Assembly: GCA_019636675.1 (NCBI GenBank)
Contig: JAHBXC010000005.1
Span: 1-64,000, forward strand
Reading direction: 5' to 3'
Source of the DNA: Phycisphaeraceae bacterium
GTDB taxonomy: Bacteria > Planctomycetota > Phycisphaerae > Phycisphaerales > UBA1924
Length of the DNA: 64,000 nt
Under the pieces are notes generated by a model, which worked only from the letters and a program-made list of their open reading frames with translations, made no database searches and had not been told where the DNA came from. The position numbers and the translations under genes were made by a program. Below are positions 1 to 64,000 of the stretch, in pieces (positions within the stretch are counted from its first letter, which is position 1; each line of letters starts with the position of its first letter).

Positions 1-51
1 ACCGCCGTGAACGTGTCCGGGACCGTGACGTGCGATCCGCCGGACGAATGA
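1..51 (+). CDS. 3' end of a cut-off protein-coding gene (possible)
   Basis: The first frame stays open from the window edge to a TGA at 49-51 and would encode a tail reading AVNVSGTVTCDPPDE. Only 16 codons are visible, so no family can be named. The composition is less biased than the arginine-rich shadow frames around it, which is the only argument that it is coding. It would run towards the minus-strand RNA-binding gene. Confidence 0.3.
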   Translation, partial: TAVNVSGTVTCDPPDE

Positions 52-198
52 GCTGACGGTGCGGCGCTCACCGCGCGCGACCGGACGTCGCGCCGGGTCG
101 TCGCTCGCGCCGGGCGCCGCAGCGCGCGCCGGGTCGTGCCCGCGCCGGGCCCGCGAGCCCGGCCGTTCGTACCCACGGGAGCGAGCGCGGCCACAAAC

Positions 199-238
199 GA
201 CGACGAGGCGAAGCCGATACGGCCCCGCCTCGTGTCGT
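199..238 (-). terminator. possible terminator of the RRM gene
   Basis: Read on the minus strand, an imperfect stem of ACGAGGCG-type arms is followed by CGTTTGTGG, about 30 bases after the stop codon of the RRM gene. The T-run is weak, so termination is uncertain. The rest of 52-266 is GC-rich and shows nothing else I can support. Confidence 0.35.
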
Positions 239-266
239 GCAGCGAGCTACGTGAGGTCTGGCGAGC

Positions 267-635
267 TCACCAGCCGCGGTGACCGCCACGGCGCGGCCCA
301 CCGCCGCCCCCGCCGCCCCCACCACCGAAGCCGCCGCGACCGCCGCCGCCGCCGCCACCGAAGCCGCCACGGCCACCGCCGCCGCCGCCACCGGGAGCGC
401 GCTCACGGGCCTCGTTGACCACGAGCGGACGCCCGCCCATGTTGTGGCCGTTGAGGTTGGTCATGGCTTCCTGCGCGTTCTCGTCGGGCATCTCGACGAA
501 GCCGAAGCCTCGCGAACGCCCCGTCTCGCGATCCATGAGCACGGAGGCTGAGTTGACCTCTCCGTACTGCTCGAACAACTGACGCAACTCATCATCACCG
601 GTCGAATAGGGGAGGTTCCCCACATACAGGCGCAT
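267..635 (-). CDS. glycine-rich RRM RNA-binding protein
   Basis: This 122-residue cytoplasmic protein has one RNA recognition motif (about residues 1-78) followed by a glycine-rich tail. RNP2 is seen as LYVGNLPY near the start and RNP1 as RGFGFVEM near residue 45, the two strands that stack on RNA bases. The tail from about residue 82 has tandem RGGF units separated by runs of glycine. Bacterial proteins of this kind (cyanobacterial Rbp-like) bind single-stranded RNA and are often cold-regulated; that role is inferred from the family. The ATG at 635 begins directly at the RRM and is preceded by GGAG, so the start is secure. The gene stands alone, divergent from the next gene. Confidence 0.93.
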   Translation of the reverse strand: MRLYVGNLPYSTGDDELRQLFEQYGEVNSASVLMDRETGRSRGFGFVEMPDENAQEAMTNLNGHNMGGRPLVVNEARERAPGGGGGGGRGGFGGGGGGGRGGFGGGGGGGGGGPRRGGHRGW

Positions 636-840
636 TCGCGCACTCCAGACTTCCGAGACTACTTCAAACGCGCAGACGGGACCGCTCTCGGAACCAGTTC
701 ACTGCCAGCGCTGACTCCCTCGCCCGAACCACTCGGTGGAGGGATCTATCGAACGGCGATGATACCACCGTCGAGCCAGCCGCAGCGATGATCTTGCGGA
801 TTTCTCGACACTCGCCGCCCGCTTGTCCGTCTAACCCCCC

Positions 841-1308
841 GTGACCGATCCACAGGCCCCCAGCCACCCCTCAACCCAAACACGACCCGGACAACTCCGC
901 CCCGCCCGGGTCGCGCGCAAGGTCGTCGTCCTGAGCGTCGGGATCGTCATCCTCGCCGTGGGCGCCGCCATCTCCCCCCTTCCGGGACCGGGCTTTACGA
1001 TCCTCGGCCCCCTCGGGCTCGCGATCCTCGCCACCGAGTTCGCCTGGGCGAAACGCCTCCTCAAAAACTTCGACGACCGCACCGCCTTCCTCGACAAGCC
1101 CTGGCTCGCCTCCCCCTGGACGGTCGCCCTCCTCATCCCCCTCATCGCCGGGTTCTGGATCGCCGCCTACCTCGTCGCCAAGGCCAACCCCGAGCACGCC
1201 AGCACCACCTGGATGCTGTCGGGCCTCCTCTTCCTCCCCATCTCCGGCCTCGCGACCGTCATCGCCCTGACCGCCAGACGCCGCTGGCTCGCGCGAAAGA
1301 ACGCGTGA
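841..1308 (+). CDS. PGPGW-type small integral membrane protein
   Basis: This 155-residue protein has hydrophobic segments at about residues 28-60, 95-117 and 124-143. Its centre carries PGPGFTILGPLGLAILATEF followed by AWAKRLL, the hallmark of the putative transmembrane PGPGW family, whose function is unknown. The GTG start at 841 is the only reasonable start in this frame, and I see no clear Shine-Dalgarno sequence upstream. The C-terminus is basic (RRRWLARKNA), suggesting a cytoplasmic end. The 205 bases before it (636-840) hold no gene I can support. Confidence 0.8.
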   Translation: MTDPQAPSHPSTQTRPGQLRPARVARKVVVLSVGIVILAVGAAISPLPGPGFTILGPLGLAILATEFAWAKRLLKNFDDRTAFLDKPWLASPWTVALLIPLIAGFWIAAYLVAKANPEHASTTWMLSGLLFLPISGLATVIALTARRRWLARKNA

Positions 1309-1313
1309 TCTGA

Positions 1314-1355
1314 CCCCCCTCCCGCTCGCGGGAGGGGCAGGGGGAGGGTCTTCTC
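1314..1355 (-). repeat. dispersed GC-rich palindromic element, copy 1
   Basis: Read on the minus strand this begins GAAGACCCTCCCCCTGCCCC and ends in the palindrome CCCTCCCGCGAGCGGGAGGG. It lies just after the stop of the PGPGW gene. Very similar copies are at 4669-4708, 24608-24646 and, inside mutL, 61697-61742. Confidence 0.75.
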
Positions 1356-1422
1356 ACCCGCGCCCTCCGCGCGTTGAACATCCCTCTTGCTTCCCCCTCC
1401 CCACCCCCCTTCCATTCCCCCC

Positions 1423-2505
1423 GTGGACATCCTCTGCAACCCGTTCGCCCTCGTCGGCGGCTTCGACCAGCACCCCTCGCTGCTCTGGGCCTACGCCGGC
1501 TTCCTCGCGCTCATCGCCGTCTTCCTCGCCCTCGACCTGGGCGTCTTCCACCGGCACGCCCATGTCGTCTCCTTCAAAGAGGCCGCGGTCTGGACCACCG
1601 TCTGGATCACCTGCGCGCTGCTCTTCAATGTCGGCGTCTACTTCCTCTACACCCACCATGTCTTCGACCTGGGGCTCGATGTCCCCGTGCTCGGCAGGCC
1701 CGGCGTCACCGAGACGCTCGACGGCGCCCGGGCCGCCAAACTCTTCTTCACCGGCTATGTCATCGAGAAATCGCTCTCGCTCGACAATGTGTTCGTCATC
1801 GCCGTCGTCTTCGCGTCGCTGGGCATCCCGCGCGAATACCAGCACCGCGTGCTGTTCTGGGGCATCCTCGGCGCGATCGTCTTCCGCGCGATCATGATCT
1901 TCGTGGGCGCCGCCCTCGTCGCGCGCTTCGCGTGGATCTCCTACCTCTTCGGCGCGATCCTCATCGGCACCGCCATCAAGATGGCCCTCGTCCGGTCAGA
2001 CGCGCACGACCCCTCCACCAGCGTCGTCGTCCGGCTCTTCAAGAAGTTCTTCCCCCTCTCCGACCGCGTCGACGGCCAGCGCTTCTTCACCCACGAAAAC
2101 GGCAAGCGCTTCGCCACCCCCCTGCTCCTCGCCCTCGTCCTCGTCGAGTTCACCGATGTGCTCTTCGCGATCGACTCGATCCCCGCGATCTTCGCGATCA
2201 CCGCCGACCCGTTCCTCGTCCTCACCAGCAACATCTTCGCGATCCTGGGCCTCCGCGCCCTCTACTTCTGCCTGGCCGCGGCCATCACCTCGTTCCGCTA
2301 CCTCAAGCCCGCCCTCGTGGTCGTGCTCCTCTTCGTGGGCGTCAAGATGATGCTGGTCCACACCGCATGGAAGATCCCCACCGATGTCTCGCTGGGCGTG
2401 ATCCTGGGCACCCTGGCCGTCGGGGTGGCGGCGTCGCTGCTGCTGCGGAGAGACGAGAAGACGGGGGATGTGGGGGTGGGGGATGTGGAGGACATGCTAA
2501 AATAA
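1423..2505 (+). CDS. TerC-family integral membrane protein
   Basis: This polytopic membrane protein of about 360 residues belongs to the TerC/Alx family, implicated in tellurite resistance, pH response and metal (manganese) homeostasis. The family signatures are plain: SLDNVFVIAVVFASLGIP in the first half and FTDVLFAIDSIPAIFAITAD followed by PFLVLTSNIFAILGLRALYF in the second, with the buried acidic residues seen in metal-handling members. At least seven hydrophobic segments are visible. The frame is open from a TTG at 1387, but that adds a proline-rich leader (PPPHPPSIPP) unlike the family, so I chose the GTG at 1423. The gene ends nine bases inside the convergent gene on the other strand. 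Confidence 0.9.
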   Translation: MDILCNPFALVGGFDQHPSLLWAYAGFLALIAVFLALDLGVFHRHAHVVSFKEAAVWTTVWITCALLFNVGVYFLYTHHVFDLGLDVPVLGRPGVTETLDGARAAKLFFTGYVIEKSLSLDNVFVIAVVFASLGIPREYQHRVLFWGILGAIVFRAIMIFVGAALVARFAWISYLFGAILIGTAIKMALVRSDAHDPSTSVVVRLFKKFFPLSDRVDGQRFFTHENGKRFATPLLLALVLVEFTDVLFAIDSIPAIFAITADPFLVLTSNIFAILGLRALYFCLAAAITSFRYLKPALVVVLLFVGVKMMLVHTAWKIPTDVSLGVILGTLAVGVAASLLLRRDEKTGDVGVGDVEDMLK

Positions 2506-3330
2506 CCGCACGAGCGCACCAGCAATCAAACTCGCAACAATCCCGAGACCCAAGCCGGAAAAAAGCCACGCCCTAATCTGCGCACGCTTCGCGATTCGAT
2601 GAATTTCTCTACCCCAGACAAACACATTTCTGGGAAACAGGAATTTGATTGCAATCGCGGCAAGACTTGCAGCAGGGGCCGAAGCGATTATGAACAAGAT
2701 AAACAATAATGACGACCATCCGTACAACCGGGATCCTCTAATGTTAAGATGATAGATGCGATCATCAATCATTGCCTCAATCATGCGATGATGATCCCCC
2801 GCTTCGCGGGCCGACAGGAGCGATTGCACAATTACATCAACCTCGCCACGAACCATTCGAACTGCAAGCGAACCCAACAAAAGCACCATAAATGCAAGGA
2901 ATCCTATGCCAATAAACACCCGGATTCCAAATTGCGTCGCGGCCGGGGGCCACCATGATATAATGTCCCGTTCAAGATAATCCGTGACTCGTCTAAGCAA
3001 TGATTCAAGCTCAGCACGATGCTTGCCCTCGACCATCACACGAACCCCCGACACGGACCCAAGACTGATCTCAAACTTGGTGCCACCATCCATAGTCGCT
3101 AGCAATTCGATCTTCGTGATCCGGTCCGCGTTCCCGTTTTCAAGCCCAACAACATCGACTGCTTCGCCAAATTCAACAACACTATCATTCGCAAGATGAA
3201 CACGATACTTTAATTCGTCCCCCGTGCCAAGATCGTCGCGAAAGAATTGATCAATCTTCTTGATCGCCTCGGCGTCGAGCCGAAATCCTCTCGAATACTT
3301 GCGCTCAAAATGTATACTTGTAGCCGCCAT
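2497..3330 (-). CDS. unknown membrane protein, third gene of the MNT cluster
   Basis: I do not recognise this 277-residue protein. The first 130 residues look soluble (FERKYSRGFRLDAEAIKKID and onward), followed by hydrophobic segments near residues 138-160, 203-240 and 255-277. The start is fixed by a textbook Shine-Dalgarno AAAGGAGG at 3339-3346, eight bases before the ATG at 3330, although the frame is open further upstream. Base composition is clearly AT-richer than neighbouring genes, suggesting acquisition by transfer. It follows the 286-residue membrane protein gene by 88 bases in the same direction, so co-transcription is likely. The partly amphipathic region between the membrane segments may be a cytoplasmic loop. 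Function unknown. Confidence 0.75.
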   Translation of the reverse strand: MAATSIHFERKYSRGFRLDAEAIKKIDQFFRDDLGTGDELKYRVHLANDSVVEFGEAVDVVGLENGNADRITKIELLATMDGGTKFEISLGSVSGVRVMVEGKHRAELESLLRRVTDYLERDIISWWPPAATQFGIRVFIGIGFLAFMVLLLGSLAVRMVRGEVDVIVQSLLSAREAGDHHRMIEAMIDDRIYHLNIRGSRLYGWSSLLFILFIIASAPAASLAAIAIKFLFPRNVFVWGREIHRIAKRAQIRAWLFSGLGLGIVASLIAGALVRLF

Positions 3331-3418
3331 TGCAACCGCCTCCTTTGTAGTGAGCAGGCTTAGGGGGGGTCCTCGCCACCCAACTCGTCTGCCTGCCAAC
3401 ATATCAGGCCAAGACGGG

Positions 3419-4279
3419 TCAGGATTTTGCGTCCATGTATGACCCAACCAGTCGACCAATCACATGGGCTATAAGCGCCCCGGCAAACAAGGCCCCTAGC
3501 ATTCCAACGAGTTTCAGCCCGGCACGGTACGCCTCAAGCTGGCGAATGCTCGATGCCGGAGCAAGGATCTCCACTCGGTTTTCCGCGACAACCTCGTCCG
3601 AGTTGACGAATACAATCGGTTTCACGCTGCTCAACAAACGGACCGACCACGCTGAACGCATCCAAGCATTTAGTCGAAATGCTTCTCCCGGCCGGAGATC
3701 GCCAAGTGAAATACGCTGATCTTTATCGACCGAGACGGGATCTTTCTGATGTCCATAAATGTAAGCCGGTGATTCGAAGATGATGCCTACATTGGACAAC
3801 TTCTCCTTGCCGGTGTTGGTGATTACAACAGACGCTGCCTGGTATGTTCCATCTACACCCCTGAGTGCCGCAAGTTCTTTTTTAGTTCGCACCAGCCTCG
3901 CCAATATCATCAAATTATCCTGATTTTCGGGAAGAACTCCTCGCTTGGCGAACTCAATCCTCAGGTCATCGTCGTCGGCGTCGACGAGAGAGAAGGATGC
4001 TTCAAGAGTAGAATCTGTACCGCCGGCTTTGTTGCCAAGGGCATTCGCGATATCAAGAATACTTTTCTGCGCGCGATGATCCGAAACAATGTCCATATAA
4101 CTGCCGACGGCCGGGGGGATGTCGAATGTGGCGGTCGAGACGCGAGCCTCCATCCTGTGTCGTGGCGTTGACCACAGCCCAGAGATCGCGGGCCCTAGAG
4201 CCAATAGCGCAACCCCCGCAATTATACTTGCAAGTACCATAACGCCAAGGTCTGAGACGAGTCGTCCCTGAGTTTTCAA
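3419..4279 (-). CDS. unknown membrane protein with large extracytoplasmic domain
   Basis: This 286-residue protein has an N-terminal hydrophobic segment (about residues 12-34, LGVMVLASIIAGVALLAL), a soluble domain of about 210 residues and a second hydrophobic segment near the C-terminus (about 255-277). That arrangement suggests a bitopic protein with most of its mass outside the cytoplasm. The start is a TTG at 4277-4279 overlapping the TGA of the nucleotidyltransferase gene, with GAGG about nine bases upstream, a layout typical of translational coupling. A later ATG at 4240 is possible but would remove part of the first membrane segment. Codon use is AT-richer than the surroundings. No family was recognised. 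Confidence 0.75.
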   Translation of the reverse strand: MKTQGRLVSDLGVMVLASIIAGVALLALGPAISGLWSTPRHRMEARVSTATFDIPPAVGSYMDIVSDHRAQKSILDIANALGNKAGGTDSTLEASFSLVDADDDDLRIEFAKRGVLPENQDNLMILARLVRTKKELAALRGVDGTYQAASVVITNTGKEKLSNVGIIFESPAYIYGHQKDPVSVDKDQRISLGDLRPGEAFRLNAWMRSAWSVRLLSSVKPIVFVNSDEVVAENRVEILAPASSIRQLEAYRAGLKLVGMLGALFAGALIAHVIGRLVGSYMDAKS

Positions 4280-4635
4280 TGTAATACCCCTCGCTGTAGA
4301 TAATAGTCGTCTATGTGAGCCTCCGCAGCATACAGCGCCCTCTTCTGCCTCTCAACCTCGGCTAGGAAGTACGGGTTCTCGCTCGCACCCACCTCGACCA
4401 CCTCGACGCGCCGCCCGGCGAAGATCGTCTCCAGCGCGCGCATGAGCCCGAAGTACTCGCCGTCGAAGCCCCGCTTCACGCCCGCCTCGAACTCCACCAG
4501 AAAGTCCAGATCGCTCGTCGCCGGGTCGAACTCGCCCGTGGCCGCCGAGCCGAACAGCCACAGGTTCCGTACCCGGTGCCTCTCGCACGCGGCCCGGGTC
4601 TCCGCCAGCTTCTCGGTGACAACCTGCGCGATCAT
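4276..4635 (-). CDS. MNT-type minimal nucleotidyltransferase
   Basis: This 119-residue protein has the nucleotidyltransferase fold signature LFGSAATGEFDPATSDLDFL at residues 27-46. G29/S30 and the metal-binding pair D42 and D44 are visible, with a possible third acidic residue in RRVEVVEV near residue 78. Proteins of this size (MntA-like) transfer AMP to partners; many pair with a HEPN protein as toxin-antitoxin modules. No HEPN gene is adjacent here. The next gene downstream is a two-segment membrane protein whose TTG start overlaps this stop by four bases, so the partnership, if any, is unusual. It is the first gene of a three-gene minus-strand cluster and is itself GC-rich, unlike the two genes after it. 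Confidence 0.85.
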   Translation of the reverse strand: MIAQVVTEKLAETRAACERHRVRNLWLFGSAATGEFDPATSDLDFLVEFEAGVKRGFDGEYFGLMRALETIFAGRRVEVVEVGASENPYFLAEVERQKRALYAAEAHIDDYYLQRGVLH

Positions 4636-4668
4636 GGGATCACCTTAGCACAAGCCCCCCTCGGGGAA

Positions 4669-4708
4669 GAAGACCCTCCCCCTGCCCCCTCCCGCGAGCG
4701 GGAGGGGG
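4669..4708 (+). repeat. dispersed GC-rich palindromic element, copy 2
   Basis: This is the same element as at 1314-1355, in direct orientation. GAAGACCCTCCCCCTGCCCC is followed by the hairpin arms CCTCCCGC and GCGGGAGG. It lies between the nucleotidyltransferase start and the end of the mutase gene. Confidence 0.75.
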
Positions 4709-4734
4709 TCCAGATTGGCCCCGCCTCCCTTCTT

Positions 4735-4789
4735 CTCCGGGCCTCTTCTCCCCCCTGCTCCCTACTCCCCGCTCCCTACTCCCTTCCGC
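4735..4789 (-). repeat. G-run tract abutting the mutase stop codon
   Basis: On the minus strand the sequence directly after the mutase stop repeats the unit GGGAGTAGGGAGC several times. Similar tracts follow the stop codons of odhB, smpB and the DUF4114-like gene. Four or more G-runs with short loops could form a G-quadruplex in the 3' end of the transcript; this is an inference from sequence only. Confidence 0.5.
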
Positions 4790-6505
<1,716 letters not shown>

Positions 6506-6597
6506 GGCGTAGTTTAGACGGGGTGGGCGGGGCGCCGGGCGCGGGACGGCAGGGCTCCGAGGGAAGCGCATGTCCGGTGGAACGAGGGGGTTTGGGC

Positions 6598-6633
6598 AAA
6601 AAGACACGCGGGCCCCTCTCGGAGCCCGCGTGT
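6598..6633 (-). terminator. Rho-independent terminator of the exported protein gene at 6663
   Basis: A perfect ten-base stem (ACACGCGGGC with GCCCGCGTGT) is followed on the minus strand by CTTTTTG. It lies 30 bases past the stop codon. A weaker T-rich tail (TTTCATTT) on the plus side suggests it might act in both directions. Confidence 0.8.
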
Positions 6634-6662
6634 TTCATTTCAGGATCGTGATCAGTGTTCAC

Positions 6663-7466
6663 TCAGCGACGGCGGCGCGCGCCGACGAGCATGAGCCCGG
6701 CGCCGCCCATCAGGCCGGCGAGGGGGGCGGGGATGACCGCCCCTTCGAGCTCGAAGTTGGCGTGGTAGGTCTCGCCGCCGAAGAAGCTGACATTGATGTT
6801 GTCGGCGTAACCGAGGAAGTCGTTGTCCCAGCCGGAGCCGGCCTGGATAGACATCCCGACGACGACGCTGTCGGCGCTGAGGAGGGGGCTGCCGCCGAAG
6901 GTGGCGCCGTTGACCCAGTCCTCGAGGGTGACGCCGAACTGCTCGACGGCGCCGCCGGTGCGGAACATCCAGAAGTTGCCGGCGGTGGCGTCAACGGTGA
7001 CCCACGAGTCGATGGGGACGCCGGGGCCGTTGCTCGGGTAGCCGTTGTAGGCGGCTTCCCACTTGAGGGTGACGCCCTGGCTGCCGTCGGCACTGCGCAC
7101 GGCGAACTCAAGGGCCGGGGCGCGGAAGCCGGCGGTGGTCGTCGACGAGTCGACGAGGAAGTCGAACGAGATGCTGCCGGCGGCGAGCTGGCCCAGGGTG
7201 CCGAGGAAGGGCCCGGTCTGGAAGCGCGTCGAGCCGAAGGTGGCGGCGGCCTTGTCGCCCGACGCGCCGGTGCGCAGCTCGAGCGAGCCGTTGCCCGAGC
7301 GGGGGCGTGCGCCGGAGATCGTGGCGGAGCCATTGCCAGCGGTGCCCCACGCCGACCACCCGCCGGTGGTGCCGAGGTTGCTGATGTCCAGGTTGGTCAC
7401 GTTGGCGGCCAGCGCAGACGCGCCGACCGTCGCGGCGAGAGCCGCGGCTGCAATCGTCATCTTCAT
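6663..7466 (-). CDS. exported protein with PEP-CTERM-like anchor
   Basis: This 267-residue protein has a signal peptide (MTIAAAALAATVGASALAA) and ends in VIPAPLAGLMGGAGLMLVGA followed by RRRR. That is a proline motif, a membrane segment and a basic tail, as in PEP-CTERM/exosortase-sorted proteins. The body is a beta-rich domain with WSAWGTAGNGSATISG near the N-terminus and SFDFLVDSSTTT in the middle, resembling the jellyroll-like bodies common in these proteins. No enzymatic motif was recognised. Three in-frame ATGs lie at 7469, 7466 and 7460; the second has the best spacing (five bases) from GGAG. A strong terminator follows. It probably sits on the cell surface. Confidence 0.85.
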   Translation of the reverse strand: MKMTIAAAALAATVGASALAANVTNLDISNLGTTGGWSAWGTAGNGSATISGARPRSGNGSLELRTGASGDKAAATFGSTRFQTGPFLGTLGQLAAGSISFDFLVDSSTTTAGFRAPALEFAVRSADGSQGVTLKWEAAYNGYPSNGPGVPIDSWVTVDATAGNFWMFRTGGAVEQFGVTLEDWVNGATFGGSPLLSADSVVVGMSIQAGSGWDNDFLGYADNINVSFFGGETYHANFELEGAVIPAPLAGLMGGAGLMLVGARRRR

Positions 7467-7701
7467 CATCTCTCTCCTCGTTCCAGTGAGCACCCGGACG
7501 GACCCTTCACACAAGTCCGCCGGGAGACCGAAGATAGCAACACCCGAACCGGGGTCAATGGTTTTCCCGAAGAGGCAGGCAAAACACCCGGGATTGCCTC
7601 CGCCCGCACTCGCCAGACTGCGCAGGTTCACGCGCCGGCCCGGTTTGTGTCGCCCTCCGGTTCCGGCGACAATCCGGAACGATGATCTGGAACCCGCGCC
7701 C

Positions 7702-9696
7702 GTGAGCGACACGAATCACCGTCTGACCCTGATTTCCCCGGCGCGGATCGCGCTGATCTACGCCCTGTTCGCGGTGCTGTGGATCCTGCTGTCCGACCGG
7801 GCGTTGCACGTGATGGGGCTCGAGCCGGAACGCTCGAGCCGCATTCAGACGGTCAAGGGCGTTGTGTTCGTGCTCGGGTCGGCGGTTCTGCTGTTCGTGC
7901 TCACGCGCGCCGCGACCGGGCAGGCCCGGCGCGCCGAGCGCCTCGCGCAGGAGCACGACGAGCGGTACCGCGGGCTGGTGGAGACCTCTCCCGACGGGGT
8001 GTTCATCAGTTCGGACCGCAAGATCGTGTTCGTGAACCCAGCGTTTGCGCGGATGCTCGGCGCCGCCACCCCCGACGACCTCCTCGGGCGCGATGTCCTC
8101 TCGTTCATCCATCCCGACTATCACGAGATCGTGCGCGATCGGATCAGGCGACTGTACGAGAATCACGAGGCTGTTCCTCTGATCCAGGAACGCTTCCAGC
8201 ACGCCGACGGGAGCTGGGTCCCGGTGGAAATCGCCGCGAGCCCCTTCACCTACGAGGGCCGGCCCGCTGCGCAGGTCGTGGTGCGCGATGTCTCGGAGCG
8301 CGCCCGCGCCGAACGCGCTCTGCGCGAGAGCGAGCATCGCTTCCGCAAGATGGCCGCCAACATCCCCGGCGCGATCTTTCGGTACATCCTCGCCCCCGAC
8401 GGGACGGATCGGCTCGACTACATGAGCCCAGGGTGCCTCGCGATCTGGGAGGCCGATGCGGAGGAGATCGGCAAGAGCGCCTCCCTGCTGTGGGAGGTGA
8501 TCGACGCGGACTATGTCGAAGGGATGAAGGAGTCGGTCGAGTTGTCGGCGACCACCGGCCAGCCCTGGTCGTTCGCGTGGCGCATCACGACGCGAGCGGG
8601 GACGCGCAAGTGGCTTCAGGGATTCGGGCATCCCGAGCGATTCCCCGACGGTTCCGTCGTGTGGGACAGCGTGATCTTCGATATCACCGAGAACAAGCAG
8701 GCGCAGGAAGCGATGCACGCGGCGGAGCGCCGGCTGAACTTCGTGCTGCAGAACAGCACAGACGGCTTCCTGATCATCGATTCCCGGTTCCTCATCCGCA
8801 CCGCGAACCCCGCCTTCGACCGCATGGTCGGGCAGCCGGCGGGTTCGTCGGTTGGGAAAGGCCTTTTCGAGGTGCTGCCCAAGTCCGTCGATTCGATGTG
8901 GAAACGACTCTTTCAAGCCGTGATCGAGACGGGCAAGGCAGAGCGGGTCGAGAGTTACTGCGAAGTGCTCGAGAAATGGTTCGACGCTCGCGTCAGCCCC
9001 GCGCAGGACGGGTTGGCCATCTTCCTCAGCGACATCACCGATCGCAAACGCGCCGAGCAGCGCCAGCAGCTGATGATGCGCGAGCTCGACCATCGCGTGA
9101 AGAACAACCTCGCGGCGGTCCTCGCGATCACCGAGAGCTCGCTGCGCGACGCCGACTCGCTCGATCAGTTCTCCAAGTCCTTCGTCGGGCGCATCCGCGC
9201 CATGGCCGCCATGCACTCCCTGCTCGCGGAGCAGCGCTGGGAGGGCGTGGGGCTCCTCAGCATGCTCCACAAGGTCGTCGCTCCGTACGCGACCGACCAT
9301 TCTCCCAACCGGATCTCGATGACCGGGCCCGATCTGCTGCTGCCCAGCAACGCCGCCCCGGCGATCTGCATGACCGTCCACGAGCTCGCCACCAACGCCG
9401 CCAAGCACGGGGCGCTCTCCTCGGAACACGGGCGCGTCGAGATCGCCTGGGAATTCGACCCGAACTCACGCGATTTCCGCTTCCGCTGGGCCGAGCGGGC
9501 CGGGCCCCCGGTCCCCGAGAACATCGAGCCCGGCTTCGGCATGGACCTCCTCCAAGGCGTCGTCCCCTACGAGCTCGACGGCGAGACCACCGTCCGCTTT
9601 ACACGCGAGGGACTCGAAGCGACAATCTTCGTACCAGGCGCCTCGATGCGCGCGGCGGCAGTGATCTCGCACCCAACGCCGGAGGCATCGAGCTAA
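7702..9696 (+). CDS. membrane PAS sensor kinase of the HWE/HisKA_2 type
   Basis: Starting at GTG 7702 this is a 664-residue sensor. It has two N-terminal membrane segments (about 15-30 and 51-69) with a short loop, then three PAS domains (about 92-205, 215-335 and 345-455). The kinase has the unusual H-box RELDHRVKNNLAAVLAI (H464) and the N-box HELATNAAKHGALS (N565) of HWE/HisKA_2 kinases. These phosphorylate response regulators, often single-domain ones, in stress or light signalling. The frame is open far upstream, but the GTG precedes the first hydrophobic segment and upstream residues overlap a divergent gene. A single-domain response regulator starts two bases after its stop, so the pair is almost certainly one operon and one pathway. 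Confidence 0.9.
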   Translation: MSDTNHRLTLISPARIALIYALFAVLWILLSDRALHVMGLEPERSSRIQTVKGVVFVLGSAVLLFVLTRAATGQARRAERLAQEHDERYRGLVETSPDGVFISSDRKIVFVNPAFARMLGAATPDDLLGRDVLSFIHPDYHEIVRDRIRRLYENHEAVPLIQERFQHADGSWVPVEIAASPFTYEGRPAAQVVVRDVSERARAERALRESEHRFRKMAANIPGAIFRYILAPDGTDRLDYMSPGCLAIWEADAEEIGKSASLLWEVIDADYVEGMKESVELSATTGQPWSFAWRITTRAGTRKWLQGFGHPERFPDGSVVWDSVIFDITENKQAQEAMHAAERRLNFVLQNSTDGFLIIDSRFLIRTANPAFDRMVGQPAGSSVGKGLFEVLPKSVDSMWKRLFQAVIETGKAERVESYCEVLEKWFDARVSPAQDGLAIFLSDITDRKRAEQRQQLMMRELDHRVKNNLAAVLAITESSLRDADSLDQFSKSFVGRIRAMAAMHSLLAEQRWEGVGLLSMLHKVVAPYATDHSPNRISMTGPDLLLPSNAAPAICMTVHELATNAAKHGALSSEHGRVEIAWEFDPNSRDFRFRWAERAGPPVPENIEPGFGMDLLQGVVPYELDGETTVRFTREGLEATIFVPGASMRAAAVISHPTPEASS

Positions 9697-9698
9697 CC

Positions 9699-10094
9699 AT
9701 GGCCTGCTTCAGCATCGAACAACTCAACCCCCTCCGAGGCATGCGACTCCTCCTCGTCGAGGACGACTTCCTCATCGCCCAGTCCATCAAGAGGATGCTC
9801 GAGGACTTCGGCTGCGAGGTCGTCGGCCCCGTCCCCTCCCTCGACGAAGCCACGCGCATCGCCTCGTCCCCCGAGGTCGAGGGCGCCGTGCTCGATGTCA
9901 ACATCAAGGGGGGCAACTCCGGAGTGATCGCCCGCGCCCTCGAGCGGCGCGGCGCCCCCTACCTCTTCATCACCGGGTACACCAGCCCGCCGCTCAACGA
10001 GGTCGATCTGCTCGACCGCACGCGCTTGCTCAAGCCCATCGACCAGAACACGCTGCGATCGGCCCTGCTCACCGAGTTCTTCCCCGAGAACTGA
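9699..10094 (+). CDS. single-domain response regulator
   Basis: This is a 131-residue receiver domain without an output domain. The acidic pocket (LVEDD, residues 19-23), the phospho-acceptor D66 (AVLDVNIKGG), the switch threonine T92 (FITGY) and K112 (LLKPID) are all present. It follows the HWE kinase gene with a two-base gap and is probably its direct phosphorylation target. With no DNA-binding or enzyme domain it must act through protein contacts or as a phosphate sink. The ATG at 9699 is the natural start; a GGAGG lies 13 bases upstream inside the kinase gene. Confidence 0.92.
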   Translation: MACFSIEQLNPLRGMRLLLVEDDFLIAQSIKRMLEDFGCEVVGPVPSLDEATRIASSPEVEGAVLDVNIKGGNSGVIARALERRGAPYLFITGYTSPPLNEVDLLDRTRLLKPIDQNTLRSALLTEFFPEN

Positions 10095-10103
10095 GCGGAG
10101 CGA

Positions 10104-10976
10104 TTACTTCTTCGCGTACTCGAACACGCCGCGACCGGACTTGTCGCCAAGACGCCCCGCCGTCACGAACTGGCGCAGCAGGGGGCACGGGCGGTAGCGC
10201 TCGCTGTTGAGCCCCTCGGCCAGAACATCCATGATGTGCGCGCAGGTGTCGAGGCCGATGAAGTCGGCCAGGCGCAGCGGGCCCATGGGGAAGTTGCAGC
10301 CGAGTTTCATGATGCCGTCGATCGCCTCGGGCTCGGCGACGCCCTCCATCAGCGCGTAGAACGCCTCGTTGATCATGGGCATCAGCACGCGGTTGCTCAC
10401 GAAGCCGGCGCGATCGTTGGCCTTGAGGGGCGTCTTGCCGAACGCCTCGCTCAACTTGATCGTGCGCTCGACGACCTCGTCGCTCGTCTGCAGGCCCTTG
10501 ATGACCTCGACCAGCCCCATCACGGGCACGGGGTAGAAGAAGTGCATGCCGACCACGCGCGACGCAGCGCCGCCGGTCGCCGCGGCGATCTCGGTGATGC
10601 TGATCGAACTCGTGTTCGTCGCGAGCACCACGCGTTCGTCGGTGAAGAGCGCGGCGAGGTTCCGGAAGATCTCCTTCTTGACCTTCGCGTCCTCGACGAC
10701 CGCTTCCACGACCCAATCGGCGCCCTTCATGCCGTCCATGGTCTCGACATAGGCGACGCGCTTCAGGGTCGCGTCGGCGTCTCCCTGGGACATCTTGCCC
10801 TTCTCGACGGCCCGCGCAAGGAGCTTCTGGTGCGTGGCGCGGCAGCGCTCGAGTTGCTGGGCCGACGCGTCGAACACGACCGCCTCGAACCCGGCGACGG
10901 CGGCGACCTGCGCGATCCCCCCGCCCATCTGCCCGCCGCCCACGACCGCAACCTTCTTCACGCCGACATCGGACAT
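10104..10976 (-). CDS. 3-hydroxybutyryl-CoA dehydrogenase family protein
   Basis: This 290-residue NAD-dependent 3-hydroxyacyl-CoA dehydrogenase oxidises 3-hydroxyacyl-CoA to 3-ketoacyl-CoA in beta-oxidation or butyrate-type metabolism. The Rossmann motif VAVVGGGQMGGGIAQVAAV is near residue 8. TNTSSISITEIA and MHFFYPVPVMGLVEVI are typical family stretches, and the second includes the catalytic histidine. The C-terminal domain has GFVSNRVLMPMINEAFYALM and GPLRLADFIGLD. Length fits the single-function bacterial enzyme. The ATG at 10976 has TTGGAGAG upstream; the frame extends further but with unrelated residues. It probably works with the thiolase encoded at 13554 and the mutase at 4790. Confidence 0.93.
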   Translation of the reverse strand: MSDVGVKKVAVVGGGQMGGGIAQVAAVAGFEAVVFDASAQQLERCRATHQKLLARAVEKGKMSQGDADATLKRVAYVETMDGMKGADWVVEAVVEDAKVKKEIFRNLAALFTDERVVLATNTSSISITEIAAATGGAASRVVGMHFFYPVPVMGLVEVIKGLQTSDEVVERTIKLSEAFGKTPLKANDRAGFVSNRVLMPMINEAFYALMEGVAEPEAIDGIMKLGCNFPMGPLRLADFIGLDTCAHIMDVLAEGLNSERYRPCPLLRQFVTAGRLGDKSGRGVFEYAKK

Positions 10977-11045
10977 CGTTATGCTCTCCAAGCGCCGTTC
11001 GTTTGATTTGCAAACACATTGAGACTTGCAGACGAGGCAGATGAT

Positions 11046-11513
11046 ATGCAGCACTATCGGGTCACTGGGGCGAGCCGCGAATCCGGCCAGGATCTCGTCG
11101 TTGAAGTTGTAGCGCCGAGCCCTTCGGAAGCGGAGCGGATGGCACTTGTCAAAGGCGTTCTCGCCTCCAAGGTGGATGAAGTCTCACCCGCAAGCCATGC
11201 CAAGTCCTCTCACACGGGCCACCGCCTCAAGCGGTCACGCAGACACCCAATCGCCCTAGCCCGGCAGTGCCTACTGCTCGTCGCATGCGGCATCGAGGCG
11301 ATACTCGTGGTCCACTCGTTGATTTTGCTTTACTTGCTAGCTGATTCGTTGATGCGCAGCCGGAAACATTACCACAGCACAACTACGTGGCTGTCAGAGA
11401 ACTTGGCGGGGATTCCCAGTTTCTTGATCGCGATCGAGCTCGCTGCTGTCGCAGCCATCGCGATACTGATCACCCGAACAATCTCTCACCAAGGGATTCG
11501 CTCCCCCCTGTAG
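11046..11513 (+). CDS. small hypothetical membrane protein
   Basis: This is a 155-residue protein of unknown function. The N-terminal 45 residues (YRVTGASRESGQDLVVEVVA, then PSPSEAERMALVKGVLASKV) look like a small beta-alpha module that I associate, from memory only, with planctomycete membrane proteins. Hydrophobic segments follow at about residues 75-102 and 126-147. The frame is open from 11019, but I prefer the ATG at 11046. Base composition is less GC-rich than the neighbours. It is divergent from the dehydrogenase and its 3' end overlaps the convergent SDR gene by 28 bases, which is unusual for two real genes and keeps confidence moderate. Confidence 0.6.
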   Translation: MQHYRVTGASRESGQDLVVEVVAPSPSEAERMALVKGVLASKVDEVSPASHAKSSHTGHRLKRSRRHPIALARQCLLLVACGIEAILVVHSLILLYLLADSLMRSRKHYHSTTTWLSENLAGIPSFLIAIELAAVAAIAILITRTISHQGIRSPL

Positions 11514-12181
11514 TCATACAGCCCCCCGCGCATGTCATCGGTGAGGTTCTCGATCACGCGGACGAGGCCCTCGGCGCTCTCCTTCGGGGTGATCGCGGCG
11601 TTCTCTCCGCCCATACGCGTCTGGACCCAGCCCGGGTGCAGGTTGACGACCATCACGCCGTCGGAAGCGAGGTCGAGGGAGGCGAGTTTGGCGAGCATGT
11701 TGAGGGCGGCCTTGCTGGCGCGATAGCCGTAGTAGCCGGCGCCGGTGGTGGCGATGCTGCTCATGATGGTGGAGATGTTGACGACCGTGCCGCCCTCGCC
11801 CGCGCTGCCCGCGCGGATGTTGGGCAGGAGGGCCTGCGTCACTCGCATGGGGCCGATGGCGTTGACGCGGAAGAAGGTCTCGAGCGCGTCGCAGTCGAGG
11901 TCGTCGAGCGTTCCCGGCTCGTCGCCGACGCCGGCGTTGTTGATGTGCAGGTCGATGGGCCTGTCGCCCAGCGTCCGCGCGAGAGCGCGCACGCTCTCCG
12001 GATCGGCGTGGTCGAGCCGCAGCGTCTCGGACGCGGCGGCCTTGAGTTCGGAAGCGTCGTCGGGATCGCGAGCGGTCCCGATGACGGCGTATCCCCGTGA
12101 GCGGAGCGTGCGGACGAGTTCGAGCCCGATGCCGCGGTTGGCGCCGGTCACGAGCGCGGTGTGTGTGGCCGTGCTGGTCAT
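11486..12181 (-). CDS. short-chain dehydrogenase/reductase
   Basis: This 231-residue classical-type SDR has the cofactor motif TGANRGIG near residue 13, NNAG near residue 82, a catalytic serine in NISTIMSS and the catalytic YRASK pair near residue 150. LHPGWVQTRMGG matches the usual PG motif after the active site. SDRs reduce or oxidise carbonyl/alcohol groups with NAD(P)H; the substrate cannot be told from sequence. Similarity is closest in feel to C-factor/CsgA-like and carbonyl-reductase SDRs, but that is only an impression. The ATG at 12181 directly precedes the Rossmann fold. It stands as a single minus-strand gene. Confidence 0.88.
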   Translation of the reverse strand: MTSTATHTALVTGANRGIGLELVRTLRSRGYAVIGTARDPDDASELKAAASETLRLDHADPESVRALARTLGDRPIDLHINNAGVGDEPGTLDDLDCDALETFFRVNAIGPMRVTQALLPNIRAGSAGEGGTVVNISTIMSSIATTGAGYYGYRASKAALNMLAKLASLDLASDGVMVVNLHPGWVQTRMGGENAAITPKESAEGLVRVIENLTDDMRGGLYDYRGERIPW

Positions 12182-12239
12182 GCTGACACCTTAGCCGGCG
12201 TCGTCGCGGCGGATGCACGCATCCAGTTGAAACCCGGGT

Positions 12240-12419
12240 TCAGACTGCCGGGCCCGACTTGCCCCTCACCAGGCCCATGACGAGCCCGACGAGGAACAGG
12301 ATGAGGAAGATGAAGAACAGGATCTTCGCGATATCGGTGGCTGCGCCGGCGATGCCTCCGAAGCCGAAGATAGCGGCGATGATCGCGACGATGAAGAAAA
12401 CGACTGCCCAGCGGAGCAT
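12240..12419 (-). CDS. DUF1328-family small membrane protein
   Basis: This 59-residue protein with two hydrophobic helices begins [20 protein letters not shown] and continues [20 protein letters not shown], the typical pattern of the DUF1328/YtjA family found in many bacteria. Function is unknown. The start at 12419 is supported by AAAGGAG seven bases upstream; the longer frame upstream is not convincing. It is a single gene, upstream on its strand of the SDR gene by 58 bases. Confidence 0.88.
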
Positions 12420-12575
12420 GCGCGACTCCTTTCTTTGGCGTCGGATCGGCCCGGGCGCGTCGCCCGGCGCCGTGTGACGCATCAACAGAATTGTCGGTCT
12501 GCAAGATGAAGGCAGCGTCGGAGGGGGCATGAGCCCGGATTCATCTTGACGCGCGTGCGGGTTCGGCTGGAAGCG

Positions 12576-12604
12576 CCCCGCGCCGATCCGTGACCGGCGC
12601 GGGG
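12576..12604 (-). terminator. hairpin after the exported protein gene at 12630
   Basis: This is a perfect ten-base stem of CCCCGCGCCG and CGGCGCGGGG located 26 bases after the stop codon on the minus strand. There is no T-run, so it may be a Rho-dependent end or an RNA-stabilising hairpin. Confidence 0.5.
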
Positions 12605-12629
12605 CTGCGCAGGATTCATCGGTTCTGTG

Positions 12630-13328
12630 TCACGGCACGCGTCTGCGTCGCAGCGCGACGAGGCCGGCGAGCGACAGCAGCGCGCCGGCGCCGGGCGTGG
12701 GGAGCGAGATCGTGTCGATGCAGATGCGATCGAGGATGACGCCCGGCGCGAGGTCGAGCACGATCAGATCCCAGTCCGGGTTGGGGCGGATCTCCCAGTC
12801 CATGAAGTAGGTCGTCGGGCCGGTGAAGACCGGCTGCTGGGTGATGACGCCCGGCAGCGGGTCTGTCGAGTCGCCCTTGTAGCCCTCGACGAGCGAGACG
12901 AACGGGGGAACGGAGCCCTCGAACTCGATCTGGATGCGGATCCACTTGACGGGCTCCTGATCGACCCAGTTCTGGACCTTGAAGAAGATCTGCCCGCCGC
13001 TCTGCCCGGCCTGGAGCGCGCCGTCGGAGTTGTCGAAGCGCGGGATCCACGCCCAGTTGCCGCCGGAATCGACCTCGGCGTGGGTGGCGAAGCCGTCGAA
13101 GAGCGTCTCGCCGCCCGTGCCGCCGACCGTCTGCAGGATGTTGGGGGTGATGGACTGCAGGTTGTCGGGCTGCGTCTCGAACGCCCACTGCGCCCAGACG
13201 GAGAGGGGCTCGCCTCGCCAGATGGGCGGGCCGACCACGCACGCGGGATCGACCTGCGCCGACGCGCTCGACGCGAAACAGACCGCGCCGAGCGCCACGC
13301 TCGCGCGACGAACACAGGTAGCAGTCAT
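12630..13328 (-). CDS. exported protein with PEP-CTERM-like anchor
   Basis: This 232-residue protein starts with a signal peptide ending near SSASAQV and finishes with LPTPGAGALLSLAGLVALRR followed by RRVP, a sorting-signal-like tail. The body contains WAWIPRFDNSDGALQAGQSG and repeated PNPDWDLIVLD-like acidic strands, suggesting a beta-sandwich extracellular domain with no recognisable enzyme motif. The start at 13328 has an excellent AAGGAGGAG upstream. It stands alone, preceding a hairpin. Surface or matrix location is inferred from the C-terminal signal. Confidence 0.85.
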   Translation of the reverse strand: MTATCVRRASVALGAVCFASSASAQVDPACVVGPPIWRGEPLSVWAQWAFETQPDNLQSITPNILQTVGGTGGETLFDGFATHAEVDSGGNWAWIPRFDNSDGALQAGQSGGQIFFKVQNWVDQEPVKWIRIQIEFEGSVPPFVSLVEGYKGDSTDPLPGVITQQPVFTGPTTYFMDWEIRPNPDWDLIVLDLAPGVILDRICIDTISLPTPGAGALLSLAGLVALRRRRVP

Positions 13329-13496
13329 TGCTACTCCTCCTTGGATGTGTGCATCCTTCCTGACCCGCACGCGTGACCCTGTGCGCAGGTCCTCTCTCGC
13401 GTGCGTTCCTTCACTGTACCAGATCACGCCCAAACAGCAAGAAAAATCCGATATGCACAAGCGTCTGTTAATCAGATACTTGCATCGATCAACACG

Positions 13497-13520
13497 AAAA
13501 AACCCCGGCGGTTGCCGGGG
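13497..13520 (-). terminator. Rho-independent terminator of the thiolase gene
   Basis: On the minus strand CCCCGGC and GCCGGGG pair around a four-base loop and are followed by TTTTTT. It lies 34 bases after the thiolase stop. Nearly the same hairpin is used at 21350-21372. Confidence 0.88.
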
Positions 13521-13553
13521 TCGGTCGTGGCTGTGTTGCGCGGGCGATGTCGC

Positions 13554-14735
13554 TCAGCGCTCGATGACCATCGCGACCGCGTTGCCGCCGCCCAGGCACA
13601 GGGCCGCGACGCCGCGCTTCTTGTCGAGACGGTTCATCTGGTGCACGAGGGTGGTGAGCACGCGCGCGCCCGACGCGCCGATGGGGTGGCCGAGCGCGAC
13701 CGCGCCGCCGCAGACGTTGACCTTCTCGGGGTTGATCTCGGCGGCCTTCATGTTGGCGAGGGCCTGTGCCGCGAAGGCCTCGTTGATCTCGAAGAGGTCG
13801 ACGTCGTTGACGGTCTTGCCGATCTTCGCGAGGGCGGCGGGGACGGCCTTGCCCGGCGCGGTGAAGAGGTCCTTGGGCGCGACGCCGGCGGTGCTGTACG
13901 ACGCGATGCGCGCGAGGATCTTCAGACCGAGTTCGTTGGCCTTCTTCTCGGTCATGATGACCAGGGCCGCGGCGCCGTCGGAGATCTGGCTCGCGTTGCC
14001 GGCGGTGACGGAGCCGGCCTTGTCGAACGCGGGGCGGAGTTTGGCGAGGGTCTCGGCGCTGGTGTCGGCGCGGAAGCCCTCGTCGTGCTCGACGCCGCCC
14101 TGGCGCGACATGACCTGCTCGGCGCTGAGCGCGACGATCTCGTGCTTGAACCAGCCGTTCTTGGTCGCCTCGGCGGCGCGCAGGTTGGAGCGGACGGACC
14201 AGGCGTCCTGCTCGTCGCGCGTGATCTTGAACTGGCTGGCGGTGTGCTCGGCGGCGTTGCCCATGGGCCAGCACTCGAAGGCGCAGGTGAGCCCGTCGGC
14301 GGCCATGTGGTCGACGAGTTTGGCGTCGCCGTACTTGATCCCGGCGCGCGCGTAGACCATGTGGGGCGCGAGGGACATGGACTCGAGCCCGCCCGCGACG
14401 CCGGCGTCGATGTCGCCGGCCTTGATGGCCTGCGCGATGAGCATCGCGGCCTGGAGGCCCGAGCCGCAGACCTTGTTGACGGTCCAGCAGTTCATGGAGT
14501 CGGGCAGCCCGGCCTTGAGAGCGGCCTGGCGCGCCGGGTTCTGGCCCACGCCGGCCTGCAGGACGCAGCCCATGACCACTTCCTGGATGTGGTCTTTGGC
14601 GGCGGGGGCGTCGGCGAGGGCGCCCTCGATCGCGTACGAGCCGAGCACGGGCGAGGGGACCTTCGAGAGCCCCCCCATGAACTTGCCGATTGGGGTGCGC
14701 TTGGCGGCGACGATCACGGGCGTGCGGTCGGACAT
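13554..14735 (-). CDS. acetyl-CoA C-acetyltransferase (thiolase)
   Basis: This 393-residue thiolase joins two acetyl-CoA or cleaves 3-ketoacyl-CoA. The nucleophile is C90 in NKVCGSGLQAA. The C-terminal active site has H350 in VALGHPIGASGARVL and C380 in CLGGGNAVAMV, and NEAFAAQALANM carries the third motif. Length and motif spacing match biosynthetic-type thiolases. The ATG at 14735 begins MSDRTPVIVAAKRTPIGKF as in the family; the reading frame continues upstream but overlaps the divergent channel gene. A strong terminator follows. With the dehydrogenase at 10104 it could form a short acyl-CoA degradation route. Confidence 0.95.
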   Translation of the reverse strand: MSDRTPVIVAAKRTPIGKFMGGLSKVPSPVLGSYAIEGALADAPAAKDHIQEVVMGCVLQAGVGQNPARQAALKAGLPDSMNCWTVNKVCGSGLQAAMLIAQAIKAGDIDAGVAGGLESMSLAPHMVYARAGIKYGDAKLVDHMAADGLTCAFECWPMGNAAEHTASQFKITRDEQDAWSVRSNLRAAEATKNGWFKHEIVALSAEQVMSRQGGVEHDEGFRADTSAETLAKLRPAFDKAGSVTAGNASQISDGAAALVIMTEKKANELGLKILARIASYSTAGVAPKDLFTAPGKAVPAALAKIGKTVNDVDLFEINEAFAAQALANMKAAEINPEKVNVCGGAVALGHPIGASGARVLTTLVHQMNRLDKKRGVAALCLGGGNAVAMVIER

Positions 14736-14832
14736 CTCTGGGCTGCTCCTCGATATGGATGGGGCGGTCGCGTCGGGCGCCCGCGGTCTAGGGTATGCCG
14801 GGACCCACCTTTCCTCGCAGCCGGTGATCGGA

Positions 14833-15969
14833 ATGACACAGACAGAGCAGGCAGCCCGGGTCGGGCCCGTCGTGGAAGCGGTCGAGGCCACGATGACCCG
14901 AACACTGACCGAAATCGGCGTGCTGGCGCTGGGGGCGCTGATCGCGCTGGCGGCGCAGTTCGCGCTGCGCCGGGTGCTGACACAGGTCGCGAAGCGGACG
15001 CCCTTCGGGCTGGACAGCATCCTGATCCGGCATCTGGACTGGCCCACGCGCCTGCTGATCCCCACGCTGGTGATGCTCTCGATGAGCACGCCCATGGCGC
15101 TGGGCGGGTATGTCGGGGCGGTGCGCCACGCGCTGTCGCTGGCGCTGATCGGGGGCGTCGCGTGGGCGGTCGTGGCGGCGATCAACGCGCTCGAGGAGTT
15201 CCTGCTCTCACGCTACGACATGAGCGTGAGCGACAACCTGAACGCGCGCAGCAAGCACACGCAGTTGCGCGTCGTGGTGCGCACGATCGAGATCTTCGCG
15301 ATCGTGGTGGCGATCGCGGTGATGCTGATGACCTTCCCTCGCGTGCGCGAGCTGGGCACGAGTCTGCTGGCGTCGGCCGGGCTGGCCGGGCTGGTGGTGG
15401 GCCTCTCGGCCCGGCCCCTGCTCGAGAACATCATCGCGGGCCTGCAGATCGCGCTGACCGAGCCGATCCGGCTGGACGATGTGGTGATCGTCTCCGGGGA
15501 ATGGGGGCGGGTCGAAGAGATCACCGCGACCTATGTCGTGGTGCGGATCTGGGACCAGCGCCGTCTCATCGTGCCCCTGTCGCACTTCCTGACGAACCCC
15601 TTCCAGAACTGGACGCGCACGAGCGCCGAGATGCTGGGGACCGCGTTCCTCTTCCTGGATTATCGGGCGCCGATCGACGCGATCCGGGCCGAGCTGCAGC
15701 GCTTGTGCGACGCGAGCGACAAGTGGGACAAACGAGTGTGCGTCGTGCAGGTGACCGACACGAAGCAGCGCGAGATCGAGGTGCGTCTGCTGGTGTCGGC
15801 GGCGAACTCGGGGGACCTCTGGGACCTGCGCTGCGCCGTGCGCGAGGGCATCCTGACCTTCCTGCAGCGAGAGCACCCCGAGGCGCTGCCCACGACGAGG
15901 GTTGCGTGGGAAGATGGGAAGACCACGCTCCGAGAAGTCGAGCCGGGGCCCGATCATCCCCGGGGATGA
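14833..15969 (+). CDS. mechanosensitive ion channel (MscS family)
   Basis: This 378-residue membrane protein has about four hydrophobic segments in the first 190 residues. The pore-lining region reads SLLASAGLAGLVVGLSARPL followed by LENIIAGLQIALTEPIRLDD, the MscS-type glycine/alanine-rich helix and the start of the beta domain. VVIVSGEWGRVEEITATYVV and RLIVPLSHFLTNPFQNWTR are typical cytoplasmic beta-domain stretches. It opens under membrane tension during hypo-osmotic shock. The ATG at 14833 gives a sensible N-terminus; the frame is open further upstream but that part overlaps the divergent thiolase gene. Confidence 0.92.
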   Translation: MTQTEQAARVGPVVEAVEATMTRTLTEIGVLALGALIALAAQFALRRVLTQVAKRTPFGLDSILIRHLDWPTRLLIPTLVMLSMSTPMALGGYVGAVRHALSLALIGGVAWAVVAAINALEEFLLSRYDMSVSDNLNARSKHTQLRVVVRTIEIFAIVVAIAVMLMTFPRVRELGTSLLASAGLAGLVVGLSARPLLENIIAGLQIALTEPIRLDDVVIVSGEWGRVEEITATYVVVRIWDQRRLIVPLSHFLTNPFQNWTRTSAEMLGTAFLFLDYRAPIDAIRAELQRLCDASDKWDKRVCVVQVTDTKQREIEVRLLVSAANSGDLWDLRCAVREGILTFLQREHPEALPTTRVAWEDGKTTLREVEPGPDHPRG

Positions 15970-16004
15970 CCCGGGCAAAAAATCGAGCAGCGGACGGATA
16001 GGTC

Positions 16005-16034
16005 TTGACACCACCCCGGTCGGGGTGCGATGCT
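16005..16034 (+). promoter_or_regulatory. possible promoter with inverted repeat upstream of the haloperoxidase gene
   Basis: TTGACA at 16005-16010 is followed by a perfect inverted repeat CACCCCG-GT-CGGGGTG at 16012-16027 and then GATGCT at 16029-16034. The repeat fills the spacer, the usual place for a repressor operator. The -10 match is poor, so this is tentative. Confidence 0.4.
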
Positions 16035-16062
16035 ACATGCTCTTGTGGGAAAGGAGTCAGGC

Positions 16063-17397
16063 ATGCACAGAACTGCTTTGAAGGCGTGCGCCGGTTTGGC
16101 GCTCGCGATGTCGTGCACGGCGCACGGCGATGTGATCAACGACTGGAACAGCGCCTACCGCGATGCGATCCGCGTCATGGGAGGCGGCCCGGGCCACATC
16201 TCGCGCATCGGCGCGATCATGAACGTGGCGATGTACGACGCGGTGAACTCGATCAACACGACGCACACCCAGTATCGCAACCGCATCGGCGGCTACGAGC
16301 AGGCGTCGATGGAGGCCGCGATCGCGCAGGCGGCGCACCGCGTGCTGAGCGCAACGGCGAGTCTGACGCCGGAACTGCAGACGCAGTACGACAACCTGCT
16401 CGCGTCGCACCTGAGCTCGATCGGCGACGCGAACGCGCGCAACCTGGGCATCGCGCTGGCGAATCAGATCGCCGACGACATGCTGCCCTGGTGCGACACG
16501 GACGGGTGGGACAACGAGATCAAGTACACGCCCGGCGCCGCCCCCGGGAACTGGAACCCCACCTTCCCGAACTTCAGCGACCCCTACGGCCCGCACTGGG
16601 GCAATGTCCGTCCCTGGACGATGGATCAGGGCGATCAGTTCCGCCCGCCCGAGGCGCCCGCGCTCACCAGCGAGCGCTACACGCAGGACTTCAACCAGGT
16701 GAAGGAACTCGGCGCGCGCAACAGCGCGACGCGCACCGCCGACCAGACCGAGATCGCCTATTTCTGGGCGAACGACATGGACGGCACCTTCAAGCCGCCG
16801 GGACACCTCAACTACATCACCCAGGTCGTCGCCGACGACCAGAACCTGTCCCTGCAGGACAAGGCGCGACTGTTCGCGATGGTCAGCGTCGCGATGGGCG
16901 ACGCGGCGATCGTCGCGTGGGACGCCAAGTACAACACCGACATGGATCTGTGGCGCCCCATCGAGGGCATCCGGCGCGCCGACGAAGACGGCAACGCGGA
17001 CACCATCTCCGACCCGACCTGGGAGGCCCTCGCGATGTACACGCCCCCCTTCCCGGCGTACACCTCGGGACACGCCACCTTCGCCGGCGTGCACGCCGGC
17101 GTGATGGCGGCCTTCTTCGGCTCAGACAACATCTCGTTCACCATCGGCACCGACGACCCGGACGCGATCGGCGTGCTGCGCTCGTTCGACTCGTTCAGCC
17201 AGGCGGCGTTCGAGAACGCGATCAGCCGCGTGTATCTGGGCGTGCACTGGTGGTTCGACGGCGAGTTCGGTCTCGAGAGCGGATACAACCTCGCCGACTG
17301 GATCTCGGCCAACTACTTCCAGCTGATCCCGGCGCCCGGCGCCACCCTCGCGCTGGGCGGGATGCTCGGCGTCGCGGCCCTGCGCCGACGCCGCTGA
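16063..17397 (+). CDS. vanadium-dependent haloperoxidase/PAP2-like exported protein with C-terminal anchor
   Basis: This 444-residue protein has a signal peptide (MHRTALKACAGLALAMSCTA) and an all-helical body with the three vanadate/phosphate-binding motifs. These are K289 with R298-P299 (KYNTDMDLWRP), TSGHATF with H337, and SRVYLGVHWWFDGE with R389 and H395. Such enzymes oxidise halides with peroxide or hydrolyse phosphoesters. The lysine-arginine gap is eight residues rather than the six I expect for the family. The C-terminus (IPAPGATLALGGMLGVAALR plus RRR) is a PEP-CTERM-like signal, placing the enzyme on the cell surface. The ATG at 16063 has GGAAAGGAG six bases upstream, and a strong terminator follows. 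Confidence 0.9.
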   Translation: MHRTALKACAGLALAMSCTAHGDVINDWNSAYRDAIRVMGGGPGHISRIGAIMNVAMYDAVNSINTTHTQYRNRIGGYEQASMEAAIAQAAHRVLSATASLTPELQTQYDNLLASHLSSIGDANARNLGIALANQIADDMLPWCDTDGWDNEIKYTPGAAPGNWNPTFPNFSDPYGPHWGNVRPWTMDQGDQFRPPEAPALTSERYTQDFNQVKELGARNSATRTADQTEIAYFWANDMDGTFKPPGHLNYITQVVADDQNLSLQDKARLFAMVSVAMGDAAIVAWDAKYNTDMDLWRPIEGIRRADEDGNADTISDPTWEALAMYTPPFPAYTSGHATFAGVHAGVMAAFFGSDNISFTIGTDDPDAIGVLRSFDSFSQAAFENAISRVYLGVHWWFDGEFGLESGYNLADWISANYFQLIPAPGATLALGGMLGVAALRRRR

Positions 17398-17424
17398 CCC
17401 CCCTGTCCCCCTGAGACACCCCCT

Positions 17425-17461
17425 GCGCGGGCGAGGCATCCTCGCCCGCGCTTTCTTTTTT
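17425..17461 (+). terminator. Rho-independent terminator of the haloperoxidase gene
   Basis: A perfect twelve-base stem (GCGCGGGCGAGG with CCTCGCCCGCGC) with a CAT loop is followed by TTTCTTTTTT, 27 bases after the stop codon. Confidence 0.93.
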
Positions 17462-17522
17462 GCCGCGAGCCGGGGGTCGCCCCCTACCCTTGGTCCCTTC
17501 GTTTCACCCTGAGGAGAGCCCC

Positions 17523-19175
17523 ATGCCCGCCGCCGAAGCCCCCGCCGCGCACGCGTTCCAGGTCACCGACACGCACATGATCCTCCCGGCCGACAGCAAC
17601 CAGGCCCTGGGGATCGCGCGCTACGCGATCGATTTCGTGCGTGGGAAAGACGCGAAGGGCGCCCGCTTCGGGCAGCCGGACGACTCGGTGTTCGAGCGCG
17701 TCAACCTGTTCCACGTCGACGCCACCTTCTGCGGCCTGTCGGCGATCGCGCTGGGCACCAACGCCCCCACCGTGCTGCGCGCCGAGGCGCTCGAGTACCC
17801 CGACCCGAAAGGCGCGACGATCTTCGGAGACTCCACGCGCGTGAAGCCCGAGAAGGCGGTCGTCGCCAACTCGTCCGCGGTGCGCGAGTGGGACAGCAAC
17901 GGGACGAACTTCGGCTACAACCCCGCGCTGGGGCACACCGCGGGCGAGTTCGGGCACAACGACTTCTACCCGGTGGCGATCGCCGCGGCCCAGACGATGG
18001 GGCTCGACGGCATGACGACGCTGCGCGGGCTGCTGGCGATCGACGAGATCCGCGGGCGTCTGGCCGAGGTGTTCTCGCTCAAGTCCTACAAGATCGACCA
18101 CGTGGTGCACGGCGCGATCGCGTCGGCGGCGGTGTACGGCGCGATGACGGGCGCGACCGAAGAGCAGATCGAGAGCGCGATCGGCATGGTGGTGGCGCAC
18201 TACATCCCGTGGCGCGCGATCCGGGCGGGCAAGCAGCTGAGCGACAGCAAGGGCGCGTCCGCCGCCATCAGCAGCGAGGTGGCGGTGCTGAGCGCGATGC
18301 GCTCGAAGCGCGGGTTCCTGGGGCCTCGCGACATCTTCCGCAACCCCGAGGCGATTTTCCGCTTCTTCGAGCCGACCACGCAGGGCAAGGAGCGCTGGAA
18401 GGAGATGGCGCCCGCGCCCTTCGACCTGCACCTGGGCCACAGCGGGGATGATTTCGCGGTGATGGGGATGCACTTCAAGCTGGGGCTGTATGAGCACCAG
18501 TCGGCAGGCGCGCTGCAGGGCGTGATCGATCTGGTGAGCAAGTCGCCCGAGCTGCTCAAGGGCGCCCCGGGCGAGAGCGTGAAGACGATCACCATCCTGG
18601 CGTACGAGCCGGCCTTCGGCATCATCGGCAACCCGATGAAGATGGACCCGAAGACGCGCCAGAGCGCCGACCACTCGATGGCGTACATCGTCGCGACGCT
18701 GCTGCGCAAGGCGTGCGAGTTCGCCGCGAAGAACGGCGGGTCGCTTCCTAAGGGGGGCGGCGCGCACGACGCGGTCTGGAAGGCGCTCATGCTCGAGCCG
18801 GCGGACTACAAGGAAGACGCGAGCGCGATCTTCAACCCGGTCACGCGCTCGATCATGCAGAAGATCCGCTTCGAGCACGGCGGCCCCGAGTACGACGCGA
18901 AGTACCCCGACGGCATCCCGACCTCGCTCAAGATGGAGGACGCTTCGGGCAAGGTGCACGACTCGGGGCTGGTCATGTACCCGGCCGGGCACGCGCGCAA
19001 CACGACGGCGGACCTTCGCGACATCCTGCGTCACAAGTTCGCGCTGATGGCGCGTCTCTCGAGCGACTCCACCGAGGGGCTGGTCGAGCGGTTTGAGAAC
19101 CTGGAGAAGATGAGCGCGTCGGACGTGGCGCACCTCAACGACTTCACACTGGCGAAGCGCGGGGGTTTCGGTTGA
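17523..19175 (+). CDS. prpD: MmgE/PrpD family protein, probable 2-methylcitrate dehydratase
   Basis: This 550-residue cytoplasmic enzyme belongs to the MmgE/PrpD fold. The typical stretch VREWDSNGTNFGYNPALGHT is near residue 120, followed by AIDEIRGRLAEVFSLKSYKI and AYEPAFGIIGNPMKMDPKTR. PrpD dehydrates 2-methylcitrate to 2-methylaconitate in propionyl-CoA degradation. Length is somewhat above the usual 480-500. The assignment is strengthened by prpB- and prpC-like genes downstream on the same strand, although four kilobases of exported-protein genes lie between. The ATG at 17523 follows GAGGAGAG. No aconitase-type partner lies in the window. Confidence 0.88.
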   Translation: MPAAEAPAAHAFQVTDTHMILPADSNQALGIARYAIDFVRGKDAKGARFGQPDDSVFERVNLFHVDATFCGLSAIALGTNAPTVLRAEALEYPDPKGATIFGDSTRVKPEKAVVANSSAVREWDSNGTNFGYNPALGHTAGEFGHNDFYPVAIAAAQTMGLDGMTTLRGLLAIDEIRGRLAEVFSLKSYKIDHVVHGAIASAAVYGAMTGATEEQIESAIGMVVAHYIPWRAIRAGKQLSDSKGASAAISSEVAVLSAMRSKRGFLGPRDIFRNPEAIFRFFEPTTQGKERWKEMAPAPFDLHLGHSGDDFAVMGMHFKLGLYEHQSAGALQGVIDLVSKSPELLKGAPGESVKTITILAYEPAFGIIGNPMKMDPKTRQSADHSMAYIVATLLRKACEFAAKNGGSLPKGGGAHDAVWKALMLEPADYKEDASAIFNPVTRSIMQKIRFEHGGPEYDAKYPDGIPTSLKMEDASGKVHDSGLVMYPAGHARNTTADLRDILRHKFALMARLSSDSTEGLVERFENLEKMSASDVAHLNDFTLAKRGGFG

Positions 19176-19261
19176 TCGCTCCGGCGGCGCCGGTCCGGTA
19201 AGCGTCTGTTTGACACACATTTACGTGGTTTTTGACGACCTTCGGCGCTCGACTCCCTCGG

Positions 19262-19280
19262 TTTGGGTTGTACTCTGTCC
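19262..19280 (+). promoter_or_regulatory. conserved element upstream of first thioester-domain-like gene
   Basis: TTTGGGTTGTACTCTGTCC ends 90 bases before the ATG at 19370. It matches 14 of 19 positions with the element at 20347-20365, which sits at exactly the same distance from the paralogous gene. It could contain the -10 region (TACTCT) or an activator site. Confidence 0.5.
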
Positions 19281-19369
19281 CCAGCCGACGAGAGAGAGTG
19301 TTTCAGGAGATGGAGAGGGTCCCGGCGGGCCCGGCGTCGGCGAAAGGTCACCACGGAGAGAGGATTCCA

Positions 19370-20116
19370 ATGGTTCGTACATTTGTTGCATGCGCGGCGA
19401 TCGCCGCGTGCGCTGGCGGCGCGTCCGCCGCGACGATCAAGGCCAAGTACATGGGCCTCGGTCAGAACACCGGCACGTACAACATCTCGATGACGCACTC
19501 GCAGGGCACGATCTCGGCGAATGTGAACGCGGGCGCCCTCAAGCACCAGGTGCAGGGCGACTCGGAGCTGTTCGCTGGTCAGATGCTGCGCACGTTCTGC
19601 ATCGACATCGCGCAGAACGTCGTCGGGCAGGTCAAGACCTACGACGTCGTCAGCGTCGCTTCGGCCCCCGAGCCCGACGCCCCGACGGGCGCGATCGGCA
19701 CGATCCGCGCCGGCTACCTGCAGTCGCTCTACGCCAACGCGATCGAGGCTGGCCTCATCGACCGTCGCGGCAGCGCGACCGACGCGATGACCAACCAGCA
19801 GGCCGCGGCGTTCCAGCTCGTGGTCTGGGAGCTCGCGTTCGAGGACGCCGGCATCCTCTCCGCCGCCGTCGGCCTGGGGAACTACAAGGACCTGCTGAAG
19901 GTTGACGCCTTCAAGGTCACCAACAGCATCAACGCGACGGTCTTCAACATGACCGACCTGTTCTTCGGGTGGGCCTTCGCTGGCGATTCGCTCGGCGGGC
20001 TCCGCGCGATGGTCAGCGGGACGGCGCAGGACCAGCTGGTCATCATCCCGCTTCCGACCGGCGGCGCGCTCGCGCTCGCTGGCCTCGCCGGCGTCGCGAT
20101 CCGTCGTCGTCGCTGA
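19370..20116 (+). CDS. surface protein with thioester-domain-like motifs and PEP-CTERM-like anchor (paralog 1)
   Basis: This 248-residue protein has a signal peptide ending near GGASAA. The body has RTFCIDIAQNVV (C77) and AAAFQLVVWELAFED (Q149), which match the Cys and Gln motifs (a [YF]C-type and a TQxAIW-type) of thioester-domain adhesins, in which Cys and Gln side chains join in a reactive internal bond. The C-terminus IPLPTGGALALAGLAGVAIR plus RRR is a sorting signal. It is a close paralog of the next gene (shared RAGYLQSLYxNA and FFGWAFAGDS stretches). The ATG at 19370 has GGAGAGAGG upstream. The thioester assignment is an inference from motifs; covalent surface attachment would be the likely role. 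Confidence 0.85.
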   Translation: MVRTFVACAAIAACAGGASAATIKAKYMGLGQNTGTYNISMTHSQGTISANVNAGALKHQVQGDSELFAGQMLRTFCIDIAQNVVGQVKTYDVVSVASAPEPDAPTGAIGTIRAGYLQSLYANAIEAGLIDRRGSATDAMTNQQAAAFQLVVWELAFEDAGILSAAVGLGNYKDLLKVDAFKVTNSINATVFNMTDLFFGWAFAGDSLGGLRAMVSGTAQDQLVIIPLPTGGALALAGLAGVAIRRRR

Positions 20117-20165
20117 GGCAACCCAATCCCATTCACGCGTTCGCCATGACCTTGCGAACGCGTAT

Positions 20166-20213
20166 GCCGCGGCGTGTCCTCCATGTACGAGGGCCCGCCG
20201 CGGCTTCTCTTTT
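20166..20213 (+). terminator. Rho-independent terminator of paralog 1
   Basis: A long hairpin with outer arms GCCGCGGCG and CGCCGCGGC and inner TCCTC/GAGGG pairing is followed by TTCTCTTTTG, 50 bases after the stop codon. Confidence 0.82.
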
Positions 20214-20346
20214 GCCCCCCGGAACTTTCCATCCCATGATCAGGGCACCTTGATCCCGCCCAAACTTCTCCCAGATTCCCAGGGTAGTCCCCTAAACCAC
20301 GCCCTCGTCATGACTTCTAGGGCATTCCCGAGTTATGGGATGCCAC

Positions 20347-20365
20347 TTTGGGGTGTATGCTCTCG
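20347..20365 (+). promoter_or_regulatory. conserved element upstream of second thioester-domain-like gene
   Basis: TTTGGGGTGTATGCTCTCG ends 90 bases before the ATG at 20455, exactly the spacing seen for the first paralog. TATGCT within it may be a -10 hexamer. Confidence 0.5.
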
Positions 20366-20454
20366 GCGCCGCTGAGTAAGAAATTTCTCGTGTGAGGAAG
20401 AGAGAGGCGCCCCCGCCTGACTCAGCGGGTCAGAGGATTGGAAAGGAACGGCAG

Positions 20455-21240
20455 ATGAAACTCATGTGGATCGCCCTCGCGGCAGGCGCCGCGATCGCGA
20501 CCGGGGCCTCGGCCTCGACGGTCATCGCGAAGTACGACAACGTGCTCTACAGCCGCGGCGGCACCTTCACCGTGCAGCTCGATCGCAACGGCGGCCCGGT
20601 CATCGGACCGTCGAATGTCGGCGCCGGCGGCCTGCAGCACACCTTCCGCAACGACTCGCAGCGGTTCGCCAATCAGACGCTGACGACCTTCTGCGTCGAT
20701 CTCGGGCAGAACGTGGCCGGGTCCTACTCCACCTACAACGTCGGGACCGTCGCCGGTGCGCCGGTGCCGGCGTCGCCCGCTGGCCTCATCGGCGCCACCC
20801 GCGCCGGCTACCTGCAGTCGCTCTACTCCAACGCGGTCGGCGCTGGCCTCATCGACCTGCGCGGCAGCGTCATCACCAGCGCCATGTCCACCAACCAGGC
20901 CACGGCGTTCCAGCTCGTCGTCTGGGAGCTCGCGTTCGAAGACGAGGGGAACCTTCTGACGACCGCGATGAACGGCTACTCCCTCGCGAGTGTCTTCGGG
21001 GGCGGCGAGTTCACTGTGGCCGGCAATACCACCAGCAACACCAACTGGCTGAACTCGCTCGGAGCCGACGCGATCTTCGATCAGTTCTTCGGCTGGGCGT
21101 TCGCTGGAGACTCGTTCGGTCGCCTCGCGGCCATGACCAGCGGCATCCGTCAGGACCAGCTCATCATCATCCCGCTCCCCACCGGCGGCGCGCTCGCGCT
21201 CGCCGGCATCGCCGGCATCGCGATCCGTCGTCGTCGCTGA
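20455..21240 (+). CDS. surface protein with thioester-domain-like motifs and PEP-CTERM-like anchor (paralog 2)
   Basis: This 261-residue paralog of the preceding gene has a signal peptide (MWIALAAGAAIATGASA), C80 in TTFCVDLGQNVAGS, Q153 in ATAFQLVVWELAFEDEGN, and the tail IPLPTGGALALAGIAGIAIR plus RRR. It differs by a short insert around residues 175-200 (GGGEFTVAGNTTSNTNWL). Both copies keep the Cys and Gln expected for an internal thioester, which argues that the bond is functional. The ATG at 20455 has GAAAGGAA upstream. The gene ends in two strong hairpins. Because each copy has its own terminator and its own upstream element, they are probably transcribed separately but controlled together. 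Confidence 0.85.
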   Translation: MKLMWIALAAGAAIATGASASTVIAKYDNVLYSRGGTFTVQLDRNGGPVIGPSNVGAGGLQHTFRNDSQRFANQTLTTFCVDLGQNVAGSYSTYNVGTVAGAPVPASPAGLIGATRAGYLQSLYSNAVGAGLIDLRGSVITSAMSTNQATAFQLVVWELAFEDEGNLLTTAMNGYSLASVFGGGEFTVAGNTTSNTNWLNSLGADAIFDQFFGWAFAGDSFGRLAAMTSGIRQDQLIIIPLPTGGALALAGIAGIAIRRRR

Positions 21241-21260
21241 GCGACAACACGATCCCATTC

Positions 21261-21336
21261 GCGGCCGGCTCCCAAGAGCCGGCCGCAACCATCGCGGCGC
21301 GCCCTCCACGACAGAGGGCTCGCCGCGTTGTTCTTT
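21261..21336 (+). terminator. double hairpin terminator of paralog 2
   Basis: A perfect eleven-base stem at 21261-21286 (GCGGCCGGCTC with GAGCCGGCCGC) is followed by a second stem at 21293-21327 (CGCGGCG with CGCCGCG, inner GCCCTC with GAGGGC) and TTGTTCTTT. Confidence 0.8.
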
Positions 21337-21349
21337 GGTCGATCCGACG

Positions 21350-21372
21350 AAAAACCCCGGCAGTTGCCGGGG
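21350..21372 (-). terminator. Rho-independent terminator of the exported protein gene at 21406
   Basis: On the minus strand CCCCGGC and GCCGGGG form the stem and TTTTT follows. It is almost the same sequence as the thiolase terminator at 13497-13520. Confidence 0.88.
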
Positions 21373-21405
21373 TTCTGGGGGTTCTCGCAATCTGGACACA
21401 CCCGC

Positions 21406-22077
21406 TCAGCGCCGCCGGCGCAGGCCGAGCGCGAGGCCCGTCGCCAGCAGGCCCGCGCCGCCCGGGGTGGGGATGACGCGGAAGTTATCGATGTCGAAGC
21501 GGGCGTTGATGTCCTGACCCGCGAGCGACGCGGGGACATTGAAGCCGATCTGGATGTTGCCGATGTTGCTGAAGATCGACTGGTAGTTGCCGCTGCCGAA
21601 CGAGATGATGTCGGGGCTGCCGGGGGTCAGGTCGACGACGATGGTGGTCCACTGGTTGGGCGCGATGACGGTCTGCGACTCGGTCGACGCGCCCGGGTTG
21701 TTCGCCGGGGTCGCGAAGCGCCCGGTGAGCGTGATCGCTTCGGAAAGGTTGTGGCGGATATCGAAGGAGACGCCCGTCACGCCGGCGGCGATCCAGTCGC
21801 CGACATACGCGCCGTTCGACGAGTTGAAGTTCGCCTGCGCGCGGATCACGGTGGGCGGGAAGCCGCCGACGCTCGTGCCCGAGAGGTTGAACACGCTCGA
21901 CGCGTACGACGAGCCGTCGGGCCCGCCCGTGGAGAACCACTCAAGGACCGCGCCGCCGTTGAAGTTGCGCCAGTTGGCGGAGTCGGCGTCGAAGGTCTCG
22001 ACGAAGCCGACGATCGACGCGCTCGAAGCGGACGCGAGCAGGACAGGGACGGCGAGCAGGGCCAGAGTGGAACGCAT
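21406..22077 (-). CDS. exported protein with PEP-CTERM-like anchor
   Basis: This 223-residue protein has signal peptide MRSTLALLAVPVLLASASSA, a beta-rich body (FVETFDADSANWRNFNGGAV, later FGSGNYQSIFSNIGNIQIGF and DINARFDIDNFRVIPTPGG) and a tail of GLLATGLALGLRRRR. The body resembles carbohydrate-binding jellyroll domains that begin with an ETFD strand and close with a DNF strand, but no ligand can be named. The ATG at 22077 is the natural start. The promoter region contains a perfect 15-base palindrome at 22111-22125. It is transcribed divergently from prpB. Confidence 0.85.
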   Translation of the reverse strand: MRSTLALLAVPVLLASASSASIVGFVETFDADSANWRNFNGGAVLEWFSTGGPDGSSYASSVFNLSGTSVGGFPPTVIRAQANFNSSNGAYVGDWIAAGVTGVSFDIRHNLSEAITLTGRFATPANNPGASTESQTVIAPNQWTTIVVDLTPGSPDIISFGSGNYQSIFSNIGNIQIGFNVPASLAGQDINARFDIDNFRVIPTPGGAGLLATGLALGLRRRR

Positions 22078-22110
22078 GGGTCTCTTCCTTCAACGGGGCG
22101 CAACAACAAT

Positions 22111-22125
22111 TGAGACTGAGTCTCA
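22111..22125 (-). promoter_or_regulatory. 15-base perfect palindrome, Fur-box-like operator candidate
   Basis: TGAGACTGAGTCTCA is a 7-1-7 inverted repeat. TATGCT on the minus strand overlaps its upstream edge (22125-22130) and may be the -10 of the exported protein gene. The 7-1-7 layout resembles Fur-family boxes (TGAnAAT-n-ATTnTCA), though the inner bases differ. Confidence 0.45.
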
Positions 22126-22158
22126 GCATAGCGCCGTCCGGCTCGGGGCCGCAACTGT

Positions 22159-22186
22159 TTGACAGGAATAATTCCTGTGCAACAAT
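22159..22186 (+). promoter_or_regulatory. prpB promoter with 17-base palindromic operator
   Basis: TTGACA at 22159-22164 and AACAAT at 22181-22186 are 16 bases apart. The spacer is largely filled by the perfect palindrome ACAGGAATAATTCCTGT at 22162-22178. The transcript start would be about 75 bases before the ATG at 22271. This is the classic layout of a repressor-controlled promoter; the regulator is not in the window. Confidence 0.55.
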
Positions 22187-22270
22187 CTGCGCGATCAGGC
22201 CGCCGGTACGGGGGGTTTGCGCGAGCGAGCAGCGTCGGTGACATCTTTCGGGCGCTCCCTACGATGGGCG

Positions 22271-23215
22271 ATGCCCGAACAGAACACACCCGCGAGCGCC
22301 CCCGACCCGACGATTTTCTCCGCGACCCACGCCGCCATGCGTCTTCGCGACGCGATGAAGCAGCGCTGCGTCGCGCTGCCCGGCGCGTACAACGGGCTGG
22401 TGGCGCGCGCCGTCGCCGACGCCGGGTTCGAGGGCGCGTACATCTCGGGCGCCGCCGTCAGCGCGTGCGCCGGGTTGCCCGATGTCGGTCTTGTCTCGCT
22501 CGACCACTTCTGCCGCGTGATCCGCGAGGTGTTCCGCGCGTCGGGGCTGCCGATCATCGCCGACGCCGATACGGGGTTCGGCGAGGGCGAGATGGTGACG
22601 CGCGCCGTGCACGAGTACCACCACGCCGGCGCCGCCGGTCTGCACCTTGAGGACCAGGTGTTCCCGAAGCGCTGCGGGCACCTCGACGGCAAGGCGCTGG
22701 TCCCCACCGAGCACATGGTCGAGAAGGTGCGCCGGGCCGCCGACGCGCGCGACGCGTGCTCTGCAGGGGCGTTCATCGTCTGCGCGCGCACCGACGCGGC
22801 GGGCGTGCAGGGCGTCGACGCCGCGATCCAGCGGGCCAGGGCCTATGTCGGGGCCGGCGCCGACATGATCTTCCCCGAGGGCCTGCAGTCCGAGGCGGAC
22901 TTCGCCAAGGTCGCCGACGCGCTCCGCCCCACCGGCTGCTTCCTGCTGGCGAACATGACCGAGTTCGGCAAGACCCCGATCATCCCCCTCAAGCGTTTCG
23001 GGGAGCTGGGCTACCACTGCGTGATCCACCCGGTGAGCACGCTGCGCAGCGCGATGGGCGAGGTCTCGCGGATGCTGGCGTCCCTGCGCGAGCACGGGGA
23101 TGTGGGGGCCTCGCTGGGGCAGATGCAGAGCCGCGCCGACCTGTACGGGCTGCTCTCCTACACTCCCGGGCAGGAGTGGGTGTTCCCCGGGCCCCGCCCG
23201 TGGACGAACCCCTGA
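22271..23215 (+). CDS. prpB: methylisocitrate lyase (isocitrate lyase/PEP mutase family)
   Basis: This 314-residue TIM-barrel enzyme cleaves 2-methylisocitrate to pyruvate and succinate, the last step of the methylcitrate cycle. The metal-binding motif IIADADTGFGEG (D98, D100) and the catalytic loop LEDQVFPKRCGHLDGK (C135) are diagnostic of PrpB within the family. VCARTDA and FANMTEFGKTP-like stretches follow in order. The ATG at 22271 is preferred; M23 (MRLRDAMK) is a possible shorter start. A promoter with a palindromic operator lies upstream and prpC follows 114 bases later on the same strand, so the two are probably co-transcribed. Confidence 0.92.
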   Translation: MPEQNTPASAPDPTIFSATHAAMRLRDAMKQRCVALPGAYNGLVARAVADAGFEGAYISGAAVSACAGLPDVGLVSLDHFCRVIREVFRASGLPIIADADTGFGEGEMVTRAVHEYHHAGAAGLHLEDQVFPKRCGHLDGKALVPTEHMVEKVRRAADARDACSAGAFIVCARTDAAGVQGVDAAIQRARAYVGAGADMIFPEGLQSEADFAKVADALRPTGCFLLANMTEFGKTPIIPLKRFGELGYHCVIHPVSTLRSAMGEVSRMLASLREHGDVGASLGQMQSRADLYGLLSYTPGQEWVFPGPRPWTNP

Positions 23216-23329
23216 CCCGCGCGCAGGACGCGAGCGAAACCGGCGACAGCCCCGGGCGATCCCTCAGCCCGACACGCCGCAGCGACACATCACACACCGA
23301 CGACACGCACTCGACCAGGAGCACGATCC

Positions 23330-24478
23330 ATGACCGCATCGACCGAGACCAAGCCCAAGCCCGCCGCTGTCCCCGGGGCCGGCCTCGAGGGGATGATCGC
23401 CGGCGACAGCGCTATCTGCTCGGTCGAGCAGGACGAGCTGATCTATCGCGGGTACACCATCGAGGACCTTGCGAACAACGCGACCTTCGAAGAGGTCGCC
23501 CACCTGCTGCTGATCGGGCACAAGCCCTCGCCCGCGGAACTCACCGCGTTCAAGAAGCAGCTCGTCGAGCAGCGCGCCCTGCCGAAGCTCGTCGTCGATG
23601 TCATCGAGAAGACCGCGCGCGAGCCCGCCGCCCACCCGATGGATGTGCTGCGCTCCGCGGTCTCCGTCCTTGCTCACCTCGACCCGCTGTGCCAGGACAA
23701 CTCGCCCAAGGCCGAACTCGCCAAGTCGATCTCGCTGACCGCGAAGATCGCCACGATGATCGGGCACATCCAGAATGTGATCGACGGGCGCGACCTGATC
23801 CAGCCCGACCCCTCGCTCGACCACGCCGCCAACCTGTTCTTCATGATGAAGGGCGCCAAGCCCACCGCCGAGGAAGCCAAGATCCTCGATGTCTCGCTGA
23901 TCCTCTACGCCGAGCACGACTTCAACGCGAGCACCTTCACCGGTCGCGTCATCGCGGCCACGCTCTCCGACCTGCACGGCGCCGTCACCGGCGCGATCGC
24001 GGCCCTCAAGGGCCCGCTCCACGGCGGCGCCAACGAGCAGGCCATGGAGATGCTCAAGGAGATCGGCTCGCTCGACAAGGTCGACTCCTTCATGGCCGAC
24101 GCCTTCGCCACCAAGCGCAAGATCATGGGCTTCGGCCACCGCGTCTACAAGAACGGCGACCACCGCGCCGCCCTGCTCCACGCCCTCGGGCGCAAGTACG
24201 CCGAGAAGAAGGGCGGCGAGGCGCTCAAGTGGTTCGAGATCGGCGAGCGCACCCAGAAGATCATGAACGACCAGAAGCGCATCTTCCCCAACGTCGACTT
24301 CCCCTGCGGCATGACCTACTACGCGATGGGCATCCCCGTGCCCCAGTACACGCCCATCTTCGTCGCCGCGCGCATCACCGGCTGGGCCGCCCACATCATG
24401 GAGCAGCACCAGAACAACCGGCTCATCCGCCCGCTGAGCAACTACACGGGGCCTGCGATCCGCAAGTGGAACGGGTGA
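23330..24478 (+). CDS. prpC: 2-methylcitrate synthase / citrate synthase family
   Basis: This 382-residue citrate-synthase-fold enzyme joins propionyl-CoA (or acetyl-CoA) to oxaloacetate. The stretches EQDELIYRGYTIEDLANNAT, GPLHGGANEQAMEML, KIMGFGHRVYKNGDHRA and IPVPQYTPIFVAARITGWAA follow the family order and contain the active-site histidines and the catalytic aspartate region. The short type-II-like length and the position directly after prpB favour methylcitrate synthase, but sequence alone does not rule out citrate synthase. The ATG at 23330 is the only sensible start. A GC-rich hairpin terminator follows. Confidence 0.88.
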   Translation: MTASTETKPKPAAVPGAGLEGMIAGDSAICSVEQDELIYRGYTIEDLANNATFEEVAHLLLIGHKPSPAELTAFKKQLVEQRALPKLVVDVIEKTAREPAAHPMDVLRSAVSVLAHLDPLCQDNSPKAELAKSISLTAKIATMIGHIQNVIDGRDLIQPDPSLDHAANLFFMMKGAKPTAEEAKILDVSLILYAEHDFNASTFTGRVIAATLSDLHGAVTGAIAALKGPLHGGANEQAMEMLKEIGSLDKVDSFMADAFATKRKIMGFGHRVYKNGDHRAALLHALGRKYAEKKGGEALKWFEIGERTQKIMNDQKRIFPNVDFPCGMTYYAMGIPVPQYTPIFVAARITGWAAHIMEQHQNNRLIRPLSNYTGPAIRKWNG

Positions 24479-24512
24479 GCACCCTGCCAAAATCTCGCTG
24501 ACAAAATCACAA

Positions 24513-24548
24513 CCGCCCCGGTCACAAAGATCGGGGCGGCTGTCTTTC
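24513..24548 (+). terminator. terminator of prpC
   Basis: CCGCCCCG and CGGGGCGG form an eight-base stem 35 bases after the prpC stop, followed by CTGTCTTTC, a moderate T-rich tail. Confidence 0.7.
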
Positions 24549-24607
24549 CCGCACGAGGAAAAATGACTCGTGGGTGGATGATGCTTTGTTGTCTCAGTGG
24601 AGGGTCA

Positions 24608-24646
24608 GAAGACCCTCCCCCTGCCCCCTCCCGCAAGCGGGAGGGG
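24608..24646 (+). repeat. dispersed GC-rich palindromic element, copy 3
   Basis: GAAGACCCTCCCCCTGCCCC is followed by the arms CCTCCCGC and GCGGGAGG. It lies between convergent genes. Immediately after it (24655-24720) is a C-rich tract of GCTCCC-like units abutting the next stop codon, like the tract at 4735-4789. Confidence 0.75.
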
Positions 24647-24720
24647 TGAAAGAAAGAACTCCCCTGCTGCCCGCTCCCGGCTCCCTCCCGTGTGCCTTAT
24701 GCCCTGTGCCTCGTGCCTTC

Positions 24721-25326
24721 TCAGTGGCGCTTTCGACGGAACGCCACGATGCCGCCCATCGCGGCGAGGAGGCCGGCGCCGGGGGTGGGCACGGCGTCGA
24801 CGCGCAGGGCGAAGAGCATGTCGTTGTAGTCGAAGTCGGACTTGTTCCTGAGGAAGATGTCTTCGACGCCGATGATGCTGTACGAGCCGTAGTCGGTGGC
24901 GACGCTGGAGTTGGTGCGGAAGAAGTCGACGCCGTCGGTGAGGTCGTTGCGCGCGAAGGAATCCTTCTGCGCGTTGCCGCTGCCCTTGGTGATGATGTAC
25001 GCGAAGAAGAGGGAATCGCCGGCGTTGAACTGGCCGAGCCCGACGCTGGTGTTGGCCGGCGTGCCCTTGTTGCTGAAGACGAACTGGCCCAGGCCGAAGG
25101 CGTCGCTCGAGGCGGCGTAGGTGATCGTCTCGTCGCCGGATCCCTTGTGCCCGACGAAATACAGCGAGCCGGTGGCGCCCGCGTCCGAACTGAGGAACTT
25201 CGCGACGACCTCGCCGCGCTGGTTCATCTGGTACACATCGCCGCCTGCGATGCCGGCGTGGGCCGAGCCGGCGAAGGCGGCGAGGGCGAGGGTGGTGAGG
25301 CCGAGGTTCGTGCGGGTGTTCTTCAT
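24721..25326 (-). CDS. exported DUF4114-like protein with PEP-CTERM-like anchor
   Basis: This 201-residue protein has signal peptide MKNTRTNLGLTTLALAAFAG, a body ending in SDFDYNDMLFALRVDAVPTP (the DxDYND signature of DUF4114-like domains, probably calcium-binding), and the tail GAGLLAAMGGIVAFRRKRH. The motif sits directly in front of the sorting signal, as in many PEP-CTERM proteins. Location on the cell surface or in a matrix is inferred. The start is the ATG at 25326. The 260 bases upstream (25327-25587) show no gene or RNA I can support. Confidence 0.85.
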   Translation of the reverse strand: MKNTRTNLGLTTLALAAFAGSAHAGIAGGDVYQMNQRGEVVAKFLSSDAGATGSLYFVGHKGSGDETITYAASSDAFGLGQFVFSNKGTPANTSVGLGQFNAGDSLFFAYIITKGSGNAQKDSFARNDLTDGVDFFRTNSSVATDYGSYSIIGVEDIFLRNKSDFDYNDMLFALRVDAVPTPGAGLLAAMGGIVAFRRKRH

Positions 25327-25587
25327 AGGTGACTCCGAGACCGTGCTCGCGTGCCCGCCAGCCGGCGCGTCTGCGTGGCCCGCGCGACCCGAACCCGACA
25401 GCCGGGCTCGACCCTCGCGCGGCGGACGCCGCCGGCGTGCGCTCCCCCGATGCACGCCTTCACCATGGAGTGTGCGAAACGCGCGGCGACGATCCAAACG
25501 ACGCGCGGCGCGCGCGGTCGCTCTGCGCGGGCGCGGCGGATAACGCGCGCAGCGTGGGCCCGTGCGAGTGTGTCGTGGGTCGCGCGG

Positions 25588-26067
25588 TTATTCGGGCGCG
25601 GGGGCGGGGGCGGGGGCCGGGGCTGGCTTGTCGAACACCAGGGCGGTGTCGGCCGGGAGCTGTGTGACGCGGATCGCCTTCCAGCCCTTGAGCGAGCCGT
25701 CGTCGGCGTCGTAGCTGACGCGGAAGACGATCTCGACGATGTCGCCTACCGAGACGCCCTCGATGACCTCGGGGGTGGCCGGGGGGAAGGGCATCTGCAT
25801 GGCGTTCATCCCGACGGGCGGCTGGTTGTGGTTGCGCTTCCAGCTGGGGATGGGCTCGTGGTAGACCTTGAAGTCGCTGGCCGGTCGGGCGGGGTCGGGG
25901 AGGTCGACGACGCGCCCACGCACGGTGAAGTCGGCGATGAGGCCCTCGTCCACCTCGGAAGCGACCTGGGACGAGTGCTTCCGGCAACCGGAGAGCGGGC
26001 TGAAAGCGACAACGCCGCCGGCCAGGAGGCCGACGGCGAGGATGTGGTTCGTCAGGTTCCGTGCCAT
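25588..26067 (-). CDS. CusF-like copper-binding lipoprotein (probable)
   Basis: This 159-residue lipoprotein has a lipobox SPLSGC (C28). The body reads FTVRGRVVDLPDPARPASDF, VYHEPIPSW and GVSVGDIVEIVFRV. The VxHEPIP and MPFP stretches with a VGD turn are the pattern of CusF-type periplasmic copper-binding domains (small OB folds that pass Cu(I) to efflux systems). The metal-binding His and Met are present (YHEPIP, NAMQMPFP). The tail is a PAPAPAPAPAPE repeat. The ATG at 26067 gives a clean signal peptide. No copper pump lies next to it, so the partner is unknown. Confidence 0.75.
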   Translation of the reverse strand: MARNLTNHILAVGLLAGGVVAFSPLSGCRKHSSQVASEVDEGLIADFTVRGRVVDLPDPARPASDFKVYHEPIPSWKRNHNQPPVGMNAMQMPFPPATPEVIEGVSVGDIVEIVFRVSYDADDGSLKGWKAIRVTQLPADTALVFDKPAPAPAPAPAPE

Positions 26068-26096
26068 GCCCGATCGTAGGTCGACCGGGGCCGGTG

Positions 26097-26429
26097 TCAC
26101 GCCTTTTCGATCTTGAGGTACTCGGCGACCGAGTTGAGATCGGGGGCGAACTTGGGCAGGAAGGGCATGGTCCAGGTCTCGCCGGTCTCGGCGCGAACGA
26201 TCTTGGCGGCGCGCTCGCGCACGCACCAGGGGCGACCGCCGCGAGAGCGGACGAGCAGGTTCTGCATGCGCTCGCGGTGGGCGCGGGTCATGGCGCGCTT
26301 CGAGGCCGGGTCGAGGCGCATGAGACGGACGAGCGTGCTCTCGGCGCCCTTGGACCGCGGCGACGCGGTGATCGTGCAGCGGATGTGCTGGCCGACGGAA
26401 TAGGAAGCGGGAGTGATCGTGTCGGGCAT
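26097..26429 (-). CDS. small hypothetical protein
   Basis: This is a 110-residue soluble, basic protein (TITASPRSKGAESTLVRLMR and NLLVRSRGGRPWCVRERAAK are typical). I do not recognise a family. It has no signal peptide or membrane segment. Good codon bias and a tidy position 29 bases upstream of the CusF-like gene, on the same strand, support it as a real gene. The mix of a possible beta-strand N-terminus and an RGGRPWCVRE basic patch might bind nucleic acid, but this is a guess. Confidence 0.7.
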   Translation of the reverse strand: MPDTITPASYSVGQHIRCTITASPRSKGAESTLVRLMRLDPASKRAMTRAHRERMQNLLVRSRGGRPWCVRERAAKIVRAETGETWTMPFLPKFAPDLNSVAEYLKIEKA

Positions 26430-26598
26430 GGGGCGCCTCTGGAGCGGGTCGTCGCGGGCCGAAGGGGGCTTCGGGTGTCGGGACGGCAGTGGGGGCTGGG
26501 TTCGATGACAACGCGACGGCGCAGCCCACCTGCGCGGCCGGCGTTTCGGGGAGGGTGACTGTAGCCCTCCCCGTCGCGTTGTCTAGACTCCCCCTGCC

Positions 26599-28050
26599 AT
26601 GACCGACCCCACCAGCGGGGCCGCCGGTAACCCGGGCGGCCAGAACCAGCCAGTCTTCAAGTACGACCCCTCCCAGCCCCACCTGGTGAGACCCAAGCTG
26701 CGTGCCGTGCGCGGTTTCGGCGCTCAGCGCGAGGGCCAGCAGCTGCTGGGGCTGTCGGACGCCCGGCAGATCTCGGACAAGGTGGTCTTCACCGCCCCCG
26801 CCGCCCAGTTCATCCTCCCCCACCTCGACGGGGCCAACGACCTCGACACGGTCGTGAACAAGGTGAACGAGCAGGTCGCCTCGATGGCCGCCCAGCAGGG
26901 CGCCAAGGTGCAGGGCAAGCTCGAGCGCTCGTTCCTCGAGTTGTTCGTCGCCCAGCTCGACGACGCCGGCCTCCTCGAGGGCCCGTCCTTCGAAGCGATG
27001 CTCGTGAAGGTGCGCGAGCAGTTCGATTCGTCGAAGACGCTGCCCCCCAGCGTCACCGCCAACTTCGCCGACGTCCTCGCGATGCAGGAGCTGGGCCAGG
27101 ACGCCAGCGAGTCGGCCAAGGCCGAGATCGGCGCGACGAAGATGCGCGAGCAGTTCGACCTGTGGATCGCCGAGGCGTTCAAGTCGGTCGACAACCCCTC
27201 GTTCGACCACCTCCCCGCCGCCGTCATCGCGCCGCACCTCGACTACGGGCGCGGGTGGATGAACTACGCCCATGTGTACGGGCGCATGCGCGTCGTCGAT
27301 AAGCCCGATCGCGTGATCATCCTCGGGACCAACCACTTCGGCATGGGCACCGGCGTCGTCGGCTGCGACAAGGGCTTCGAGACGCCCCTGGGCGTCACGC
27401 CCCTCGCGGACGATGTGCTCGCGGCCCTGCGCCGGCGTCTGGGCGAGGACGGCGAGCGCCGTCTCCTCAAGGACAAGTACGACCACGAGCGCGAGCACTC
27501 CATCGAGTTGCAGGTCGCCTGGGTCCAGCATGTCTTCGGCCCCCCTGTCGGCGATGTCGAGGGCAAGCAGGTCCCCGTGTTCGCGGCCCTCGTCCACGAC
27601 CCGGCGCGCAACAGCGGCCAGTCGTACGACGGCTACGGGCTCGACTTCGACCCCTTCGTCGAGGCGCTGCGCGCGACGATCGAGGAACTGCCCGGGCGCA
27701 CGCTGGTGATCGCCTCCGCGGATCTCTCGCATGTCGGCCCGATGTTCGGCGATCGCACGCCCCTCCACGGCGACGAGGCCACCAACCCCCAGGGCATCGC
27801 GGCGCGCAACAGCGCGATCCAGCACGACCAGGCCATGCTCAAGCTCGTCAGCGAGGCCAAGCCCGACGAGCTCATCGCCAGCATGGCGTGGCAGGGCAAC
27901 CCCACGCGCTGGTGCTCGATCGGCAACATGGCCGCGGCCATGAAGGTCGTCGGCGCGACGCCCGAGCGCACCAAGATGCTGAACTACCTCGCGGCGATGG
28001 ACCAGCAGGGCATGGGCATGGTGTCGTGCATGGCCGCGGCGGTGGTGTGA
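26599..28050 (+). CDS. MEMO-like protein (AmmeMemoRadiSam system protein B family)
   Basis: This 483-residue protein has a C-terminal MEMO domain (about 200-483) with AVIAPHLDYGRG, VIILGTNHFGMG, HEREHSIELQVAWVQHVFG and LVIASADLSHVGP, the ordered metal/active-site motifs of the family, which is related to class III extradiol dioxygenases. The first 190 residues form an extra domain (LGLSDARQISDKVVFTAPAA, ILPHLDGANDLDTVV) that resembles PqqD-like winged-helix modules. In many bacteria MEMO is encoded beside AMMECR1 and a radical-SAM protein; neither is here. The ATG at 26599 is clear. The next gene starts by GTG overlapping this stop codon. Confidence 0.88.
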   Translation: MTDPTSGAAGNPGGQNQPVFKYDPSQPHLVRPKLRAVRGFGAQREGQQLLGLSDARQISDKVVFTAPAAQFILPHLDGANDLDTVVNKVNEQVASMAAQQGAKVQGKLERSFLELFVAQLDDAGLLEGPSFEAMLVKVREQFDSSKTLPPSVTANFADVLAMQELGQDASESAKAEIGATKMREQFDLWIAEAFKSVDNPSFDHLPAAVIAPHLDYGRGWMNYAHVYGRMRVVDKPDRVIILGTNHFGMGTGVVGCDKGFETPLGVTPLADDVLAALRRRLGEDGERRLLKDKYDHEREHSIELQVAWVQHVFGPPVGDVEGKQVPVFAALVHDPARNSGQSYDGYGLDFDPFVEALRATIEELPGRTLVIASADLSHVGPMFGDRTPLHGDEATNPQGIAARNSAIQHDQAMLKLVSEAKPDELIASMAWQGNPTRWCSIGNMAAAMKVVGATPERTKMLNYLAAMDQQGMGMVSCMAAAVV

Positions 28051-28397
28051 CGCCCTTCCAGATCCTGGCGATCGCCGGCGCTGTCGTGCTCGTGCCCATC
28101 GGCGCGATCTCGCTGGCGCGCTGTCGTCTGGGCGCGCGAGAGACCTTCGACGAAGCCGACCTGCCTCGCCTCCCTCGCGCGCTGGGCGGGGCGCACCTTT
28201 CGGTCAACACGCTGGCGCTGAGCGGGCTGGCGGCGCTGGCGACGGCCTACCACCTGCTGGCGCACGCGTTCGGCTGGGCGACGCTCAAGGCGCCGCTGTC
28301 GGTGGCGCTGGGGGTGGGCGCAGCGGTCGTGGCGCTCTCGGTCGCGACGGACGCGCTGACGCGCGAAGATCCCGACAACGAGGAGCCCCGCGCATGA
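28047..28397 (+). CDS. small membrane protein coupled to MEMO and dtd
   Basis: This 116-residue protein starts at a GTG at 28047 that overlaps the MEMO stop (GTGTGA) and ends overlapping the dtd start (ATGA). Hydrophobic segments are at about residues 5-25, 51-72 and 77-98. A middle loop (RCRLGARETFDEADLPRLPR) is charged. No family was recognised. The double overlap shows that it is translated together with MEMO and dtd. Confidence 0.7.
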   Translation: MTPFQILAIAGAVVLVPIGAISLARCRLGARETFDEADLPRLPRALGGAHLSVNTLALSGLAALATAYHLLAHAFGWATLKAPLSVALGVGAAVVALSVATDALTREDPDNEEPRA

Positions 28398-28879
28398 AAG
28401 CGGTCGTGCAGCGCGTCTCACGGGCGCGCGTGTGGGTGGACGAGGGACCGGGCGCCGGGCACGACGAATCGATCGCGCGCGGGCTGATGGTCCTCGTGGG
28501 CGCAGAGCGGGGCGACGCGCCAGGCGCGTCGGACTGGCTCGCCGACAAGATCGCCAACCTTCGGATCTTCGAAGACGAGCAGGGCAAGATGAACCTCTCG
28601 GTCCTCGACCTGCACCCGAAGGGCGATGTCATGATCGTCTCGCAGTTCACCCTCGCCGGCGACGCGCGCAAGGGCAACCGGCCCTCGTTCGTGAACGCCG
28701 AAGCGCCGGACCTGGCAGCGCCCCTGGTCGATCGCGTCGCGGCGCGTCTGGAGTCCGTCCACCGGCTGAAGGTCGCGCGGGGCGTCTTCGGCGCGTCCAT
28801 GCGCATCGAGCTGGTGAACGAGGGGCCGGTGACCATCCTCCTCGACCGGCCCCCCCCACCCGGTCCCGGCCAGCCCTGA
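28394..28879 (+). CDS. dtd: D-aminoacyl-tRNA deacylase
   Basis: This 161-residue cytoplasmic editing enzyme removes D-amino acids (and glycine from tRNA-Ala) wrongly attached to tRNA. The family order is complete: MKAVVQRVSRARVWV at the start, NLRIFEDEQGKMNLSVLD, MIVSQFTLAGDARKGNRPSF, VFGASMRIELVNEGPVTILL near the end. The SQFTL and NxGPVT motifs form the active pocket. It has a slightly long loop after residue 17 (DEGPGAGHDE). The ATG at 28394 overlaps the previous stop by four bases. The last residues are proline-rich (PPPPGPGQP), an extension beyond the usual end. Confidence 0.96.
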   Translation: MKAVVQRVSRARVWVDEGPGAGHDESIARGLMVLVGAERGDAPGASDWLADKIANLRIFEDEQGKMNLSVLDLHPKGDVMIVSQFTLAGDARKGNRPSFVNAEAPDLAAPLVDRVAARLESVHRLKVARGVFGASMRIELVNEGPVTILLDRPPPPGPGQP

Positions 28880-28902
28880 GCCGCGGAAATACACTCCAGC
28901 CG

Positions 28903-30375
28903 ATGACGACCCAGCACCCCGACACCCCGCACGCCCAGGTTTTGATCGTGGAGGACGAGCCCGACCACGCCGAGGTGATGGCCGAGGCGCTGCGCCGGCC
29001 CGGGCATGTCTGCACGATCGTCAACGATGTCCCCTCGGCGATGCAGGAGCTCAAGGGGGGCGTGTTCGACGTCATCGTGACCGACCTGCGGATGCCCAAC
29101 TCGTCGGGGAAGCTGGGCGTCGCGCCGGACGGGGGCAACGCCGGGATGATCGTCCTCAAGCACGCGCGCCAACTCCAGCCCGACGCCGAGACGATCATGG
29201 TCACGGCGCACGGGGATGTGCCCACGGCGCGGGCCGCGTTCAAGGAGGGCGTCTTCGACTTCATCGAGAAGCCACTGGACCTCGAGCTCTTCCGCTCGCT
29301 CGTGAACCGCGCCGCCGAGACGGTGCTGCTGCGCCACCAGTCGGGCGAGCTCACCGAACTCGTGCAGCACGACGGGTTCGAGGGCATCATCGCCGGCAGC
29401 GAGCCGATGCGCCGCATCCTGCAGACGGTGAAGACCGTCGCGCAGGCGAACATCCCGGTGCTGATCACCGGCGAGAGCGGCACGGGCAAGGAGTTGATCG
29501 CGGCGGCGATCCACAAGAACTCGCCGCGCAAGGACAAGAAGTATGTGACCTTCAACTGCGCCGGCCAGAGCGAGAGTCTGCTCGAGGACGCGCTGTTCGG
29601 GCATGTGCGAGGCGCCTTCACCGGCGCCGACAAGGAACGCGAGGGCGTCTTCGAGTACGCCGACAAGGGCACGCTCTTCCTCGACGAGATCGGCGACATG
29701 CCCATGACCATGCAGGCCAAGCTCCTGCGCGTCCTCGAGAGCGGCGAGGTCGTCCGGCTGGGCTCCAACGCGCCGAAGCACACCGATGTCCGCTTCGTGA
29801 GCGCCACCAACAAGGACCTGCGCGGGTCCATCAAGGAAGGCGCCTTCCGCGAGGACCTGTTCTTCCGGATCAACGCGGCCCACATCCACCTGCCCCCCCT
29901 GCGCGAGCGGCGCGAGGACATCCCGCGCATCGTCCGCCACGCCGTGGCGCGATTCGCCGGGCAGATGCGCGCCAGCGAGCCGCCCCCGGAAGTGACCGAC
30001 GCCGCGATGCTCCGGCTGACGGCGTACACCTGGCCGGGCAATGTGCGCCAGTTGCTCAACGTGGTGCAGAACATGACGGTGATGTGCCTGGGCGGGGGCG
30101 ACTCGGCCGTCGATGTGCGCCACATCCCCGACGACATCCGAATCGGCGACGAGCACGAGGACGAGTCGGGTGATGGCTCCGGGGGCGCCGGGGGCTCCGG
30201 GGGAGCCGGGGTGGGGAGCGGTTCGCTCGCCGGCACGCCGCTGGAGCAACTCGAGAAGCGCGCGATCCGCGAGACGCTGCGCCTGACCGGGGGCAACCGC
30301 GAACAGGCGGCCAAGCTTCTGGGCATCGGGGAGCGCACGCTGTACCGGAAACTGAAGGAATACGGGCTGCGCTGA
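28903..30375 (+). CDS. sigma-54-dependent response regulator (NtrC family)
   Basis: This 490-residue activator has a receiver domain (D61 in IVTDLRMP, T101, K123) and an AAA+ domain with Walker A GESGTGKE from residue 190, the sigma-54 contact loop GAFTGA from 237 and Walker B TLFLDEIGD near 258. A C-terminal Fis-type helix-turn-helix (GNREQAAKLLGIGERTLYRK) follows. The receiver carries an extra loop of about 15 residues after the phospho-site (NSSGKLGVAPDGGN). A Gly/Ser linker lies before the DNA-binding domain. It remodels sigma-54 polymerase at distant enhancer sites. No histidine kinase is adjacent, so its input is unknown. The start at 28903 follows dtd by 23 bases. Confidence 0.94.
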   Translation: MTTQHPDTPHAQVLIVEDEPDHAEVMAEALRRPGHVCTIVNDVPSAMQELKGGVFDVIVTDLRMPNSSGKLGVAPDGGNAGMIVLKHARQLQPDAETIMVTAHGDVPTARAAFKEGVFDFIEKPLDLELFRSLVNRAAETVLLRHQSGELTELVQHDGFEGIIAGSEPMRRILQTVKTVAQANIPVLITGESGTGKELIAAAIHKNSPRKDKKYVTFNCAGQSESLLEDALFGHVRGAFTGADKEREGVFEYADKGTLFLDEIGDMPMTMQAKLLRVLESGEVVRLGSNAPKHTDVRFVSATNKDLRGSIKEGAFREDLFFRINAAHIHLPPLRERREDIPRIVRHAVARFAGQMRASEPPPEVTDAAMLRLTAYTWPGNVRQLLNVVQNMTVMCLGGGDSAVDVRHIPDDIRIGDEHEDESGDGSGGAGGSGGAGVGSGSLAGTPLEQLEKRAIRETLRLTGGNREQAAKLLGIGERTLYRKLKEYGLR

Positions 30376-30385
30376 GGGTCGCTGG

Positions 30386-31063
30386 TCAGTGCTCGACCGT
30401 CGCGTACGCGCGGACGGGGAACGAGCCGAGCCCCTTCACCTTCGCCGGCGCCGCCGTGAAGCGGAAGCGTTTGCCCACGAGCGCCTCCACGCCGGTGAGG
30501 TTCTCGACGATGGGGATCTCGGCTTTCAGGAGGATGGTGTGGGCGGGTCGCGCGAGGTCGGCGAAGTCGTCGGCGTTGATGGAATCGATGCCGAAGAGGG
30601 CGGCGCCGGCGTCGCGCAAGGCCTCGGCCCCGTCGGCGCTGAGGGCCGGGTGGTTCCCGGCGCCGTAGCTCTGCGAACCCCAGTGCGCGTCCCATCCGGT
30701 CAGAAAAATCACGGCGCGCCCGCGCAGGTCCAGGCCCGCCAGGTCGTGCCGGTGGATGAGCGGTCTGTCGCGCAGCGGCAGGGTCTTGCGCACGTCGAAA
30801 AGCACGCCCGGAAGGTCGACGAGGCGCTCGAGCGGGAAGTCCCACGAGCCCGCCATGCCCTCGTGCCGGTGGTAGGGAAGATCGATGTAGGTCCCGGTGT
30901 TCTGAGGCAGTTCCACGCTCGCGATCTGGAAGGAAACGCCCGGTGAATAGCGGGACGCCGACTGCTCGCGCGTCCAGAGATCGGCGACGCGCACCGCCGG
31001 CAGACGCGGGTCGGTCGTCATGGCGTGGTGGATGACGTGGCTGAGATCGATGACTGTGGGCAT
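30386..31063 (-). CDS. cyclase/kynurenine-formamidase-like metal hydrolase
   Basis: This 225-residue protein of the cyclase family (PF04199-type) begins TVIDLSHVIHHAMTTDPRLP, with the metal-site stretch QNTGTYIDLPYHRHEG near residue 60 and AVIFLTGWDAHWGSQSY near 120. The family consensus is GTHxDxPxH; here the first histidine is tyrosine (GTYIDLPYH) while the Asp and second His remain, so metal binding may be altered. NHPALSADGAEALRDAGAAL and IPIVENLTGVEAL are normal family stretches. Members hydrolyse N-formylkynurenine or cyclic amides; the substrate here is unknown. The ATG at 31063 is preferred because upstream frame is antisense to cstA. Confidence 0.83.
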   Translation of the reverse strand: MPTVIDLSHVIHHAMTTDPRLPAVRVADLWTREQSASRYSPGVSFQIASVELPQNTGTYIDLPYHRHEGMAGSWDFPLERLVDLPGVLFDVRKTLPLRDRPLIHRHDLAGLDLRGRAVIFLTGWDAHWGSQSYGAGNHPALSADGAEALRDAGAALFGIDSINADDFADLARPAHTILLKAEIPIVENLTGVEALVGKRFRFTAAPAKVKGLGSFPVRAYATVEH

Positions 31064-31207
31064 GGGGGCATTGTCGTGCGAAACGGGGCGTCGTGCGCGC
31101 CGATCGGGAACGGTTTCGGCGCCCGACCAGGGGATGCGCGGGGCCGACGCCGGGAGGGGCTTGCCAACATTCCGTGGTCGCGCTTCACTTGACGCGCGAC
31201 TTCTGGC

Positions 31208-33583
31208 ATGATTCCATGCATGGAAGCATTGACCCTGACGCTCCTCGCGGGCGTCGCCCTCATTCTGGCATATGTGACCTACGGCCGGTGGTTGGCACGA
31301 CTCTTCACGCTCCGAGAAGAGTCGACAACCCCGGCCGTTTCTCTGCGCGATGAGAAGGACTTCGTCCCCACGAAGAAGTCGATCGTCTTCGGGCACCACT
31401 TCACGAGCATCGCGGGAACGGGACCGATCGTCGGCCCGGCGATCGCCGTGATCTGGGGCTGGCTGCCCGCGATCCTGTGGGTGGTGTTCGGCTCGATCTT
31501 CATCGGGGCGGTGCACGACCTGGGCTCGCTGGTCGTCTCGCTGCGCAACAAGGGGCGCACCATCGGCGACATCGCGGGCGACCTGCTCGGCCCGCGCGTG
31601 CGGTACATCTTCCTGGGCGTGCTCATCATGGGGCTGTGGATCGTGCTCGCGGTCTTCGGGCTGGTGATCGCCGCGGTGCTGAAGCAATTCCCCGGCGCGA
31701 TCGCGCCGTTCCTCTTCCAGATCCCCCTCGCGGTCGTGATCGGGGTTGTCGTCCACCGGCGCGGGAAGTCCATCCTCGGGCCTTCGCTGGCGGCTCTCAT
31801 CCTTATGTACGCCAGCGTGGTGTGGGGCGACTTCGGCCCGCTGCACTCCTTCAACGAGTTCCTCGCGAGCCAGCCGACCTGGGTGTGGACCGTCGGGCTT
31901 CTGGCCTACGCGTATGTCGCGAGCGTGCTGCCGGTGTGGGTGCTGCTCCAGCCGCGGGACTACATCAACGCGCTGCAACTGCTGACGGCGCTGGCGCTGC
32001 TGGTCGCGGGCATCGCGGTAGCGGGGATCTTCGGGGGCCTGACGACGCCGATCGGCGACGCGGCGGCGCAGCGCGTGCCTCTGGAGATCGTCGCGCCGGT
32101 GGTGGACTGGAACCCGAGCGGCGCGCCGCCGCTGATCCCGATCCTGTTCATCACGATCGCCTGCGGCGCCATCAGCGGGTTCCACTGCCTGGTGGGCAGC
32201 GGGACGACGAGCAAGCAGTTGTCGTGCGAGACGCACGCGCGGGCGATCGGCTACGGCTCGATGCTGACCGAGGGGTTCCTCGCGGTGCTGGTGATCGTGG
32301 CGTGCGCGGCGGGGCTGGGGCTGGGGGTGCGCGCCCCGCTTGAGTGGGCGTGGGGCGGTCCCCGCTCCGCCGCTCCAGATGGCGTGGAACGCACATATAT
32401 GATGAGTCAGTTGGACATCCCCGCGCCCGGATCAACACCTTCAAAACTCTTCACCCTACGGGTGTGGGAAGACTGGCAGAACAAGCCAACCTTCGAAGAC
32501 GCGACACTGGTGCGGAGGGAAGCGTGGCTCTTCGAAAGCCCGCCCGAGGACTTGAAGATCGTCGGGCTCAGGGCCGCTGACTACAGGACGAGCCCTGTCA
32601 CCGCGTTCGCGCCTTCGATCTTTGAAGCCACGGGGGACGACCCGGTGTTCTTTCTCAGCGATCTGCCCAGCGTGCTGAAGGAAGATTTCACCGCTGCGAC
32701 ATCTCTCGGCGCCGTCCGCGTCGACCCCGACAGCGCCACGGCGCACCTGCAGGGCCAACTCGCGTTCCTGAAACGCTACCAGTCCTGGTCCGCCGCCGGT
32801 TCGCTCTCCGCGATGGTCGGCGCGTTCGTCGACGGCGCCGCCAACCTGATCGCGTCGATGCGGATCCCTCGCGAGATGGCGGTGGCGCTGATGGGCGTGC
32901 TGGTGGCGTCGTTCGCGGGGACGACGATGGACACCGCCTGCCGCCTGCAGCGCTATGTCGTGCAGGAACTGGCGCGCGGGCTCCTGCCGCGGGTGAAGGG
33001 CCCGGCGTGCGGGCGCTGCGGCTACGACCTGCGCGGCGTCAACCGGACCGAGAACCAGTCCGTCCGCTGCCCGGAGTGCGGCGAGTCGGCGCGACTGATC
33101 GCCGAGGGCCAGAGCGAGCGGATGGCGCGTGTGGCGTCGCCCTTCAACCCGATGCGCTGGCTCGCGACCACGCACGGGGCGACCCTGTTCGCGGTGGCGA
33201 CGGCGGCGATGCTGGCGGCGATGCCAGCGCCCGGGCAGTCGTGGTCGCTGGCGACCGCGGGAACGGGCGGCCTGATCCTGTGGCCGCTCTTCGGCGCCAC
33301 CAACCAATTGCTCGCCGGGCTGGCGTTCGTGGTGATCGTCGCGTGGCTGCGCGCCACCGGGCGGAAACTGTGGTTCGTCCTCCCCCCGATGGCGCTGATG
33401 CTCGCCGTGCCGGCGTGGGCGATGGTCTGGCAGGCGTTCGTAGGCGACGACACGACGGCGTCGTGGCTCGCGCAGCGCAACTGGGCGCTGGTGGCGATCG
33501 CGTCGCTGGCGCTCGCGCTCGAAGCGTGGCTCGTCGTCGAGGCGCTCGTGCTGATGCGAACGGCGCGCCGCGCGAACGCGTGA
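31208..33583 (+). CDS. cstA: carbon starvation protein CstA with extra domains
   Basis: This 791-residue multi-spanning CstA-family transporter, linked to peptide or pyruvate uptake in starvation, has hallmark stretches HHFTSIAGTGPIVGPAIAVI, DLGSLVVSLRNKGRTIGDIA, CGAISGFHCLVGSGTTSKQL and LIASMRIPREMAVALMGVLV. Two insertions are unusual. Residues about 378-518 form a soluble segment (MSQLDIPAPGSTPSKLFTLR and so on) coded by visibly less GC-rich DNA. Residues 601-624 form a zinc ribbon, CGRCGYDLRGVNRT followed by CPEC, of the kind common in planctomycete proteins. The ATG at 31208 is used here; the ATG at 31220 is equally likely and falls inside a perfect palindrome (31212-31225). Confidence 0.9.
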   Translation: MIPCMEALTLTLLAGVALILAYVTYGRWLARLFTLREESTTPAVSLRDEKDFVPTKKSIVFGHHFTSIAGTGPIVGPAIAVIWGWLPAILWVVFGSIFIGAVHDLGSLVVSLRNKGRTIGDIAGDLLGPRVRYIFLGVLIMGLWIVLAVFGLVIAAVLKQFPGAIAPFLFQIPLAVVIGVVVHRRGKSILGPSLAALILMYASVVWGDFGPLHSFNEFLASQPTWVWTVGLLAYAYVASVLPVWVLLQPRDYINALQLLTALALLVAGIAVAGIFGGLTTPIGDAAAQRVPLEIVAPVVDWNPSGAPPLIPILFITIACGAISGFHCLVGSGTTSKQLSCETHARAIGYGSMLTEGFLAVLVIVACAAGLGLGVRAPLEWAWGGPRSAAPDGVERTYMMSQLDIPAPGSTPSKLFTLRVWEDWQNKPTFEDATLVRREAWLFESPPEDLKIVGLRAADYRTSPVTAFAPSIFEATGDDPVFFLSDLPSVLKEDFTAATSLGAVRVDPDSATAHLQGQLAFLKRYQSWSAAGSLSAMVGAFVDGAANLIASMRIPREMAVALMGVLVASFAGTTMDTACRLQRYVVQELARGLLPRVKGPACGRCGYDLRGVNRTENQSVRCPECGESARLIAEGQSERMARVASPFNPMRWLATTHGATLFAVATAAMLAAMPAPGQSWSLATAGTGGLILWPLFGATNQLLAGLAFVVIVAWLRATGRKLWFVLPPMALMLAVPAWAMVWQAFVGDDTTASWLAQRNWALVAIASLALALEAWLVVEALVLMRTARRANA
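31212..31225 (+). promoter_or_regulatory. palindrome over the cstA start
   Basis: TTCCATGCATGGAA is a perfect 14-base palindrome covering the second possible start codon of cstA. It could be an operator or mask the start in a small RNA hairpin. Confidence 0.35.
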
Positions 33584-33624
33584 CGCGCGCACGGTGGAGA
33601 AGCTGTCGCGAGACGCTGCGCCGG

Positions 33625-33668
33625 AAAAAGAAAACCGCCGGACGAGGGCTCCGATCCCCGTCCGGCGG
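33625..33668 (-). terminator. Rho-independent terminator (minus strand)
   Basis: CCGCCGGACG and CGTCCGGCGG arms with a GC-rich loop are followed on the minus strand by TTTTCTTTTT. It would stop transcripts from the zinc-ribbon gene that ends at 33869 and would also insulate cstA. Between them, 33790-33850 is a short AT-rich patch without a recognisable gene. Confidence 0.8.
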
Positions 33669-33868
33669 CGTGCCACGGCGAAGCCGCGGAAGACACTGCA
33701 GAGGCCCGCAAAGGCCCGCTCAGGTCGCGTCGATAGCGTAGCCGAACCGCTCCGGGGGTCAACGGAGGAGCCCAACCTTCCTCGGGAGAAAGTTGTAAGT
33801 CTATATTTTGCAGATATTTACACTATATGGCGGAAATACGCCATGTGGATCGACCATCGCGACCCCTA

Positions 33869-34978
33869 TTAAAGGGATCCATCGGGCGAGCGCAGGAATC
33901 TCCTGATCGTCAGGTCATCGATCCGGGACTCGATGGCGTCGATCTGGTCGTCCAGATCGGCCGGGTGGGCCTCGGCTGGGGCGTCTTTCTTCAGCTCCCG
34001 GAGCGCCTTGGCCGCCGATTCGAGGGATTCGATATCCCCGGCGGCAGAGAGGATCTTCACCCGCTCAAGCACCGAACGCCAATGCGCCAGCTCCTCGGGG
34101 GTCGGGGGCGACGGCGGCGCGATCGCGGGGGTCTGGGAGACGACAGGGGTGGGGATCGCGCCCGTCGACGCCGGGTCGGCCTCCGGCGCCGCTGTGGCAT
34201 CCCCCCGCACGCCCGGGCTGGCGGTGCGCGTCGCGGTGGCGGCCCATATCGCGACGCTCAGCAGGGCGGCGCACAGCGCAACGGTCGCCGCCGCGACGGC
34301 TTCGCGCCGGGCAGGGGATTGCTTGCCGGGGGCGCGTGAGCGCCCGGCCCGGGGACTCGGCGAAGATGCCTGCTGGCTCGGCTGGAAGAGATCGAAGACC
34401 TGGACGGGCGCTGAAGGCATCGCTGCCGGGACAGGCGCGTCCTCGAAAGGCCGCGCGTCGGGCGTCTGGACACCCGGTGGCTCCGTGCTCCGTGCGACAT
34501 CGAGACCGAGCCAGTTCCGGTCCGGATCGACGAGAAACGACTGCCCGCAGGACTTGCAGTAGTGGTGCTCCTGCCGGGCCAGGGCCGCGCAGGCGTGACA
34601 GACGCCCAGCAGATGGGCGACGCCGCGGGTCTCACAGGCCTTCTGCCAGAACTGTCGGGTGGTGGGACCTCGCAGGACGGTCTCGCGCGTGACGCGGCCC
34701 CTGCGAATCAGCTGTCGGAGGGTTTCGATCGAGCATCCGGGGCGATGCGGGTTGTCCTCGTCGCGGATCTGCCAAGGCCCCATCGCGTTCTGGGTCGCGA
34801 TGAGAGACAGGGGCTCGAACAGCCCGCGGCACTCGGAGCACTCCTCGGCCCCGGCTCGCTCGCGATGGCCGCAGTACGGGCAGACCTGCAAGGCCGACGC
34901 CGGAGAGGCCGGACGCGCGGGCCTGGCCTGCTCCTGCTCCTGCTTGGTGTCGGTCGCAATGGCGGCGGCGTCGTTCAT
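33869..34978 (-). CDS. zinc-ribbon, GYF-like, single-pass membrane protein
   Basis: This is a 369-residue protein. An N-terminal zinc ribbon (VCPYCGHRERAGAEECSEC, residues 32-50) is followed by a GYF_2-like module (MGPWQIRDEDNPHRPGCSIE, TLRQLIRRGRVTRETVLRGP). A second Cys set follows (VCHACAALARQEHHYCKSC near 126-144), then a disordered linker, a membrane segment near 228-247 and a C-terminal coiled-coil-like region (HWRSVLERVKILSAAGDIES). The layout suggests a cytoplasmic adaptor tethered to the membrane. I know of no assigned function. The ATG at 34978 fits; it is divergent from the PpiC-type lipoprotein. Confidence 0.82.
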   Translation of the reverse strand: MNDAAAIATDTKQEQEQARPARPASPASALQVCPYCGHRERAGAEECSECRGLFEPLSLIATQNAMGPWQIRDEDNPHRPGCSIETLRQLIRRGRVTRETVLRGPTTRQFWQKACETRGVAHLLGVCHACAALARQEHHYCKSCGQSFLVDPDRNWLGLDVARSTEPPGVQTPDARPFEDAPVPAAMPSAPVQVFDLFQPSQQASSPSPRAGRSRAPGKQSPARREAVAAATVALCAALLSVAIWAATATRTASPGVRGDATAAPEADPASTGAIPTPVVSQTPAIAPPSPPTPEELAHWRSVLERVKILSAAGDIESLESAAKALRELKKDAPAEAHPADLDDQIDAIESRIDDLTIRRFLRSPDGSL

Positions 34979-35089
34979 CGCGGATTCTTCGCTCCCAAGG
35001 TGTCCGACGCGACTTCTCGCGTCCTGTGCGCTCCGCCTCGACCGGCGGGGGCGGTTTGACTCACGCCAGCGGCGCCCCTGTCATCACCC

Positions 35090-36175
35090 ATGAACGATTC
35101 TCGGGCGTTTTCGCCGACCGGTTCACCACGCGGGCGTGTCTGTTGGATCCTGTTCGCAGGCGCGGGCCTCGCGGTTTGCTCCCTGGCCGGATGCGAGAGC
35201 GGATCGTCGAGCGCGCCGGCCGCGACCGGCCCTCGCCTGGCCACTCCGGCGTCCCAAGGGGCCGCGGGGGGCCCGGGCGCCGCACCCTCCACGACCGGCG
35301 CCCCGGCGCAGCGACCTGCGGCGATCGTGGCGGGAACGCCGATCGCGTGGGACGAGCTGCGCCCCGCGATGGTCGAAGCCGCAGGCGCCGCCGCCCTCGA
35401 AGAAGCCGCGCTGGACGCCCTCCTGCGCCAGGAACTCGCGGCGCGCGGCGTGCGCTGGTCGGACCTCGATATCGAGCGCGAGCGCTCGCAACTGCTCGCG
35501 CAGCTCCGCGAGAGCGCGCCGCGCTCCTCACGCCGCGCCGGCGAAGCCGACGCCGACTTCGCGGTGCGCCTCCTCGAAGAGCTCCGCGCCGTTCGCGGGC
35601 TGGGCCCGACGCGGTTCGAGGGGTACCTGCGGCGCAACGCCGCCCTGCGGCTGCTGGTCGCCGATCGCGTGACCACGAGCGACGCGACGCTGCGCCAGGC
35701 GTACACGCTGCGCTACGGCCCGCGCGTCACGGCGCGCCTGATCACGGCCCCCACGCTGGACCGCATCGTCGAAGCCGGCCAACGACTCGACGCCGGCGAG
35801 CCCTTCCCCGAGGTCGCGGCCCTGGTCTCGACCGACGAGAGCGCCTCTCGCGGCGGGCGCCTCGAGCCGATCAGTCTCGCCGACCCGACCTATCCCCAGT
35901 CGCTGCGCACCGCGCTGGGCGCCCTTCGCGACGGGGAGTGGTCCAACCCTATCTCCCTCGACAACGGCTTCGCGATCGTGCTGCGCGAGGGCGAACGCAC
36001 GCCCCCCGATGCGCCGACGCTCGCGCAAGCGCGCGACGCCCTCGCCGACGAGACGAGGGCTCGCCAGGAGCGGATCCTGATGGGCGAGAAGGCCCGAGAA
36101 CTGCTGACGGGCGCGAGGATCACGATCTTCGACGCCGGCCTGCAGCGCGCCTGGCGCCAGCGCGCCGGCGAATAA
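35090..36175 (+). CDS. PpiC/SurA-type peptidyl-prolyl isomerase lipoprotein
   Basis: This 361-residue protein has a lipobox SLAGC (C35) after a hydrophobic signal. The N-terminal chaperone-like helices run from about residue 85 (AALEEAALDALLRQELAARG). The parvulin-type domain is near 215-315: TARLITAPTLDRIVEAGQRL, GEPFPEVAALVSTDESASRG, GRLEPISLADPTYPQSLRTA and GEWSNPISLDNGFAIVLREG match the order of rotamase domains. It probably folds exported proteins in the periplasm. The linker after the lipid site is rich in Ala, Pro and Ser. The ATG at 35090 is used; a GTG start further in would lose the signal. Confidence 0.85.
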   Translation: MNDSRAFSPTGSPRGRVCWILFAGAGLAVCSLAGCESGSSSAPAATGPRLATPASQGAAGGPGAAPSTTGAPAQRPAAIVAGTPIAWDELRPAMVEAAGAAALEEAALDALLRQELAARGVRWSDLDIERERSQLLAQLRESAPRSSRRAGEADADFAVRLLEELRAVRGLGPTRFEGYLRRNAALRLLVADRVTTSDATLRQAYTLRYGPRVTARLITAPTLDRIVEAGQRLDAGEPFPEVAALVSTDESASRGGRLEPISLADPTYPQSLRTALGALRDGEWSNPISLDNGFAIVLREGERTPPDAPTLAQARDALADETRARQERILMGEKARELLTGARITIFDAGLQRAWRQRAGE

Positions 36176-36295
36176 CACGCCGGGCCGCGCAATTCCCCGA
36201 GGAATCACCGGGTTGTTCGACGGGCGCAAAGGCCGGGCGCCATCAGCCCGATCAGGGGTCTGTCCCGCTGTCACTTCACCCGGAAGGATGCTCGC

Positions 36296-37909
36296 GTGCG
36301 TGCTTTCTGGCGCCAACCGAGGGCCCAGGATGGGCCCAAGCTGCCGTCGATGCGCCTGGAATGGCAGGCGATCTTCTGCGCGCTGGCGTTGATGCTGTTC
36401 ACCGTGGGCGCCATCAGCGCGCTGCAGGCGCGCGCCGGCGACCGCTGGGTCACCACCGAGCTGACCCGAGAGGCGCAGGACAACGCGCGCCTGTTCGTGC
36501 ACAAGTTCGCCGAGATGACGCTCGCGTCCCACGACGCCGCCGCCGAGGCGCTGACGAAGATCACCTTCGAGGACCCGCACATCGCGTTCGTGCTCGTCAC
36601 CGATCTGGAGGGTCGCGTCGTCGCCAAGCGCACGCGCGACCCGAGCGCCGCCGAGTCGCACCGGCTCGCGACGCGCTGCTGCGCGGGACGAGCCCCCTGC
36701 GAGACCTGCACGCTCGTGCCGATCGTGGGCGTCAACGAGCACGAGGGACGCGCCGCGACCGTCGCTCTCTGGAACGCCGACGGCACGGCGTTCGGCCACG
36801 CGACGCTGGGCATCATCGACCCCGCCTATACCGACGCGCGCCGCGACCTCGCGCGCGTCGCGCTCGTCGCGGGCCTTTCGGTCTGCGCCATCGCCACCCC
36901 CTTCGTCGCGATGGGCGCGCGCCGGCTCGCACTCCCGCTCCGCCGGCTCGCGCTCGCGGCGGAGCGCCTCGCCGACGGGCTGAGCCCCGAGCCCATCCCC
37001 CTCAAGGGCCCGCTCGAGATCGCGTCGGTCGCGCACTCGTTCAACCGCATGGCGTCCTCGCTCGAGGAGGCCAACGCCGCGATCCTCGCGATCAACGCCG
37101 ACCTCGAGCACGCCGTCGAGCAGCGCACCGGCGAGCTGAACCGGCTCAACGAGCGCCTGCGCGTCGAGCTCGCCGAGCGCGCCCAGTTCTTCCGGACCAT
37201 CAGCCACGACCTCGGGGCCCCGCTGCGCAACACCGCCGGGATGCTCGCCCTCCTGCGCCGAAAGCACGCGGAGCGCCTGCCCCCCGACGCGACCGAGCGC
37301 CTCGATCGCATCGGCGCGTGCATCGAGCTCGAGCTCGACATGATCCGCGACCTGCTCGAGGTCTCTCGCGTCGGCGCGACCGAGGAGCACCCCGAACGCG
37401 TCGAGTCCGAGTCCGTCGTCGACGAGCTGCGCGCGGCGTTCGAGCACGACCTGCGCTCCAAGCGCATCCAGCTCGTCGTGCGCCGGCCCCTGCCCACGCT
37501 CCACCTCGAGCGCGCACGCCTGCGCCAGGTCCTCCAGAACCTGCTCGACAACGCGATCAAGTACATGGGCGATTCGCCCAAGCGCTTCATCGACATCGTC
37601 GCCTGGACCGACGAGTCGGGCGCGACCTTCTGCGTCGCCGACACCGGGCCGGGCATCCCCCACGCAGAGCACGAGTCGATCTTCGACATGTTCCGCCGCG
37701 CGTCGACGGCGACTCCCGACATCAAGGGCTCGGGCGTCGGCCTCGCCGCCGTCAAGGGCATCGTCGAACGCTGGGGCGGGACCGTGCACCTCGACAGCGA
37801 CCCGGGGCGCGGGTCGCGGTTCGTGTTCACCGTCCCCTCCGAGCGCGTGGTGACAACCGACGCGCCGGGGGCCGCGTCCGAGAACCGCGCGAGTTCGGGC
37901 GGACGCTGA
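36296..37909 (+). CDS. membrane histidine kinase with HAMP domain and Cys-rich sensor
   Basis: This 537-residue kinase starts at GTG 36296 with GGAAGG upstream. Membrane segments at about 24-43 and 185-205 frame a periplasmic sensor. That sensor holds a tight cysteine cluster, RCCAGRAPCETC (C128, C129, C135, C138), which could bind a metal or haem-like ligand or sense redox. A HAMP region follows (LALPLRRLALAAERLADGLS), then a coiled-coil, the H-box RTISHDLGAPLRNT (H304), the N-box LQNLLDNAIKYMGD and the G-boxes ADTGPGIP and KGSGVGLAAVKGIVERWGG. A GGDEF response regulator follows 134 bases later and is the likely partner. Confidence 0.92.
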   Translation: MRAFWRQPRAQDGPKLPSMRLEWQAIFCALALMLFTVGAISALQARAGDRWVTTELTREAQDNARLFVHKFAEMTLASHDAAAEALTKITFEDPHIAFVLVTDLEGRVVAKRTRDPSAAESHRLATRCCAGRAPCETCTLVPIVGVNEHEGRAATVALWNADGTAFGHATLGIIDPAYTDARRDLARVALVAGLSVCAIATPFVAMGARRLALPLRRLALAAERLADGLSPEPIPLKGPLEIASVAHSFNRMASSLEEANAAILAINADLEHAVEQRTGELNRLNERLRVELAERAQFFRTISHDLGAPLRNTAGMLALLRRKHAERLPPDATERLDRIGACIELELDMIRDLLEVSRVGATEEHPERVESESVVDELRAAFEHDLRSKRIQLVVRRPLPTLHLERARLRQVLQNLLDNAIKYMGDSPKRFIDIVAWTDESGATFCVADTGPGIPHAEHESIFDMFRRASTATPDIKGSGVGLAAVKGIVERWGGTVHLDSDPGRGSRFVFTVPSERVVTTDAPGAASENRASSGGR

Positions 37910-38043
37910 GCGTCGCGCCGCCCGCGGCGCGCCGTCCAACAAGCCAACGACAAACCCGGGTTCAGACCGCGACCGCGTCCGCCGATCATCTCGGACGACG
38001 CCCACGGTTTCGGGCGTCCCCGCGACGAGGGGTCTCCTGACGC

Positions 38044-39087
38044 ATGCCCGACGACCAGCACACAACCCCGCGCATCCTGCTCATCGAAGACGACCCGAAC
38101 ACCGCGGCGCTCGTCATGGAGGCGCTCTCGGACCACTTCGGGAGCCCCTGCGTGCACCACGTCGCACGCGTCGGGGGAATCGACGCGATCGACCTCTCCG
38201 ACTTCGACCTTGCGCTGTGCGACTTCAACCTGCCCGACGGCACGGCGCTCGACGCGCTCAGCGTCATGCGCGAGCGCAGGCCCGGCATGCCCGTGATCGT
38301 CGTCACCGCCGAGAACAGGTCCGAGACGCTCCTCGACACCATCCGGCTCGGCGCCGCCGATTACCTGCTCAAGACCGCCGAGCTGGTCTCGACGATCCCG
38401 CTCGCCGTCGAGAAGAACCTCACCCTCGCGCACGCGCAGCGCGAGAACGAGCGCCTGCAGGCCGCCCTCGCCGAATCCCTCGAAGAGATCACGCACAAGA
38501 ACGAGGAGCTCCAGCTCCTGGTGCGCCAGCTCGAGACCGCCGCCACCACCGACCCGCTCACCGGGCTCGCCAACCGCAGGCGCCTCTCCGACCGGCTCGA
38601 GCAGATGTACGCCGAGGCGGTCCGCTACAACACCGACCTGGCCTGCATCCTCCTCGACCTCGACGGCTTCAAAGAGATCAACGACACCCTGGGCCACCAC
38701 GCCGGCGACGACCTGCTCGTCCAGATCGCGCGCATCATCGCCCGCGAGGCGCGCGCCTCCGACCTGCCCGCCCGCTTCGGAGGCGACGAGTTCGTCATCC
38801 TCCTCCCCCACACCTCCTGCGACACCGCCGTCGCCCTCGCCCAGCGCCTCGTCGACACCTTCTCTCGCATGAGCCCCCCCGGCGCGCGCTCGCACGGCGC
38901 GCTCCAGAACTGCGGCATGTCGGTGGGCGTCTCCTCCGTCGCGACCAGCAAGCCCTCCAGCGGCGAAGAACTCATCCACCACGCCGACAAGGCCATGTAC
39001 GCCGCCAAGGACGCCGGGCGACGCTGCATCCGCGTCTGCGGGCCCGACGGACGCACCGCCGTCCCCCCTCGCAACCTCGCCGCCTGA
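38044..39087 (+). CDS. response regulator with diguanylate cyclase (GGDEF) output
   Basis: This is a 347-residue protein. The receiver domain (D60 in LCDFNLPDG, T88, K110 in LLKTAE) is joined by a helix to a GGDEF domain. DPLTGLANRRRLSDRLEQMY is near 170, LLDLDGFKEINDTLGHHAGD near 203 and the active motif RFGGDEF ends at 250. The feedback I-site RASD (237-240) sits at the standard distance. It should make cyclic di-GMP when phosphorylated, in the manner of PleD. The kinase encoded just upstream is probably its donor. The ATG at 38044 directly precedes the receiver domain. Confidence 0.95.
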   Translation: MPDDQHTTPRILLIEDDPNTAALVMEALSDHFGSPCVHHVARVGGIDAIDLSDFDLALCDFNLPDGTALDALSVMRERRPGMPVIVVTAENRSETLLDTIRLGAADYLLKTAELVSTIPLAVEKNLTLAHAQRENERLQAALAESLEEITHKNEELQLLVRQLETAATTDPLTGLANRRRLSDRLEQMYAEAVRYNTDLACILLDLDGFKEINDTLGHHAGDDLLVQIARIIAREARASDLPARFGGDEFVILLPHTSCDTAVALAQRLVDTFSRMSPPGARSHGALQNCGMSVGVSSVATSKPSSGEELIHHADKAMYAAKDAGRRCIRVCGPDGRTAVPPRNLAA

Positions 39088-39135
39088 ACTCGCCGCCCGG
39101 AGAGACGACCTCCCCCGGCGACTACCATCGCCCCT

Positions 39136-39612
39136 ATGGCCAAGGGCAGGAAAAAGTCGCCCGAACCAGAGGTCGTCAACCGGCGCGCACGCCACGAGTA
39201 CTTCATCGAAGACACGCTCGAGGTCGGCGTCGCCCTCGTCGGCTCCGAGGTCAAATCCATCCGCGAGGGCAAGTGCTCCCTCGCCGAGGGCTATGTCCGC
39301 GCGCAGCTCGAACCGCTGCGCCTCGACCTCCACGGCGTGCACATCCACGAGTACCCCCCCGCCGCCGGACACAACCACATCCCCACGCGCTCACGCCGAC
39401 TCCTCGCCCACAAGCGCGAGATCGCCAAACTCGCGCGACTCTCCGCGCAAAAGGGCGTCACCATCGTCCCCCTGCGCATGTACTTCAAGGACGGATGGGT
39501 CAAACTCGAGATCGGCACCGCCCGCGGCAAGTCCCACTCCGACAAACGCGAAACCCTCAAGGAACGCGACGCCCAGCGCGACATCCACCGCGCGATGAGC
39601 AAACGGATGTGA
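39136..39612 (+). CDS. smpB: SsrA-binding protein SmpB
   Basis: This 158-residue trans-translation factor binds tmRNA and rescues stalled ribosomes. The order is typical: NRRARHEYFIEDTLEVGVAL, GSEVKSIREGKCSLAEGYVR, HNHIPTRSRRLLAHKREI, LRMYFKDGWVKLEIGTARG, and the basic tail KSHSDKRETLKERDAQRDIH RAMSKRM. All expected segments are present and the length is normal. The tmRNA gene itself is not visible nearby. It is followed by a patchwork of dispersed repeats. Confidence 0.97.
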   Translation: MAKGRKKSPEPEVVNRRARHEYFIEDTLEVGVALVGSEVKSIREGKCSLAEGYVRAQLEPLRLDLHGVHIHEYPPAAGHNHIPTRSRRLLAHKREIAKLARLSAQKGVTIVPLRMYFKDGWVKLEIGTARGKSHSDKRETLKERDAQRDIHRAMSKRM

Positions 39613-39940
39613 AGGCAGCAGGGAGTGGGGAGCAGGGAGCTGGAAGAGAAGAAGGGTGGCGTGGTACGGCGCAGCCGTGCCACGAGCGCTGACTGATGTG
39701 TCGCGACTCCTCCTCCGCCTCCTCGCCCCGCTCGCGGGGAGAGGACGGCGAGCGCAGCGAGCCAGGTGAGGGGTGTGTCCCAGAAGGCACGAGAGATGAG
39801 GCACGAGTCACAAGGGAAGATCGCCAACTCGAGCGCACCGTGCAGATCGGAACCCCTCACCCCAGCCCTCTCCCCTCAGGGGAGAGGGGGCAAGAACAGC
39901 GCTCCCCCTCTGCGCCCTCTGCGTCCTCTGCGGTGAACTG
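39613..39940. repeat. patchwork of dispersed repeats between smpB and phhA (328 bases)
   Basis: There is no gene here. The left copy of an inverted repeat pair is at 39614-39684. A second hairpin-rich unit (CCCCGCTCGCGGGG and flanks) lies at about 39720-39780. A third palindrome with arms CTCTCCCCT and AGGGGAGAG is near 39864-39888. Directly in front of the phhA stop is a CTCTGCG-rich tract (39903-39940) of a kind found scattered in many bacterial genomes, from memory. Confidence 0.6.
39614..39684 (-). repeat. inverted repeat, left copy
   Basis: Read on the minus strand it starts CGTGGCACGGCTGCGCCGTA, an imperfect hairpin, and continues with CCACGCCACCCTTCTTCTC and GCTCCC units. It matches 40854-40930 in opposite orientation, with a few substitutions and short length differences. 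Confidence 0.75.
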
Positions 39941-40777
39941 CTATCTCGCCGCCGGCTCGTTGAGGATCATCTCCGCGTACGAGTTCATCGCGTCGCGCAG
40001 TTGCTCGAACGACTCCAGCACGTACAGGATCGGCTGATAGTGGTCGATCTCGAACGAGGTGTTGCACACCTTCTCGAGGTTGAACGGGCGCCGGTCGACA
40101 TCGGGAGACTCGAGCGAGTGGTGGCCCTCGCCCTCCGACGAGATCAGCCCGCTGCCGTACAACTTCAGCCGCCCGTCCTCGCGGATGAGCCCGAACTCGA
40201 CGGTGAACCAGAACAGGCGCGCGAGGCGCTCGGTGTGGACGGGGTCGTGGGTGTGGAGCGCCGCCTGGCCGTAGGTCTGGAGGAAGTCGGCGAACACCGG
40301 GTCGGCGTGGAGGGGCACGTGCCCGAAGACATCGTGGATGATGTCGGGTTCGGGCAGGTAGTCCATGCTCGTCTTGGGGCGCACGCTGACGGTCGTAGGG
40401 AACTGTCGCTGCGCGAGGAACGCGAAGAAGGACTTGGCCGGCAGGTACCCCGGCACGCCGCGCGACTGCCAGCCGGTCATCGGCTTGAGGTTGGCGTTGA
40501 CCTCGCGCAGGTCGGGCACCTGGTTGCGGTTCAGGTTGATGATCGCCAGGCCCTTGAGGAACACGTCCGACGCGGCGGTCTCCAACTGCTTCATCCGCTT
40601 GTCGAACAGGATGCGCCAGACCTCGTGGTCTTCCTCGGAGTACCGGTCCCAGTGCTGCGTGATGACCATCGACTCGATGTCGATCTGGTCGGCGTGCAGC
40701 CCCTCCGACGCCTCGGCGGCGGCGATCGCGCGACGGGCTTCTTCGGAATCGATCACACGGTGCTGGATGCTGGACAT
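39941..40777 (-). CDS. phhA: phenylalanine 4-monooxygenase (aromatic amino acid hydroxylase)
   Basis: This 278-residue iron- and pterin-dependent enzyme turns phenylalanine into tyrosine. The iron ligands are visible: H148 and H153 in PDIIHDVFGHVPLHADP and E194 in WFTVEFGL. The pterin-side stretch VPGYLPAKSFFAFLAQRQFP precedes them. The C-terminus (DHYQPILYVLESFEQLRDAM) is typical of bacterial PhhA. The ATG at 40777 has AGGAGG seven bases upstream. The promoter has a TATAAT (40816-40821) and a perfect palindromic operator candidate between it and the ATG. The gene is flanked on both sides by inverted copies of one repeat. Confidence 0.95.
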   Translation of the reverse strand: MSSIQHRVIDSEEARRAIAAAEASEGLHADQIDIESMVITQHWDRYSEEDHEVWRILFDKRMKQLETAASDVFLKGLAIINLNRNQVPDLREVNANLKPMTGWQSRGVPGYLPAKSFFAFLAQRQFPTTVSVRPKTSMDYLPEPDIIHDVFGHVPLHADPVFADFLQTYGQAALHTHDPVHTERLARLFWFTVEFGLIREDGRLKLYGSGLISSEGEGHHSLESPDVDRRPFNLEKVCNTSFEIDHYQPILYVLESFEQLRDAMNSYAEMILNEPAAR

Positions 40778-40798
40778 GGCGGCCTCCTGCCGAACGCG

Positions 40799-40821
40799 GA
40801 TGACAGTGTCATCGGATTATA
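40799..40821 (-). promoter_or_regulatory. phhA promoter with palindromic operator
   Basis: On the minus strand TATAAT (40816-40821) is followed two bases later by the perfect 7-1-7 palindrome GATGACACTGTCATC (40799-40813), which would cover the transcription start. No convincing -35 was found. A regulator responding to aromatic amino acids is a reasonable guess. Confidence 0.5.
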
Positions 40822-40853
40822 CGAGCCGCGGGGCGCGGGGATCGATCACCCCC

Positions 40854-40930
40854 CGTGGCACGGCCGCGCCGCACCACGCCACCCATCTTCTCTTCCTGCT
40901 CCCCGCTGCCTGCTCCCCACTCCCTTCCCC
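40854..40930 (+). repeat. inverted repeat, right copy
   Basis: It starts CGTGGCACGGCCGCGCCGCA and runs through CCACGCCACCCATCTTCTC to GCTCCCC-type units, ending one base before the odhB stop. It is the opposite-oriented partner of 39614-39684. Confidence 0.75.
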
Positions 40931-40931
40931 G

Positions 40932-42311
40932 TCACATGTCGAACAGCAGGCGCGCCGGGTCCTCGATGCACTCCTTGATGTGCTTGAGGAAGCCGACCGC
41001 CTCGGCGCCGTCGACGATGCGATGGTCGTAGGAGAGGGCCAGATACATCATGGGGCGGACGACGACCTCGCCGCTGCCCGGCTTGTCGGGGTTCTCGATG
41101 GGGCGCCGGATGATGTTGTGCATGCCCAGGATGCCGCTCTGGGGCGGGTTGAGGATGGGCGTGCTCATCATGGAGCCGTAGACGCCGCCGTTGCTGATGG
41201 TGAAGGTGCCGCCCTGCATGTCTTCGAGGGTGAGCTTGCCGTCGCGCGCCTTGACCGCGAGGTCCTTGATCGCCGACTCGACGCCGGCGAACGAGAGCGT
41301 CTCGCAGTTGCGCACCACGGGAACGACCAAGCCCTTGGGCGTGCCGACCGCCACCGCGATGTCGCAGTAGTCGTGCTTCTCGACCTCGGGGCCCTTCTCG
41401 CCCTCGACGATGAACGCGTTGACGAGCTGGTACTTCTGCAGCGCCGAGACCGCGGCCTTCACGAAGAAGGACATGAACCCCAGCCCGATGCCGTGGCGCT
41501 TCTCGAACGCTTCCTTGTGCTTCGAGCGAAGCGCCATCACGCCGCTCATGTCGCACTCGTTGAAGGTCGTGAGCATCGCGGCGGTGTGCTGCGCCTCGAC
41601 CAGGCGCGTCGCGATGCGCTGGCGCAGGGGCGTCATCTTCTCGCGCGACGACGAACGCGACCCCTTCTTCGCCGGGGCAGCGGGGGCCCCGGGGGCGCCG
41701 GGGGCGCCGGCGGACGCCGTCGCGCCGTTCTGGTGGCTCTGGATGAACGCGAGCACGTCCTGCTCGCGCACGCGGCCCGAGGGGCCGGTGCCGGCGATGG
41801 AGTGCAGATCGACGCCGCGCTCCTGCGCGATCTTGCGCGCCAGGGGCGTCGCGTGGACATCGTCGTCGCCGCCGGCATGCTCGAGCGGTCCCCGGTTGGG
41901 ACGCCCGGGGAGCTGGTGCTTGGCCGGGTCGTTCTGAGGGGCGGCGGGGGCCGCGACAGGGGGCGTCGCGACGCCTGTCGGCTTGGCCGGCGCGCCTGCG
42001 CCGACAGGGGCGGGCTGCGCCTTCTTCTCGCTCGCCGGTTCCGCGGCCTTCTGGGGCGCGCCGGCGGGCTTGCTCGCCGACTCGTCGATCGCCCCGACGA
42101 CCGAGCCGACCTGCACCGTGTCGCCCTCGGCCGCCTTGTGCGACACCGTGCCGGCGGCGGGCGCAGGCAGCTCCATCGTGATCTTGTCGGTCTCGAGCTC
42201 GAGGACCGGCTGGTCGCGCTCGACGAACTGCCCGTCGGCGATGAGCCAGGACGCGATCACGCCTTCGGTGATCGATTCGCCAAGCGCTGGGATCACGATG
42301 TCGGTGGCCAT
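40932..42311 (-). CDS. odhB: 2-oxoglutarate dehydrogenase E2 (dihydrolipoyllysine succinyltransferase)
   Basis: This 459-residue core subunit of the 2-oxoglutarate dehydrogenase complex has a lipoyl domain ([13 protein letters not shown], lysine in [15 protein letters not shown]) and a long Ala/Pro linker. A peripheral-subunit binding domain follows ([20 protein letters not shown]). The catalytic domain has [20 protein letters not shown] and the active-site [16 protein letters not shown] (His and Asp). It transfers the succinyl group from lipoyl to CoA. The ATG at 42311 directly starts the lipoyl domain. The gene follows odhA by 119 bases on the same strand; the E3 subunit gene is not in the window. 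Confidence 0.96.
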
Positions 42312-42430
42312 GGCTGCCCTTCGTGGGTCCGTTCGGCGGGGCGACATCGCGCCGCGACGCGCCGAGCGGCGTTGGTTCTCGTGTCGGGGTCAGTGTAGGT
42401 CGAACGGCTCGCGTCGTGGGCGAGGAGGGG

Positions 42431-45400
42431 TCACTGCCGGCGCGCGTTCGACGCCGCCGCCGGACGGGCCGACGAGGGGGACGGCTCCTTCGGGGCGCCC
42501 TCCATCTCGGCCGACTCGTCCATGACGCCCTCGATCTCCACCGCCGTCGGCGCGTTCTTCTCGCCGGGCTTGGGGCCGATCGCGCTCACCAGGATCGCCT
42601 CCTGCTGCTCCTTGTGCTTGCGCTTGGAGCCGACGGCCGGGGTCGACGAGTCGCTGCGCCCGATGTAGTTCACATTGGTCACGCGACCCCCCGTCTTCTC
42701 GCGCAGCATCGCCTCCATGAAGCGGTACGCGCCAGCGTTGCGCGGCTCCTCCTGCGCCCACACCACCTCGGCGCCGGCCGGGTAGCGACCCAGGATGTCC
42801 CGCAGCATCTGCTCGTGCAGCGGGTAGAGCTGCTCGACGCGCACGATCGCGACATCCCGGCGACCGATCGCGTCGCGGCGCTCGCGCAGCTCGTGGAAAA
42901 ACTTGCCCGAACAGAAGATCACGCGCGAGACCTGCTTGCGAGACGCCTCGCGATCGGCGCGGTCCTTGTCCCCCGCCGCCAGCGACGGGTCGAACGCCGG
43001 GTCGTCGATCAGCTCCTGGAAGCGACCCTCGACCAGCTCGCGCACGACGCTCGTGTTCACGCGCAGCATGCTCTTGGGGGTCATCACCACCAGCGGCTTG
43101 CGGAACGGGCGACGAACCTGCCTGCGCAGCAGGTGGAAGACCTGCGCCGCGGTCGAGGGGTACACGACCTGGTAGTTGTCGTCGCCGCAGAGCTGCAGGA
43201 AACGCTCCAGACGCGCCGAGGAGTGCTCGGGGCCCTGGCCCTCGTAGCCGTGGGGCAGGAGCAGCACGAGCCCGCTCCAGCGCTGCCACTTGATCTCGGC
43301 CGACGCGATGAACTGATCGATCTGGATCTGCGCGCCGTTCACGAAGTCGCCGAACTGCGCCTCCCACAGCACCAGCTGGTGCGGGTCGGTCAGCGAGTAC
43401 CCGTACTCGAACCCCATGCACGCCTCTTCAGACAGCGGCGAGTCGTACACGCACAGGCGCGCCTGGCGGGGCTTCCCGTCGGCGCCCGGCTCGCCCACCA
43501 CGCGGTCGGTCTGGGGGTCGCCCACCTCGCGGATGAAGTTCAGCGGCATGTACTCGGCGCCCGTCTCGACGTCGCGCAGCAGCGCGTGGCGCTGGCTGAA
43601 GGTCCCGCGACGGCTGTCCTGGCCCGACAGACGCACCGGCGTGCCCTCGACCAGCAGCGACCCGTACGCCAGCGACTCAGCGGTCGCGTAGTCAATCTCG
43701 GCGTCGAGCGAGTCGGCGGCGGCGGCGCGCTGCTCGAGCAGTCGCTTCAGCTTGCGATGGACGTGGAACCCCTCGGGCGCGCGACCCATGGCGCGGGCCA
43801 CCTCCTGCAGCTCCGACAGCGGGACGCCCGTCTGCACCGGCGCGTGGCTGTAGGCCTTGCCAAAGCCCTGCCACTTGCGGCTTCCGGGATCGATCGTCGG
43901 ATCGAACGGCTTGGAGCGCGACGCGACCTGCGCCTTGTCGTACGCCGCGTCCAGCTCGGCGCGCACGCTCGACATCTCGTCCTCGGTGATGACCTTCTCC
44001 GCGAGCAGGCGCTCGGCGTAGGTCTTCATCGCGCTGGGCTTCTTGTTGATCAGGTCGTACAGCAGCGGCTGGGTGAACGAGGGCTCGTCGCTCTCGTTGT
44101 GGCCCCAGCGCCGGTAGCACAGCATGTCGATGAAGATGTCCTTGCGGAAGCGCTGGCGGTACTCGACCGCGAGGCGCGCGACGTGCAGGCACGCCTCCGG
44201 GTCTTCGCCGTTCACGTGGAACACCGGCGCCTGGATGATCTTGGCGACATCGGTGCAGTAGCGCGAGGAGCGGCTGTACTCGGGAGAGGTCGTGAACCCG
44301 ATGAGGTTGTTGATGACGACGTGGATCGAGCCGCCCACGAAATAGCCGGGCAGCTGCGAGAAGTTCAGCGATTCCGCGACGACTCCCTGGCCGATCATGG
44401 CCGCGTCGCCGTGGATGATCACGGGGATGACGCGCGTGCGATCGGCGTCGCCCTTGGTGCGCTGCTTGCCGCGGGTGCGCCCGAGCACGACGGGGCCGAC
44501 CGCCTCGAGGTGGCTGGGGTTGCTGGCCATCGCGAGCCAGAGGCGTTTGCCGGCGCGGGTCTGGTACTCGCCGGAGTAGCCCCGGTGGTACTTCACATCG
44601 CCGCCGCCCTCGACGAAGTCCTCTTCCCAGGTGTCTTCGAACTCGGTGAAGATCTGCTCGTTCGTCTTCCCCAGGATGTTGCGCAGCACGTTGAGACGCC
44701 CGCGATGGGCCATGCCCATGACGATCTCTTCGGCGCCCTGTTCGGCACACTCTTCGACCGTCGCGTGCAGGATGGGGATCAGCGACTCGCTGCCTTCCAG
44801 AGAGAACCGCTTCTCGCCCGGGTAGCGCGTGTGCAGGAACTTCTCGAACGACTCGGCCGCGACCAGCTGGTTCAGGAGCACGCGCCGGTCGTCGGCGCTC
44901 AGCGAAGGCCGGTTGGCGGTGCGCTCGAGGCGCTCAGCGATCCACTGGCGCTCCGCGTCGTCCTCGATGTGCATGAACTCGACGCCGATGGGCCCGCAAT
45001 AGGTCTGGTCCAGCGTCGCGACGATCTCGCGCAGGGGGCGGGGCGCGTCGAAGGACATCCCGATCGCCTCGAAGGGCGTGTCGAGGTCGGCGTCGCTCAG
45101 CCCGTGGGCGTAGGGCGACAGCAGGGGCGGCATGGGGCGCTCGCGCCCGAAGGGATCGATCGCCGCGGCGATGTGGCCCTGCGACCGGTACTGACGGATC
45201 AGCTCGGCGACGGCGGCGACCTTGTGCCCGCTCGCGCCCTGGCCCTGCGGCGCAGACGACGGGGCGCGCGAGGGACCAGCCCCTGCGAAGGTGCCGTGTT
45301 CAAGGGATCCGAGTTCCCCACGCGCCAGTTCGAAGCCCTCGAAGAACCAGCGCAGGTCGACCGGGACGGAGTCCGGGTCCTGGCGGTACAGGGCATACTG

Positions 45401-45466
45401 CGCGTCGAGATACTCGGCGTTCCAACCGTTCAGGGAGCGGCCGACGGCCTTCGGTGCGGAACCCAT
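42431..45466 (-). CDS. odhA: 2-oxoglutarate dehydrogenase E1
   Basis: This 1011-residue thiamine-diphosphate enzyme decarboxylates 2-oxoglutarate in the TCA cycle. The N-terminus [20 protein letters not shown] is the E1-specific helix that binds the complex. [20 protein letters not shown] and [20 protein letters not shown] hold active-site and cofactor residues, and [39 protein letters not shown] and [20 protein letters not shown] follow in family order. Length matches bacterial SucA with a slightly long C-terminal tail. The ATG at 45466 is chosen because upstream codons lack family similarity. It forms an operon with odhB. Confidence 0.96.
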   Translation of the reverse strand: [1011 protein letters not shown]

Positions 45467-45752
45467 GGCGGGGTTGTCGGTCCTGTCGAGCGGCGGGCGG
45501 ATGACACATCCGATGCCCGGCCCGAGGTCTGGGCGTGATTCTGAGTCTAGAACGCCGCCCGTCCGGGGCGAGCGTCTGCACGAGGGTTTTTCCCATCGGG
45601 CGCGCCCCCGGCGCGCACCGAGGGCGGGCATTCTTCACGGAACCTGAACCGCCCTCTCGGGCAATTGTGAAGACGGCAGCGGTAAGGTTGCACCGATCCT
45701 GCGTCCACCGACCTTTTCGGATGGTCACCAGCTTCGTGTGGAGAATTCTCGA

Positions 45753-46736
45753 ATGCACAAGTTCCTCAGCCTTCTTGCCGTCGTGGGCATCGCCGCCCTT
45801 TCCGCCGCCCCGGTCGCGGCCCAGATCCGCGTCGACCCCGCGCTGCCCGAGTACACCCCGGTCCAGGGCGTGTCCGGGTCGCTCAAGAGCGTCGGCTCTG
45901 ACACCATGAACAACGAGATGACCCTCTGGGCCGAGGGCTTCCTGGGCTTCTACCCCAACGTCAGCATCGAGATCGAGGGCAAGGGCTCCTCGACCGCTCC
46001 CGCCGCACTCATCGCGGGCACCGCCCAGTTCGGGCCCATGAGCCGCGAGATGAAGGGCAAGGAGATCGACGACTTCGAGAAGAAGTACGGCTACAAGCCC
46101 ACCGGCCTCGCCTCCAGCATCGACATGCTCGCGGTCTATGTCCACAAGGACAACCCGATCGCCCAGAAGGGCCTCACCCTCCAGCAGGTCGACGCCATCT
46201 TCTCCAAGTCCCGTCGCGGCGGGCACCCCAACGACATCCGCACCTGGGGCGACCTGGGTCTCACCGGCGAGTGGGCCAACCGCCCCATCTCCCTCTACGG
46301 GCGTAACGCCGCCTCCGGCACCTACGGGTACTTCAAGGAAGTCGCCCTCTTCGGCGGCGACTACAAGGATGAGGTCAAGGAGCAGCCCGGCTCGTCGTCC
46401 GTCGTCCAGGGCGTCGCGACCGACAAGTTCGCCATTGGCTACTCCGGCATCGGCTACATGACCGCCGACGTCCGAGCCGTCCCCCTCGCCGCAAACAGCG
46501 GCCAGACCCCCGTCACCGCGACCCCGGAGAACGCCTACTCTGGCGAGTATCCCCTCGCCCGCTTCCTCTATGTCTACATCAACCACCGCCCCGGCGCGCA
46601 GCTCGACCCCCTCCGCCGCGAGTTCGTGAAGTACATCTTCTCTCGCCAGGGCCAGGAGGACGTCGTCCGTGACGGCTACTTCCCCGTCACCAACGTCGTC
46701 GCGCAGGAGCAGCTCCGCTCCGTCGGCATCCGCTGA
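45753..46736 (+). CDS. pstS: phosphate ABC transporter substrate-binding protein
   Basis: This 327-residue periplasmic phosphate-binding protein has a signal peptide (MHKFLSLLAVVGIAALSAAP, cleavage near AAQ). The phosphate-site stretches are SVGSDTMNNEMTLWAEGF, EGKGSSTAPAALIAGTAQFG and YGRNAASGTYGYFKEVAL (the S/T-rich loop). The end FSRQGQEDVVRDGYFPVTN is typical of the PstS subtype found beside large permeases. The ATG at 45753 is preferred; a GTG start at 45738 is possible. It is the first gene of the pst operon, with a hairpin before pstC. I see no convincing Pho box. Confidence 0.94.
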   Translation: MHKFLSLLAVVGIAALSAAPVAAQIRVDPALPEYTPVQGVSGSLKSVGSDTMNNEMTLWAEGFLGFYPNVSIEIEGKGSSTAPAALIAGTAQFGPMSREMKGKEIDDFEKKYGYKPTGLASSIDMLAVYVHKDNPIAQKGLTLQQVDAIFSKSRRGGHPNDIRTWGDLGLTGEWANRPISLYGRNAASGTYGYFKEVALFGGDYKDEVKEQPGSSSVVQGVATDKFAIGYSGIGYMTADVRAVPLAANSGQTPVTATPENAYSGEYPLARFLYVYINHRPGAQLDPLRREFVKYIFSRQGQEDVVRDGYFPVTNVVAQEQLRSVGIR

Positions 46737-46778
46737 CGAACACGGGCGATCCGTCGCCCGAGCCGGCATCGAATCTTC

Positions 46779-46813
46779 GCCCGCCCACGGCTGACGCCGT
46801 GCGGCGGGCTTTC
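46779..46813 (+). terminator. intra-operon hairpin after pstS
   Basis: A strong stem of GCCCGCC and CACGGC paired with GCCGTG and GGCGGGC is followed by TTTCCC. It lies between pstS and pstC. Such partial terminators allow much more PstS than permease to be made. Confidence 0.7.
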
Positions 46814-46874
46814 CCTCCGCGACGAACTCTCTCTCGACTCCGCACCCGTCGCGAGTGAACCCGAGCACCCCTTC

Positions 46875-49475
46875 ATGACCGACACCCAGCGTGACGCGAA
46901 ACCCGATCGTTCGCGCAAGACCTCGCTCAGGGTCCTGCTTTCCGACCGGATCGCTCGCGCCGTCATCGCCATCGGAGGCATCGGCACCATCGCCGCCGTC
47001 CTCACCGTGGGCGTCTACCTCGTCTGGGTCGCGGTCCCCCTCTTCTTCCCCTCCAGGGTCGGAGAGGCAGAAGTCCTCACACGCGTCGAGTCCTTCGAAC
47101 CCAACGGCATGGCCCGACTGGGCATCGACGAGTACGAGAACCTCTCCTGGCTCCTCCTGCCCGACGGCAGCTTCGAGATCTCGCGACTCGACACCGGGGA
47201 TCTGCTCGAGCGCGTCTCCCCCACCGGCGATGTCGTCCCCACCGCCTTCGCGCACCACCAGCAGGCGTCGCAGATCGCTTTCGGCTTCGCCGACGGCACC
47301 GTGCGCCTCGGCTCCATCGGTTTCCAGTACACCTTCGTCGACCTCGACGACGCCCCGGAAGCCCTCCGTTCGCTCGAGCGCGGCCAGGTCGGCGCCGACG
47401 GACCCTCTCTCTACCAGCGCGTCAACGACGAGCAGTTCCGCGTCCAGCGCTTCCGCGTCGAACTGGGCGAGCCGGCCACGCTGAGCGAGGGCCACGCCGT
47501 CCGACTCCTCGACCTCTCGGTCCGCCCGCTCGGGCCCATCCTCTCGGCGTTCACCTCCGACGGCGCGCTGCACATCAAGGTCATCTCCCAGCGGCGGAAC
47601 ATGCTCACCGGCAGGACGACCATCTCCCTCCTGGGCGGGCAGGTCTCCCTCTCCGACGAGGTCTCGGGACGCGGCGAGCCCAAGGCGCTCATGCTCACCG
47701 GCGTCGCCGACAACGTCTTCATCGTCTGGGCCGACGGGCAGCTGCTCCGCTACGACATCCGCGACGCGACCGCGCCCTCGCTCACCGAGGTCGTCGATGT
47801 CATCCCCGAAGAGGGCGCGCGTCTCGCCACGCTCTCCTTCCTGCTGGGCAAGGCGTCCATCGCCGTGGGCGACACCAAAGGCAACATCGGCGTCTGGTTC
47901 CGCGTCAAGCCCGACTCCTCGCCCAACCCCGACGGCTCCGACCTGGTCCGCGCGCACTTCTTCCCGGGGCTCGGCTCGCCGGTCACCACGCTGGGCGTGT
48001 CGCACCGCACGCGCAAGGTCGTCGCCGGCTTCGAGGACGGCACGATCGCGCTCTTCCAGGTGACCGCCACGCGCGAGCTGGCGCGCGCCTCCAGCCCCGG
48101 CAACGCGCCGGTCAAGCTCCTCGCGATGGCGCCCAAAGAGGGCTCGATCTTCGGCATCGCGGACGCCTCGATGCTCCGCTGGAACATCGACGCCGCCCAC
48201 GCCTCGATCACCCCTGCATCGATCTTCGGGCGCGTCTGGTACGAGGGCTACGAGGGGCCCCGCCACGTGTGGCAGTCCTCGTCGGGCACCGACGACTTCG
48301 AGCCCAAGTACGGGCTCGTTCCCCTCATCTTCGGCACGATCAAGGCCACCGTGTACTCGCTGCTGTTCGGCGCGCCCCTCGCGCTGCTCGCGGCGATCTA
48401 CACCAGCGAGTTCCTCAACCCGCGCACGCGCCTGCGCATCAAGCCGCTCATCGAAATGATGGCGAGTCTGCCCAGCGTGGTGCTCGGGTTCCTCGCGGCG
48501 CTCGTCTTCGCGCCCTTCGTCGAGAACGTCGTCCCGCAGGTACTCGCGCTCTTCCTCACGCTCCCGATCACGCTGCTCGCCGGCGCGCACCTCGTGCAGC
48601 TGCTCCCCGAGCGGATGATGCGGAGCGCCGACCGCGCGCGCCTCCCGCTGATGCTGCTGTGCCTGCCGCTCTCCGTCGCGCTCGCGATGGGTGTGGGCCC
48701 GCTCTTCGAGTCGCTCTTCTTCTCGGGCGACATCAAGCTCTGGCTCGACGGGCAGGTCGGCAACGGCGCCGGGGGCTGGCTGCTGCTGCTCATCCCGCTC
48801 TGCGGCGTGACGGTCGCGTTCGGATCCGCCCGCTTCGTGCGCCCGCTGCTCCGCGCCAAGGGCGGCGGCTGGTCGCGCCGGCGTCTCGCGGTCGCGTCCC
48901 TGGGGGTGTTCGTCGGCGCCGTCGTCGCGACGCTCGCCATCGCGATCGCGATCTCGCAGGGCCTCGCCGCCGTCGACCTCGACCCGCGCGGCTCGTTCGT
49001 CGACACCTATGTCCAGCGCAACGCGCTGGTGGTCGGCTTCGTGATGGGCTTCGCGATCATCCCGATCATCTACACGCTCGCCGAGGACGCGCTGTCGAGC
49101 GTGCCCGAGCACCTGCGCTCCGCGTCGCTGGGCGCAGGCGCGACGCCCTGGCAGACCGCGACGCGCGTGGTCATCCCGGTCGCGATGTCGGGCCTGTTCT
49201 CGGCCCTCATGATCGGCTTCGGGCGCGCCGTGGGCGAGACCATGATCGTGCTCATGGCCGCCGGCAACACCCCGGTCATGGACTGGAACATCTTCAACGG
49301 CTTCCGCACGCTCTCGGCCAACATCGCCGTCGAGCTGCCCGAAGCGGTGCGAGGCAGCACGCACTACCGCATGCTCTTCCTCGCGGCGCTCGCCCTGTTC
49401 GTGATGACCTTCATCGTCAACACCTTCGCTGAACTCATCCGCCAGCGGTTCCGCAAGAGGGCCTTCCAGCTATGA
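46875..49475 (+). CDS. pstC: phosphate ABC transporter permease PstC with large inserted domain
   Basis: This is an 866-residue permease. After one membrane segment (about 30-58) a large extracytoplasmic region (about 65-440) follows, with repeated strands such as PDGSFEISRLDTGDLLERVS and VAGFEDGTIALFQVTATREL that resemble a beta-propeller. The permease proper begins near residue 480 (LVPLIFGTIKATVYSLLFGA). The conserved loop GRAVGETMIVLMAAGNTP is near 780, the contact to PstB. Proteobacteria also have enlarged PstC, but this one is longer still. The ATG at 46875 is the natural start. The end overlaps pstA by four bases. Confidence 0.92.
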   Translation: MTDTQRDAKPDRSRKTSLRVLLSDRIARAVIAIGGIGTIAAVLTVGVYLVWVAVPLFFPSRVGEAEVLTRVESFEPNGMARLGIDEYENLSWLLLPDGSFEISRLDTGDLLERVSPTGDVVPTAFAHHQQASQIAFGFADGTVRLGSIGFQYTFVDLDDAPEALRSLERGQVGADGPSLYQRVNDEQFRVQRFRVELGEPATLSEGHAVRLLDLSVRPLGPILSAFTSDGALHIKVISQRRNMLTGRTTISLLGGQVSLSDEVSGRGEPKALMLTGVADNVFIVWADGQLLRYDIRDATAPSLTEVVDVIPEEGARLATLSFLLGKASIAVGDTKGNIGVWFRVKPDSSPNPDGSDLVRAHFFPGLGSPVTTLGVSHRTRKVVAGFEDGTIALFQVTATRELARASSPGNAPVKLLAMAPKEGSIFGIADASMLRWNIDAAHASITPASIFGRVWYEGYEGPRHVWQSSSGTDDFEPKYGLVPLIFGTIKATVYSLLFGAPLALLAAIYTSEFLNPRTRLRIKPLIEMMASLPSVVLGFLAALVFAPFVENVVPQVLALFLTLPITLLAGAHLVQLLPERMMRSADRARLPLMLLCLPLSVALAMGVGPLFESLFFSGDIKLWLDGQVGNGAGGWLLLLIPLCGVTVAFGSARFVRPLLRAKGGGWSRRRLAVASLGVFVGAVVATLAIAIAISQGLAAVDLDPRGSFVDTYVQRNALVVGFVMGFAIIPIIYTLAEDALSSVPEHLRSASLGAGATPWQTATRVVIPVAMSGLFSALMIGFGRAVGETMIVLMAAGNTPVMDWNIFNGFRTLSANIAVELPEAVRGSTHYRMLFLAALALFVMTFIVNTFAELIRQRFRKRAFQL

Positions 49476-51244
49476 GCGTCCAGCCACAGGGACAGCCCGC
49501 CGGGACCCCCTCCGACGCGCACGCACGCGCGATGGAGCTGCGCCGCTCGTCGGCGTCGGTGAACTCCATGCTCGCCCAGGGGCGCCCCATGCTCTGGGTC
49601 ACCGGCGGCGCGCTCTCGGTCTGCATCGTGATGATCCTCGGCCTCCTCGGGCTCGTCCTCTACCAGGGCGCCTCGACCTTCTGGCCAAGGGCCGTGACGC
49701 GCGTGCAGCTCCACGACGGGCGCGTCTTCATGGGCGAGGTCACGCGCGACGGGTGGTACACCCCCCGCCAGGACGAGATCGACGCCTTCGGCGACGCCGG
49801 CAGAGAAGCGATCGCGCAATCCTTCGAGGACCACGACGGGCGCGCCTATCGACGGCTCTTCCGCACCGCCAATTTCGACGTCTCCGGGTCGCACTTCACC
49901 TGGGTCAGCGACTACCAGGTCGCCGAAGAAGACCGCCCCGAGTGGGCGATCCTCTTCGAGCGCCAGTCGTGGGGGCGCTTCTTCGGCACGCCCGTCGCGT
50001 TCATCCTCGACGGCGAGCAGGCCGCGACCGACCCCACCGAGATCTGGTCGCTTTTCCGTCAGAACCACCCCGAGGTGCGCGCCCGCTTCGCCGAGCGCGT
50101 GAACATCGAGAAGCGCCAGATCGGGCGCATCAACCGCGCCCAGGAGCGCGAGCGCCTCCGCCTGCGCGACGTCGAGATCCGCTCCGGACGCGACTCGGCG
50201 CAGTACCGCGAACGCCTCGAGCGCCTGCAGCGCATCGAGGCCGACGCGACCGAACGCTTCGGCGTCTACCGCCAGCGCATCAACGCGCTCAACGCCGAGA
50301 ACAACCGCTACGCGCTGCTCATGCGCACCGCCGACGGGCAGGAGGTCACGCTCCGCCTCTCCGAGATCGTCCGCGCCTTCACGCCCAACCGGCTCTCGTT
50401 CGCCGACAAGGTCGGCGTCTACCTCTCGCGATGGAGAGAGTTCCTCCTCGACGACCCGCGCGAAGCCAACAGCGAGGGCGGCGTATGGCCCGCCATCTTC
50501 GGCACCGTCACGATGACCATCATCATGTCGGTCGCCGTCGTCCCCTTCGGCGTGCTCGCCGCCCTGTACCTCCGCGAATACGCCAAGGGCGGCGTCGTCG
50601 TCTCCGCCGTGCGCATCGCCGTCAACAACCTCGCCGGCGTGCCCTCCATCGTCTTTGGCGTCTTCGGCCTGGGCTTCTTCTGCTACCTGATGGGCGGGAC
50701 CATCGACCAGATCTTCTTCCAGTCCAAGCTCCCCAGCCCCACCTTCGGCACCGGCGGCATCCTCTGGGCCTCGCTGACGCTCGCGCTGCTCACCCTCCCG
50801 GTCGTCATCGTCGCCACCGAAGAGGCCCTCGCCGCCGTCCCGTCCTCGATGCGCGACGGCTCCTACGCCTGCGGCGCCAGCAAGTGGCAGACGATCAAGC
50901 GCATCGTCCTCCCCCGAGCCATGCCCGGCATCATGACCGGCACGATCCTCGCCATGGCGCGCGGCGCCGGCGAGGTCGCCCCCCTCATGCTCGTGGGCGC
51001 CGTCAAACTCGCCCCCGAACTCCCCATCGACTCCGAGTTCCCCTTCATCCACCCCGAGCGCTCGTTCATGCACCTGGGCTTCCACATCTTCGACCTCGGC
51101 TTCCAGAGCCAGAACTCCGAGGCCGCCAAGCCCATGGTCTTCACCACCACACTCCTGCTCATCTTCCTCATCGCGACGCTCAACCTCACCGCCATCGCGC
51201 TGCGAGGCCGACTCCGCCGCAAGTTCAAGTCCGCCGCGTTCTGA
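49472..51244 (+). CDS. pstA: phosphate ABC transporter permease PstA with large inserted domain
   Basis: This is a 590-residue permease. One membrane segment (about 47-70) precedes a 250-residue region containing coiled-coil-like helices (RQIGRINRAQERERLRLRDV). The transport domain follows from about 340 (WPAIFGTVTMTIIMSVAVVP). LREYAKGGVVVSAVRIAVNN and ARGAGEVAPLMLVGAVKLAP are the usual coupling motifs. The start overlaps the pstC stop (ATGA). Like PstC it is much longer than the 280-300 residues of E. coli PstA, so the two extra domains may work together outside the membrane. Confidence 0.92.
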   Translation: MSVQPQGQPAGTPSDAHARAMELRRSSASVNSMLAQGRPMLWVTGGALSVCIVMILGLLGLVLYQGASTFWPRAVTRVQLHDGRVFMGEVTRDGWYTPRQDEIDAFGDAGREAIAQSFEDHDGRAYRRLFRTANFDVSGSHFTWVSDYQVAEEDRPEWAILFERQSWGRFFGTPVAFILDGEQAATDPTEIWSLFRQNHPEVRARFAERVNIEKRQIGRINRAQERERLRLRDVEIRSGRDSAQYRERLERLQRIEADATERFGVYRQRINALNAENNRYALLMRTADGQEVTLRLSEIVRAFTPNRLSFADKVGVYLSRWREFLLDDPREANSEGGVWPAIFGTVTMTIIMSVAVVPFGVLAALYLREYAKGGVVVSAVRIAVNNLAGVPSIVFGVFGLGFFCYLMGGTIDQIFFQSKLPSPTFGTGGILWASLTLALLTLPVVIVATEEALAAVPSSMRDGSYACGASKWQTIKRIVLPRAMPGIMTGTILAMARGAGEVAPLMLVGAVKLAPELPIDSEFPFIHPERSFMHLGFHIFDLGFQSQNSEAAKPMVFTTTLLLIFLIATLNLTAIALRGRLRRKFKSAAF

Positions 51245-51286
51245 GCCGCCACCCCGAGCCGACGTTCGTCCGGAGACCCGGAAGGA

Positions 51287-52228
51287 ATGCCCACCGTGCA
51301 CAGCCCACAGGTCGACAAACCAGCGCCCCAGATGCGCGGCGTCACGACGGCCATCGCCGACGGTATCGTTCAGGAACGCATGGACTACGAACGAACCGAA
51401 CAAGACTCCGTCCTCCGCTCCATCCTCCGAGGCGAGAAGCCCGACCCCGTCGTCCACGCGCCGGCGCTCGAGTGCGACCCCGTCCTCGAGGTCCAGCGCT
51501 TCAACCTCTGGTACGGCGCGTCCCAGGCGCTCCACAACATCTCCATGAAGTTCCCCCGGGGGCAGGTCACCGCTCTGATCGGCCCCTCCGGCTGCGGCAA
51601 GTCCACCCTCCTCCGCTCCATCAACCGCCTCAACGACCTCATCGACTCGGTCCGCACCGAGGGCGACATGACCATCAACGGCGACCCCGTCTACGGGCGC
51701 AACATCGATGTCATCGAACTGCGCAAGCGCATGGGCATGGTGTTCCAGAGGCCCAACCCCTTCCCCGTGTCCATCTTCGAGAACGTCGTCTACGCGCTGC
51801 GCATCGACGGCGTGCGCGACAAGCGCGTCCTCGAGCAGGTCTGCGAGGAATCCCTCCGCGGCGCCGCCCTCTGGGACGAAGTGAAGGACCGCCTCAAGGA
51901 CAGCGCCCTCGCCCTCTCGGGCGGCCAGCAGCAGCGACTCTGCATCGCGCGCGCCATCGCCGCCCGCCCGGAGGTCCTCCTCCTCGACGAGCCCTGCTCG
52001 GCGCTCGACCCCATCGCCACGCTGCGCATCGAGGAACTCATCAACGACCTCAAGGGTCGCTACTCCGTCATCATCGTCACCCACAACATGCAGCAGGCGG
52101 CGCGCGTCAGCGACTTCACCTCCTTCATGTACCTCGGGCGCATCGTCGAGTACGGACCGACCGAAGAGATCTTCATGCGCCCGCGCCTCCGCGACACCAA
52201 CGACTACGTCACCGGACGCTTCGGCTGA
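51287..52228 (+). CDS. pstB: phosphate ABC transporter ATPase
   Basis: This is a 313-residue ATPase. Walker A is [20 protein letters not shown], the signature [16 protein letters not shown], Walker [14 protein letters not shown], and the H-loop [14 protein letters not shown]. It powers phosphate import through PstCA. An N-terminal extension of about 65 residues ([20 protein letters not shown] and further) is absent from typical PstB of about 257 residues; it may be real, or translation may start later. The ATG at 51287 has GGAAGGA directly touching it, a poor spacing, so a later start is possible. No phoU follows. Confidence 0.94.
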
Positions 52229-52334
52229 CCGTCACACCCGCGCGATCGCCCCGCCCCTCTACCCGGCGGACGCGACCCGCGCGTTCTCATAAAGACACGC
52301 TCACGCCAGACCAATCTTGAAGAGAGCCCACCCC

Positions 52335-53288
52335 ATGAGGAGCACCACCGTGTCTTCCATCAGCGCCATCGTTCTCGCCGCAGCCGTCTCCATCGGCTGC
52401 CAGTCCTCCACCCAGCAATCCTCCACCGGCGGGTCCGCCGTCCTCGCCTCGTCGTCCTCGACGCAGGCCGCGAAAACCCCCAGCGCGACCGGCGCGTCCC
52501 TCAAGCACCCGCTCGCCCCCGAGTTCGCCAAGCCCGGCTTCCTCACCCTCCTCGAGGACGGCCGACTCTGGATCTTCAAGGACGGCTCCAAGGAGTTCGC
52601 TGAGTTCCAGAAGAACGGCGAGCTCGCCAAGCACGTCGTCTACCCCGGCCAGGGCCCCGGACGCATGACCCTCAAGGCCCCCGACCGCGACACCGTCCTC
52701 GCCTACCTCTGCTCCAAGCCCGGCTACATCGCGATCACCGAGAACGGACGCACCTGGATCTTCCGCGACGGCTCCAAGGAGTTCGCCGAGTTCCAGAAGA
52801 ACGGCGAACTCGCGAGGCATGTCGTCCGCCCCGCCGCCGGACCCATGCGCTCGACGCTCCGCGCGCCCGACGCAGAGACCCTCGACTCCTGGATGTACTC
52901 CAAGCCCGGCTTCGTCACGCTGCTCGAGGACGGTCGACTCTGGATCTTCAAGGACGGCTCCAAGGAACTCGCCGACTTCCGCAAGCACGGCGAGCTCGCC
53001 AAGCACGTCGTCCGTCCCGGCGCCGGCCCCAACCGCATGACCGTCAAGGCGCCCGACGCGAGCGTCATCGACGAATACATGCTCTGGCAGCCCGGCTTCA
53101 TCACCTTCATGGAAGACGGGCGCCTCTGGGTCTTCAGGCAGGGCGCCAAGGAGTACGCCGACTTCCAGAAGCACGGCGAGCTCGCCAAGCACGTCGTCCG
53201 ACCCGCCGCCGGACCCAACCGCGTCACGATCAAGGCCCCCGACAGCGAGACCGTCAACGCCTACCTCGCCGTCGCCCTCGCGAACTGA
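52335..53288 (+). CDS. exported protein of four 62-residue repeats
   Basis: This 317-residue protein has a signal-like N-terminus and a Cys at position 22 (VSIGC), a weak lipobox. After a Ser-rich linker come four repeats with an exact period of 62 residues, starting at 66, 128, 190 and 252. Each has PGF(L/V/I)T, EDGRLWIFKDGSKE, a GELAKHVV stretch and a closing KAPD motif. I do not know this repeat. The pattern of short strands with GRLWIF suggests a propeller-blade or WG-like repeat. It follows pstB by 106 bases on the same strand and ends in a strong terminator, so it may belong to the pst regulon. Confidence 0.85.
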   Translation: MRSTTVSSISAIVLAAAVSIGCQSSTQQSSTGGSAVLASSSSTQAAKTPSATGASLKHPLAPEFAKPGFLTLLEDGRLWIFKDGSKEFAEFQKNGELAKHVVYPGQGPGRMTLKAPDRDTVLAYLCSKPGYIAITENGRTWIFRDGSKEFAEFQKNGELARHVVRPAAGPMRSTLRAPDAETLDSWMYSKPGFVTLLEDGRLWIFKDGSKELADFRKHGELAKHVVRPGAGPNRMTVKAPDASVIDEYMLWQPGFITFMEDGRLWVFRQGAKEYADFQKHGELAKHVVRPAAGPNRVTIKAPDSETVNAYLAVALAN

Positions 53289-53325
53289 TCGCGATAACGC
53301 GCCGACGGACCTCCCCAAGCCCGCA

Positions 53326-53360
53326 CACGCCCCGATCCTCGCGATCGGGGCGTTCTTTTT
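53326..53360 (+). terminator. Rho-independent terminator of the repeat-protein gene
   Basis: A perfect eleven-base stem (ACGCCCCGATC with GATCGGGGCGT) is followed by TCTTTTTT. Confidence 0.93.
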
Positions 53361-53474
53361 TGCGCGACGACGCCCGCAGACGCACCGGATTCTCACACTC
53401 GCCGCGCGCAGCCACCCGTTCCGCCGATGTATCCTGCTCCGACACTTTCCACACACGCCCCAGAGCACCACGCC

Positions 53475-54917
53475 ATGCGCCACTTCGACCTCGCCGTCCT
53501 CGGCGCCGGACCCGCCGGCTCCAAAGCGGCCATCCAGGCCGCCAAACTCGGCAAATCCGTCTGCCTCGTCGAGAAGCAGCGCGTCGTGGGCGGCGCGGCC
53601 ATCAACACCGGCACCATCCCCTCCAAGTCCCTGCGCGAAGCCATCCTCTCCTACACCAGCGTCGAACGCCTCCCCGTCTATCGAGACCCCTTCCGCGCCT
53701 CGGCCGACCCCGATCGCAACGGGCGCGCGTCGCGCTTCGACCACCTCACCGCCTTCTGCGCCAAAGTGATCGCCGCCGAGGTCGATGTCCTCTCGCGACA
53801 CCTCATCGCCAACGAGATCACCGTCCTCAACGGGCGCGGCTCCTTCGAATCCGCCAACACCCTGGGCGTCACCAACGACGACGGGCGCACCGAGATGGTC
53901 ACCGCCGACAAGATCATCATCGCCACCGGCACACGCCCCGCCCGCCCCGACCACATCCCCTTCGACGATCGCAACATCGTCGACTCCGACACGCTCCTCA
54001 AACTGCCCTCGGTCCCGCGCTCCCTCATCGTCGTCGGAGGCGGCGTCATCGGCACCGAATACGCCTCCATGATGTCGCGCCTCGGCGTGCGCACCACCCT
54101 CATCGAAGGGCGCGACCGCGTCCTCGAGTTCCTCGACGACGAGATAGGCGAGGCGCTCCAGTACACCCTGCGCCAGGGGGGCATGACCCTGCGCCTGGGC
54201 GAGAAGGTCGTCAAGATCCGCGTCATGGACCCGCCAGAGGGCACGCGCGTCAACATCGACAAACTCGCCGAGATCACCCTCGAATCCGGCAAGACCCTCC
54301 ACGCCGACTGCGTGCTCTACGCCGTCGGTCGCCAGGGCAACACCGACAAGCTCAACCTCGTCGCCGCCGGGCTCAGCGCCGACAGCCGGGGGCGCATCGA
54401 GGTCAACGACCGCTACCAGACCAGCGTCGAGAACATCTACGCCGTGGGCGATGTCATCGGCTTCCCCGCCCTCGCCAGCACCTCGATGGAGCAGGGACGC
54501 CTGTGCGCCTCGATGATGTTCGGCAAGCGCGTGAAGTCCACGCCCCGGCTGTTCCCCTACGGCATCTACGCGATCCCCGAGGTCTCGATGGTCGGCTGGA
54601 CCGAGCAGCAACTCACCGAAGAGGGCATCCCCTACGAGGCCGGCATCGCGCACTACCGCGAGATCGCGCGCGCGCAGATGATGGGCGACGAGACCGGCAT
54701 GCTGAAGATGCTCGTCCACCAGGAGAGCCGCACCGTGCTGGGCGTGCACACCATCGGCATGGGCGCGACGGAGCTGATCCACATCGGACAGGCCGCGATG
54801 GCCTTCAACGCGACGGTCGATTACTTCGTCGACGCCGTGTTTAATTACCCAACCCTCGCCGAGTGCTACAAGGTGGCGGCGTTCAACGCGGTGAACAAAC
54901 TGGCGAGCGTGGTGTGA
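53475..54917 (+). CDS. sthA: soluble pyridine nucleotide transhydrogenase (Si-specific)
   Basis: This 480-residue FAD flavoprotein passes hydride between NADPH and NAD. The FAD motif is LAVLGAGPAGSKAAIQAAKL. Where disulfide reductases have CxxxxC this protein has INTGTIPSKSLREA, without redox cysteines, which identifies SthA. The NAD motif IVVGGGVIGTEYASMMSRLG and the second FAD motif VENIYAVGDVIGFPALASTS follow. The dimer domain ends normally. The ATG at 53475 directly precedes the FAD motif. It is a single gene. Confidence 0.94.
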   Translation: MRHFDLAVLGAGPAGSKAAIQAAKLGKSVCLVEKQRVVGGAAINTGTIPSKSLREAILSYTSVERLPVYRDPFRASADPDRNGRASRFDHLTAFCAKVIAAEVDVLSRHLIANEITVLNGRGSFESANTLGVTNDDGRTEMVTADKIIIATGTRPARPDHIPFDDRNIVDSDTLLKLPSVPRSLIVVGGGVIGTEYASMMSRLGVRTTLIEGRDRVLEFLDDEIGEALQYTLRQGGMTLRLGEKVVKIRVMDPPEGTRVNIDKLAEITLESGKTLHADCVLYAVGRQGNTDKLNLVAAGLSADSRGRIEVNDRYQTSVENIYAVGDVIGFPALASTSMEQGRLCASMMFGKRVKSTPRLFPYGIYAIPEVSMVGWTEQQLTEEGIPYEAGIAHYREIARAQMMGDETGMLKMLVHQESRTVLGVHTIGMGATELIHIGQAAMAFNATVDYFVDAVFNYPTLAECYKVAAFNAVNKLASVV

Positions 54918-54918
54918 T

Positions 54919-54934
54919 GTCTCATTTTTGAGAC
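54919..54934 (+). other. small perfect hairpin after sthA
   Basis: GTCTCATTTTTGAGAC at the sthA stop forms a six-base stem with a T loop. It shares the TGAGAC half-site with the palindrome at 22111-22125. There is no T-tail, so it may be an operator or RNA hairpin rather than a terminator. Confidence 0.4.
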
Positions 54935-55013
54935 ACTCGGGGCCGGAAAAGCACAGATTTGTGACACGCGGGCACTAACTTGCACAACTTTCGCGCCACG
55001 AGCGATTTTGGTC

Positions 55014-55042
55014 TTGCGTCTATCTCTCTCTCTCTAGATTAT
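55014..55042 (+). promoter_or_regulatory. possible promoter with a TC dinucleotide run in its spacer
   Basis: TTGCGT (55014-55019) and GATTAT (55037-55042) are 17 bases apart. The spacer contains TC repeated six times (55023-55035). It precedes the Cys-rich ORF by about 55 bases. Both hexamers match the consensus only partly. Confidence 0.35.
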
Positions 55043-55098
55043 GCATGAATGCGGCGACACCGGGTCGTGGCATGAGGGCAATCTTCGGGAGAACTCAG

Positions 55099-55398
55099 AT
55101 GAAAGCAACGATTCTCGCCTCCATCGGCGTCCTCGGCTTCGCGCTTGCAGGGTCTGTCTGGGCATGCTCGCCTGCCTGAGGAAATCAACCGAACGGCCAA
55201 GCCGTTTGCACGGTGAATGTCCCTGATCACGGGTCAATGATCATCGAGTGCACTGGTCCCGCATGCCCGGACGGTAAGGTTGTCGGTCCGTGCTTCATCA
55301 GTTCGGGTGGAATCGTCTTGAGTTGTGGCTGCCACTGCTATGTGCCAGACAGCCAAGGGCCGGGGGGGTTCGATCCTGATCCAGGCGAACTTCCCTGA
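55099..55398 (+). CDS. small exported Cys-rich protein, interrupted by one in-frame TGA
   Basis: An ATG at 55099 preceded by GGGAG opens a signal peptide MKATILASIGVLGFALAGSV followed by WACSPA. The 27th codon is TGA (55177-55179). The same frame then stays open for 72 further codons to a TGA at 55396, coding a Cys-rich stretch (QAVCTVNVPDHGSMIIECTG, then PACPDGKVVGPCF and SCGCHCYV) with seven more cysteines. TGA is one base from the Cys codons TGC/TGT. Twelve bases after it is a perfect six-base stem (AACGGC with GCCGTT, loop CAA). It could be a selenoprotein, a nonsense mutant, or a sequencing error. No relative was recognised. Confidence 0.5.
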
Positions 55399-55422
55399 TC
55401 TCGATGTGATTTGGAGCTCCAT

Positions 55423-56208
55423 GTGAAAGCGCGCTCTCGCACCATTGCTGCAACCTTCTTTGCAATGCTAGGTGTCGCTGCTGCTGCCTGGGTCGTTGCA
55501 GGCCCATCGATCGTGAGGTGGTGGAACAAACCAACGCCGACACCCATCGAATATCATGCCGTCGATACGGAACTCGAAGCGCCGGAGTACGCCACACTGA
55601 CTTCGGCTATTCAACTACTTCCAGCACTTGATGCCCTCGCATCGACGCTGCAAAGCGCGTCCATACCGAGCAATTCGAACACACTGACAAGTTCCGATCG
55701 CGCCGCGATCGCGCGCGAGACCGCCGCCGCCCTGCGCCCCCTTCTCTCCGGCTCGAAAGACGACTACCTCGCGTGGCTCCGCGCCTCCGGCGCGTTGCAC
55801 CCGATCCTCGACGATGAGAGCAACGCGTCGTCCGAACAGTTCATGATCATCTGGACGCACAACGGGTCCGGGTTCGCTGGCTCACCAATTGACGCCGCCA
55901 AACCACGCATCAGAGTGCGCTACCTCAACGGCCGGGGCCCCTTCGAAGCGCCGGAAGACGAACTGCGCTTTGGGCATTATGCGGCCTCGAACCGCTTCCC
56001 CCGACTCCCCGCAGAGGGCCAGCGCATGGACGCGATCGTCGAGAGCATTGTGCCTGTCATGCATATCAACAAAACGACCGGCGCCGCGTCCAACACCATG
56101 CTGGGCTTCTGGATGGCGCGCCACCGCCCCGGCGACCCGTGGCGCCTGTGGCGCATCGCGGTCTACGACTTTGAGCGCCCCAGCCGCGCCTTCGTACCCG
56201 TGTACTAA
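55423..56208 (+). CDS. hypothetical exported or membrane-anchored protein
   Basis: This 261-residue protein starts at a GTG with GGAG six bases upstream. One hydrophobic segment near residues 9-29 (AATFFAMLGVAAAAWVVAG) anchors a soluble domain that contains an Ala-rich helix region (SDRAAIARETAAALRPLLSG) and a C-terminal strand set (NTMLGFWMARHRPGDPWRLW). No family was recognised. The first third is less GC-rich than the rest. It lies 24 bases after the Cys-rich ORF and 10 bases before a pseudopilin gene, so all three may be co-transcribed. Confidence 0.75.
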   Translation: MKARSRTIAATFFAMLGVAAAAWVVAGPSIVRWWNKPTPTPIEYHAVDTELEAPEYATLTSAIQLLPALDALASTLQSASIPSNSNTLTSSDRAAIARETAAALRPLLSGSKDDYLAWLRASGALHPILDDESNASSEQFMIIWTHNGSGFAGSPIDAAKPRIRVRYLNGRGPFEAPEDELRFGHYAASNRFPRLPAEGQRMDAIVESIVPVMHINKTTGAASNTMLGFWMARHRPGDPWRLWRIAVYDFERPSRAFVPVY

Positions 56209-56218
56209 GGGAACCGCC

Positions 56219-56953
56219 ATGCGCCGCGCGCTCACGCTCATCGAGGTGCTCGTCGCGATCGGCGTGATCGGGCTGCTCATCGCCCTGCTGACGCCCGCGC
56301 TCGTCGGTGCGCGCTCCCTCGCGCTCGAAGCGGTGAGTCTCAACAACGCGCGCCAGTGCTGGTCTGTGGTCGAGCAATACGCCGACGCCAACCAGAACGC
56401 CTACCCGCGCTGCAGGCCCAACACTCCCTACGGCCCGCCGGGCATGGGTGGCATCGGGTCGTCCACCGAGGTCGGCGCGTCGTACCTCACGACGGCGCAC
56501 TGGTACGCCGTCGTACGCGACATCGCGCCGTTCCACGAGTTCCGCCCCGTGTTCACGAGCCCCGGGCGCACAGACCCAGAGAACTCCGGCTTCATCGCGA
56601 GTTACTTCTTCATGCCCGCCTTCACGGTCAAGGGCACGGTCTGGACGCCCGCGGCACAGTCGATGCCGCCCGAGCGCCTCGCCGAGTTCGCCACCGAGGT
56701 CCGGCGCTCCGAGGTCGCGTTCCCCGCGACGAAGGTCGGCATGTACGACTGGCATACCTCGTACCTGCGCAAACGCCCGCCACTGGTCGACGGCATGCCG
56801 ACCCACAAGACCCCCATGGTCTTCGCCGACGGGCACGCCGAGTCCCTCAACCCCCAGAACGCGAGCGACCCCCACCCCAACGCGCACCTCCCCGAAGAGC
56901 GACCCCGGCGCCTCCACGACACCGCCGCGGGGGCGCAGGGGCGCGATTACTGA
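56219..56953 (+). CDS. pseudopilin-like protein (prepilin-type N-terminus)
   Basis: This 244-residue protein has the N-terminal type IV pilin-like signal MRRALTLIEVLVAIGVIGLL; cleavage would fall before the LTLIEV stretch. The hydrophobic helix is followed by a globular domain and a C-terminal VFADGHAESLNPQNAS, the H/DG-type ending common in planctomycete pseudopilins (DUF1559-like). It is probably processed by a prepilin peptidase and assembled in, or exported by, a type II-like system. The stop overlaps the start of the next gene (TGATG). Confidence 0.87.
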   Translation: MRRALTLIEVLVAIGVIGLLIALLTPALVGARSLALEAVSLNNARQCWSVVEQYADANQNAYPRCRPNTPYGPPGMGGIGSSTEVGASYLTTAHWYAVVRDIAPFHEFRPVFTSPGRTDPENSGFIASYFFMPAFTVKGTVWTPAAQSMPPERLAEFATEVRRSEVAFPATKVGMYDWHTSYLRKRPPLVDGMPTHKTPMVFADGHAESLNPQNASDPHPNAHLPEERPRRLHDTAAGAQGRDY

Positions 56954-57378
56954 TGTCGCGCTTCGCCGTCCCGACTCTCCGCCTGCGGCATTCTCGTCAA
57001 CCGCTCATGCGGTTCTCCGGTGCGCTGCTCTCGGCATTCGTCCCCTTCGTGATTGTCTGCGTCGTAACTCTCCCTCTCTCACATCATCTGAGTGATCGCT
57101 ACCCGTGGCTGCTTCCTGCGCTCGCGATCACACAATTCACGCTCATTTTCGTCATGTGCGCTGCCCTCGCCGTCGGCTCGTGGGTCGCGCTGCGCACGCC
57201 CCTGGAGACCCACGCCCTCGCCGCCGAGCCCGACCGGCGCGACCGCGCCACGCTCCGCCCCCTGCCCCCCGTCACGCCCCGGTACTGGTTCGCGTGGGGC
57301 GCGCTCGGCGTCCTCGGCGCGCTCGCGGCCGTCGGCGCGATCGTCTACTTCGTCGTCGAACTGCGCACGCTGGCGTGA
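56953..57378 (+). CDS. small three-segment membrane protein
   Basis: This 141-residue protein starts at an ATG that shares one base with the pseudopilin stop. Hydrophobic segments are near residues 22-45 (SGALLSAFVPFVIVCVVTLP), 53-77 and 112-137. A basic N-terminus is followed by a Pro/Arg-rich cytoplasmic loop (EPDRRDRATLRPLPPVTPRY). Function unknown. Tight overlap with the pseudopilin gene suggests a joint role, for example in pilin-like export. Confidence 0.72.
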   Translation: MSRFAVPTLRLRHSRQPLMRFSGALLSAFVPFVIVCVVTLPLSHHLSDRYPWLLPALAITQFTLIFVMCAALAVGSWVALRTPLETHALAAEPDRRDRATLRPLPPVTPRYWFAWGALGVLGALAAVGAIVYFVVELRTLA

Positions 57379-57505
57379 CACCCACCGCCGAGAGGCGTTC
57401 GGGGGCTCTTCCGGGGCATCCGGGGGCTTTGCCCTCAGAAAGTTCTTGACCCGGCGCCCCGATTCCGGGACAGTGGCTCCGTCCCCGGGGGCCAAGGAAC
57501 CCGTC

Positions 57506-58291
57506 ATGCGCCACGCGATCGCTTCGTTCACGCTCCTCCTCGCCGCCTGCTCCGCGTCGGCGCACGCGCAGTCGTTCAACATCGAGTTCGGCGATCCCGC
57601 GTCGTCGCCCTCGTCGTCGTACGCCGCCGCCGGGCTGCCGGGGGTGTGGAACACCTTCCAGGTGATGCCCTTCGGCGAGCGCCAACCCCTGGTCGACCTG
57701 CAGGGGAACGCCGTCGCCGCCAAGATCTACAACATCGGGGGCACGGGCCTTATTTCCGCGCCCAACGCCGGCGCGAGCGCCGACGACGCCAACCTCCTCA
57801 ACGACGCCCTCACCAGCCAGAACAACCCGCTCGACGCGTGCATCTTCTTCCAGGACATGCTCAACGGCGACTACGAGGTCACCCTCTACGCCATCACCCC
57901 GGCGCAGCCCTCGTCCATCAACCGCGTCAGCGTCGACTTCGCCACCCCCGGCCCTACCTTCATCGGCGGCGCCTGGCCCGGCGCGCACGAAGAGGGCGTC
58001 ACCTTCGCCCGCTTCCTCGTCACCGTCACCGACGGACGCATGGGCATGCACTCGGGCGTCCCCGGCTCGTCGGTCCTCTCCTCGCTCAACGGCATCCAGA
58101 TCCGGCGAATCGTCGACTGCCCCGGCGACACGAACGGCGACGCCGTGGTCAACTTCGCCGACCTCAACGCGGTGCTCAGCGCGTTCGGCCAGAGCGGCCC
58201 GGGCCTCCCCGGCGACGTGAACGACGACGGCGTCGTGAACTTCGCCGACCTGAACATGGTGCTGGCGAACTTCGGGGCGTCGTGCGACTGA
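57506..58291 (+). CDS. secreted protein with C-terminal dockerin-like module
   Basis: This 261-residue protein has a signal peptide (LLLAACSASAHAQ) and a beta-rich body (SFNIEFGDPASSP, later DYEVTLYAITPAQPSSINRV). Its C-terminal pair of calcium-loop repeats is DTNGDAVVNFADLNAVLSAF and DVNDDGVVNFADLNMVLANF, ending in GASCD. This is the dockerin-like ending common in Phycisphaerae, thought to attach secreted proteins to the cell surface or a scaffold. The last 120 bases are nearly identical to the end of the next gene. The ATG at 57506 is the natural start. Confidence 0.87.
   Translation: MRHAIASFTLLLAACSASAHAQSFNIEFGDPASSPSSSYAAAGLPGVWNTFQVMPFGERQPLVDLQGNAVAAKIYNIGGTGLISAPNAGASADDANLLNDALTSQNNPLDACIFFQDMLNGDYEVTLYAITPAQPSSINRVSVDFATPGPTFIGGAWPGAHEEGVTFARFLVTVTDGRMGMHSGVPGSSVLSSLNGIQIRRIVDCPGDTNGDAVVNFADLNAVLSAFGQSGPGLPGDVNDDGVVNFADLNMVLANFGASCD
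58172..58291 (+). repeat. dockerin cassette, first copy
   Basis: This 120-base stretch equals 59973-60092 except for two silent third-position changes. The two genes are otherwise unrelated upstream. Confidence 0.9.
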
Positions 58292-58358
58292 GCGAAGGTC
58301 ACTGAGCACGGCTCGCCCGATCCCGTCCCATAGACTCTTTCCCCCCGAGGAATCCCGC

Positions 58359-60092
58359 ATGCAGCGCTTATTCCTGTCAGCATTGCTCGGCGGCACAATC
58401 TTGTTCACCTCGGGGTTCGCCATCGCGTCGTGGCTTGAGCCACCGTCCGAGCGCCGGTCGTTCGCGCCCCCGCTCGGCGACCAGACGCCGCGGGTGATCA
58501 CCGCGGACCCCGCGCTCGGCGAAGAAGGCATCGGGATCGGCATGGTCATCAGCGACGGCCTGCTTCTCGCGAGGGCGACGCGGCCCAGCGCATCGCCGTC
58601 GAGCTGGATAGCGCTCTTTCGCAGAGTCGAGAATGACTGGGTCCGCATCGGCGAGGTGCACCCTCCGGCGCAGACAACAACCTTCGCGAGTTCCTTCGTG
58701 GTGTCGCCGGGGGGACTGCTGGCGCGGAGCCAGTTCGGACAGTCGAACCGCCTGCAGATCTTCGAGCGCGATGGCGACTCATTGACTTTCCTCTCGGTGC
58801 TCCCGCTGCCGCCGGTTGCCACCCTGGACTTCGGGCGCGCCGCGGCGGTGTCGGACGATCTCTCGCTCATCGCGATCGGGGATCCTGCGTTCTTCGGCTC
58901 GCGGGGGCGCTTGTGCATTTACGAACGAGACGGGAACTCCTTTACCCTCAAGGAAACCATCTCGCATCCTCTGGCGACGCAGCCCGACTCGCGGTTCGGG
59001 TGGCCCGTGGCGATCGATGGGGACCGCGTCCTCGTCGGCAGCCGCATCGCGCAGAATGTTCCGCACCCGATCGCTGGAGCGATCCATGTCTACGAGCGGG
59101 TCGACGGCGTCTGGACCGAAGTGGGCCAGATCACCTCCCCCGCGGGCCAGGTGACCGCGCTGGATGCGCCGGCGCTCCTGGCGATCGCCGGAGATGACAT
59201 GGTGGTGTCGTCGCCGGACCAGAACTTCACGACGGTCGGCGCCCCGGAGTTGCGCGGATTCGGGTCGGTGCTCGCGCTCCGCCGGATCAACGGCGAATGG
59301 TCGCAGCCACAATTCATCAGGCCCCTCGACCCTCTGCCCAACCCTCAGCAGTTCGGAAACCAGTTCGGGCACGCGATCGCGATCCACGACGATTCGATGT
59401 TCATCAAGCATGAATCGATGCAGCCCGGGGTGTCCGCCAGCGTGCTGCGCTACAGACGCGGCGCCGATCGATGGATGCAGGCCGAGCGGCTCGACATCAC
59501 GGCGCAGAACCCGAGCACCCTTCTCGCGCATCTCGCCGCCGGCGAGAGCGGTCTCGCTGTCAGCGGCTTGCCCGGTTTCGGCCCCGCGATCGTCTGGATG
59601 TTCGAAACGCCGGTGGCCCCCGCCTTGCCCTCCGGCTTCGCGCTCGTCTCGCCGCCCGACGGGGCCCTCGCCCCCAGGGGCGCCCAGACCTTCACATGGA
59701 CGCAGCCCTTCGAGGCCGAAACCGCCGTGCTGAGGATCGCGCGCGACGCCGGATTCACCGATATCGTCGTGTCGCTGCCACTCCACGCGACCGAACTTCA
59801 CGCCTCGGTGATGACCGCGGGGCTGCCCCCGGGAGAGCGGCTGTTCTGGAGCGTCTTCGCGGGGAACGACCTCGGAGAGACGAGCGCGGGCAACGGTCCC
59901 AGATCGTTCGTCACCCTCCCGGCCGGCGACGCCAACGGGGATTGCGCCGTGAACTTCGCCGACCTGAACACCGTGCTCAGCGCCTTCGGCCAGAGCGGCC
60001 CGGGCCTCCCCGGCGACGTGAACGACGACGGCGTCGTGAACTTCGCGGACCTGAACATGGTGCTGGCGAACTTCGGGGCGTCGTGCGACTGA
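58359..60092 (+). CDS. secreted propeller-like protein with dockerin-like module
   Basis: This is a 577-residue exported protein. An N-terminal signal helix (FLSALLGGTILFTSGFAIAS) is followed by FG-GAP-like repeats (VSDDLSLIAIGDPAFFGSRG, FGWPVAIDGDRVLVGSRIAQ, FGHAIAIHDDSMFIKHE), typical of integrin-alpha-like beta-propellers. A fibronectin-III-like domain (about 445-515, FTWTQPFEAETAVLRIARDA) comes next. The end is the same dockerin-like pair as in the previous gene (DANGDCAVNFADLNTVLSAF and DVNDDGVVNFADLNMVLANF). It probably acts in surface attachment or as an extracellular scaffold component. Confidence 0.87.
   Translation: MQRLFLSALLGGTILFTSGFAIASWLEPPSERRSFAPPLGDQTPRVITADPALGEEGIGIGMVISDGLLLARATRPSASPSSWIALFRRVENDWVRIGEVHPPAQTTTFASSFVVSPGGLLARSQFGQSNRLQIFERDGDSLTFLSVLPLPPVATLDFGRAAAVSDDLSLIAIGDPAFFGSRGRLCIYERDGNSFTLKETISHPLATQPDSRFGWPVAIDGDRVLVGSRIAQNVPHPIAGAIHVYERVDGVWTEVGQITSPAGQVTALDAPALLAIAGDDMVVSSPDQNFTTVGAPELRGFGSVLALRRINGEWSQPQFIRPLDPLPNPQQFGNQFGHAIAIHDDSMFIKHESMQPGVSASVLRYRRGADRWMQAERLDITAQNPSTLLAHLAAGESGLAVSGLPGFGPAIVWMFETPVAPALPSGFALVSPPDGALAPRGAQTFTWTQPFEAETAVLRIARDAGFTDIVVSLPLHATELHASVMTAGLPPGERLFWSVFAGNDLGETSAGNGPRSFVTLPAGDANGDCAVNFADLNTVLSAFGQSGPGLPGDVNDDGVVNFADLNMVLANFGASCD
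59973..60092 (+). repeat. dockerin cassette, second copy
   Basis: This copy matches 58172-58291 over 120 bases with two silent differences. Confidence 0.9.
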
Positions 60093-60101
60093 CTCGTCGC
60101 C

Positions 60102-60533
60102 TCACACCGCCTGCGAAATCGCCCTCGCCAGCGCCGCCGCGTCGTCCTTGTGGAGCGTCCCGGCCTGCCAGTGCAGCGCCAGCCCCTCCCCCTTGGCGGC
60201 GCGCTTGCTCCCGTCGTACTTGGGGATGATGTGGAAGTGCACATGGAACACCGCCTGGTGCGCCATCTCGCCGTTGTTCTGCAAGAGGTTGTATTCCTTC
60301 GCCCCCGTCGCCCTCATCACGGCGCGGCAGAGGCGGGGCAGCGCCCGACCCAGGGCCGCGGCCGAGTCGTCGCTCAGCGCGTCCATCGTGGCGGCGGGCT
60401 CTTTGGGGATCACCAGCGTGTGCCCCTCGCTCAGCGGGCCGATGTCGAGGAACGCGAAGACATGGTCGTCCTCGTAGACCTTGTGACAGGGGACCTCGCC
60501 GCGCAGGATCTTGCCGAAAATCGTGTCCGCCAT
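60102..60533 (-). CDS. HIT-family nucleotide hydrolase
   Basis: This 143-residue protein has the histidine triad HVHFHIIPK (H97, H99, H101) and a typical N-terminus TIFGKILRGEVPCHKVYEDD. YNLLQNNGEMAHQAVFHVH is the family order. It resembles HinT/Hit enzymes that cleave AMP from amines or nucleotide polyphosphates; the physiological substrate is unknown. The ATG at 60533 is the natural start. It is divergent from mutL. Confidence 0.95.
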   Translation of the reverse strand: MADTIFGKILRGEVPCHKVYEDDHVFAFLDIGPLSEGHTLVIPKEPAATMDALSDDSAAALGRALPRLCRAVMRATGAKEYNLLQNNGEMAHQAVFHVHFHIIPKYDGSKRAAKGEGLALHWQAGTLHKDDAAALARAISQAV

Positions 60534-60598
60534 GGCGTGAGAGTGTAGGGAATCGGCGCTCTTTCGGGTCGCCCGCCGGGCGCCGTAGACTCTGGCCG

Positions 60599-62425
60599 AT
60601 GCCCCCGCCGCCCCCGGTTCATGCCGAGCCCCCGACCAGAGAGATCCGCGCGCTCCCGGCGCTGGTGGTCAACCAGATCGCCGCGGGCGAGGTCGTCGAG
60701 CGCCCCTCGTCGGTGGTGAAGGAACTCCTCGAAAACGCCCTCGACGCCGGCGCGACGCGCATCGTCGTCGAACTCGAGCAGGGAGGCGTCGAACTCGTCC
60801 GCGTCGTCGACGACGGCTGCGGCGTGCCCGCCGAGCAGGCCCGGCTCATGCTCGCGCCCCACGCCACCAGCAAGGTCCGCGACATCCACGACCTCGACGC
60901 CATCGCCACCATGGGCTTCCGGGGAGAGGCCATCGCCTCTATCTGCTCGGTCTCGCGCATGACGATCAGGAGCCGGCCCGCCGGCAGCGTCGGTGGCTGG
61001 TCGATCGACGCGTCGGGCGATCAGATCGGCGAACCCACGCCCTGCTCGGCGCCCTTCGGCACGAGCGTGAGCGTGCGCACGCTGTTCTTCAACACCCCGG
61101 CGCGGCGCAAGTTCCTGCGCACCGTCGCGACCGAGCAGACACGCTGCGCCGAGGTCGTGCGCGACGCGGCACTCGCGCACGCGCAGGTCGGCTTCACCCT
61201 GCGCATCCTGAGCGAGACCGCCGAGCCCAGGACGGTGTTCGAGTACCCGCCCAACCAGTCGCCGCGCGAGCGCGTGCTCGAGGTGCTGGGACGCGAGCAT
61301 GATTCGCAACTCCTCGAGATCAGCGCCGACACCTTCGACGACGCGCGCGGCGTCGCGCTGTGGGGCCTCATCGGGCTGCCCTCGATCGCGCGCTCGACCG
61401 CGCGCGCCCAGCATGTGTTCGTCAACGGGCGCCCGATCCGCGACCGAACCATCCAGCACGCGCTCGCCGAGGCGTACCGGGGGCTCGTCGAGCCCGGCAA
61501 GTACCCGACCGCGGTGCTGCTGCTGGAGATGAGCCCGGCGGGCGTCGATGTGAATGTCCACCCCACCAAGAGCGAAGTGCGCTTCCGCGATTCGTCGCTG
61601 GTGCACCAGACGGTGTACCGCGCGTGCCGCGACGCGCTGCGCGCGAAGGATTTGACGCCGGTGTGGGAGTGGAAGAAGCGGGTTGGAGAGGAAAGCGAAG
61701 AGCCCTCCCCCTCCCCCCTCCCGGCCCCCGGAGCGGGAGGGGAGCAGTCGCTGGACTCCTCGATCGCTGACGATGCTGCGCCGGTTGCTGCCGGCGCAGA
61801 GACGAAGCCGTTCGCGCAGCGTGAACAGATGCCGGCGCCGCGCCCGGTCGACCGCATCCTGCAGGTGCACAACTCGTACCTCGTGACGCAGGACGAGGAC
61901 GGGCTGATCATCATCGATCAGCACGCGCTGCACGAGCGCGCGATGTTCGAGAAACTCCTCGCGCGCGTGACCGAGAAGGGCTCGCTCGAATCGCAGCGCC
62001 TGCTGACGCCGGTGGTCGTCGAGGTCGGCGCGCACCAGATGGGCAAACTCGACGACCTGCAGGGCGTGCTCACGAAACTCGGCGTCGAAGCCAACGCCAT
62101 CGGGCACGCGTCGGTCGCGATCCAGGCGTTCCCCTCCTTCCTCTTCGAGCGCGGCGTCGAGGCGGGGGAGTTCCTGCTCGACCTCTTCGACAAGGCCGAC
62201 GCGCGAGGGCTGGCGGCGGGCAAGGAAGAGGCCCTGCACGAGGTGCTCGACATGATGGCGTGCAAGGCCGCGATCAAGGCGGGCGACAAACTCAGCGAGA
62301 CCGAACTGACCGAGATGCTCTCCCTGCGCGAGCGCGTGGAGCGCTCGAGCAACTGCCCCCACGGGCGCCCGACGACGATCCGCGTGCCGATCCGGGAACT
62401 GGAGAAGCGGTTCGGGAGGGGGTGA
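60599..62425 (+). CDS. mutL: DNA mismatch repair protein MutL (endonuclease type)
   Basis: This is a 608-residue GHKL ATPase. The ATP site is built from VVNQIAAGEVVERPSSVVKE, LENALDAGATRIVVELEQGG, HATSKVRDIHDLDAIATMGF and RGEAIASICSVSRMTIRSR. The C-terminal domain has the metal-binding endonuclease motif DQHALHERAMFEKLL near residue 440 and CPHGRPTTIRVPI at the end. It is therefore a nicking MutL, as in bacteria without MutH. The linker (about 363-410) includes a Pro/Ser-rich stretch, EEPSPSPLPAPGAGGEQSLD, coded by a copy of the dispersed GC-rich element. The ATG at 60599 is the natural start. Confidence 0.97.
   Translation: MPPPPPVHAEPPTREIRALPALVVNQIAAGEVVERPSSVVKELLENALDAGATRIVVELEQGGVELVRVVDDGCGVPAEQARLMLAPHATSKVRDIHDLDAIATMGFRGEAIASICSVSRMTIRSRPAGSVGGWSIDASGDQIGEPTPCSAPFGTSVSVRTLFFNTPARRKFLRTVATEQTRCAEVVRDAALAHAQVGFTLRILSETAEPRTVFEYPPNQSPRERVLEVLGREHDSQLLEISADTFDDARGVALWGLIGLPSIARSTARAQHVFVNGRPIRDRTIQHALAEAYRGLVEPGKYPTAVLLLEMSPAGVDVNVHPTKSEVRFRDSSLVHQTVYRACRDALRAKDLTPVWEWKKRVGEESEEPSPSPLPAPGAGGEQSLDSSIADDAAPVAAGAETKPFAQREQMPAPRPVDRILQVHNSYLVTQDEDGLIIIDQHALHERAMFEKLLARVTEKGSLESQRLLTPVVVEVGAHQMGKLDDLQGVLTKLGVEANAIGHASVAIQAFPSFLFERGVEAGEFLLDLFDKADARGLAAGKEEALHEVLDMMACKAAIKAGDKLSETELTEMLSLRERVERSSNCPHGRPTTIRVPIRELEKRFGRG
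61697..61742 (+). repeat. dispersed GC-rich palindromic element, copy 4, inside mutL
   Basis: GAAGAGCCCTCCCCCTCCCC followed by arms CCTCCCGG and CGGGAGGGG matches the intergenic element at 4669 and 24608. It is read in frame as part of the MutL linker. Confidence 0.65.
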
Positions 62426-62503
62426 AATCTCTGGGCACGGCGGCCTGCCCGCTGTATATTGGGCTTCGCCCCGTTCTAGCAGCCGTCGACTTCGAACCGC
62501 GGT

Positions 62504-63412
62504 ATGGACCACGCACACGCACGAGACATCGCGACCCGCGCCGAAAAGGTGCGACCGAGCCTCGACGGTTCCGGGGCACTGCGATTGACGACTCTTGTCG
62601 GTATCCTGATCGCTCTCACAGTGTTCACGATCTCTGCGGCTCTCCGCCCGTGGTTTCTCGACCGCGGCGTTTCAACACAGAGCCTGGAGATGTATCCCGG
62701 GATGTTCGTGGTGCTCGCGGCGGTCGTTGTGTTCACGGTGTTCAACCGCCGCAACCGCAGGCGCCTCCACGAGGCGCGTGAGACGATGCTCTGTCCTCAC
62801 TGCCGCGCCGTGCTTCGCGAGGACGGGCCCGCGCACTGGCAGGCATGCGATGACACGGCGCGCGTCTGTCAGTCGTGCAAAGAGACGATCACGGACGAGC
62901 TATACGCGGCCGCCGCGCTGCCAACGCTCCCAGGCGAACTTTGGCGAAGGGCGGGCCGGAGGCCGGGGTGGATCATCGTGTCCATGATACTGCCGGCGCT
63001 CTATTTCGGCTTCTGGATCGCATTTCGGCCGGCGTCGGACTGGCTTGAACGCCGTGGGCACGAAAGCCCGGACGCTCTCCTCTTCCTACTCGTGCTTCCC
63101 ATCACGGCGGTCGTGATGTCGATCGCCCTGCTGACAACGCTGCGTTTCAAACGAAGCGTCAACCTCGCCGCCGCGCGATGGCTGGATGCTCCCTTCTGCC
63201 CGGCGTGTGACACGCCTTTCCCGGAGGGATCGCTCGACTCGCCGATCCTCCGCTGCGAATCGTGCGACACGCGGATGTCGACCGCCGTCGGGACATTTGA
63301 ATCACTGGCGGCGCGGGCCGTAGTGGGTCCGTCAACGCCTGTCCCTTGGCCGCGGGGCCACTCAACCCAGCCGCGCCCGCCATCGCAGTCTGGTGACAGC
63401 CATTCGCGGTAA
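62504..63412 (+). CDS. zinc-ribbon membrane protein (paralog 1)
   Basis: This is a 302-residue protein. The N-terminus MDHAHARDIATRAEKVR leads into two membrane segments (about 28-46 and 66-84). A zinc ribbon follows, LCPHCRAVLREDGPAHWQAC, with a second pair CQSC, and more membrane segments lie near 145-170 and 186-210. A second ribbon (FCPACDTPFPEGS and CESC) and a Pro-rich tail end the protein. The next gene encodes a clear paralog with the same start and first ribbon. Function unknown; ribbons of this form are frequent in planctomycete membrane proteins. Confidence 0.8.
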   Translation: MDHAHARDIATRAEKVRPSLDGSGALRLTTLVGILIALTVFTISAALRPWFLDRGVSTQSLEMYPGMFVVLAAVVVFTVFNRRNRRRLHEARETMLCPHCRAVLREDGPAHWQACDDTARVCQSCKETITDELYAAAALPTLPGELWRRAGRRPGWIIVSMILPALYFGFWIAFRPASDWLERRGHESPDALLFLLVLPITAVVMSIALLTTLRFKRSVNLAAARWLDAPFCPACDTPFPEGSLDSPILRCESCDTRMSTAVGTFESLAARAVVGPSTPVPWPRGHSTQPRPPSQSGDSHSR

Positions 63413-63444
63413 GACCAGATCCGATCACCGGGAGGGATCCGACC

Positions 63445-64000
63445 TTGGACCTACAGCACGCACGCAGCATCGCGACTCGCGCGGATTCGATCCGCTCCGC
63501 GCTCGACTCGACGGTGATGACGCCCCGTCGCTACGCCATCTTCCTGGTGTACATCGTGGTGTTCTGCGTTGCCTATCAAGCGCTCGCCGGCGTCCTGCGT
63601 CACTGGGGCCTTTCCGTCTCGGCCTCGATGTGGGCGGCGATGGTCCCGGCGATCATCTGGGCGTTGTTCACCCGTCGCTGGCTGCGTGCCCGGCGTGCGG
63701 CGCAGACGCGCGGCGTCACGGACAAGATGCTCTGCCCGCGCTGCCGCTACATCCTGCGCGAGGACGGGCCGGCGCACTGGCAGACCCGTGACTCGGCGAT
63801 CCGCGTCTGCCCGGAGTGCGCGAACGCGGTTTCGGAGGATGTCTACGCCGCGGCGACGCTCCCCGCGCTGCGTGCGCGGCTGCGCGTGAAGCACCAGCGA
63901 TCGCTCCGGGGGATCGTCACGGGCCTGTGGCCGCTTGCGGTGTTCTTCGGAGGCATGCTCGCGCTCGCGCCGCTGGGGCGTTTCCTGGAACGCCTCGGGC
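63445..64000 (+). CDS. zinc-ribbon membrane protein (paralog 2), cut by window end
   Basis: It starts at a TTG (63445) with GGAGG about nine bases upstream. The residues LDLQHARSIATRADSIRSAL align with the previous protein. Two membrane segments follow, then LCPRCRYILREDGPAHWQTR and CPEC, and a third hydrophobic segment near the edge of the window. At least 185 codons are open and the stop lies beyond 64000. It lies 32 bases after paralog 1, so they form a tandem pair probably made from one transcript. Confidence 0.75.
   Translation, partial: MDLQHARSIATRADSIRSALDSTVMTPRRYAIFLVYIVVFCVAYQALAGVLRHWGLSVSASMWAAMVPAIIWALFTRRWLRARRAAQTRGVTDKMLCPRCRYILREDGPAHWQTRDSAIRVCPECANAVSEDVYAAATLPALRARLRVKHQRSLRGIVTGLWPLAVFFGGMLALAPLGRFLERLG

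Follow-up and report, generated by a model that had tools for sequence, protein, structure and literature searches.

An in-frame TGA in a gene for a small exported cysteine-rich protein of a Phycisphaeraceae bacterium is almost certainly a premature stop

In the 64,000 nucleotides of a Phycisphaeraceae bacterium analysed here (contig JAHBXC010000005.1, positions 1 to 64,000; termed the window), an in-frame TGA interrupts a gene whose product would be a small, secreted, disulfide-rich protein. This TGA is almost certainly a plain premature stop, whether a fresh mutation or a base error. That the gene encodes a new selenoprotein is extremely unlikely, since no machinery for reading UGA as selenocysteine was found in the genome. 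A real and recent nonsense mutation in the first gene of a cassette is the most likely origin of the stop (probability roughly two in three), because the cysteines behind the TGA still match those of an intact homolog. An initial annotation of the sequence had left three options, a selenoprotein, a recent nonsense mutation or a base error; the first falls away, while the other two are upheld by intact homologs and by a second, intact cassette in the same genome. The stop-interrupted gene is itself ordinary, and closing the selenoprotein candidate spares wasted effort. A separate and moderately interesting by-product is the cassette, in which an exported cysteine-rich small protein is encoded next to a membrane-anchored partner and a pseudopilin, and in many loci also next to MauE, a presumed helper in disulfide formation.

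The interrupted frame and its intact homolog

Positions 55099-55398 of the forward strand form a single frame that translates as MKATILASIGVLGFALAGSVWACSPA, a stop at codon 27, then GNQPNGQAVCTVNVPDHGSMIIECTGPACPDGKVVGPCFISSGGIVLSCGCHCYVPDSQGPGGFDPDPGELP and an ordinary terminal TGA (Table 1). Translation confirmed the coordinates and counts of the initial annotation, which had described 100 codons running from a signal peptide to a domain with seven cysteines, broken only by a TGA at codon 27. One further cysteine lies just 5ʹ of the TGA, and the protein has eight cysteines, an even number, without counting codon 27. TGA serves as a working stop in this DNA, because six of the seven checked window genes end in it, in line with what the annotation had said of other genes here. 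A GTG at 55213, 3ʹ of the stop, was rejected as an alternative start; its product would lack a signal peptide, and no ribosome-binding site was seen before it.

Table 1. Features of the interrupted gene and the two cassette genes behind it, in window coordinates
Feature	Position	Strand	Evidence
Ribosome-binding site GGGAG of the interrupted small gene	55087..55091	+	Direct sequence reading; 7 nt 5ʹ of the ATG
Codons 1-26: predicted signal peptide, then CSPA, the first four residues of the mature small Cys-rich protein (exported)	55099..55176	+	Translation; hydrophobic stretch, and ATG with ribosome-binding site by scan
Premature TGA, codon 27	55177..55179	+	Translation; "1 TGA" inside a genome search match
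Remainder of the frame: 72 codons, 7 Cys, normal TGA end; homologous to the intact G070 protein	55180..55398	+	Translation; pairwise alignment
Hairpin AACGGC-CAA-GCCGTT, once proposed as a SECIS; judged a chance structure	55192..55206	+	Fold and stem statistics
Second cassette gene: membrane-anchored protein, about 261 aa	55423..56208	+	GTG start, GGAG at 55413-55416; no Pfam family
Third cassette gene: pseudopilin-type protein with N-terminal methylation motif, 244 aa	56219..56953	+	PF07963, 18.6 bits (just below the Pfam cut-off); TIGR02532, 17.9 bits (above its cut-off of 16.3)

Direct searches with the 99-residue frame against 60 relatives, 84,980 species genomes, viral contigs and plasmids returned only the window itself or chance matches, and the small protein found nothing in Pfam, NCBIfam, PHROGs or the PDB. 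An intact homolog was reached only by way of the conserved downstream gene. This homolog is a small exported protein of genome G070, encoded in the same gene order as in the window, and it matches the part behind the TGA at 36% over 53 amino acids (E 7e-11, in a single pairwise comparison). A profile built from the two sequences added no homolog beyond G070, which is the one clear homolog of the window protein. The interrupted frame is read from this alignment as a real gene, or the relic of one, beyond chance, because the part behind the TGA aligns with the intact G070 protein and because, in both genomes, the next gene downstream encodes a membrane protein of the same homologous family.

The same comparison bears on codon 27. 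In an ungapped alignment, between the first two shared cysteines, G070 carries a glycine opposite codon 27 and a cysteine one residue later, and a cysteine could be placed opposite the codon only with two compensating gaps. In other members of the family, this region is a variable linker. The homolog alignment that the initial annotation had proposed for this codon thus shows no column of cysteine or selenocysteine among the few sequences compared, only one of them a clear homolog, and on these sequences codon 27 is judged not to be a conserved cysteine position.

Third-position GC content behind the stop is 0.60, versus 0.92-0.95 in five neighbouring genes. The intact small genes of other cassettes are likewise low, at 0.50-0.85, and composition is for that reason uninformative for dating the mutation.

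Located four codons into the predicted mature part, the TGA would end translation, and the window copy would yield just a 26-residue signal-peptide stub, with the small protein lost. That this stub is itself a functional product is highly improbable; a start, a ribosome-binding site and a stop are all present, but only about four residues would be left after signal cleavage, against about 80-120 amino acids in the clear intact relatives. The two downstream genes are intact and probably still expressed, the anchored protein having a ribosome-binding site of its own.

UGA decoding capacity and the hairpin

The genome that contains the window (G000) is assembled in 8 contigs and is 98.6% complete. 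A search of it for selA (PF03841) gave no match; the same search matched E. coli, used as a positive control, and seven of the 163 related genomes, and hence works in this clade. For selB (TIGR00475), no match exceeded the cut-off, and the best match below it is EF-Tu. The single weak selD match (TIGR00476) also fell under the cut-off, and its protein sequence was read as thiamine-monophosphate kinase. Two matches to the tRNA-Sec family (RF01852) lie just over the cut-off and were rejected as tRNA-Ser, their anticodons UGA and CGA pairing with serine codons. A UGA suppressor tRNA was sought as well, and none of the 45 tRNAs detected in the genome has a UCA anticodon, hence none that would read UGA. 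The initial annotation had suggested looking for the sel genes, and with selA, selB, selD and tRNA-Sec all undetected in a 98.6%-complete genome, its selenoprotein option fails. A sel locus hidden in the unassembled remainder is unlikely but not impossible.

The tRNA inventory includes one unusual member, a long-variable-arm tRNA at L174:109-211 on the minus strand (G000:C1:64008-64110). Its anticodon was read as UGG (proline), and it was missed by ARAGORN and scores 48 bits against the Rfam tRNA model. An ordinary tRNA-Pro with UGG is additionally present in the genome.

Among the 163 genomes of the taxonomic family, strong selA matches were found in seven, distributed over four genera (G008, G090, G022, G134, G028, G147 and G148). 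By this marker, the capacity to decode selenocysteine seems to be scattered unevenly over the family. No selA match was found in G070, the genome of the intact homolog.

The perfect stem of six base pairs with a loop of three nucleotides, noted in the initial annotation as starting 12 nt past the TGA, is indeed present. However, it is at chance level and is not a proper SECIS element. The 70 nt from position 55171 fold at -18.9 kcal/mol, versus a mean of -17.3 for shuffled sequences (z = -0.57), and 53 of 200 shuffles fold as well. Moreover, a perfect stem of 6 bp or longer, with a loop of 3-10 nt, lies within 45 nt for 13% of the 674 same-strand TGA triplets in the window; when the loop is required to be exactly 3 nt, the fraction is 1.8% of the 674. 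An Rfam search over the hairpin region gave no match. Bacterial SECIS elements carry a guanosine in the loop (PMC1088965), whereas the loop here is CAA, which agrees with the annotation's own remark that no conserved loop form was obvious. In GC-rich DNA, the presence of a hairpin after a TGA does little to support a selenoprotein.

The window gene does resemble bacterial selenoproteins in having an in-frame TGA beside cysteine codons with a hairpin close behind, and the trait occurs in the family. Yet it differs from them in lacking sel genes and a tRNA-Sec in its genome, cysteine homologs at the position in question, where the sole clear homolog has glycine and other sequences vary, and a guanosine in the loop of a hairpin that chance would supply; the homolog's own genome is also without a selA match. 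Almost no credence is left for a TGA read as selenocysteine under a SECIS.

The cassette and its damaged copies

The interrupted frame opens a cassette with the order small exported Cys-rich protein, membrane-anchored protein and pseudopilin, preceded in some loci by MauE. The gene for the anchored protein (55423-56208) has distant homologs, many of which are directly preceded by a small Cys-rich gene with a signal peptide. When ten sequences of the anchored protein were combined into a profile, it found this gene in 57 of the 163 family genomes. In a draw of 400 genomes from the order, it matched 51, only one of them outside the family, and by this count the cassette seems largely confined to one bacterial family. 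In total, 76 anchor genes were analysed. A pseudopilin-type gene directly follows the anchor gene in 62 of the 74 loci with enough downstream flank (the window copy counted as having this order), and a MauE gene precedes it in 28 of the 66 with enough upstream flank. MauE was not found upstream of the window copy or of the G070 copy.

Uninterrupted small Cys-rich genes were found by scan at 38 loci, two of which (L066 and L080) were judged spurious, leaving about 36. One of them belongs to a second cassette, L106, which lies on the minus strand of the window's contig at about 121.4-123.2 kb (G000:C5), approximately 66 kb from the window copy. It comprises genes for MauE, the small exported Cys-rich protein in intact form, an anchored protein and a pseudopilin. 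Several loci, among them a group from a single genus (g91), contain the anchor and pseudopilin genes but no visible small gene. The small gene is judged to diverge fast and seems to have been lost repeatedly. The plain-stop reading is supported both by the intact G070 homolog in shared gene order and by the intact small genes at equivalent sites, the second cassette included.

Four small-gene loci are damaged, each in a different way, by a TGA, a TAG, a frameshift or decay. The TGA copy is that of the window. At L035:547-1228 (G077), two tandem small Cys-rich genes lie before the anchor gene; an in-frame TAG breaks the first immediately after its signal peptide, and the second is intact. The L117 (G166) copy has its signal peptide in one frame and its Cys-rich part in another, and L082 (G013) looks like a decayed cassette in which the anchor gene also has a TAG. 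Lesions of different kinds in a minority of loci suggest recurrent loss and not programmed recoding.

These loci also bear on a sequencing or assembly base error, in which case the organism's gene would be intact and the TGA not real. This explanation is a distinct but lesser possibility. The frame is otherwise perfect on either side of one triplet, intact relatives are the rule, and an error would give the same picture as a real mutation. However, the assembly is contiguous, the neighbouring genes that were checked are intact, and small genes are damaged in other cassettes too, although some of those copies come from fragmented assemblies, where the damage could itself be a base error.

Read-through without selenocysteine, with ribosomes passing the TGA at a low rate to give a little full-length protein, is very unlikely. 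The frame past the stop still resembles the intact homolog, and the first L035 copy has its TAG at a comparable site just behind the signal peptide. Against this, no UGA-reading tRNA occurs among the 45, nearly all family members are without a stop at this site, the lesions differ in kind, and a plain stop accounts for the data alone. It would be a long shot to regard the stop behind the signal peptide as a tolerated low-level read-through site that keeps the exported Cys-rich protein very scarce, with L035 as a second instance. The preferred reading, a recent nonsense mutation, makes the window gene resemble young bacterial pseudogenes, which likewise have one premature stop, a well-kept frame and intact counterparts at the corresponding site of other genomes; nothing decisive distinguishes it from them.

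An intact cassette would make a small exported multi-Cys protein, a membrane-anchored partner and a pseudopilin. In the intact relatives, the small protein would be exported via its signal peptide, its disulfide folding may be aided by MauE where MauE is present, and its site of action may be the envelope, with the other two cassette products as partners. Maturation of Cys-rich proteins in association with MauE is represented by the mau cluster of methylamine dehydrogenase and by MauE-bearing candidate RiPP clusters, and MauE has been speculated to form the disulfides of methylamine dehydrogenase (PMC7794033). When the systems are compared on the adjacency of MauE and a small protein, many of the related cassettes, including L106, are similar in placing MauE (PF07291) directly before a small Cys-rich exported protein. 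They differ in that the cassette partners are a membrane-anchored protein and a pseudopilin, and in that the window copy is without MauE upstream.

For the anchored protein, a structural model (mean pLDDT 68) had no Foldseek match at E 0.001. VIA-align gave Z scores of at most 6.8, mostly to NTF2-like folds and some to VirB8-type folds, and the weak resemblance of the model to NTF2-like or VirB8-like domains is only a hint. No description of such a cassette was found in open-licence papers, and the cassette is taken to be undescribed, the literature result being weak evidence of novelty.

Neighbouring genes

Upstream of the cassette, positions 52317-53288 encode an exported protein of 323 amino acids with four similar repeats of the type KPGFLTLLEDGRLWIFKDGSKEFAEFQKNGELAKHVV. 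Downstream, the genes at 57092-58291 and 58359-60092 encode adjacent proteins with nearly identical dockerin-like repeats at their ends. An identical 62-base block occurs in both genes, at 58184 and at 59985, and points to a duplication or to gene conversion.
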